In this document: positions 1-32,933 of the stretch, in pieces
How positions within the stretch are numbered: the first letter of the stretch is position 1
How the letters are laid out: the number at the start of each line of letters is the position of its first letter
Source: Candidatus Firestoneibacteriota bacterium
GTDB taxonomy: Bacteria > Oederibacteriota > D2-FULL-39-29 > CAIOVX01
Assembly (NCBI GenBank): GCA_903894145.1
Contig: CAITPB010000222.1
Span: forward strand, 1-32,933
DNA length: 32,933 nucleotides
Reading direction: 5' to 3'
Translations under genes and position numbers: made by a program
The notes under the pieces: model-generated
What the model was told of the DNA's origin: nothing
The model's database searches: none
Seen by the model: the letters and a program-made list of their open reading frames with translations, nothing else

Positions 1-82
1 AATCGACATGGTCGATTCACTCCATAAGATTAAGCAAAATTGTCAAAGCCATTGTGCATCAGTTCCTTCCATCCAGCGTCCA

Positions 83-122
83 ACCATCTAACCCTCTGAC
101 CCTCCAACCTTCTGCCTTCCGT
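83..122. repeat. Degenerate period-8 pyrimidine-rich tandem repeat (ACCATCTA ACCCTCTG ACCCTCCA ACCTTCTG CCTTCCGT)
   Basis: Direct reading of the sequence; similar CT-rich words recur at 32406-32455. Confidence 0.6.
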
Positions 123-148
123 CCCCTTTGTTTATGTTTACATTAAGA

Positions 149-177
149 ACGTTACGAACGTTACAAACGTTATAAAC
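149..177. repeat. Period-9 tandem repeat (acgttacga acgttacaa acgttataa ac)
   Basis: Direct reading; near-identical array at 17473-17501. Both lie just 3' of a minus-strand stop codon. Confidence 0.8.
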
Positions 178-179
178 CA

Positions 180-1073
180 TTATTTAGTAAAATCCTCCGG
201 GCGTGACTTCCACCTATTATGCACCCAGAACCAGAGCGGCGGATACTTCCTGACATAACTTTCAAGCATTGAAGCCCACTTCTGGGTGTTGGCTTTGACA
301 TCCGCTTCAAAATCGCCCGTTGAATCTAGTTCTATCGCCTTTTCAACAACGGCCGTGTGCGTGCCGTCGGGATTCCTTACCATAAAAGTCATCAGGAGCG
401 GAGCGCCCGTCTTCATAGCGAGAACCGCGGGACCCTTCTTTGTTCCTGCAAGCCTTCCAAAAATATTCACGAACACGCCGTCAAACGCGGCGTCCTGGTC
501 AGCAAGCAACCCCACGCCTTCATTCTTCTTAAGCGTCCGGAGTATCTCCTTCACTGAGTCTCCGGTGTAAACTATTCTCAGCCCGTTAAGGGAGCGGTAC
601 TTGTTTATCAGCCGGTCCGTGTAAGGATTTGACTGCGGGAAAGCAACAGCCATACAGGGTACCAATTTCGGAAAGATAAGGCCGGATAGCTCCCAGTTGC
701 CGAAATGAGGGATTATCATTATAACGCCTTTGCCCCTAGCCCTTGCCTGCTCAAGAAGTTCTTTTCCCTCAACTTTCAAAAAACCTTCGTACTTCTTTCC
801 TTTTAGGGCCGGAATATACAGGAATTCCATTAGGGACATCCCGATGTTCTCAAACAGGGCGTCCATATAAGCCTCTATCTCGGCCGCGCTTTTGTCAGGA
901 AAAGACAAAGTCATGTTCTGCCTGGCAAGCGCGGTATGCTTTTTGTCAATTTTTTTAAGCAGCCTTCCCAGCGACCTTCCCAGCCCCTGCGCGGCTTTCA
1001 GAGGAATCCTTCGTACCAGGAACGCGGCTGCGATTACAAAGAGGAATTGTATGAACTGCCCCGCTTTTTTCAT
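180..1073 (-). CDS. lpxL: LpxL/HtrB-family lysophospholipid (lipid A) acyltransferase
   Basis: 297 aa; 'IPHFGNWELSG' HxxxxD/E-type acyltransferase motif, 'LLADQDA' motif; 4-nt overlap with lpxK. Confidence 0.87.
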   Translation of the reverse strand: MKKAGQFIQFLFVIAAAFLVRRIPLKAAQGLGRSLGRLLKKIDKKHTALARQNMTLSFPDKSAAEIEAYMDALFENIGMSLMEFLYIPALKGKKYEGFLKVEGKELLEQARARGKGVIMIIPHFGNWELSGLIFPKLVPCMAVAFPQSNPYTDRLINKYRSLNGLRIVYTGDSVKEILRTLKKNEGVGLLADQDAAFDGVFVNIFGRLAGTKKGPAVLAMKTGAPLLMTFMVRNPDGTHTAVVEKAIELDSTGDFEADVKANTQKWASMLESYVRKYPPLWFWVHNRWKSRPEDFTK

Positions 1074-2113
1074 TTCAATCCCAGCCTCTCGCGCAATTCT
1101 TCTTCTCCGGAAGTTATTTTTACCCCTATCCTAAGTTCTAAGGCGGGAAGCTCCGTCCCGGGCACGCCGGGAGAAACAAGTTTAACCGCGTCTTTCCCGG
1201 TGGTAACGATAAAGGCGCAGCCTGCGGCAAGCCTGTCAATTTTACTTATGTCCGAAACCGAATAATAATGATGGTCCCTGAAGCGGATGGGAACAATCTT
1301 TTCCGCGCCGAGAGCTGACACCATCATTTCAAAATATTCCGGATTGCCTACCCCGGAGAGCACCGCGACTCTTTTGCCCGATAGCGCCTCGAACCCGGGT
1401 GCTTTTTCTTTGCTCCTGATATTTACCAGCGCCTCCGGGGCGTAAACGCTCTTTATGACCAGGGCGCCCGGATTAATTCTCTTGACCCTCTTTTCAAGCC
1501 GGGCGGTGTCCGCCGCATCGCTCTTTGAGAGAATTATGATATCGGCCGCGCGAAGCGACCTGACCGGCTCCCTGAGAATTCCCGCCGGAAAGAGCAGCCC
1601 GTTTCCGAACGGGTTCAGAGAATCCACCAGCACGATGTCCAGATCCCTTGAAAGGGAAATCCGGCGCTGGAAACCGTCGTCAAGGAGCAGAACTTCTGAG
1701 GAATATTTTTCAATTGCGGCGAGTCCCGCAGAATACCTGTCTTTTGAGACTACCACAGGGGCGCCGGAAAGTTCGGAAGCCAGAAGGAATGGCTCGTCGC
1801 CGAGGGCTTCCGGGCTAAAATCTTCTTTTGAGAAAATAATTTTCCCTGAACTTTTTCTCGCGTAGCCCCTCGTGAGGACCGCGACGCTCTTTCCCTTAAG
1901 CAGTGAAGCGAGGTAGAGCACGTGGGGCGTTTTCCCAGTTCCCCCGAGCGTGATATTGCCCACGCTTATGACCGTTGCCGGCAGTTTTCTTTTTTTTAGG
2001 ATTGAAAGCGCGTAGAGCCGTTCTTTGAGCTTCAGCGCGGAAAAATAGATAAGCGAGACGGGAAAAAGCAGAAAAAGAGACGCCTTTATGAAATAACCCG
2101 GCAATCTTTTCAA
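1070..2113 (-). CDS. lpxK: Tetraacyldisaccharide 4'-kinase
   Basis: 347 aa; 'SVGNITLGGTGKTP' P-loop and 'LLLDDGFQRR' motif typical of LpxK. Confidence 0.95.
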   Translation of the reverse strand: MKRLPGYFIKASLFLLFPVSLIYFSALKLKERLYALSILKKRKLPATVISVGNITLGGTGKTPHVLYLASLLKGKSVAVLTRGYARKSSGKIIFSKEDFSPEALGDEPFLLASELSGAPVVVSKDRYSAGLAAIEKYSSEVLLLDDGFQRRISLSRDLDIVLVDSLNPFGNGLLFPAGILREPVRSLRAADIIILSKSDAADTARLEKRVKRINPGALVIKSVYAPEALVNIRSKEKAPGFEALSGKRVAVLSGVGNPEYFEMMVSALGAEKIVPIRFRDHHYYSVSDISKIDRLAAGCAFIVTTGKDAVKLVSPGVPGTELPALELRIGVKITSGEEELRERLGLK

Positions 2114-3384
2114 TTCAGCACCCTTTTTATCATATCAATGTTATTGTTTAGCGGGCCTTCGCGCGCAGCGATATATGCGGCGGCCGTTTCTCCTGCGTGC
2201 CCCGGCGTAAGTTTAAGCTCCGCGAGGAGTGCTCTGCCGAGCGCCGCCCCGTCAGACGCTTCAAACCCAAGGCCCGCTTTAATGAGCGAAGCGGCTATTT
2301 CCCTGTAATTCTCAGTGTATTTTCCGAAGAACGCGCGCCTTCCCAGGTAAAGCGGCTCCAGCAGGTTATGCCCGCCGATATTCGCAAGGCTGCCCCCCAC
2401 GAACGCTCCGCCGCAGAGTTCATAGGCTGCCGCGAGTTCTCCCATCGTATCCAGGAGGACGATATCCGCCGGTTTCCCGCCTTTAAGCGACGATCTTCTT
2501 GCGACCGTAAAACCCGAGGCCCTGAAAAGTTCCTCAAAAGCCGCGTTTTCCTGCATAAAACGCGGAGCAACGATGAAAGTAGTTTCCGGCAATTCCTTCC
2601 TCACGATAAATACCGCGGCCAGCAGTTCGCCGGCCTCGCTTTCGTGCACGCTCCCGGCCGTAATTACATTTTTCCTCAGATAAGGCGCCAGGTCGCTCTT
2701 CAGCCAGGACGAGCTTACCGGATCAGAAAGGAAAACTTCGAATTTTAAGTCTCCCGTGACGGTTGCGCGCCCGTTTTCAGGCAGGAGAATTCCAAGTCTT
2801 TGAAGATCCTCCGCGCCTCTCATGCCGAAAGCGTCAACCTGCTCCAGCATGCCTCTCATGAAACCTTTCGCAAAACGGTAGCGTCCGAACTTTTTGTCGG
2901 AAAATCTGCCGTTAACGACCGCGATCTTACCTCCCGACCTTTTGACGGCGTAAAAAAGGGAGGGCCACAACTCGGTCTCCGCCGCCACCAGCAGCGCCGG
3001 GCGTATCAGACTGACAACCGGCGAAACAAGAAATATTATATCCAGAGGCATATAGAATTTATGGATCTCCGGGGCGAACTTCTCGAGCATGCGCTTCCCG
3101 TTCAGAGTCGTGACTGAAAAAACGATATTCATATCCGGGTAGGCGGCTTTCAATTTTCTTGCCAGCGGAATCATGCATTTGCATTCCCCCGAGGAGGCGG
3201 CGTGCAGCCAGATGTTTCCGCGTTCCCCAAAGAAAGCTCTGAGCCCGGCCGGATAGACGGCAAGCCGCTGAAAAATGCCGTCCCTGACGCGCTCAGAAAA
3301 AACACAAAACACCGCCGCCGGCACTATGGCAATAACAGCGAGCAGGCAGACAAGCGCGTTATAGATAATAAGGTTTACCGGCAT
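2110..3384 (-). CDS. waaA: 3-deoxy-D-manno-octulosonic acid (Kdo) transferase, GT30
   Basis: 424 aa; 'WLHAASSGE', 'FSVTTLNGKRM', 'GGSLANIGGHNLLEPLYLGRRAFFGKYTENY' typical of KdtA/WaaA. Confidence 0.94.
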   Translation of the reverse strand: MPVNLIIYNALVCLLAVIAIVPAAVFCVFSERVRDGIFQRLAVYPAGLRAFFGERGNIWLHAASSGECKCMIPLARKLKAAYPDMNIVFSVTTLNGKRMLEKFAPEIHKFYMPLDIIFLVSPVVSLIRPALLVAAETELWPSLFYAVKRSGGKIAVVNGRFSDKKFGRYRFAKGFMRGMLEQVDAFGMRGAEDLQRLGILLPENGRATVTGDLKFEVFLSDPVSSSWLKSDLAPYLRKNVITAGSVHESEAGELLAAVFIVRKELPETTFIVAPRFMQENAAFEELFRASGFTVARRSSLKGGKPADIVLLDTMGELAAAYELCGGAFVGGSLANIGGHNLLEPLYLGRRAFFGKYTENYREIAASLIKAGLGFEASDGAALGRALLAELKLTPGHAGETAAAYIAAREGPLNNNIDMIKRVLN

Positions 3385-4022
3385 ATTTTTCCGGCTTCCA
3401 GGGTTACTCTGTCCATTTCAGCCTGAAGTTCCATTCTCTTCTCCTCCATAAGCTTTTCATCCGCTCCGGCCGGCACAGTTACGGGGTTTCCCCAGACAAA
3501 AACACCGCGTGAAAAAGGCAGAGGAATAATAAATTTATCCCAGCTGTTTATGACTATCTTCCTTGAGGCGTCAAACCCAAAAGGATAAACCGGCGCGCCG
3601 GATATCTTGGCTAGAACAATTGCCCCGCCCTTAACTTCTTCTCTCGGTCCTTTCGGCCCGTCCGGGGTAATTGCCGCGTCAGGCCCTTCAGCCAGGCCAC
3701 GTTTTAGGAGTATCAGCGCTTTTACTCCTTCCCTGGAAGAGGAACCGCGGACTGTCCCGTAGCCCAGTTTGTTCATAACCCTGCTGATATACTCTCCGTC
3801 CCTGCCCATGCTGACCAGACAGTTTATGCCCCTGTTCCTGTAGAAAAATACAGACATAAGTATGCGGCTGTGCCAGAAAGCGTAGATTGCGCGTCCGGAC
3901 TTTCTGTTTCTCGGAGAGAATTCGCGGTTGCCCGACTCGGTTATTCTCATAGTAGAACCGAGAATAAGGGTCAATACCCTTACCAGAAACGGCAATATGG
4001 ACATCAATAACTTTTCCTTCAA
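3375..4022 (-). CDS. DUF374-type lysophospholipid acyltransferase family protein
   Basis: 215 aa; 'IYAFWHSRILM', 'SREGVKALILLKRGLAEGPDAAITPDGPKGPREEVKGGAIVLAKISGAPVYPFGFDA'. Confidence 0.9.
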   Translation of the reverse strand: MKEKLLMSILPFLVRVLTLILGSTMRITESGNREFSPRNRKSGRAIYAFWHSRILMSVFFYRNRGINCLVSMGRDGEYISRVMNKLGYGTVRGSSSREGVKALILLKRGLAEGPDAAITPDGPKGPREEVKGGAIVLAKISGAPVYPFGFDASRKIVINSWDKFIIPLPFSRGVFVWGNPVTVPAGADEKLMEEKRMELQAEMDRVTLEAGKICR

Positions 4023-4049
4023 TTTTTTATCCCGTTTTGAGCCGTGTTT

Positions 4050-5792
4050 TCAGCTGCAGAATTTGCAGGCGCCGGTATTTATGGACTTCATGTACTTTTT
4101 TACGGCGTTTATATCGTTCATGGAGAGGACCGCGGAGGCGATTGCCCTAGCGTCTTCCATCTTAATGGTACGGATGACTTTCTTTACCTCGGGGACCAGT
4201 ATGGGAGCGGTTGAGAGCTCGTCCATTCCGAGGCCTATCAGCAGCGCCGTGAAAGCCGTGTCGCTCGCCATCTCACCGCACATTCCCACCCATTTTCCTT
4301 CCGCGTGGGCCGCCGAGGCTATTCTCTTTATTGAACGGAGTATTGACGGGTGCAGCGGGTTATACATGTAAGCCAGTTTCTCGTTCACCCGGTCTATCGC
4401 GAGCGTGTACTGGATCAGATCATTTGTTCCTATGGAAAAGAAATCAACCTCTTTGGCCAGCACATCCGCGGTCACCGCCGCAGACGGTATTTCTATCATC
4501 GCGCCCAGCTCCAGATCCTTGTCAAACTCAACCCCTTTCTTCTCTAGGTCTTCCCTGACCTCGGCGTAGACCGCCATTGCCTGCCTAAGTTCCTCCACCG
4601 AGGAAATCATCGGGAACATGATTTTTATGTTTTCAAGCGTGGAGGCGCGGAGTATCGCGCGCAGCTGCGTCTTGAAGATCTCGGGGCGGGATAAGCAGAG
4701 CCGGATGGCCCGAAGCCCAAGGAAAGGATTCTCTTCTTTTGGAAGGCCGAGGTTTGATAAAAGTTTGTCGCCGCCGACATCCAGGGTGCGGATTATTACC
4801 GAGCGCGGCAGGGCGGCTTCCGCCGCCGACTTGTAGGCTCTAAACTGCTCGTCTTCGTTAGGAAGGTCCGGCCGGTTCAGGAAAAGAAATTCAGTCCGGT
4901 AAAGCCCGATGCCGGTCGCGCCGTGGCGCGAAACCAGAGGCAGTTCATCCTGTATCTCAATGTTGGCGGCGAGCTCAATCACATGGCCGTCAAGGGTCTC
5001 GGAAGGAAAGTCTTTCAGCTTGGCAAGCTGGGCTTCTTCCTGTATAAATTTCCCTATTTTCTTTTCATAAAGCCTGAGATCATCTTCCGAAGGATTTACT
5101 ATTACAATGCCTTCGGTGCCGTCAACAATGACGGGATCGCCGGTTTTTATTTGAGTAGAAACCGTGCTTAACGCGACAACCGCGGGAATCTCTAAAGCCC
5201 TGGCCATTATTGCCGTGTGAGAGGTCTTCCCTCCCATATCGGTGCAGAAACCTATTACCTTATCCCTCCGCAGCATTACAGTGTCGGACGGGGTAAGGTC
5301 CCTTGAAAACACAATGGACTCGTCGGTTATATCGGCAAGCGTTTCCCTGCCCTTCCCGATGATGTTGCGGAGCACCCTTCTGCCGATATCCCTTATGTCA
5401 TTCGCCCTTTCACGCAGGTATTCATCGTCTATTTTGGCTATGGAATCCGTGAAACGCGTAACCGCCGAATGAAAGACAAATTCAGAATTCAGCTTTGTTT
5501 CCCTGATTTGCTTCGCGACTTCGGTGGTCATTGCAGGATCTTCAAGTATCATAAGGTGGGCCGAGAATATATTTGAATGCTTGGAGCCCATATCGCGGTT
5601 TACTTTGAGCTCTATTTCCCTGATCTCGCGTTTCGTGAGCTCAACCGCCGCGTTGAATTTCTTAACTTCTGCCCCGACTTCGGAATCCTTGAGCGGCACT
5701 TTAAGCACGACGAAATCTTCCGCCTGCAGCGTGAACGCCTTCCCTATTACTATGCCGGGCGAAGCCCCTACGCCCTTAAAGAGTTTTCTCAT
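4050..5792 (-). CDS. ptsI: Phosphoenolpyruvate-protein phosphotransferase (PTS enzyme I)
   Basis: 580 aa; 'GGKTSHTAIMARALEIPAVV' active-His motif, PEP-binding domain 'DFFSIGTNDLIQYTLAIDR', 'GMCGEMA'. Confidence 0.97.
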   Translation of the reverse strand: MRKLFKGVGASPGIVIGKAFTLQAEDFVVLKVPLKDSEVGAEVKKFNAAVELTKREIREIELKVNRDMGSKHSNIFSAHLMILEDPAMTTEVAKQIRETKLNSEFVFHSAVTRFTDSIAKIDDEYLRERANDIRDIGRRVLRNIIGKGRETLADITDESIVFSRDLTPSDTVMLRRDKVIGFCTDMGGKTSHTAIMARALEIPAVVALSTVSTQIKTGDPVIVDGTEGIVIVNPSEDDLRLYEKKIGKFIQEEAQLAKLKDFPSETLDGHVIELAANIEIQDELPLVSRHGATGIGLYRTEFLFLNRPDLPNEDEQFRAYKSAAEAALPRSVIIRTLDVGGDKLLSNLGLPKEENPFLGLRAIRLCLSRPEIFKTQLRAILRASTLENIKIMFPMISSVEELRQAMAVYAEVREDLEKKGVEFDKDLELGAMIEIPSAAVTADVLAKEVDFFSIGTNDLIQYTLAIDRVNEKLAYMYNPLHPSILRSIKRIASAAHAEGKWVGMCGEMASDTAFTALLIGLGMDELSTAPILVPEVKKVIRTIKMEDARAIASAVLSMNDINAVKKYMKSINTGACKFCS

Positions 5793-6055
5793 TCCTTCTC
5801 CCCGAACTTATCTTCGACCAGCTTTCTCAGCTTTGCGCACGCGTCGGACTCGTCCGCCCCGGTGCATTTTATTACCAGTTTGGTCCCGGGCGACGCCGCA
5901 AGCGCCATAAGACCCATGATGCTTTTACCGTTTGCCGACTGCCCTTCCTTTTCTATCTGGATGTCGCAGGAAAAACTGTTAGCGAGTTTTATGAAGACCG
6001 CCGCGGCCCGAAGGTGCATGCCCAGCTTGTTCGCTATTACGGCTTCTGTTTGCAT
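5789..6055 (-). CDS. ptsH: HPr family phosphocarrier protein
   Basis: 88 aa; 'NKLGMHLRAAAVFIKLA' (His15 region) and 'NGKSIMGLMALAASPG' (Ser46 region); 4-nt overlap with ptsI. Confidence 0.95.
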   Translation of the reverse strand: MQTEAVIANKLGMHLRAAAVFIKLANSFSCDIQIEKEGQSANGKSIMGLMALAASPGTKLVIKCTGADESDACAKLRKLVEDKFGEKE

Positions 6056-6065
6056 GTTAACTCCT

Positions 6066-6860
6066 TCAATAAATATAGGTAAGCATTATAATCCCGATGA
6101 TAATTCCGTAGAAAAGCACCGTCGGGGTTATTTTTATTTTCAAAAACAAGAGCAGGAGCAGCAGCGACAGGAACATAAAGAGCCCCTGAAGCGAATGGTG
6201 CATAGCCTGAATCTGAAACGGCAGCAGCCCCGCGTTGTTAAGCGAAAAGAGGAACGGAAAAAGAGACCCGATCATTACCAGGGCGATAAGGGAAAGCCTT
6301 TCATTCATGCTGCGAAGGTCCAGCTTGGCAATGTAGTTTATAATGCTTGGCCCGTTCTCGTAACCTTTAATAATGCCCGCGTAGCGGACTGACAGCCCAA
6401 ACGCGTTGTAAAGAAAGAGCGCAACCAGCGGACCCAGGAAGGCAAGCCCGTATTTGTCGCCGCAAAGGAGTATGATGCAGACCCCGATAACCGCGCAGAA
6501 AGGGCGCAGGTACTCCCAGAAGAAATTATCACCCATAGCGGCAAGCGGACCCATCATGCTGTTCTTCAAAGCTTCTATCTCTTCGGGCGTCACAGGCTCG
6601 CCAAGTTTCATCTTCTCTTCCATGTGGATTACCACGCCCATAATGAACGAGGCCATCGCGGGATGGGTGTTGAAGAACTTCAGGTTTCTTCCGATAAAAG
6701 CCTTCCTGCCGTCAAAATCCGGATACAGGCGGTTCCCTATAGGGATAAGGGCGTATGCAACGCCAATATTCTGCATCTTTTCGTAATTCCAGGAAGCTTC
6801 CAGCAGGAAGAGCCTGAAATAGACTTTAAAAAGGTCTGTTTTTCTTATTAGTTTATACAC
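6066..6860 (-). CDS. PTS mannose/fructose/sorbose family transporter subunit IID
   Basis: 264 aa; 'FLLEASWNYEKMQNIGVAYALIP', 'FFNTHPAMASFIMGVVIHMEE', 'MMGPLAAMGDNFFW'. Confidence 0.95.
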   Translation of the reverse strand: MYKLIRKTDLFKVYFRLFLLEASWNYEKMQNIGVAYALIPIGNRLYPDFDGRKAFIGRNLKFFNTHPAMASFIMGVVIHMEEKMKLGEPVTPEEIEALKNSMMGPLAAMGDNFFWEYLRPFCAVIGVCIILLCGDKYGLAFLGPLVALFLYNAFGLSVRYAGIIKGYENGPSIINYIAKLDLRSMNERLSLIALVMIGSLFPFLFSLNNAGLLPFQIQAMHHSLQGLFMFLSLLLLLLFLKIKITPTVLFYGIIIGIIMLTYIY

Positions 6861-7629
6861 CTGTTTTTTTCTCCCTGCCCAGGTAAAGCAGCAGCATGGC
6901 AGCCAGTATGCTGAGCGCCATTATTAAAAACGGGCTTACTCTCGTAAAAAAAGAAAATACAAAGACTGCGATAAAACTCAGGGCAAAATGAAGCGTGTAC
7001 TTCTTCATAAAGAATATTTCCATTACAACCGCTATTCCTACAAGCGGAACAAGGTAAAACGAGGTTCCCATGGCCGCCTTCACATTGTCCGGCAGAGAAT
7101 TGTAAACATTTAGCAGTACATGGCTCCCGAAGAATATTGGAATAAAACATACCAGAAAGCCTTTCAAAAGCGTTACAACAATATTCATATACTGTATCAT
7201 TTCAACATTGGGTATTCTTTCTTCCTGTACCTCTCCGTCAAGATAATCCGAAAGCCTGCTGTTCAATTCCCGGATATGCGACTCCAGCCACCGGCTCATG
7301 AAACCTACCGGGATAGAGATGATAATACAGAACATAATTATAGATTCCGAAGAATTTCCGAGAGCGGCTATGTAGGTGGATGCCAGATAGACGGAAACAA
7401 CTGTTACCGGCAGCACCTCTACCGGAAGGTACGCCCCCACCGGGAGCATGCCGACCCAAACCAGTTCAATGAAATAGGCCACGAGAAATCCTGTTTTCGC
7501 GTCGCCCATTAAAAACCCGGTGAGCGGAGCCACAACCAGCGGCCGGGACAGCATAGTCCCGCCGATGGTTCTTACATCGATGCTTAGGAAAGCCGCCAGC
7601 AGGCATATGACAAGAAGGTCAGCGTGCAC
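6853..7629 (-). CDS. PTS mannose/fructose/sorbose family transporter subunit IIC
   Basis: 258 aa membrane protein; 'SRPLVVAPLTGFLMGDAKTGFLVAYFIELVWVGMLPVGAYLP'. Confidence 0.94.
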   Translation of the reverse strand: MHADLLVICLLAAFLSIDVRTIGGTMLSRPLVVAPLTGFLMGDAKTGFLVAYFIELVWVGMLPVGAYLPVEVLPVTVVSVYLASTYIAALGNSSESIIMFCIIISIPVGFMSRWLESHIRELNSRLSDYLDGEVQEERIPNVEMIQYMNIVVTLLKGFLVCFIPIFFGSHVLLNVYNSLPDNVKAAMGTSFYLVPLVGIAVVMEIFFMKKYTLHFALSFIAVFVFSFFTRVSPFLIMALSILAAMLLLYLGREKKTGV

Positions 7630-9742
7630 TCGTTACCTCCAGGCTGAACGCCGTTCTAAAAACAGCCTCCGGAGCAAGCTCAAGCACCCACGCCGGACAA
7701 AGCGCGGAACTCTGGTAAACTTTCTCCAGCTTACCGATAGACTGGGAAATAGTGCTGACCGGCATACGCCAAACCTCGGTTTTGCCTTCGAAACGGAACC
7801 TGAGGCAAAGATTAAGCCATTCATCCGTAATTGAAGCCCCGGAGACCCCGTTCACTCTCCCAAAGCCGGAGAGCCTTGAGTCTTCCGGCTTCTTTCCGTC
7901 AAACATATAGTAGCGGTCCGAAGAATCACCGCCCAACATCGCGAAGTTGAACTCCGGAACAAATTTGAATGAGGTCTTATGCTTTGAGCGGTTCACAATC
8001 TCGTAGCCGAATTTGATGACAGGGTCGCTCGCGGATATGGCCACGGTCTTTGTAACCCTGAAATCATTGCCCCAGACCTTTCCTTCGCGGGCAAGAGAAA
8101 CCACGGCGCTGTCACGGCCTTTCTCAAGTTTATAAGCGTACGGGGCAGCCACGAAATCCCCGACTTCTTTATATTCCTTCTTCGCAAAATCCGCGGCCTC
8201 CTGATTGGCAGCGCAAAAATGGTCAATGAAAGAAACCCTGCGGTAAGAATCATAACACAGCTCTTTCTTCAGCCCTTCGTCGAACTTCCGCTGCATGTCA
8301 TGAATGCTGTCGTGTCCTGTCCCGCCCCCCTGAGCCGCTTCCTTAAAAAGGTCCTCATGATAAGCTTCGCGTCTTCTGCTCAAGGTATCCAGGGCGTTAA
8401 ACTCGGCCTGCTTTATGTCAAACTCAAATATGTTGCCGCCCTCATCTGGGTCAATGTAGATATTGTAAAGGTTTGAATTGAGCAGGACCTCAATCCTGTT
8501 GTCCTTGTCAAAATCTGTTTCGTCGCATTCCAGCCAGGACTTCCTGCCGAGCCTTAAAGAGTCCGCCAGCATTTCAGCCTTAATAAGCCGCCTGTAAATC
8601 GCGAACCTCAAATGATTAAGGTAGAGCCCTCCGAAAACTCCGTGCCAGTAAGCGCAGTTGCACTGGCCGCTCCACATTAAGCGGCGGGCTTCCGCCGCTC
8701 CGGGGTCCGAAGCGTCCAGCGCGTTTGCCTTGTCCGACACATAGAGCATTTTTTTCTGCATATTATTGCTTTCAGGATATTTAGCCAGAAAGTTCCGGAA
8801 CAACCCGCCCTTCACGAATCTCCCGAACCTGTCAAATTCATTGCGCTCTTTCAGCAGCCCCGTGAACTTCTCGAATTCCAGTATTGACTCGGCGGGCATA
8901 GCCCATTCAAGCATCTCTTTGTAGGAGGAGGTTGGCATGTAGACGCGGCCGAGAGGGCGCGTATTTTTCACGCAGTCCGTGAAGGTTGTGGTGATAAGCC
9001 ATTCCTTGTTCCGGTCGAGCATGTCAAAGAATTTTTCCAGCCATTTCTTGCCGTAAACCCATTCATGCGTGTCAGGCCAGATACCGAACTTCTCTCCGTC
9101 ATCGGCGATAGTTACAACCCTGTCCCCCGCTTCCGTGGCGGCCGCTGCCAGGTACTTCTCGGTCTCTTCCGGCATCCTAAACGGGATAAAATATCTCATC
9201 TTGGCGTTTATCGGAAAAATGTTGAGCGTGTACCCCTCGTCCTCCGTGACAAAATACCCGTGCATCTGGTCTTCTTTAAGCCCCGCGCCTTCAAAATGAG
9301 TGTCGTCCACAACAGCGTAATTTACGCCGGCAAGCGCCAGCGACTTGGCAAGGGCAGGTTCCCACACCCTTTCAGTCAGCCACGCGCCGGAGGGCTCATA
9401 CCCGAACATCTTTTTTATATAGGAGTTCATGTGCTTTATTTGCCCGATGCGGTCCCTTTCCGGGATAAGCGGAAAGATCGGTTCATAGAAACCGCCTGAC
9501 ATTAGCTCGCACCTGCCGGATGAGACAAGAGCCCGAAGCCTCTCGAAAAATTCGGGCTTGCGCTCTTCCAGCCACTCCAGCAGGCAGCCGCTGTAATGAA
9601 ACACGAATTTCAGCGAAGGGTACTTTTCTATTGTTTCAATAAAAGGAAGGTACGCCCTCTTATAGGCGTCCTCAAAGACCCAGTCAAAATTGCCCACCGG
9701 CTGGTGGCAATGCAGGCCCATTATGAAATTGACTTTTTTCAC
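7619..9742 (-). CDS. Glycoside hydrolase family 57 (4-alpha-glucanotransferase/alpha-amylase-like)
   Basis: 707 aa; 'GLHCHQPVGNFDWVFEDAYKRAYLPF', catalytic-Glu region 'WLTERVWEP', catalytic-Asp region 'ADDGEKFGIWPDTHEWVY', C-terminal beta-rich domain. Confidence 0.94.
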   Translation of the reverse strand: MKKVNFIMGLHCHQPVGNFDWVFEDAYKRAYLPFIETIEKYPSLKFVFHYSGCLLEWLEERKPEFFERLRALVSSGRCELMSGGFYEPIFPLIPERDRIGQIKHMNSYIKKMFGYEPSGAWLTERVWEPALAKSLALAGVNYAVVDDTHFEGAGLKEDQMHGYFVTEDEGYTLNIFPINAKMRYFIPFRMPEETEKYLAAAATEAGDRVVTIADDGEKFGIWPDTHEWVYGKKWLEKFFDMLDRNKEWLITTTFTDCVKNTRPLGRVYMPTSSYKEMLEWAMPAESILEFEKFTGLLKERNEFDRFGRFVKGGLFRNFLAKYPESNNMQKKMLYVSDKANALDASDPGAAEARRLMWSGQCNCAYWHGVFGGLYLNHLRFAIYRRLIKAEMLADSLRLGRKSWLECDETDFDKDNRIEVLLNSNLYNIYIDPDEGGNIFEFDIKQAEFNALDTLSRRREAYHEDLFKEAAQGGGTGHDSIHDMQRKFDEGLKKELCYDSYRRVSFIDHFCAANQEAADFAKKEYKEVGDFVAAPYAYKLEKGRDSAVVSLAREGKVWGNDFRVTKTVAISASDPVIKFGYEIVNRSKHKTSFKFVPEFNFAMLGGDSSDRYYMFDGKKPEDSRLSGFGRVNGVSGASITDEWLNLCLRFRFEGKTEVWRMPVSTISQSIGKLEKVYQSSALCPAWVLELAPEAVFRTAFSLEVTSAR

Positions 9743-9769
9743 TTCTGCTTCTCCGCTGCAATCAAATTC

Positions 9770-10267
9770 CTACTTTTCGGGGCAGGCCCCTTTAAGCAGG
9801 CACTCAAAAAGATCCTGCGGCTTGTCGGTCGGCACCATCTGATAGAACACCTTCACGCCAAGTTTTTTTAATTCGCTGAAATCCGCGATATCTTGCTCAT
9901 TTAAAAACACGCTCTTGCTGTATTCCTTTTTATTGACTGAATGCCTCATCCCTCCGAGGTTAACCCTGTCAAACTTGAAGCCTTTATTGAAAAGCCTCAC
10001 CAGGTCCGCCGGGTTCGTCACTATGATGATAACCCTGTGCTCCGTAATTTCGGCGGAATCCTGCGTAAGATTAAAACCATCCACGGAATAAATCATCGCC
10101 TGCAAATTCGGCGGCACGGCCATCTTCATCAGGCACTTCTGCATCTCATTGGAAGCGACAGTGTCGTTTATGCAGATAATTTCATCCGCCTTGGTGTTCG
10201 GAACCCACCCGACAATAACCTGACCGTGTATCAGCCTGTCGTCAATCCTTATAAGTTCTACTGCCAT
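9770..10267 (-). CDS. PTS mannose/fructose/sorbose family subunit IIB
   Basis: 165 aa; 'RIDDRLIHGQVIVGWVP' active-site His motif. Confidence 0.96.
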   Translation of the reverse strand: MAVELIRIDDRLIHGQVIVGWVPNTKADEIICINDTVASNEMQKCLMKMAVPPNLQAMIYSVDGFNLTQDSAEITEHRVIIIVTNPADLVRLFNKGFKFDRVNLGGMRHSVNKKEYSKSVFLNEQDIADFSELKKLGVKVFYQMVPTDKPQDLFECLLKGACPEK

Positions 10268-10668
10268 GTTTTTTGTATCTCCGACATTGGTATAATGCTC
10301 TTTTTTGCCTTCTCGGCGACATCCTTCGCCAGCGCGCGCGGGTCCCGGAGCGATTCGCGCAGCAGAAGCGATTCAAGCAGCATCGGCAGATTAATCCCGG
10401 TCAATATCTCCACCTTTTCCGAAATGAACTGGAGGCTTACATTTGTGGTGCTGCCCCCGAACATATCGGTAAAGATTAAGACATTCCCGCCCGACTCTTT
10501 CCCTGCTTTCGCTATGGCCTCGCTGACCTTTGCCTTAAGATCATCAAGACCTTCAAAAGCGTTTAAGCAGACGGGCTCAAGCGCCGCCTGAGGGCCGATT
10601 ACCAGCTCTACCGTCTTTACCATGGCGCATGCCAGGTCCCCGTGAGTAACAACAACTATTCCTATCAT
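10258..10668 (-). CDS. PTS mannose/fructose/sorbose family subunit IIA
   Basis: 136 aa; 'GIVVVTHGDLA' active-site His, 'FTDMFGGSTTN' motif. Confidence 0.95.
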   Translation of the reverse strand: MIGIVVVTHGDLACAMVKTVELVIGPQAALEPVCLNAFEGLDDLKAKVSEAIAKAGKESGGNVLIFTDMFGGSTTNVSLQFISEKVEILTGINLPMLLESLLLRESLRDPRALAKDVAEKAKKSIIPMSEIQKTWQ

Positions 10669-10682
10669 AAGCCCCCTGTGCG

Positions 10683-11921
10683 TTAAATTGAGATAGCCTT
10701 GATGACCGCTCTTCCGAGCCTCTGGGCGTCATGCCTCGCGAGTCCGGATTCGTCCAAGCGGATTAGTTTCTTCCTGATAATTTTTACGCCTAGTTTATCC
10801 ACCTCGTCCCAGTCCATCTTTACCTGGCAGGAACCCTCCGAACTGTACTTGATAAGCGTGTCCTCCGGAACCTGTCCTTCGTTTACCACACAGTAATGCA
10901 GGAACGGATACCCTGCTTGGTCAAGGATCTTTTTCACCTGGTCGCTGAGAAAAGTCCCGTCGCTGCCGTTCCTTCTTGTCATTATATTGGACACCAGCAC
11001 CTTGGCGCACTTTGACTTTACGACCGCGTCCTTTATTTCGCCGAGCAGGAAGAAGGGCAGCAGTTCCGAATAAAAACTTCCGGGACCTATAACCAGCGCG
11101 TCAGCCGAATAGATTACTCTTACCGCTTCCGGATTGGCCTTTACCCCGGCCGGTTTCAGCGTTACTTCCGGCGTGCAGGTTTTGCCTGCCATATTTGCTT
11201 TTCTCGGCGATTTGAGCGCCAGTTCCACCCGGTCAAAGGTAGCCGGCACAACCCTTCCCGAAAGCGAGAGCACCCTTGAGGATTCGTCCAGAGCGTTTTC
11301 TAAACCTCCGGCCTCTTTGCGCATCGCGTCAAGGAAGAGCCCGCCGAAACTTTCACCCTTAAGACCGCTTGTTCCGAACCTGAAGCCCAGCAGGTCCCTC
11401 ATCCTTTTGTTGCTTCCCGAGAGCGCCGCCAGCGAGCTTAAAAGATAGGATTCTTCCGGGAAGGAGATGACGGAAATATTTTCCGTGTAGCTTGACAGCC
11501 CTTCCAGTAGCGGAACAATGCCGCTCGCCCCCCCGAACACCACAATCTTCGGGCCTCTCTTCAGCCTCAAATGCCTGTAAACGGAATTAATGTAGCCGTT
11601 CTTTCTGCCGGGATTGATAATGGTCAGGAAAGCGTAAGTGCCTCTCCTCATCGCCATCAAAATACCGAGCAGCCCGATGCCCAGCACGATAAAATCTATC
11701 GTGACCAGCCGGCTCAATTTTACGACCGTGACCCTTACTTTGGCAGAAAAGGTCTTTGCCGAGATAAAATGCGTAAGGTCCAGCTTCGGAAAAACCTGGC
11801 CGATTATACCGGTAAGCCCGAAGGCAAGCAGTATTAGGCTTATAATAAAGACCATTAGCCAGGTCTTGAGCATAGGCCTGGAATAGAGCCATCTGGAGAA
11901 CTTACTCTCTTTTGCCGCCAT
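10683..11921 (-). CDS. yvcK: YvcK/CofD-like family protein with two N-terminal transmembrane helices
   Basis: 412 aa; 'VVFGGASGIVPLLEGL', 'TSGLKGESFGGLFLDAM', 'LSGRVVPATFDRVEL', 'ALVIGPGSFYSELLPFFLL'; hydrophobic stretches at approx aa 20-45 and 75-92. Confidence 0.85.
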   Translation of the reverse strand: MAAKESKFSRWLYSRPMLKTWLMVFIISLILLAFGLTGIIGQVFPKLDLTHFISAKTFSAKVRVTVVKLSRLVTIDFIVLGIGLLGILMAMRRGTYAFLTIINPGRKNGYINSVYRHLRLKRGPKIVVFGGASGIVPLLEGLSSYTENISVISFPEESYLLSSLAALSGSNKRMRDLLGFRFGTSGLKGESFGGLFLDAMRKEAGGLENALDESSRVLSLSGRVVPATFDRVELALKSPRKANMAGKTCTPEVTLKPAGVKANPEAVRVIYSADALVIGPGSFYSELLPFFLLGEIKDAVVKSKCAKVLVSNIMTRRNGSDGTFLSDQVKKILDQAGYPFLHYCVVNEGQVPEDTLIKYSSEGSCQVKMDWDEVDKLGVKIIRKKLIRLDESGLARHDAQRLGRAVIKAISI

Positions 11922-12846
11922 CTTTGTCCATTTCCCTCATTATGTTGTTCTCAAATTCCGCTGCCGAGGAATAGCCCATCTTCTTCAGCCGCTGCTGCAT
12001 GGCCGCGACCTCCAAAAGAATGGCTATGTTCCTGCCTGGTTTTACCGGTATCACCATCTTCGGCAGCTTCACGCCGAGAAGTTCTTCCGTGTTTTCATTT
12101 AAGCCTGTCCGGTCGTAGCTCTTGCTCTTGTCCCATTCCTCAAGATGCACAAACATTTCAACTCGTTTCTTGTCCCTGGTCGCCCCCACTCCGAAAAGGT
12201 CTTTGACCGAGACTATCCCAACACCCCTCACCTCGAGGAAATACATCAGAAGTTTCTGCGGGAACCCTATGAGCCGGTTCTCAGAAGTTTTTATTATCTC
12301 CACTATATCGTCCGCGACAAGCCTGTGACCGCGCTTGATAAGTTCCAGCGCGCACTCGCTCTTGCCGATACCGCTCTTTCCGGTGATAATGACGCCGACT
12401 CCGTACACATCCACCATCACGCCGTGGAGGGACAGTTTTTTCGCCAGCTTCTCTTCCATGTAGTTGGTGGCTTCGCTGATGAAGGCCGTAGTGTATAGGG
12501 GCGTCTCTATTACCGGGATGTTGCGCTTGTCCGCCGACTGGATTATTTCCTTGTAGAGCCTCAGCCCGCGGCAATAAAAGAGCACCGGTATCTTGTACCT
12601 GAAAAGCCTGGAAATAACTTTTTTCCGTTCCGGGGCCGGCAGTTTTTCGAGGTAACTTACCTCGGTCTTGCCGATTACCTGAATGCGCTCTGAGGGAAAG
12701 AAATCAAAAAAACCTGTGAGAGCGAGCCCGCACCTGTTGACATCGGTCACCGTAAGCTCGTGATCCAACCCGCCTTTCCCGGCAACCAGTTTGAGCTTCC
12801 AGTCCGCGCCTTTTTCCGTTATGAGTTCTCCGACTGTAAAGGCCAT
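11902..12846 (-). CDS. hprK: HPr(Ser) kinase/phosphorylase
   Basis: 314 aa; Walker A 'GKSGIGKSECALELIKRGHRLVADD', HprK signature 'LEVRGVGIVSVKDLFGVGA'. Confidence 0.97.
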   Translation of the reverse strand: MAFTVGELITEKGADWKLKLVAGKGGLDHELTVTDVNRCGLALTGFFDFFPSERIQVIGKTEVSYLEKLPAPERKKVISRLFRYKIPVLFYCRGLRLYKEIIQSADKRNIPVIETPLYTTAFISEATNYMEEKLAKKLSLHGVMVDVYGVGVIITGKSGIGKSECALELIKRGHRLVADDIVEIIKTSENRLIGFPQKLLMYFLEVRGVGIVSVKDLFGVGATRDKKRVEMFVHLEEWDKSKSYDRTGLNENTEELLGVKLPKMVIPVKPGRNIAILLEVAAMQQRLKKMGYSSAAEFENNIMREMDKDGGKRE

Positions 12847-13310
12847 TAGATTTTCAGCTTCTCTTCTTCCGAGATCACAGTGAGCACTTCTTCGGCCGTC
12901 GCGCAGTTCACGAGCGATTTCCTGAAATACTTATCTTTCAGGAGGCCGGAGATTTTCGCGAGAGATTTCAAGTGTATACCGCTCGCGTTGTAAGGAGCAA
13001 GCAGAAGGAAGAATATATTGACCGGGTCTCCGTCGAGGGTGTCAAACTGGCAGCCCTCTTTGGAAAGTCCAAAACCCGCCACAAGCGCGGAGACGTTATC
13101 CGTCTTGCCGTGGGGGATCGCCACGCCCTGTCCTATGCCTGTGGAACCGAGTTCCTCGCGCTCCAGCAGCACCTGCATCACTTTCACCTTGTCCGTCACC
13201 TTTCCAGAGGCCGCGAGGATGTCTACAAGTTCCTCCAGAGCCTCCTTCTTGGTCTTGGACTTGAGGTCAACCTTGATACAGTCCTTTGTCAAAAAATCGG
13301 TTATTTTCAT
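12846..13310 (-). CDS. ptsN: PTS IIA domain protein, nitrogen-regulatory type (PtsN-like)
   Basis: 154 aa; 'LEREELGSTGIGQGVAIPHGKTD' active-His motif of fructose/Ntr EIIA; stop overlaps hprK start (TAATG). Confidence 0.92.
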   Translation of the reverse strand: MKITDFLTKDCIKVDLKSKTKKEALEELVDILAASGKVTDKVKVMQVLLEREELGSTGIGQGVAIPHGKTDNVSALVAGFGLSKEGCQFDTLDGDPVNIFFLLLAPYNASGIHLKSLAKISGLLKDKYFRKSLVNCATAEEVLTVISEEEKLKI

Positions 13311-13363
13311 TTCCCTACCCCCTTCAAAATTTTATGATTCCTTTTTTTATTCTTACCCCGCGC

Positions 13364-14725
13364 TTAGAGCCTGTGCCTTTGTCCGGCTTTCAGGATCTTC
13401 ATCTCTTCACGATACTTGGCGACGGTCCTTCGCGAAAGCCTGATGCCTTTTGCGGCAAGTTCCAAAGCGACTGCCCCGTCTGTAAGAGGCTCGCTCCCCG
13501 GCTCGGTTTCTATCATTCTCTTTATCATTCCCTTTACCGAACCCGAAGAAACGCTTTCGCCCTCCCCGCTGCTCAGTTTCACATCAAAAAAATGCCTGAA
13601 GGCAAAAGTCCCCGCCGGCGTCTGGATATATTTGTTCGCCGTGACCCTGCTTACCGTGGATTCATGCAGCCCCAGTTCCCCGGAGATCTCCTTCAGCGTC
13701 AGCGGCTTCAGATACTCCATGCCTTTCTCAAGGAAATCCTTCTGCTTCTCAATTATACTCCGCGTTACGCGGATCAGCGTCTTTTTTCTTTCGTCTATGG
13801 AACGCAGCACCGCGATAGCAGCCCGGAACTTATCTTCAAGAAACTTCTTTTCCTCGGGCGTCGCTTTGCCCGATCTTATTGCCGCTTCGTATGTCCTGTT
13901 AATCCTAAGGGACGGCATGCCCTGATTATTCAGAATAATGCGCCAGGACCCGTCCGTATCCTTTTCCAGAATGACATCCGGGACAATATACCGGACCTCT
14001 TCGCTTGAGAATTCCCTTCCGGGTTTGGGCTCCAGCCCGGAGATAAACCTGACCGCCTCGTTTACCTCGGCCGGGCTTGCTTTCAAAGAGGCGGATATAT
14101 TATCAAACCTGCCTTTTTGAAAATCCTCCCAGGCCAAAGTGACTATCCTGTGCGCTAGAGAGCCTTCCTTGCCGGCCGCCGCAATCTGCAGGAGCAGGCA
14201 CTCTTTAAGAGACCTTGCCCCCACTCCCGTGGGCTCAAAGCCCCGGATCATTGCCAGCACGCGCCCGGCGTCCTCAAGAGAAAAACTCTCGGAACCGCAG
14301 AGGTCTTCCAAAGAGACGGTTAGGTATCCGTCCGCGTTTATCGCGCTGATGATCTTTTCTCCGATGGCGTAGTCCGCGTCATCCGCCGCCGAGAGCCGAA
14401 GCTGCCAGACCAGATGCTCCTCCAGGCTGTACCCGCCTTTCGGCTTTTCAGGCCCTGCCGCGGATTCGCCGCGCGAGGCCGTCCCGGGGTTAACTTCATC
14501 CCGCGGAAGATAGTCGCCCCACTCTTCTATGGTCGGAGCGTCAGATTCCTTCTCCGGTTTTTCAAGGAGCTCCCGCTGTTCAAGCATCGGGTTCTGTTCA
14601 AGTTCTTCTTCAAGGTAATCTTTAAGTTCCAGCACAGGCATCTGAAGAATCTTTAGAGACTGCCTGAGCGCCTGCGAAAGCACGAGTTTCTGCGTGTTCT
14701 TTATTTCCAGGCGCTGCCCTATCAT
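13364..14725 (-). CDS. rpoN: RNA polymerase sigma-54 factor
   Basis: 453 aa; N-terminal 'LVLSQALRQSLKILQMPVLELKDYLEEELEQNPML', C-terminal RpoN box 'LSRRTVAKYREEMKI'. Confidence 0.97.
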   Translation of the reverse strand: MIGQRLEIKNTQKLVLSQALRQSLKILQMPVLELKDYLEEELEQNPMLEQRELLEKPEKESDAPTIEEWGDYLPRDEVNPGTASRGESAAGPEKPKGGYSLEEHLVWQLRLSAADDADYAIGEKIISAINADGYLTVSLEDLCGSESFSLEDAGRVLAMIRGFEPTGVGARSLKECLLLQIAAAGKEGSLAHRIVTLAWEDFQKGRFDNISASLKASPAEVNEAVRFISGLEPKPGREFSSEEVRYIVPDVILEKDTDGSWRIILNNQGMPSLRINRTYEAAIRSGKATPEEKKFLEDKFRAAIAVLRSIDERKKTLIRVTRSIIEKQKDFLEKGMEYLKPLTLKEISGELGLHESTVSRVTANKYIQTPAGTFAFRHFFDVKLSSGEGESVSSGSVKGMIKRMIETEPGSEPLTDGAVALELAAKGIRLSRRTVAKYREEMKILKAGQRHRL

Positions 14726-14740
14726 CCGTTGTCCCTGTCC

Positions 14741-16024
14741 TTACTCATTGTCCAGCACGAAGGTCTTCGGCTGAACGAGATATTTTACCGCCGCTTTCGA
14801 AACTGCCTCAAGCGTCACGGCCTTTACGGTTTCCGGATAGGCGGCGTCGTAGCCGAAACCGGCGCCATTCAGCTCGAACCAGCCCAGGTACCTTGCCCTG
14901 TCCTCGTTTGTCTGATGGTCCAGGCGAAACTGCCCGACCAGCAGGTTCTTCGCGTCTTCAAGCTCTTTTTCCGTGATATATCCTGGCTTCCCGGCGCTTG
15001 CGGCCGCTTCCAGAATGCCCTGTTTTATCCTTTCAATGTTCTCCTTCCTGGTCCCCGCGTAAAAAATAAACGCGCAGGCCTTCGCCCTCGAAGGATAAAT
15101 AGTCCCGATAGAATAAGCCAGCCCCTCTTTTTCACGGAGGGAAGAAAACAGCTTCGAGCTCATTCCGCCGCCCAGCACCGAACTTAATACTTTCAGCGCA
15201 GCGTAGTCCGCGGAAGCCAATTCAGGCGCGAAAAAACCGGTCATAACCACAGCCTGATTCTTCTTCATTTTGTCGGAACCGTAATTTTCAGTTACGGCTT
15301 CTATCGTGCTTTGCAGTTTCCGCGCGCCGCCGCCTGAAGGAATGCCTGAAAGGCCTTTTTCAAGCGAGGAGAACATTTCGCTGTTGTCGAAACTGCCGGA
15401 AACGCTGACACAGATGTTCCCGGCCTTGAAGTTCTTAGTGTAAAAATCAGCCATCTTGGCGGAAGTCGCGGCAGAAATATTTTCTTCCGTGCCCAGCGGA
15501 TTGAGCCCGTAACTGTCGCCGCGAAACATCTGCGACTTCAACCGCTGCAGCGTATAGGAGAAATTATCGTCCTTCTCCGCTTTGAGCCTGGAAATCGCCA
15601 CCTTTTTTAGCTTCGAAAGTTCGGATTCCGGGAAAACCGGGTTCAGCAGCATATCAAACAATATGGCGGAAGCCTCCGGGAAGGTCTTAGCGGTGCAGAC
15701 GAGAGAGATAATGGAGTGATCCTCGCCTGAAGCCGCGGAGATTGAAACCCCAAGGCCTTCGGACGCTGCCGCAAGCTCTTCGGCGGTGCGCGTTTTGGTC
15801 CCCCTCGTTATCATCCTGATGGCGAGGCTTGCCGTCCCGGAATCAGCCGGAGTTTCCCAGGCAGAACCCGCGCGGACAAATACCTGAAGCGCTATAATTC
15901 CGGAAGTTTTGTCAGGGTTCAACACAACCTTCAGGCCGTTGCTGAGAGAAAAAGGTTGCGCCGCGGCTGAAGAGAGGGAAAGCAGCGCGGACAGAACTAT
16001 GAACGCCAGAAGTATCTTTTTCAT
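14741..16024 (-). CDS. M16 peptidase-family protein lacking the HxxEH zinc motif (probable non-catalytic subunit), secreted
   Basis: M16 fold motifs ('GMSSKLFSSLREKEGLAYSIGTIYP'); motif position reads 'DSGTASLAIRMITRGT'. Start moved to 16024: ATGA overlap with upstream gene and signal peptide MKKILLAFIVLSALLSLSSAAA. Confidence 0.9.
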   Translation of the reverse strand: MKKILLAFIVLSALLSLSSAAAQPFSLSNGLKVVLNPDKTSGIIALQVFVRAGSAWETPADSGTASLAIRMITRGTKTRTAEELAAASEGLGVSISAASGEDHSIISLVCTAKTFPEASAILFDMLLNPVFPESELSKLKKVAISRLKAEKDDNFSYTLQRLKSQMFRGDSYGLNPLGTEENISAATSAKMADFYTKNFKAGNICVSVSGSFDNSEMFSSLEKGLSGIPSGGGARKLQSTIEAVTENYGSDKMKKNQAVVMTGFFAPELASADYAALKVLSSVLGGGMSSKLFSSLREKEGLAYSIGTIYPSRAKACAFIFYAGTRKENIERIKQGILEAAASAGKPGYITEKELEDAKNLLVGQFRLDHQTNEDRARYLGWFELNGAGFGYDAAYPETVKAVTLEAVSKAAVKYLVQPKTFVLDNE

Positions 16025-17355
16025 TTTCCCGCCGGAATCAGGCAAACGGACGCCGGCACGCCCGAAAGGTATTTTACCGCGACCCTCTTCAGGTCCGCCG
16101 CATTTACCTTCCTGACGTTGTCCAGGTAATCCTGCCCGAATTTATAGCTTATGATTGCTTCGTTATAACCGAGGTCGCCTGCTATCTGCGAATCCGTCTC
16201 GTGCGAGAAAATATATGAGTTCTCCAAAATAGCCAGGGCCCTCGCGAAGTCCTTGGCATCTACCCCGTTGGAGCATATTTCCTTTAGCTCTTCGAGCAGC
16301 CGTTTATCAAACATTCCCCGGTTGTCGGGCAAGAGCTCCGCGGTGACATATATAAGCCCTTCGTCGCGCATCGTGGAGTAGCCCGTGTCGAGCGCGTAGC
16401 AGAGCTGTTCCTTTTCTTTAAGTCTGGAGTACAGCCGTGAACTCCTCCCGCTGCCGAGCAAAGTAACAAGCAGGTCCATCGCGTACGTATCCGCGTTATC
16501 AGCCGCGGGGCCAAGCCAGGCTGAACCATAATACCCCTGGCCGTAACTGCCGCTCAGCTCTTCCCTGCCGGGAGTAAAGGACGCTTTCATTCTCAGGCCT
16601 TCGGTGAGAGGTTTTCCTTCCTCCGGGGGAAAGTGTTTTTCCAGCGCGGGCAGCAGTTCCGCGAATTTGAAATCCCCCGCAACCGCTATGATCATCCTAT
16701 CGGGAGAATACTTTGCCTTGTAATAGGCGGTAATTTCCGCCCTCGTCAGTTTTTCAAGCACATCTTTGGTGCCGATAACTTCCCTGCGGTAAGGATGCCC
16801 GGAATAGGAAAGTTTGAAGAGCTCTTCGTAGAGTTTTCTTCCGGGGTCGTCGTCCCCGCGGACAATCTCCTCTATTACCACCTTTCTTTCTTTTTCAATT
16901 TCACCCGCGTCAAATGCGGGATGAGAAAGGCAGTCCATCATGCCGTCCAGGGAAACATAAAAATACTCTTTGGCTGTCTCGAAATGGAAATTTGTAAAAT
17001 CCTTGGAGGTTGCGCCGTTCAGGTTGCCGCCGCGCCCTTCTATCAAGCGGCTGAGGCCAGAAACCCCGGACGCCGCACTGCCTTTGAAAATGAGGTGTTC
17101 AATGAAGTGAGAGATGCCGTTATTATTATCCTGCTCGTCCCTTGAACCCGTACGGTACCAGACCTGAAACGATACAAGCCCGTTCGGTATTTCTTTGGCC
17201 AGGACCGTCGCGCCGCTGCGGAGGACAAACTTTGTGACGCCGTTCTTTCCCGCCTCCGTGTTTTTAACAAAATCTTGCGCGGCAAGCAGGGAACTTCCCG
17301 CAAGCAGCATAACCCCCGCAACCGCCACCCCTATTATTTTATTGCTAATATTCAT
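16021..17355 (-). CDS. M16 family zinc metallopeptidase (catalytic subunit), secreted
   Basis: 444 aa; 'NGISHFIEHLIFKGS' (HFIEH) zinc motif, N-terminal signal peptide. Confidence 0.94.
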   Translation of the reverse strand: MNISNKIIGVAVAGVMLLAGSSLLAAQDFVKNTEAGKNGVTKFVLRSGATVLAKEIPNGLVSFQVWYRTGSRDEQDNNNGISHFIEHLIFKGSAASGVSGLSRLIEGRGGNLNGATSKDFTNFHFETAKEYFYVSLDGMMDCLSHPAFDAGEIEKERKVVIEEIVRGDDDPGRKLYEELFKLSYSGHPYRREVIGTKDVLEKLTRAEITAYYKAKYSPDRMIIAVAGDFKFAELLPALEKHFPPEEGKPLTEGLRMKASFTPGREELSGSYGQGYYGSAWLGPAADNADTYAMDLLVTLLGSGRSSRLYSRLKEKEQLCYALDTGYSTMRDEGLIYVTAELLPDNRGMFDKRLLEELKEICSNGVDAKDFARALAILENSYIFSHETDSQIAGDLGYNEAIISYKFGQDYLDNVRKVNAADLKRVAVKYLSGVPASVCLIPAGK

Positions 17356-17399
17356 TTCATCCCCGTTTTTTTCATTCTTGCTCTTACCTTGTAAACTTT

Positions 17400-17450
17400 T
17401 TAAAGGAACAACATCACATTCGCAAACTCATCCTGAAACCCTAGTTCCAT
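17400..17450 (-). pseudogene. Relic copy of the C-terminal tail of the adjacent ASKHA/RACE gene (MELGFQDEFANVMLFL*)
   Basis: Gap-free alignment to the last 51 nt of 17509-19311 (MDPGFQDEFANAMMFT*); I count about 40/51 nt and 11/16 aa identical. Confidence 0.7.
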
Positions 17451-17472
17451 CCCCGTCTTTTTGTTTTGCTTT

Positions 17473-17501
17473 ACGTTATAAACGTTACAAACGTTATAAA
17501 C
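17473..17501. repeat. Period-9 tandem repeat (acgttataa acgttacaa acgttataa ac)
   Basis: Direct reading; matches array at 149-177. Confidence 0.8.
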
Positions 17502-17508
17502 TTTTGTT

Positions 17509-19311
17509 TTAGGTAAACATCATCGCATTTGCGAACTCATCCTGAAACCCCGGGTCCATCGACAGGTCAATATGCGCTACTTTTCCGGCAATTTCTTCCG
17601 CTTCTCTCAGGAAATCAACCGAGACAAGCGCTTTCCTCGCGCCTTCTTCGGCCGCGTTGCCGCAAAATTTAATTTTTTCTACGTTGACGCGAGGTATCAA
17701 ACCTATCGCAAGAGCCTTCTCGGCCCTGATATAATTTCCGAAAGCCCCGGCCATGAGAACTTCGTGTATTCCTTCCTCGGTGACTTTGAGCTGCTTCATC
17801 AAGATCCTGATTCCGGCCTGCATCGCGCCTTTCGCGAGCTGGATCTCCCTGACATCCCTCTGGTTAAGCGAGATCGCTTTGCCGGCAGACTCGGTGAAAA
17901 CAAACTCGTTGCCGTCGCTGTTCTCTATAATCCTGTCAGCTAAAGCCGGCAAAATGCCTTCCGAGAGCAGTTCCGCTTTATCCTTTATTCTTCCTGTCTC
18001 ATCCACTATCTTTTCTTCCACCAGCAAAGCCATCGCGTCTATAAGGCCGCTTCCGCAAAAACCCCGGGCAGGCGCGTTCTCTATGGTCTTTATCTCTATC
18101 CTCCCGCCCGAATAATCTATCTTTTCAATGGAACCGCTTGACGCCCTCATGCCGTAGCGTATATGCGCGCCCTCAAAGGCCGGGCCCGCGGCGCAGGACG
18201 CGGAGACCAGGGAATTCTTGTCTCCGAGGACTATTTCGCCGTTCGTCCCGATGTCTATCGCGAGTTTAATCTTCGAGCTCTTGTGAAGTTCCGTCGCCAG
18301 CACCACTCCTACCGTGTCCCCGCCCACCCAGCCGCCAATCACCGGAAAAACATTGACGAGAGCTTTCGGGTTGATGTTTATTCCAAACTCACGAGAACTC
18401 ACCTTATTGAGCTTGGGTCCAAGCTTGGATTCAAAAGGATAGACCGCGAGGCTCGCCGGGTCAACCTTTAACAGCAGGTGCTCCATAGTGGTGTTCCCGC
18501 AGAGCACCGCCTCGTAAATACCTTCAGGTTTTACTTCCGCGTCTGAACACACCTCGGCAATTATCTTGTTTAACACGCCGATCACTTTGTGGTTCAGATC
18601 GCGAAGCCCGTTCTCGCGCGTCACGCAAAAATTCAGCCTCGAGATTACATCGTCGCCGTAAACTATCTGGGCATTCATATCGGCCGAGGTGGCTTTCACC
18701 AGCCCGGTATTTAAATCCACGAGCGTGCCCACGATCGTTGTCGTGCCCACATCGAAAGCCATGCCGAAAAGCGACATTGTCGTATCGCCTTTTTCCACGC
18801 CAATCAAGCCATCGCCCGCCGCGACTATTGTGCACGCACCGCCGAATTTCTCCGCCAGCCCGTCAGTGTCTTTTACCGAATTCGCGGCAAGGGCCGACTT
18901 CACAGCTTTTTCCGGAAACCCTTCAGGCAGAGCTTTCCCCGGAGTAACCGCAATTTTCTTTACGCAGGGATTCAGGTAAGCCTGCGTCTGAACCCCAACT
19001 TCAAGAATCTTCTGAGTCTGAAGCTTGCTGGTTCTCGGCACCGAAACGACCGCGTCCGAAGTCAACTTTGACCTGCAGCCCAGCCTGACTCCCCGCGCAA
19101 GATCTTCCGCGGATATTTTTTCTTTCTCAATGTGGTCCGGCTCGCCCGCGCCGGAGGCCACTTCAACACGGCATTTCCCGCATTTTCCTACGGCCCCGCA
19201 AGGAATGTCTATATAGATTCCGGCTTCCAGAGCTGCCGCGGCAATAGTTATTCCCGAAGGAACGCTGATAGTTTTCCCGTCAGGCTGAAATTTTACTTTT
19301 ATTTTTGCCAT
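17509..19311 (-). CDS. 2Fe-2S ferredoxin-ASKHA domain protein (DUF4445; RACE-like corrinoid protein reductive activator)
   Basis: 600 aa; N-terminal 2Fe-2S 'CGAVGKCGKC...GC'; 'FDVGTTTIVGTLVDLNTG', 'LAIDIGTNGEIVLG', 'GFCGSGLIDAMALL' ASKHA motifs. Confidence 0.92.
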   Translation of the reverse strand: MAKIKVKFQPDGKTISVPSGITIAAAALEAGIYIDIPCGAVGKCGKCRVEVASGAGEPDHIEKEKISAEDLARGVRLGCRSKLTSDAVVSVPRTSKLQTQKILEVGVQTQAYLNPCVKKIAVTPGKALPEGFPEKAVKSALAANSVKDTDGLAEKFGGACTIVAAGDGLIGVEKGDTTMSLFGMAFDVGTTTIVGTLVDLNTGLVKATSADMNAQIVYGDDVISRLNFCVTRENGLRDLNHKVIGVLNKIIAEVCSDAEVKPEGIYEAVLCGNTTMEHLLLKVDPASLAVYPFESKLGPKLNKVSSREFGININPKALVNVFPVIGGWVGGDTVGVVLATELHKSSKIKLAIDIGTNGEIVLGDKNSLVSASCAAGPAFEGAHIRYGMRASSGSIEKIDYSGGRIEIKTIENAPARGFCGSGLIDAMALLVEEKIVDETGRIKDKAELLSEGILPALADRIIENSDGNEFVFTESAGKAISLNQRDVREIQLAKGAMQAGIRILMKQLKVTEEGIHEVLMAGAFGNYIRAEKALAIGLIPRVNVEKIKFCGNAAEEGARKALVSVDFLREAEEIAGKVAHIDLSMDPGFQDEFANAMMFT

Positions 19312-19336
19312 TTACTTTTCCGTAAAATAAGATTAG

Positions 19337-19358
19337 GCCTAAAGAATATCCTTTAGGC
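19337..19358. promoter_or_regulatory. Perfect 8-bp-arm inverted repeat (gcctaaag-aatatc-ctttaggc) upstream of the RACE gene
   Basis: Direct reading; 26 nt upstream of the start codon at 19311. Confidence 0.5.
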
Positions 19359-19388
19359 TGCGCTTGACAAGTTAACATAATACAAGAA

Positions 19389-19429
19389 CGCCAAATATGG
19401 CTATCCCGTTGATTTTAACCTATTTGGCG
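19389..19429. promoter_or_regulatory. Perfect 9-bp-arm inverted repeat (cgccaaata-N23-tatttggcg) upstream of the RACE gene
   Basis: Direct reading; rc(cgccaaata)=tatttggcg. Confidence 0.5.
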
Positions 19430-19516
19430 ACTAAAAATCAAACCAAAAAACCCGTGAAAACCGCATATTTCAAAAGGATTATTGAATGTTTCAGACAGTA
19501 AAAAAACAAAAAACAA

Positions 19517-19546
19517 AAAGGCCGTTTCTTTCAGGAAACGGCCTTT
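19517..19546 (-). terminator. Intrinsic (Rho-independent) terminator of the M42/TPR-side transcript
   Basis: Perfect 12-bp stem AAAGGCCGTTTC-tttcag-GAAACGGCCTTT; minus strand continues into CTTTTTGTTTTTTGTTTTTTT. Confidence 0.9.
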
Positions 19547-19605
19547 AATAAAATACTGCGGCCTGAAGGCCGGAGTTTTTGTTTCGGTTGGTAAAGATAT
19601 AATTC

Positions 19606-19706
19606 ATGCCGAATTTCCGCCGGAGGCGCGTGTACGCCGGGCAGTTTGGCGTAGATCCGCCTTTGGCGGACATCCCCGCCATAAATGGCGGGGTATTCTT
19701 CGGCAT
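19606..19706. repeat. Multi-hairpin structured element with closing stem (atgccgaa...ttcggcat)
   Basis: Outer 8-bp stem 19606-19613/19699-19706; inner hairpins tccgcc-ttt-ggcgga (19656-19670), ccccgccat-aa-atggcgggg (19674-19693), and a gcgt-gt-acgc palindrome. Confidence 0.65.
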
Positions 19707-19731
19707 AACGAAATAAAATATCTTCAGGAAT

Positions 19732-20805
19732 CTAAATCAACGAGTTAACCGTGCGCTTATCAAGGACTTTTACAAGCTCTAAAAGGAGCTTTACGCTGTT
19801 TTCATAGTCATCAAGGTGAATTATTGACGCGTGGCTGTGAATATACCTGGTCGGCACTCCGATTACGAGAGAGGGCACGCCCCTGGAATGAAAATGAATA
19901 ACCCCTCCGTCCGTGGCGCCTCCCGGAAGCGCGGCAAACTGATAAGGTATCTTGTGTTTTTTTGCGGTTGCGACAGCGAGGTCGCGAAGCTTCGTATTGG
20001 GAATCATTCCTGCGTCAAGTATCTTTATAAAGGGGCCTTTGCCGAGTTTTCCCGGCATCTGATCCTGCGAGACCCCTGGCACATCGGCGGCAATGCCGAC
20101 CTCGGCTATCAGGCAGACATCAGGATTAACGACATTCGCGGAAGTCCTGGCCCCGCGAAGCCCGACCTCTTCCTGGACGGTGCCTACCCCGTAAACCGTG
20201 TTCGGGTGTTTAACCCCCTTTAAAGCCCTGATAACTTCCACGAAGAGAGCGCAGCCGGCGCGGTCATCAAGCGCCTTGGCAAGGATTGTTTTTCCGTTCC
20301 GCAATATCTGGAATTTACTGTCGGGAATTACCGGGTCTCCCGGGCGGATCCCGAACTCTTCCTCGGCCTCCGCTTTTGTAAGGGCGCCGACATCTATGAA
20401 CATATCTTTCTTCTCTACCATCTTTTTTATTTCTTCCGCGCCCATGATATGCGGCGGCTTAGATCCGACAATTCCAGGGACATCACCCTTGCAGGTCTTG
20501 ATGATTACGCGCTGAGAAAGAATGACTCCGTCATACCAGCCGCCAAGCGGGAGAAATCTGATAAATCCGTCGTCGGTGATATGCTTCACCATGAAACCTA
20601 TCTCGTCCATGTGCCCGGGTATCATTATTTTAGGGTCTTTCGAGGCACCTTCTTTTTTGAAAATTATACTGCCGAGGCGGTCGTTCTCAACGGAAGCGCT
20701 TCCTTTTAGCAATTTTTTGAGCAGTTCCTTAATCTCGGTCTCGTACCCGGAAACGCCGGACGATTCCGTAAGTTCTTTGAGCAGTTCAATGCTCTCTTTT
20801 CTCAT
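19732..20805 (-). CDS. M42 family metallopeptidase (aminopeptidase/endoglucanase-type)
   Basis: 'MIPGHMDEIGFMV', 'ALDDRAGCALFVEV', 'VQEEVGLRGA', 'PTRYIHSHASI'. Start set at MRKESIELLKELTESSG (20805) rather than the long upstream extension. Confidence 0.93.
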   Translation of the reverse strand: MRKESIELLKELTESSGVSGYETEIKELLKKLLKGSASVENDRLGSIIFKKEGASKDPKIMIPGHMDEIGFMVKHITDDGFIRFLPLGGWYDGVILSQRVIIKTCKGDVPGIVGSKPPHIMGAEEIKKMVEKKDMFIDVGALTKAEAEEEFGIRPGDPVIPDSKFQILRNGKTILAKALDDRAGCALFVEVIRALKGVKHPNTVYGVGTVQEEVGLRGARTSANVVNPDVCLIAEVGIAADVPGVSQDQMPGKLGKGPFIKILDAGMIPNTKLRDLAVATAKKHKIPYQFAALPGGATDGGVIHFHSRGVPSLVIGVPTRYIHSHASIIHLDDYENSVKLLLELVKVLDKRTVNSLI

Positions 20806-20864
20806 GTTGCTCCTCTTAAAGAAAAATTGGAAAACTTTTATTTGAGATAGCGGGCGGGAAAGAC

Positions 20865-21590
20865 TTAGGCTGTAAGCCTCATCAGGACACCTATCAGGAC
20901 AGCTGCGATTCCGCTGATTCTGTAATCCAGAACGCCCATCCTGCCGTTCTTCACCATCAGGTATCCCGAGACAAACATCGCCACCGGCAGGATATACGCG
21001 TACCACCCCAATGTCCCCGCGAGATATATGCCAAGCCCGATAGCGGCTCTCGAGCCGATGCCATAGTATTTCATCAGCAGACCCGGGAAGGTCACGCCTT
21101 CCTTCTTATCGCCCTTGATCGTTTTTTTGATGTATTCCTGCAGGACAAACATACCGTAAGTGAGTACTATCACCCAGATTGCCGCTATTACAAGTTTGTC
21201 GTTCGCGTAGAGCGCTTCAAGCCTCCCCGAGCAGAGCGGAAACGGAACCCGGACAACAGAGTCGCATCCGGCCGCGACAACGGCCGCGACGCTGACATGG
21301 AGGAACTGGTCAAAGAGGAAGGTCCAGAGATTGTTGCGCTCGACATGCAGGTTGATGATTATCTTGGCTTTATCCTGGAAAATATGAACAACCCAGGAGA
21401 TAATGAGAAAAGCGATGACGCTCTTATTGTGAAGATACGGAAGGGCGAAAAAGAAACCGGAGAGCCCGGCAATGCCGCCGTGCAGGAGCACGCCCCAGCT
21501 GTATTTTACTTTTATCTTGAATATCCCGTTCGTCTGAAGAAGAAAATCAGCCGTCAGGTGCGCAAGCAGAAGGCGTAAAAAAAGGAACAT
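20865..21590 (-). CDS. DUF3307 domain-containing membrane protein
   Basis: 241 aa; N-terminal 'LLLAHLTADFLLQTNGIFKIKVKYSWGVLLHGGI' typical of DUF3307; multiple hydrophobic segments. Confidence 0.83.
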   Translation of the reverse strand: MFLFLRLLLAHLTADFLLQTNGIFKIKVKYSWGVLLHGGIAGLSGFFFALPYLHNKSVIAFLIISWVVHIFQDKAKIIINLHVERNNLWTFLFDQFLHVSVAAVVAAGCDSVVRVPFPLCSGRLEALYANDKLVIAAIWVIVLTYGMFVLQEYIKKTIKGDKKEGVTFPGLLMKYYGIGSRAAIGLGIYLAGTLGWYAYILPVAMFVSGYLMVKNGRMGVLDYRISGIAAVLIGVLMRLTA

Positions 21591-21600
21591 TCTTAGCCCC

Positions 21601-23628
21601 CTAGTAAACTGACTTTACTTCTGATTCGGTAAAGTAATGGTTGAGGATATTCTTGTAACTGAAACCTTTTTCCGCCATCCCGGCCGCGCCGTCCTGGCAC
21701 ATCCCCACGCCGTGTCCAAAACCCGCGCCGTAGACAAAACTGCCCTCAAATTTCACCAAGTTGCTTCTTAAACCCGGAAGCACGGATCTTACGCGGTCCC
21801 CGGTAAATATTTGTTCACCGCGCCTTACTTCTTTAATATAACCAAAATTATCCCTTTTAACAACAATAATTTCCTTTTCCGGCTTCTCAAGTATCTTGAA
21901 CCAGCGGAAATGCCTGTCTTTCCTGCAGTAGGCTTCAGGTTCGGCTTTTATCCAGCGGTCCAGCATTTCCGGCGTTAAAGGCCATTCCAGGTAAAGACCT
22001 CTACCGGCTTCCAGCGGGAAATCCGGCCTGCCCTTGAAAGCCTTGTGCGGGTCGGAACGCCATACATCCTCGATATCTCTTGTGTGGCCGCCGCAGTTAG
22101 AGAAAAAGAAAGCTGTCAGCGTTTTTCCTCCGCAGAGCAGCACCTCTCCCCGCGTCGCGTCCACGGCTTCGCTAGTGCCTGGCGTTTCGTTTTGCACCCC
22201 GCTGTACGCCTGGCAATGCACATCCGCGCAGACATCGGCGTTGGGATGGGTTTTCATGCCGAACTTGCCGTAGGCGTAGCTTCTCGCGACAACGGCCTGC
22301 GCCTTTAGCGCTTCTATATTCGAAGAAGCGTTTATTTCTGACGGAACAACGCTGTACAGGTACTCGTCCAGGGGAAGCACGTTCACCAGAGTAAGTCCGT
22401 CATCCCCCACGGTAACTTCCAGCGCGCCCCTGTAGCTCCTGTCCTCGTTCTTTGACCAGAAGTACCCTTTATTAAGCGTGACATCGTAAATAGTGAAAGT
22501 GGAAGCGCCTCCGGGGTTCTCAAAAATCAGCGGAGTATCGCCTTTGAAGCGCTCCTTGATGAGTTCATTTCCGCCCGCGTCTTTAACCGAGAAGCTTCTG
22601 TTAGACGACCGTACGCGGATCTCCTGCTCAGGAAGAGCTGCTCCGGTAATCCTGCCGAAGAGCGAAAATTTCACGGCGCTGCCGCATTTTATCCTGAGAG
22701 AATCAACCCCGGAAACAAGCATCACCCTAATAACAGGGTTTTTGTCGCGGGCAGATATAGGGCGCACTTCCGGGCATTTATTAGCTTTCCGTCCGGCCTC
22801 CTGATAGTCTTCGTCGCTTTTTTTCTCCGAGGCCGGGATCTTCGCGGCAAGTTTTTTCAACCCCGCGGAAACTCCGGGATAACCCGGCTCTGACATTGAG
22901 AGCCTGCTCAGAGCCTCATAAGCGCCGCGAATATTTCCCTGCCGTTCCCGTATTCCGGCGATTTTAAAATTGAGAGGGTAGAGGCTCGAGTCCAGGCGGA
23001 GAACTTCGTTGTAAAGACTTACGGCGCGTTCCGCGTCTCCGGAAGCCGCGCACGCTTCCGCGAGCTTCTGCTTGACCGAAGCGGAAAACGGTTTCAGTTC
23101 AAGCGCGGAGGAAAAAAGAGTTTCCGCTTCTTTCGTTTTCCCGGCAGCTTCCGCGCAGCAGCCGGATACTACCAGCGCGTAAAACTTCACGAAATTTTCC
23201 TGGCCGGCCTCCGGAAATATCAGTTTCTCCGCGGCCGCCGAGGCTCCCTCATAGTTCCCGGACTGATAAAGGCATAAAGCGTAATTTAATTGCCTGAATC
23301 CGTCTTTCTTTAGTTCCAGCGAAGCCGCGTAGCATCCTGCGGCTTCGGAAAACCTGCCGGTGTCCTTATATAGACAGGCAAGATTGGCAAGCACCTCAGG
23401 GTCATTACTCGAGCTAAGAGACGCCCGGTATTTCTCTTCCGCCTCCCTGTATTCTCCGCGGTAATAACTGCTGTTGGCTTCCTTGAACAGCCTTTCAGAA
23501 TCGCTTTCTTTAATGACAGGCTTAGACGCGCAGGCCGAAAGAAGCAGCATGGATAAGGCTGACAGAACAACATATTTATTGCGGATTGGAGACATTTTGC
23601 CTTTGACGCGAATTTTCCGGAAGGTCAC
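21601..23628 (-). CDS. TPR-SpoIID/LytB domain lipoprotein
   Basis: 675 aa; lipobox 'MLLLSACAS', N-terminal TPRs, SpoIID core 'LPLDEYLYSVVPSEINASSNIEALKAQAVVARSYAY', 'FFFSNCGGHTRDIEDVW', 'GAGFGHGVGMCQDGAAGMA'. Start is GTG at 23628 (GTGA overlap with tonB) or ATG at 23595. Confidence 0.92.
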   Translation of the reverse strand: MTFRKIRVKGKMSPIRNKYVVLSALSMLLLSACASKPVIKESDSERLFKEANSSYYRGEYREAEEKYRASLSSSNDPEVLANLACLYKDTGRFSEAAGCYAASLELKKDGFRQLNYALCLYQSGNYEGASAAAEKLIFPEAGQENFVKFYALVVSGCCAEAAGKTKEAETLFSSALELKPFSASVKQKLAEACAASGDAERAVSLYNEVLRLDSSLYPLNFKIAGIRERQGNIRGAYEALSRLSMSEPGYPGVSAGLKKLAAKIPASEKKSDEDYQEAGRKANKCPEVRPISARDKNPVIRVMLVSGVDSLRIKCGSAVKFSLFGRITGAALPEQEIRVRSSNRSFSVKDAGGNELIKERFKGDTPLIFENPGGASTFTIYDVTLNKGYFWSKNEDRSYRGALEVTVGDDGLTLVNVLPLDEYLYSVVPSEINASSNIEALKAQAVVARSYAYGKFGMKTHPNADVCADVHCQAYSGVQNETPGTSEAVDATRGEVLLCGGKTLTAFFFSNCGGHTRDIEDVWRSDPHKAFKGRPDFPLEAGRGLYLEWPLTPEMLDRWIKAEPEAYCRKDRHFRWFKILEKPEKEIIVVKRDNFGYIKEVRRGEQIFTGDRVRSVLPGLRSNLVKFEGSFVYGAGFGHGVGMCQDGAAGMAEKGFSYKNILNHYFTESEVKSVY

Positions 23629-24365
23629 TTCTTGAGATTAAATTTGAAAGTTATCTTTCCTTCCTGATCAATCTGCCTGGCCGACAGCGGAAGAGAATCA
23701 AATTTCCATTTAGACATTCCGTCAGAAACAAGAAAGTCCATTTCTTTGAATCCGCAGGTCTTTATCACCATTACATCTTTCACATCGCCGCCCGGTTTTA
23801 CCGTGATCTGCACCTGCACGGCCCCCTCAATTCCCTGGCGCTTCGCCCACTCGGGGTAGCCCGGCATGAACTGCCGGATTATGCCGCGTGACGCTATAGG
23901 CCCGGAAATTTCAAGACTGCCGTCTGTCATCCCGGGATTTTCCGAATCCTCGCCGTACCCCCCGCCGAGCACAGGGCCTTCGAGCGGCCCGTCGGAATTT
24001 TTCATCGCGGACTCATCCATGCCTATCGGAGTTTCTTTGTGGAGTTTTACAATATCCTCATCAGACCTCCTGGCAACGGACTGCTTTGCCAGCGACCTTT
24101 TGGGCTTGGGCTTTGCCGCCAGCTTTTCCGGTTTCGCAGCCGTCTTTCCGCTCTTGGCGCCCGTATTTCCCGAGACATCACCCTTCTGCCCCAGCCCTTT
24201 GCCGTAAGGCATCTGGCCGAGCAGCGTCACCTCCGTGAGGTAAACGGATTTTCCCGCGTTTTGCCCGGCGATAACCCCTGCCAGCAGGAAGAGCAGCATC
24301 CCGTGAAAAAACAGGGATATAAGCAAAGTTCCGGATAATGTCCTGTCCTTTCTAAGAGCGTCCAT
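23625..24365 (-). CDS. tonB: TonB family energy transducer
   Basis: 246 aa; N-terminal TM, Lys/Pro-containing linker, C-terminal 'YPEWAKRQGIEGAVQVQITVKPGGDVKDVMVIKTCGFKEMD'. Confidence 0.92.
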   Translation of the reverse strand: MDALRKDRTLSGTLLISLFFHGMLLFLLAGVIAGQNAGKSVYLTEVTLLGQMPYGKGLGQKGDVSGNTGAKSGKTAAKPEKLAAKPKPKRSLAKQSVARRSDEDIVKLHKETPIGMDESAMKNSDGPLEGPVLGGGYGEDSENPGMTDGSLEISGPIASRGIIRQFMPGYPEWAKRQGIEGAVQVQITVKPGGDVKDVMVIKTCGFKEMDFLVSDGMSKWKFDSLPLSARQIDQEGKITFKFNLKK

Positions 24366-24374
24366 GCTTCTCCT

Positions 24375-24791
24375 CTATTTTACCGGTTCTTCCATTTTTT
24401 CCGCGGCAATCGCCATCTTGAGCGCGCCTGCTTTCTTCGCGGCATCCATCACCATTACGACAAAACCGTGGGACACGTCCTTATCCGCGTTTATTATGAC
24501 CGTCTTATCTTTCTCGAATTTCAGCATATCCTCAAGGAGCGGCTGGACGCTGTTCGCGTCAGTCGGCTTTTCGTTTATGAAAATCTTCCTGTCAACGGTT
24601 ATGGTCACAGTTATGTTCCTCTGGGGCGACGTGTCGGCGGTGACCGCCGAAGGCAGCTTCACGTTAATCCCGCCCTGGAGTATGAGCGGCGTGGTCACCA
24701 TGAAGATCACCAGCAGAACCAGCGCGACATCCGTAAGCGGCGTCACGTTGATCTCAGAGATTATTTTATGTTCAGGCCTGTATCTTCTCAT
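24375..24791 (-). CDS. exbD: ExbD/TolR family biopolymer transporter
   Basis: 138 aa; 'INVTPLTDVALVLLVIFMVTTPLI' with TM Asp. Confidence 0.95.
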   Translation of the reverse strand: MRRYRPEHKIISEINVTPLTDVALVLLVIFMVTTPLILQGGINVKLPSAVTADTSPQRNITVTITVDRKIFINEKPTDANSVQPLLEDMLKFEKDKTVIINADKDVSHGFVVMVMDAAKKAGALKMAIAAEKMEEPVK

Positions 24792-24805
24792 ATTTCCTCC
24801 GCACG

Positions 24806-25447
24806 CTACTTCTTGATGAGGTCTATGAATTCCGCCGCGGTATCGTCAAGATAGACCGTGACCTCGCGGACCGACCGCATGAAATAATTGTAAAAAACCA
24901 CGGAGATTACCGCCACAAAAAGCCCGGCCGCCGTGTTGACAAGCGCTTCGGAGATGCCTTTTGAAACCACCGACGCGCCCATGGCAGACTGCTGGGAGAT
25001 CGCGCCGAAGGCGTTTATAATCCCGAGAACGGTGCCGAAAAGCCCGATATAGAGAGATGTGTTGCCGATGGTTCCGACAATACCAAGGTTTTTTTCCAGC
25101 GCAACAAGCTCTTTGTCAACGGTTCTGTTTGCGAGTTCCGACAGGGACTCCTTGTCCATTTTATGCGAGAAAATAATGGTTTTCAGGACAGTCGTGAGCG
25201 GGCAGAGGGTCCTGAAGAAAAACCATTTCGCCTCAAAAGTGTCGCAGTAGGCGACCGCGTCGGATATTTTTCCGGCCATTATCAGGCTTCTGACCCGCGC
25301 TTTCACCTGCTCCAGCACTTTAGGCCTTATGCCGTAAAACACCTTAAGCCGTTCAATGATGACGGCGATGGAGATTACCGAACATATAAGAAGAACGACT
25401 ATTACTATGCCTCCGTGCTCAAGCATTTTCAGAAAACTCATATCCAT
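24806..25447 (-). CDS. exbB: MotA/TolQ/ExbB proton channel family protein
   Basis: 'LGIVGTIGNTSLYIGLFGTVLGIINAFGAIS', 'GISEALVNTAAGLFVAVISVVFYNYF'. Start set at 25447 (MDMSFLK) after AGGAGG RBS. Confidence 0.94.
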   Translation of the reverse strand: MDMSFLKMLEHGGIVIVVLLICSVISIAVIIERLKVFYGIRPKVLEQVKARVRSLIMAGKISDAVAYCDTFEAKWFFFRTLCPLTTVLKTIIFSHKMDKESLSELANRTVDKELVALEKNLGIVGTIGNTSLYIGLFGTVLGIINAFGAISQQSAMGASVVSKGISEALVNTAAGLFVAVISVVFYNYFMRSVREVTVYLDDTAAEFIDLIKK

Positions 25448-25538
25448 ACTGCCTCCTCTTTTCGCGCCGTTTTGGCGCATGGTCCTGTTATATTTGACAG
25501 CGCCGCCGGGCAAAAGTTCCGCCGGCTTTGCGCCGGGT

Positions 25539-27107
25539 CTAGAATTTCACATCCAGGCCGGCCGAAAGAAACGCGCCTGTCAGCGCCCTTCCTTTAATAA
25601 TCTCGGCATTCTGGTTTAGCAGGTTGTCCCCGGCCAGAAAAGCGGTGAATCCGCCGAAAAACTCTTTTGAAAGTTTCAGCCCGGCAAGCAGCCTGCCCGG
25701 CACCGTATCGGAATTTGTCTCGCTGTAATTCATCTCGCTCTTGTATTCTAATGTTGCCGTAAAATCCCAGCCGGAATCCGCGTACTCGCCGCGCAGGGCA
25801 ACCGCGTGCGCCGGCATGTAGGGCACGAATTTCCCCGGCTGGCTGTTGAGCGTGTTCATAAAAGTGTACTTGAGCGACTGCGTGAAGTTTTGGGAAAGTT
25901 TCCACTGCCCGCTGAAGTTCACGCCGGCAATTGAAACGCCGGAAATATTCACGGGACGAAGGACATCCGGCACAGGAGCGGTCTCCGTCTCATAGGTGAT
26001 CAGGTTCTCAACTTCCTTGCGGAAAATCTCAAGCGAGACCGGCAGGTCATTCGTTATCTTATGCTGCAGTCCCGTTGAGAGATAGAACCGGTCGTTCTCG
26101 GCGTTTAAACCTGAAGCGCGGTCCGCCGGCCTTTGGCCGTAGATTTCCGAGGCCCTGGGGAAGACCAGCCCCGGAGCATAGGAAGCGTAGAGAGTGGTTT
26201 CACCGTCAAGATCCACGCTTGCCGAAACTTCCGGATTGAGCCTGCACTGTTCATATTTAAGGCCAATATCAAGGAGCGCCGGATTAAGCTGAAATTTTGC
26301 AGACGCTGACAGTAAATATAACTGTCCAAATAGCGAATCGCTCCTGGCTTCCGCGGCCGCGGATCCCAACACCTTGTTGTTCTCCTGCTCTATCCTGAAA
26401 TCCCCGCCCAGGAAAAGATCCAGAAGGTTATCCGTGAGGCCGGTCTTTTCGAGAGTTGTCCTGGCGGCCCGGACTCCACCTTTTATTTTCAGGGCCGGCG
26501 AGATATTGCCGGAAAGCGTGAGATCTGTTTCAACCAGGCTGTCGCGGTATTCGTCCGCAGAGTAGCTTAACGAGGGGGAAGTCCGAAACGCCGAACCGGC
26601 CCGGTAAATAAACGAAAGCGAAGCGTCAAAGGCTTTATCAAACGAAGCGCTTATATCCAGGTTCAGAGCTCCCGCATTATAGCCGTTGTCGGATACATAA
26701 TAATTCCGAAGGTCCTTTTCCGCCTTCAAAAGCAGGCTGAGCCTGTCAAAACTTTCCCCATAGATAAGCTTGCCGTATAAAGAGGAAAAGGAACCATAGG
26801 CGGCAATCAGCTCTACCAGCCTTTTACTGCTCTGCTTGTTAACTTCAAGTTCAGGCGCGGAACTTTTCACATTGTCCAGATAGGGGCCCTTTATGAACTG
26901 CAGTTCCATAAGGGGAGTCTCTTTCGGAGGCAGGGGATAGTTTTCGGGGAGCAGGTCTTTCTTCTCCCCTCCGACCTTTATCTCGCTCTCTCCCGTAATA
27001 ACCACATCCGGAAGGACAAAGACCGGCTCGCGTTCTTTTTTCTCCATCTCCTGCGCAAAGCAGAATGCCGGAAGAAGGAGGGCTGTCAGAAATATTAGTT
27101 TTTTCAT
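25539..27107 (-). CDS. TonB-dependent-receptor-like outer membrane beta-barrel without an evident plug domain
   Basis: 522 aa; signal peptide, TonB-box-like 'LPDVVITGESEIKV', alternating barrel strands, C-terminal '...LSAGLDVKF'; 4-nt overlap with TPR gene. Confidence 0.8.
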   Translation of the reverse strand: MKKLIFLTALLLPAFCFAQEMEKKEREPVFVLPDVVITGESEIKVGGEKKDLLPENYPLPPKETPLMELQFIKGPYLDNVKSSAPELEVNKQSSKRLVELIAAYGSFSSLYGKLIYGESFDRLSLLLKAEKDLRNYYVSDNGYNAGALNLDISASFDKAFDASLSFIYRAGSAFRTSPSLSYSADEYRDSLVETDLTLSGNISPALKIKGGVRAARTTLEKTGLTDNLLDLFLGGDFRIEQENNKVLGSAAAEARSDSLFGQLYLLSASAKFQLNPALLDIGLKYEQCRLNPEVSASVDLDGETTLYASYAPGLVFPRASEIYGQRPADRASGLNAENDRFYLSTGLQHKITNDLPVSLEIFRKEVENLITYETETAPVPDVLRPVNISGVSIAGVNFSGQWKLSQNFTQSLKYTFMNTLNSQPGKFVPYMPAHAVALRGEYADSGWDFTATLEYKSEMNYSETNSDTVPGRLLAGLKLSKEFFGGFTAFLAGDNLLNQNAEIIKGRALTGAFLSAGLDVKF

Positions 27108-30037
27108 TTCTTTGTCCTCTCTCCCGTGACCTCTTCCGCGGGCACATTCTCATTCGTCGTATCGGCGGAAGGCGGCATTGCGCTCTTTAGCGCCTTGAGC
27201 CTCTTTTCCGCGGCGTCAGTCCACTCCTTTTTCCCGCCGGTTTTTATTATATCGTTGTATAGTTCCGCGGCCTTGTCTAATTTGCCGGACTTCTCAAAAC
27301 ATTCGGCGGCCCTGGCCTTGGCGGTAACCTTCCACATTCCCGAGGCATTCTCAACCGCGAGGACTTTCAGGTATTCGTCCGCGGCGGAATCCGTATCACC
27401 CTTCGAAAAGTAGCAGTTCCCTATCCAGTATTGGGCCTCCTGCGCTTTCGCGGGAAAATTCGCGGTGATGAACCTGTACGCCGCGATGGCCTTGTCAAAG
27501 TTCTTCTCATCCTCGTACATAACGCCAAGATCGAGAGCGGCATCCCTGGAAAGAGCGGATTTCGGAAACTCTTTCAGAATTCTCTCGTATCTGACGATTG
27601 CTTCGGCCTTCTTCTTCGCCTTCCGGAGAGAAAGGCCCGAGTTGAAAATTGCCGAGATTATGTATTCGCTTTTGGGGTATTTTTCCGCCACTTCGTCGTA
27701 TTCAGCCGCCGAGTCATCGTATCTTTCCAGGATATAATATATGTTGGCAATCTTAAAGAGGGCCTTCGGCGCCACCGTGGAAGAGGCAAATCTGTCGGCC
27801 GCCATCCGGAAACTTTCGACCGCCCTTCCGTTATCCTTCAATGCAAGCCAGGCTTCGCCTTTTGAATAGAGCGCCTCGGGAATCTTTGTTGATTCTGGGA
27901 AAGCGGCCATATAATTATCAAACTCGTCCACTGCCTGTTTAAATTTGCCGCTTTTTATATAGTAGCCTGCCAGTTTAAACTGCACTTCTTCGGAAAATTC
28001 TTCTTTCGGGAACTTCTTCAGGAAGTACCGCGAGATCTCCTCCGCTTTGTCGCTCTCGTCTGTGCGGGAATAGCACCAGGAGAGCCCGTAGAGCGAGTCA
28101 CGCTCGTACTTGGTGGCAGAGTAGGCTTTTCTGACTTCCTCGTAAAGCGCTATGGCTTTCTGATATTCCTGCAGGTTATACCACGAATCCGCGGCTTTAA
28201 GCAGGGCGTCCGGCACAAGGGTGTTCTGCGGATAAGCCTCCCTGACTTTCAGGAAATACTCCACCGCTTTCGAAAAATTGTCCTGCCTGAAGTACGAGAA
28301 TCCTATCCAGTAAACGCTGTCCGCCGTGTCCAGGCCTTCCCAAACCTTAACGGCCCCGGCAAAGTCATTCATGTTATAGAGACAACGGCCTATCTGGAAC
28401 AAGGTCCTGGCAATATCGCCTTTATCCGCCGGCTTCTCCAGCGCCTTTCGGTACGCCGCGCCCGCGGAAGCATAATCTTTCAGGTTGTAAAATGACGAGC
28501 CCGCCATATTGAGAGCTTCAAACGCCAGTTCGGGAACTTTTTCGTCCTCTGCAACTCCCTTAAACTCCGCGATGGCCTGAGTGAATTTTTTCTGAGAATA
28601 ATGGCACCAGGCCGTGCCGAGCCTGGACATTGGAGTGAATTTCGAGTCCCGGTACGCCGAGACGGCTTTGCTGTAGGCTGCAATAGCATTGTCATAATCT
28701 TTCAGCGCGTAGAAAGTCTCGCCCAAACGGAATTGCGCTTCGGCCGCTCTCGGGCTTAACGGGTATTTTGCGAGCAGTTTGTTGAAATTTTCCCTGGCAA
28801 ATCCGAAAAGTTTCAGTTTATAGTCGCACCAGGCGACAAAATAAACGGAATCCGGCGCGAACTCGCTTTCAGGGAATTCCTTAAAGAGCTTGTCGTAAAT
28901 GGTTTTCGCGTCCTCCAGCCTGCCTATGGCGTAATATGAGTTCCCGGTCAGGTAAAGGGAATTGGCCCGAAGCGACGGCGGCACTTTCTCTTTGTTTACA
29001 GCCCCGAGCTGTTTTATGGCCTCCCAGTACTTCTGCTGTTTGTAATAGCACCACGCCAGTCCGTACCTCGCGCGGTTTGTTATCTCCCCCGCGCTGCCAG
29101 GTTTCTCGGCAACTCCCGCAAAATATTTGACCGCGTTATTGAAATTGCCGAGCGTTATATTTGTTATGCCGAGCCGGTAAAGCACTTCATTCTTAAGCGC
29201 GCTCTTGTCGAAGGCCGCCAGGAAGGAGTCAAAAACCGTGTCAGCGGACTGAAAGTCTTTTATTTTATAGTAACACTCGCCGAGGCGGTAGGTTGCCGCG
29301 TCCGCGTATTTACTTGCGGGAGCCTTTTTAGCGAAATCCTTGAAGGCAATGATAGCTTCGTAATATTCGCCGGAGTGATAAAGCGACTCCCCCTTCCAGA
29401 AAAGCGCCGTATCCGCAAGCGGGCTGGACTTGAATTTTGTGTTGAGCTCGGAGAAAGCCCCGGAAGCCCTGTAATAGTTGCCAAGTTTAAAATAGCACCA
29501 GCCCGCCGAATAGCAGGCATAATCCGCGGATCTGTAGTCGCCAAAATCACGGCTTACCGTTTCATAGGCGATAGCCGCGTTCTCGAACTCGCCGCCGTTA
29601 AAATAGGCTTCGGCCGTCCAAAAATTCGCGTCGGCCGCCAGATAGGTCTTAGGATTCTTGTCGAGGAGGCTCTTGAAAGCTTCTTCCGAGCCGGAATAAT
29701 CTTTAAGCCTGAACAAACACTCCCCTATCCGGTACATCACGGTATCCCGGTAATCAAGAGAGCTGTACCGCTCAAGCACGGTCTTGTATTCCGGCACGGC
29801 TTTCTCGTACTCACCCTGCTTATAGAAGCATTCGGCAGTCATATAAGCCGCATCACCGCACTCGCGGCTGTCGGGATACGCGGAGATTATTTTCTGGAAT
29901 TGCTCCACAGCGAAATTATAATTGGCGTTCTTGTAGAGATCATAGGCAAATTTATAGAGTTCTGAAGAGGAAACCTGGGAAAAGAGCAGCACAGGCAAGA
30001 GAATTGAAAGCAATGTAATCAATATCTTTCGGCCCAT
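27104..30037 (-). CDS. Large secreted tetratricopeptide-repeat protein
   Basis: 977 aa; signal peptide MGRKILITLLSILLPVLLFSQ; many tandem TPR/YbgF-like units (e.g. 'YRLGECYYKIKDFQSAD', 'AEAYFNGGEFENAAIAYE'). Confidence 0.93.
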   Translation of the reverse strand: MGRKILITLLSILLPVLLFSQVSSSELYKFAYDLYKNANYNFAVEQFQKIISAYPDSRECGDAAYMTAECFYKQGEYEKAVPEYKTVLERYSSLDYRDTVMYRIGECLFRLKDYSGSEEAFKSLLDKNPKTYLAADANFWTAEAYFNGGEFENAAIAYETVSRDFGDYRSADYACYSAGWCYFKLGNYYRASGAFSELNTKFKSSPLADTALFWKGESLYHSGEYYEAIIAFKDFAKKAPASKYADAATYRLGECYYKIKDFQSADTVFDSFLAAFDKSALKNEVLYRLGITNITLGNFNNAVKYFAGVAEKPGSAGEITNRARYGLAWCYYKQQKYWEAIKQLGAVNKEKVPPSLRANSLYLTGNSYYAIGRLEDAKTIYDKLFKEFPESEFAPDSVYFVAWCDYKLKLFGFARENFNKLLAKYPLSPRAAEAQFRLGETFYALKDYDNAIAAYSKAVSAYRDSKFTPMSRLGTAWCHYSQKKFTQAIAEFKGVAEDEKVPELAFEALNMAGSSFYNLKDYASAGAAYRKALEKPADKGDIARTLFQIGRCLYNMNDFAGAVKVWEGLDTADSVYWIGFSYFRQDNFSKAVEYFLKVREAYPQNTLVPDALLKAADSWYNLQEYQKAIALYEEVRKAYSATKYERDSLYGLSWCYSRTDESDKAEEISRYFLKKFPKEEFSEEVQFKLAGYYIKSGKFKQAVDEFDNYMAAFPESTKIPEALYSKGEAWLALKDNGRAVESFRMAADRFASSTVAPKALFKIANIYYILERYDDSAAEYDEVAEKYPKSEYIISAIFNSGLSLRKAKKKAEAIVRYERILKEFPKSALSRDAALDLGVMYEDEKNFDKAIAAYRFITANFPAKAQEAQYWIGNCYFSKGDTDSAADEYLKVLAVENASGMWKVTAKARAAECFEKSGKLDKAAELYNDIIKTGGKKEWTDAAEKRLKALKSAMPPSADTTNENVPAEEVTGERTKK

Positions 30038-30067
30038 TTTGCCCCTTTGCTAAGAGATATTTTCTAC

Positions 30068-30096
30068 ATTATATAACAATAAGCCGCTGATTTCAA
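30068..30096 (-). promoter_or_regulatory. Sigma70-like promoter for the TPR/TonB operon
   Basis: Minus strand TTGAAA-N17-TATAAT; ends 31 nt upstream of the start codon at 30037, which is preceded by AAAGGGGC RBS. Confidence 0.75.
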
Positions 30097-30286
30097 CAGA
30101 TAGCCTTGTGATAAAAATTACTATTTCTCCTTAAGATACAAGCGTTTCTTAAATATTTTTAATGTTTATTCTAATTATTCTCATATAATATCAACAACCA
30201 CAAAGGGTTTTACTTCAGAGGGTCCGCACGAACGGAAAAAAGAAAATCACGAGATTTACAATGACTTCTGAATAGCGCCGCTTGAA

Positions 30287-30961
30287 CTATTTTCGCGGTT
30301 TTAGTTTTAACTTCGATTCTTTGCTGTATTTTTTTATGATATCTACGACTTCCTTCGCGGTGTCCGCCGTCTGAATGATGTTAAGATCGTTTTGCCCGAT
30401 GAACCCGCGCCCCAGCATCTCTTTCTTCATCCAGTCAAGCAAACCGCCCCAGTATTCCTTACCCACCATTACAACCGGAAAAGGATTGATCTTTTTTGTC
30501 TCGATTAGCGTGATAGATTCAAAAAGCTCGTCCATGGTCCCGAAACCGCCGGGCATAATCACGAATGCGGTAGCGTATTTGACGAACATCACTTTTCTCG
30601 CGAAGAAGTACCTGAAGGAAATATTCTTGTGAAGATATGGGTTCGGTTTCTGCTCGAAAGGCAGCTCAATATTCAAGCCGACAGACAGCCCTTTGTTCTT
30701 GAAAGCGCCCTTGCTTCCGGCCTCCATGATGCCCGGGCCGCCTCCCGTAATTATCGAGAATCCTGCCTTCGTGAGTTTCGCGGAAATCTCCTCCGCGAGC
30801 CTGTAATATTTTGAGTCCTGCTTCACGCGGGCAGAACCGAAGATGGATACGGCGGGAGTCACCTTGGCCAGCTCGTCAAACCCTTCCACAAATTCCGAGA
30901 GTATGCGGAACATCCGCCAGTTGTCTTCGTAGGTGAAATCGTCAAAGATTTTTTTCTTCAT
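30287..30961 (-). CDS. TIGR00730/LOG family Rossmann-fold protein (nucleoside monophosphate phosphoribohydrolase-like)
   Basis: 224 aa; 'ITGGGPGIMEAGSKGAF', 'MPGGFGTMDELFESITLIETKK'; GGAGG RBS upstream. Confidence 0.93.
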   Translation of the reverse strand: MKKKIFDDFTYEDNWRMFRILSEFVEGFDELAKVTPAVSIFGSARVKQDSKYYRLAEEISAKLTKAGFSIITGGGPGIMEAGSKGAFKNKGLSVGLNIELPFEQKPNPYLHKNISFRYFFARKVMFVKYATAFVIMPGGFGTMDELFESITLIETKKINPFPVVMVGKEYWGGLLDWMKKEMLGRGFIGQNDLNIIQTADTAKEVVDIIKKYSKESKLKLKPRK

Positions 30962-31031
30962 TTAAACCTCCGTGAAAATGATTACGCGGACCAGGAAGAG
31001 CTATTACACAGATTACAGCTCCATACCGTCT

Positions 31032-32207
31032 CTACACCGTTTCCAGCGGCCAAAAGAAAAAATCCAGCGGGAAAAGAATGTCCAGAAACTCCGCGCCCAC
31101 GGGAAGTTTCATCCATTCAGACGGCTTTGAGAGCGGGAAAAGAAGCTTGACCATCTCGTGTTCGTTCAAGACCATTTTTATTTTGGCGGGTTTGGCGGTA
31201 ACCCTGACCCTCTTCCCCGCGGCTTCTATAGTGGCGCTCTGTCCCGTCCCTTCCATAACTAAAGTCACCGAGTGCCGTCCGCAAAGGACCGAGGATTTCG
31301 CTTTCATATTCATCTGTTTCAGGAACCTCTTAAGAGTTTGCGAAAGATTGATGATCTTTACGCATCCGTCCCCGTAAAAGTCGTCGCTCTTGTCTCCCCA
31401 GGAAAACCCGTTAAAGAAATCTTTGTATCTGTTTGGAAATGACGGGGTAACAGCCTCCAGCCTTTTGAAACCGAGCTTATCAAACGCGTGCCTTATCAGC
31501 GGCTTCAGCTCTTCAAGGGAACCGCCGCATTCAAGCACCCTTGCCTGCTCGTCGCTTTGTTTTGTCCCGAGCGTCAGATAGGCAAGCACTTTATCCTTTT
31601 CAAGCGCAAGCCAGGTGTCGCGCTTTCGCCTGCCGTAAAGCAGTTTATCCAGCGCCAAGCGTCTCTTCTGGCCGAATTCTTCCGCCGAGTGTAATTTTAT
31701 CAGCTGCTTCAGGTACCTGCTTTCTCCGGAGTACTTTTTTATCGCGCGGTGTTTGCATTCCGGGAAATATCTCGGAGCGGTGATGAACTTGCTCACCCTG
31801 CCGCCGCATTCCCAGCCAAAATAACCGTATCTCTTCCTGTCCCCGCCGAGCCACGAAATCTCGTACCTCCTTTCGTGAAGCAGCTCTACCGCACGCTTTA
31901 GAAGAACCGACATATACCCTTTCCCGCGCGCCTTCTCGTGCGTGGCAACCCCGCCTATGTTTCCAAACTTAAGTATTGAGCCGTTAACCTTCAGGTCCTG
32001 GGGGTAAATGCCAACGTGAGCCGCGACAAAACTCCCTTCCTTAAGGAGCAAATGCTGTTTGAATTTTTTCGGGTCGGGCATTGAAGTATGCGGCCACTGT
32101 TTTTGGAAAGGATACTGGGTCGGCCAAACATTGTTTAGCAGCGCCAGGAACCCTTTCACGTCTTTCTTTGTAAGAAAACAAATCTCTATTTTTTTATCCT
32201 TGACCAC
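31032..32207 (-). CDS. GNAT family N-acetyltransferase (Eis/SCP2-like two-domain)
   Basis: 391 aa; 'IGGVATHEKARGKGYMSVLLKRAVELL' acetyl-CoA binding motif, C-terminal extension. Confidence 0.8.
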   Translation of the reverse strand: MVKDKKIEICFLTKKDVKGFLALLNNVWPTQYPFQKQWPHTSMPDPKKFKQHLLLKEGSFVAAHVGIYPQDLKVNGSILKFGNIGGVATHEKARGKGYMSVLLKRAVELLHERRYEISWLGGDRKRYGYFGWECGGRVSKFITAPRYFPECKHRAIKKYSGESRYLKQLIKLHSAEEFGQKRRLALDKLLYGRRKRDTWLALEKDKVLAYLTLGTKQSDEQARVLECGGSLEELKPLIRHAFDKLGFKRLEAVTPSFPNRYKDFFNGFSWGDKSDDFYGDGCVKIINLSQTLKRFLKQMNMKAKSSVLCGRHSVTLVMEGTGQSATIEAAGKRVRVTAKPAKIKMVLNEHEMVKLLFPLSKPSEWMKLPVGAEFLDILFPLDFFFWPLETV

Positions 32208-32248
32208 TATCAGCTTCTCCTTAGTCCTCTGTCTGCCGGCTCCGCCGG

Positions 32249-32280
32249 ATTGCTAATTGCTGATTGCTAATTACTAATTA
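32249..32280. repeat. Period-7 tandem repeat (ATTRCTR)n
   Basis: attgcta attgctg attgcta attacta atta. Confidence 0.75.
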
Positions 32281-32339
32281 ACGACTCAAGGTTAAGACTC
32301 TAACGGATTGGCAACTGCCTTCTGTCTGCCGCTCCGCGG

Positions 32340-32371
32340 ATTGCTAATGGCTGATTACTGATTGCTAATTA
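32340..32371. repeat. Second period-7 tandem repeat (ATTRCTR)n
   Basis: attgcta atggctg attactg attgcta attaa; both arrays preceded by tctgtctgccg(g)ctccg(c)cgg. Confidence 0.75.
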
Positions 32372-32405
32372 AAGACTCACGGATTCAATCGGTATACCGT
32401 CTACG

Positions 32406-32433
32406 GTCCTCTGTCCTCTGCCTTCCGTCCTCA
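32406..32433. repeat. Period-7 pyrimidine repeat (GTCCTCT)n
   Basis: gtcctct gtcctct gccttcc gtcctca. Confidence 0.65.
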
Positions 32434-32458
32434 GATCTTGCTGACCCTCCGACCATCT

Positions 32459-32932
32459 TTATTTGAGGTATGGTTTCTCCGCTCTCCTAAAATATTCCTT
32501 CTGCAGGCGCGGCACAACCTTATCGTTCTTGACCAGCTTTATCCTCTCCGCGACATAATCCGCGACGATTTTCAGGACTTTTTTGCCCTTCTCTTTTGTG
32601 GCTGTTCTTGCGTCGCCGGCGTAATGCTCCGGGAAGTCAGCATACCAGAACATGGTCGTGGTCAAGTCCTTCAGGTGTTTTGTACGGTTCATAGGAAGCC
32701 CCGGGCCTTTAGGCAGGTATTTCATGTTTACAGAATTTTCGTCCATTGCCATCATGGCGCTGGTCTCCCATTCTCCGGCGTGGTTGTCGTCTGTATCCAG
32801 GAACTTGTCCCATTCTTTTTTCATGGGACCGTAGGTTCCCTTTATAAGGTAAAGCGCGTAGTCCTTCTTTTTATAGAGGCTGGAAATCACAAAATACGGA
32901 AGGAAGTTCGTGTTTCCTCCGTGGGCATTCAC
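32459..32932 (-). CDS. Creatininase family protein (5' truncated by the window edge)
   Basis: 'NAHGGNTNFLPYF' metal-binding motif, 'DDNHAGEWETSAMMA'. Confidence 0.88.
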   Translation of the reverse strand: MNAHGGNTNFLPYFVISSLYKKKDYALYLIKGTYGPMKKEWDKFLDTDDNHAGEWETSAMMAMDENSVNMKYLPKGPGLPMNRTKHLKDLTTTMFWYADFPEHYAGDARTATKEKGKKVLKIVADYVAERIKLVKNDKVVPRLQKEYFRRAEKPYLK

Positions 32933-32933
32933 A

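Follow-up and report, generated by a model that had tools for sequence, protein, structure and literature searches.

A conserved TPR-barrel-ExbB-ExbD-TonB module with a plugless TBDR-type barrel, possibly an energised link between the outer membrane and the cell wall

The window (the whole stretch of 32,933 nucleotides analysed here, from a Candidatus Firestoneibacteriota bacterium) carries on its minus strand an operon of which the conserved core is TPR-barrel-ExbB-ExbD-TonB, a gene set for which no description was found in the open-licence papers searched. We propose, with a probability of roughly 0.45, that this module is a dedicated trans-envelope force machine driven by the proton-motive force (PMF), which would couple the outer membrane and the cell wall via its TonB, its plugless barrel and its TPR scaffold. 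The evidence suggests that the motor serves to pull the outer membrane as such, perhaps keeping it attached to the cell wall, and not to import nutrients.

All of the genes named in the initial annotation were located on the minus strand close to where it had placed them, each being confirmed by Pfam or NCBIfam, in the order TPR giant, barrel, ExbB, ExbD, TonB, TPR-SpoIID lipoprotein, DUF3307 and M42. The features are as follows.

30068..30096, minus strand: promoter TTGAAA-17-TATAAT upstream of the TPR gene, consensus match 11/12, present in 4/4 genomes of the genus
27104..30037, minus strand: giant exported TPR protein, 977 aa, with CpoB/BamD-type repeats (Pfam TPR_6, E=8e-96)
25539..27107, minus strand: plugless TBDR-type outer-membrane barrel, 522 aa (PF00593, E=4.5e-18; no PF07715)
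26829..27050, minus strand: disordered barrel tail, residues 20-93 (~75 residues), better conserved than any other part of the protein
26988..27014, minus strand: TonB-box-like motif LPDVVITGE, residues 32-40 of the barrel, with equivalent motifs in all families
24806..25447, minus strand: ExbB, 213 aa from its probable ATG (PF01618, E=2e-30)
24375..24791, minus strand: ExbD (PF02472, E=2e-30)
23625..24365, minus strand: dedicated TonB of a module-specific subtype (PF03544, E=1e-11)
21601..23628, minus strand: TPR-SpoIID lipoprotein with lipobox LLSAC (PF08486, E=2e-28; TIGR02669), placed after TonB in families f1 and f2
20865..21590, minus strand: DUF3307 membrane protein (PF11750), an operon member in the genus only and not conserved in f2
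19732..20805, minus strand: M42 aminopeptidase (PF05343), an operon member in the genus only
19517..19546, minus strand: intrinsic terminator with a 12-bp stem, two relatives having a similar GGCC-rich hairpin and T run

The 4-nt overlap of the TPR and barrel genes and the overlap of the TonB stop with the GTG of the SpoIID gene, both pointed out before, are borne out by the sequence, and the promoter and terminator between which the operon had been placed were both found, both with counterparts in the genus. Two starts differ from those called mechanically for the open reading frames: judging from the relatives and from a GGAGG before the ATG, the likely start of ExbB is ATG 25447, and the relatives likewise point to ATG 20805 as the probable start of the M42 gene. 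DUF3307 and M42 were considered as core parts and rejected, neither being conserved beyond the genus.

The conservation of the core was determined in a sample of 45 genomes of the phylum Firestonebacteria/FCPU426/Goldiibacteriota, an uncultured group of diderm bacteria. All five genes are present in order in 34 of them, ten others have linked parts of the core, mostly at contig ends, and the core is truly split in 1 of the 45. The complete set also occurs in 4 genomes outside the phylum, from at least three families; a scan of named genomes with a narrow pattern matched members of the phylum only. Since 34/45 genomes keep the order despite barrel identities down to 15-20% across the families that keep it, chance cannot reasonably account for the core order. 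It is noted that a lack of conserved order in relatives had been named beforehand as the finding that would speak against a dedicated, self-contained energised module; the order is conserved, both phylum-wide and in no fewer than three outside families, and the proposal of such a module is well supported.

The barrel had been described as short. It is instead a full TBDR-type barrel minus the plug, with 22 strands, as in TonB-dependent transporters, in each of two separate AlphaFold2 models, where the plug is absent, and the best Foldseek match of the model is BtuB (E=1e-18). The sequence is likewise plug-free, and none of 23 barrel homologues matches the plug family PF07715 at E<=1. A plug encoded as a separate gene was rejected, as the only two PF07715 matches of the genome sit in ordinary TBDR genes. 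The initial annotation had also called this the only barrel present, which holds within the operon and does not hold in the genome, where other loci encode two TBDRs with a plug and another TonB. The barrel has a dN/dS of 0.05-0.12, i.e., it is under purifying selection and therefore is not a decayed receptor. The decay of a standard TBDR with intact paralogues, which had been raised before as a possible objection, is thus rejected by the dN/dS, by the absence of the plug in every homologue, phylum-wide, and by the hyper-conserved tail with its TonB box.

This tail has a pLDDT below 50 over residues 18-93 (AlphaFold2), and between f1 and f2 the identity is 75% over barrel residues 22-80 and 30% in the barrel itself; P28, P33, V36 and G39 are invariant in A1. 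The ExbB, ExbD and TonB domains (PF01618, PF02472, PF03544) all score above the gathering thresholds, and His21 of TonB is invariant in 27 module TonBs. The TPR giant, which is the conserved partner of the barrel across the sampled genomes, is composed of repeats only and is about four times longer than CpoB, with 13 stretches matching tol_pal_ybgF (TIGR02795) above its cut-off.

Based on our model, ExbB-ExbD would be a proton motor driving its own TonB, the C-terminal domain of which would bind the barrel at the TonB box in its long disordered tail, although the binding partner of this tail could be the TPR protein rather than TonB. Because the barrel has no plug that could be displaced, the pulling work would go into the barrel itself and the surrounding membrane. 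The CpoB-like TPR giant may then serve as a periplasmic scaffold linking the pull to the cell wall, with partners that would bind or cut peptidoglycan, namely the SpoIID lipoprotein here and LysM or Pal-like OmpA proteins in the relatives. The likely role would be an energy-dependent one, in which the outer membrane is attached to the peptidoglycan and remodelled against it, that is, a Tol-Pal-like job with a Ton-type output. Tail binding by TonB, scaffolding by the TPR protein and the tether function are what we infer; the gene set, its order, the operon signals, the conserved tail, the dedicated TonB and the neighbour associations are observed.

The handling of an envelope polymer or glycan had been suggested earlier, and the neighbours point rather to coupling of the outer membrane and the cell wall. 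The recurrent neighbours with a link to peptidoglycan are of three kinds: SpoIID, LysM and a Pal-like OmpA lipoprotein, the latter two in relatives. SpoIID lies directly after the core in two families and ~3 kb downstream in two more, and the Pal-like OmpA lipoprotein adjoins the module in genus g20. Such neighbours vary by family, with none in f12 or in the f8 genomes except g20, and the argument drawn from them for a cell-wall role is post hoc. The genus of the window has LPS genes; no OmpA domain (PF00691) was found in its four genomes, one of them 98% complete, and no SLH domain was found in the genus, which sets the module apart from an OmpM-type tether (SLH plus barrel). In most other families many OmpA-domain proteins are present alongside the module, which is therefore not simply a replacement. 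A bolder reading, which we hold with more doubt than belief, is that the module represents an undescribed class of energised tether between the outer membrane and the cell wall, ancestral to the whole phylum, where an ex-TBDR barrel without plug or transport role would be the anchor for a dedicated TonB motor, and that no other tether would be recognisable in lineages that lack the OmpA/Pal and OmpM types.

The same observations bear on other explanations. The main rival, which we consider possible and on balance unlikely, is that the barrel is an energised channel, a wide outer-membrane pore in which either its own tail or the TPR protein acts as gate or filler. TonB would then pull the filler out, allowing the export or import of a large protein, glycan or lipid. 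An empty 22-strand barrel would indeed leak without a filler, and a TPR protein with a barrel is a known export pairing. Oar-type receptors, however, are regarded as plugged, the core has no recurrent neighbour encoding a substrate, a synthase, a solute-binding protein or a transporter, and the companions that do recur bind or act on peptidoglycan. In favour of a channel, the TonB-dependent transporter Oar of Myxococcus is needed for the secretion of PopC (PMC6434023). Polysaccharide export of the kind carried out by AlgK-AlgE, PgaA and BcsC, which share the TPR scaffold and the outer-membrane barrel, was rejected: those exporters have neither TonB box nor motor and are tied to a synthase, none of which recurs with the core, and their barrels have 16-18 strands, not 22. 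The homology of the barrel to BtuB-type receptors, the TonB box and the adjacent M42 peptidase in the genus could instead indicate that nutrients are taken up through an atypical TonB-dependent transporter, its plug lost and the TPR protein serving as a lid; this is improbable, given that all homologues are plugless, that the conservation of M42 ends with the genus, that the module has no linked inner-membrane transporter and that the same genome has ordinary plugged TBDRs and a second TonB.

It is quite improbable, too, that the motor, TPR protein and barrel move or display surface structures in adhesion or gliding. The parts list resembles those of Agl-Glt (PMC3169522) and of a Fibrobacter OmpA-TPR-ExbB-ExbD-TonB cluster (PMC6851124), and the phylum also has a TPR-ExbB-ExbD-TonB system with no barrel; against this stand the single ExbD, the lack of an FHA domain and of a conserved adjoining surface adhesin, and the TBDR type of the barrel. 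Finally, an ordinary Ton motor might merely have been inherited beside an unrelated TPR-barrel pair, as could be read from genome G004, where the motor genes lie apart from that pair, and from G005 and G007, where other genes lie in between. The order kept in 34/45 genomes at such low barrel identity and again outside the phylum, with the TonB-box motif retained together with the dedicated TonB subtype, makes this hardly credible.

The proposed force machine may be compared with the known systems. With Ton and its transporters, e.g., BtuB, it shares the 22-strand barrel, the TonB-box-like motif and ExbB-ExbD-TonB, and it differs by having no plug, a dedicated giant TPR protein and neighbours that are peptidoglycan-linked, not nutrient-linked. 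With Tol-Pal it shares the motor, the transducer, the CpoB-like TPR repeats and the peptidoglycan-linked partners, and its ExbB and ExbD score best on the TolQ and TolR models, yet below those cut-offs. By contrast with Tol-Pal, the transducer carries a C-terminal TonB domain, a barrel stands in the place of Pal, and the module has no TolB; the best TolB_N match of the genome has 497 aa and a terminal region resembling a barrel, and no TolB_N was found in families f3 and f7-f16. Canonical Tol-Pal is rejected, as the genus has no Pal and the module no TolB, and the best reading is that the module is Tol-Pal-like in function and not a member of Tol-Pal. As far as we know, the target in characterised systems is a plugged transporter for Ton and Pal for Tol. 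If our model is true, the pull on a barrel without a plug would add another output to this family of PMF motors, which would bear on how the outer membrane is attached in diderm lineages without Pal, OmpA or OmpM and on the origin of Tol-like functions from Ton.

The close link to the Agl-Glt machinery of Myxococcus that had been drawn initially is not supported. Both have a PMF motor, TPR proteins, a TonB-like protein and outer-membrane proteins, whereas Agl-Glt has one TolQ, two TolR proteins, a TonB-like protein with an FHA domain and Glt proteins, with small outer-membrane proteins of 209-275 aa (PMC3169522). Membership is rejected, as the module has one ExbD and no FHA domain and scores far below the cut-off on the GltC and GltE models. 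In the clusters of PVC bacteria a TPR gene likewise lies beside a motor (TolQ and two TolR) and an uncharacterised transducer, which has a vWA domain, not a TonB C-terminal domain, and no barrel is reported there (PMC12204202).

As a side observation, a SIMPL-like reading of the second transducer (P0003), made by eye, received no support from Pfam. The Fibrobacter cluster FSU_2396-2403 (OmpA, TPR, TPR, ExbB, ExbD, ExbD, TonB; PMC6851124) combines TPR and a Ton-type motor with OmpA in one cluster and differs from the module by its two ExbD genes and by having no barrel described, more closely resembling the phylum's other, barrel-less system.

It is noted that the genes recognised in the initial annotation are present in one tightly packed operon, with the starts of ExbB and of the M42 peptidase corrected. 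The operon comprises:

30037 down to 19732, minus strand, the whole operon: TPR, barrel, ExbB, ExbD, TonB, SpoIID, DUF3307 and M42 genes
minus strand, exported TPR protein, 977 aa, first gene
minus strand, barrel, 522 aa, second gene
25447 (corrected start), minus strand, ExbB
minus strand, ExbD and then TonB, between ExbB and the TPR-SpoIID lipoprotein
minus strand, TPR-SpoIID lipoprotein, 675 aa, start codon GTG, directly after TonB
minus strand, DUF3307 gene, between the SpoIID lipoprotein and M42
20805 (corrected start), minus strand, M42 peptidase, last gene

The intergenic gaps are short or negative throughout, with a 4-nt overlap of the TPR and barrel genes and with the GTG of the SpoIID gene overlapped by the TonB stop. 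Ahead of the TPR gene stands a promoter matching 11 of 12 consensus positions, M42 is followed by a strong terminator, and since the genes and tight gaps are present and both signals are kept in relatives within the genus, the initial observation is confirmed. Just downstream, at 17509-19311, lies a gene for a RACo-type corrinoid activation protein, whose position is also kept in the genus.

Gene neighbourhoods were compared by running profiles of each component on loci from 45 genomes of the phylum to which named relatives assign the window (Firestonebacteria, FCPU426 and Goldiibacteriota, treated as one phylum), the named genomes being MAGs (that harbouring the window is 1.88 Mb). The order TPR-barrel-ExbB-ExbD-TonB is kept in 34 of the 45, including G011, where the barrel was identified from a 641-aa frame carrying the tail motif, and two genomes in which other genes separate the barrel from ExbB. 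Linked parts, mostly interrupted by contig ends, occur in ten further genomes, and in G004 the set is truly split across two loci. Because the barrel is only 15-20% identical to that of the window in most families, the gene order is an ancient feature kept by selection. The module TonB is a recognisable subtype from its membrane helix through its C-terminal domain, its profile finding full-length matches among phylum members and in a handful of about 340 other sampled genomes. Outside the phylum the complete five-gene set occurs in G251, G050, G337 and G364, and probably also in G115 and G166. In the ExbB tree the phylum families group as vertical descent predicts and the phylum's barrel-less type groups apart. 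The outside genomes form one group, which also contains an ordinary receptor-linked ExbB. On this tree, one ancient origin for all these sets is possible. In two outside genomes of different families, G190 (L114:1520-7005) and G082 (L116:1330-6188), the TPR-barrel pair is immediately preceded by a ClpC-type ATPase gene.

The barrel, which had been described as short, matches the TonB-dependent receptor barrel model PF00593 at E=4.5e-18 and has no match to the plug in the domain search. Its AlphaFold2 model (23 homologues in the alignment, mean pLDDT 75.5) has 22 strands over residues 96 to 521 and an unstructured tail of residues 18-93; a separate model of a homologue found outside the phylum likewise has 22 strands and a disordered tail (20-88), the two models being not fully independent because most sequences are common to both alignments. 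The top Foldseek match is BtuB (E=1e-18). A search of the 23 homologues for the plug family gave no match at a threshold as loose as E<=1, and the only two plug matches in the own genome lie in ordinary receptors away from the operon. From the 22-strand models, the BtuB match and the absence of a plug in the homologues or as another gene of the genome, the barrel is of full receptor size and gateless, not short. The anatomy of the module is nearly certain. Decay of its genes is ruled out by pairwise dN/dS of 0.03-0.12 for barrel, TPR, ExbB, ExbD and TonB, ratios that are rough, with some dS values near saturation.

The barrel tail carries the motif LPDVVITGE, with comparable motifs (approximately hydrophobic-P-x-hydrophobic-x-[V/I]-x-G) in the tails of the examined families, both phylum members and outsiders, and LDEVVVTGT stands at the equivalent place in an ordinary receptor of the genome. 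Comparison of the window's family with its sister family gives 75% identity for the tail and 30% for the barrel. A predicted-disordered segment better conserved than the folded domain would be the expected look of a TonB binding site, perhaps also of a site for the TPR protein.

TonB is moved by ExbB-ExbD motors, and its C-terminal domain attaches to the target through strand addition (PMC12204202). In the simplest reading, TonB would here engage a TonB box on the flexible tail, with no plug to unfold, the force would be delivered to the barrel acting as an outer-membrane anchor, and the giant TPR protein would be the scaffold linking to the cell wall; the logic would be Tol-Pal-like and the output Ton-type. 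To this reading, in which the motor pulls the barrel, we give a probability of about 0.45. Its main rival, rather less probable, is an energised channel with the same gateless barrel, in which either the tail or the TPR protein fills the pore.

The recurring non-core companions are linked to peptidoglycan, though the argument drawn from them is post hoc. SpoIID directly follows TonB in the window's family and its sister, and in f3 and f9 it is found about 3 kb downstream; four families (f7, f11, f13, f14) have a gene for a proline-rich LysM protein immediately before the TPR gene; and genus g20 has a Pal-like OmpA lipoprotein directly upstream, preceded by a LysM lipoprotein in two of three genomes. 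No substrate-type gene recurs beside the core among the loci examined.

Motor and TonB place the module in the Ton/Tol motor family. It differs from a TonB-dependent transporter in having no plug, from Tol-Pal in having neither Pal nor TolB, and from Agl-Glt in motor composition and outer-membrane proteins (PMC3169522). Among the force transducers treated in a 2025 survey are vWA-type and PorE-type variants; the survey anticipates further systems of this kind, and the sections consulted contain no module of the present type. The phylum has a second, barrel-less system, TPR-ExbB-ExbD-TonB, resembling the Fibrobacter cluster FSU_2396-2403 (PMC6851124); at L170, L171, L172, L174 and L175 (in G005, G013, G015 and G037) it consists of a giant TPR protein, ExbB, ExbD (sometimes two) and a longer TonB of 306-415 aa. 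The own genome also has a second ExbB-ExbD pair (L057:3608-5901, contig C245) and, after it, a 401-aa protein that has a TonB-like membrane helix and no recognised C-terminal domain, possibly an unusual force transducer; the arrangement is kept in G002 (L173).

Lipid A and Kdo genes lie in the same window (180-4022), so the genus is predicted to have an LPS outer membrane. The two widespread known tethers are OmpA-domain and SLH proteins, and neither domain was found in the four genomes of the genus (G000-G003), one of them 98% complete. OmpA-domain proteins are absent also from G005, G006 and G007, LPS genes being present in the lineage, and number up to 19 per genome in other phylum families. 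The best TolB_N match in the own genome is a 497-aa protein (L129:394-1887, contig C266) with a barrel-like C-terminus, which resembles the OMP-TolB-like family of PMC12204202, proposed as the TolB ancestor.
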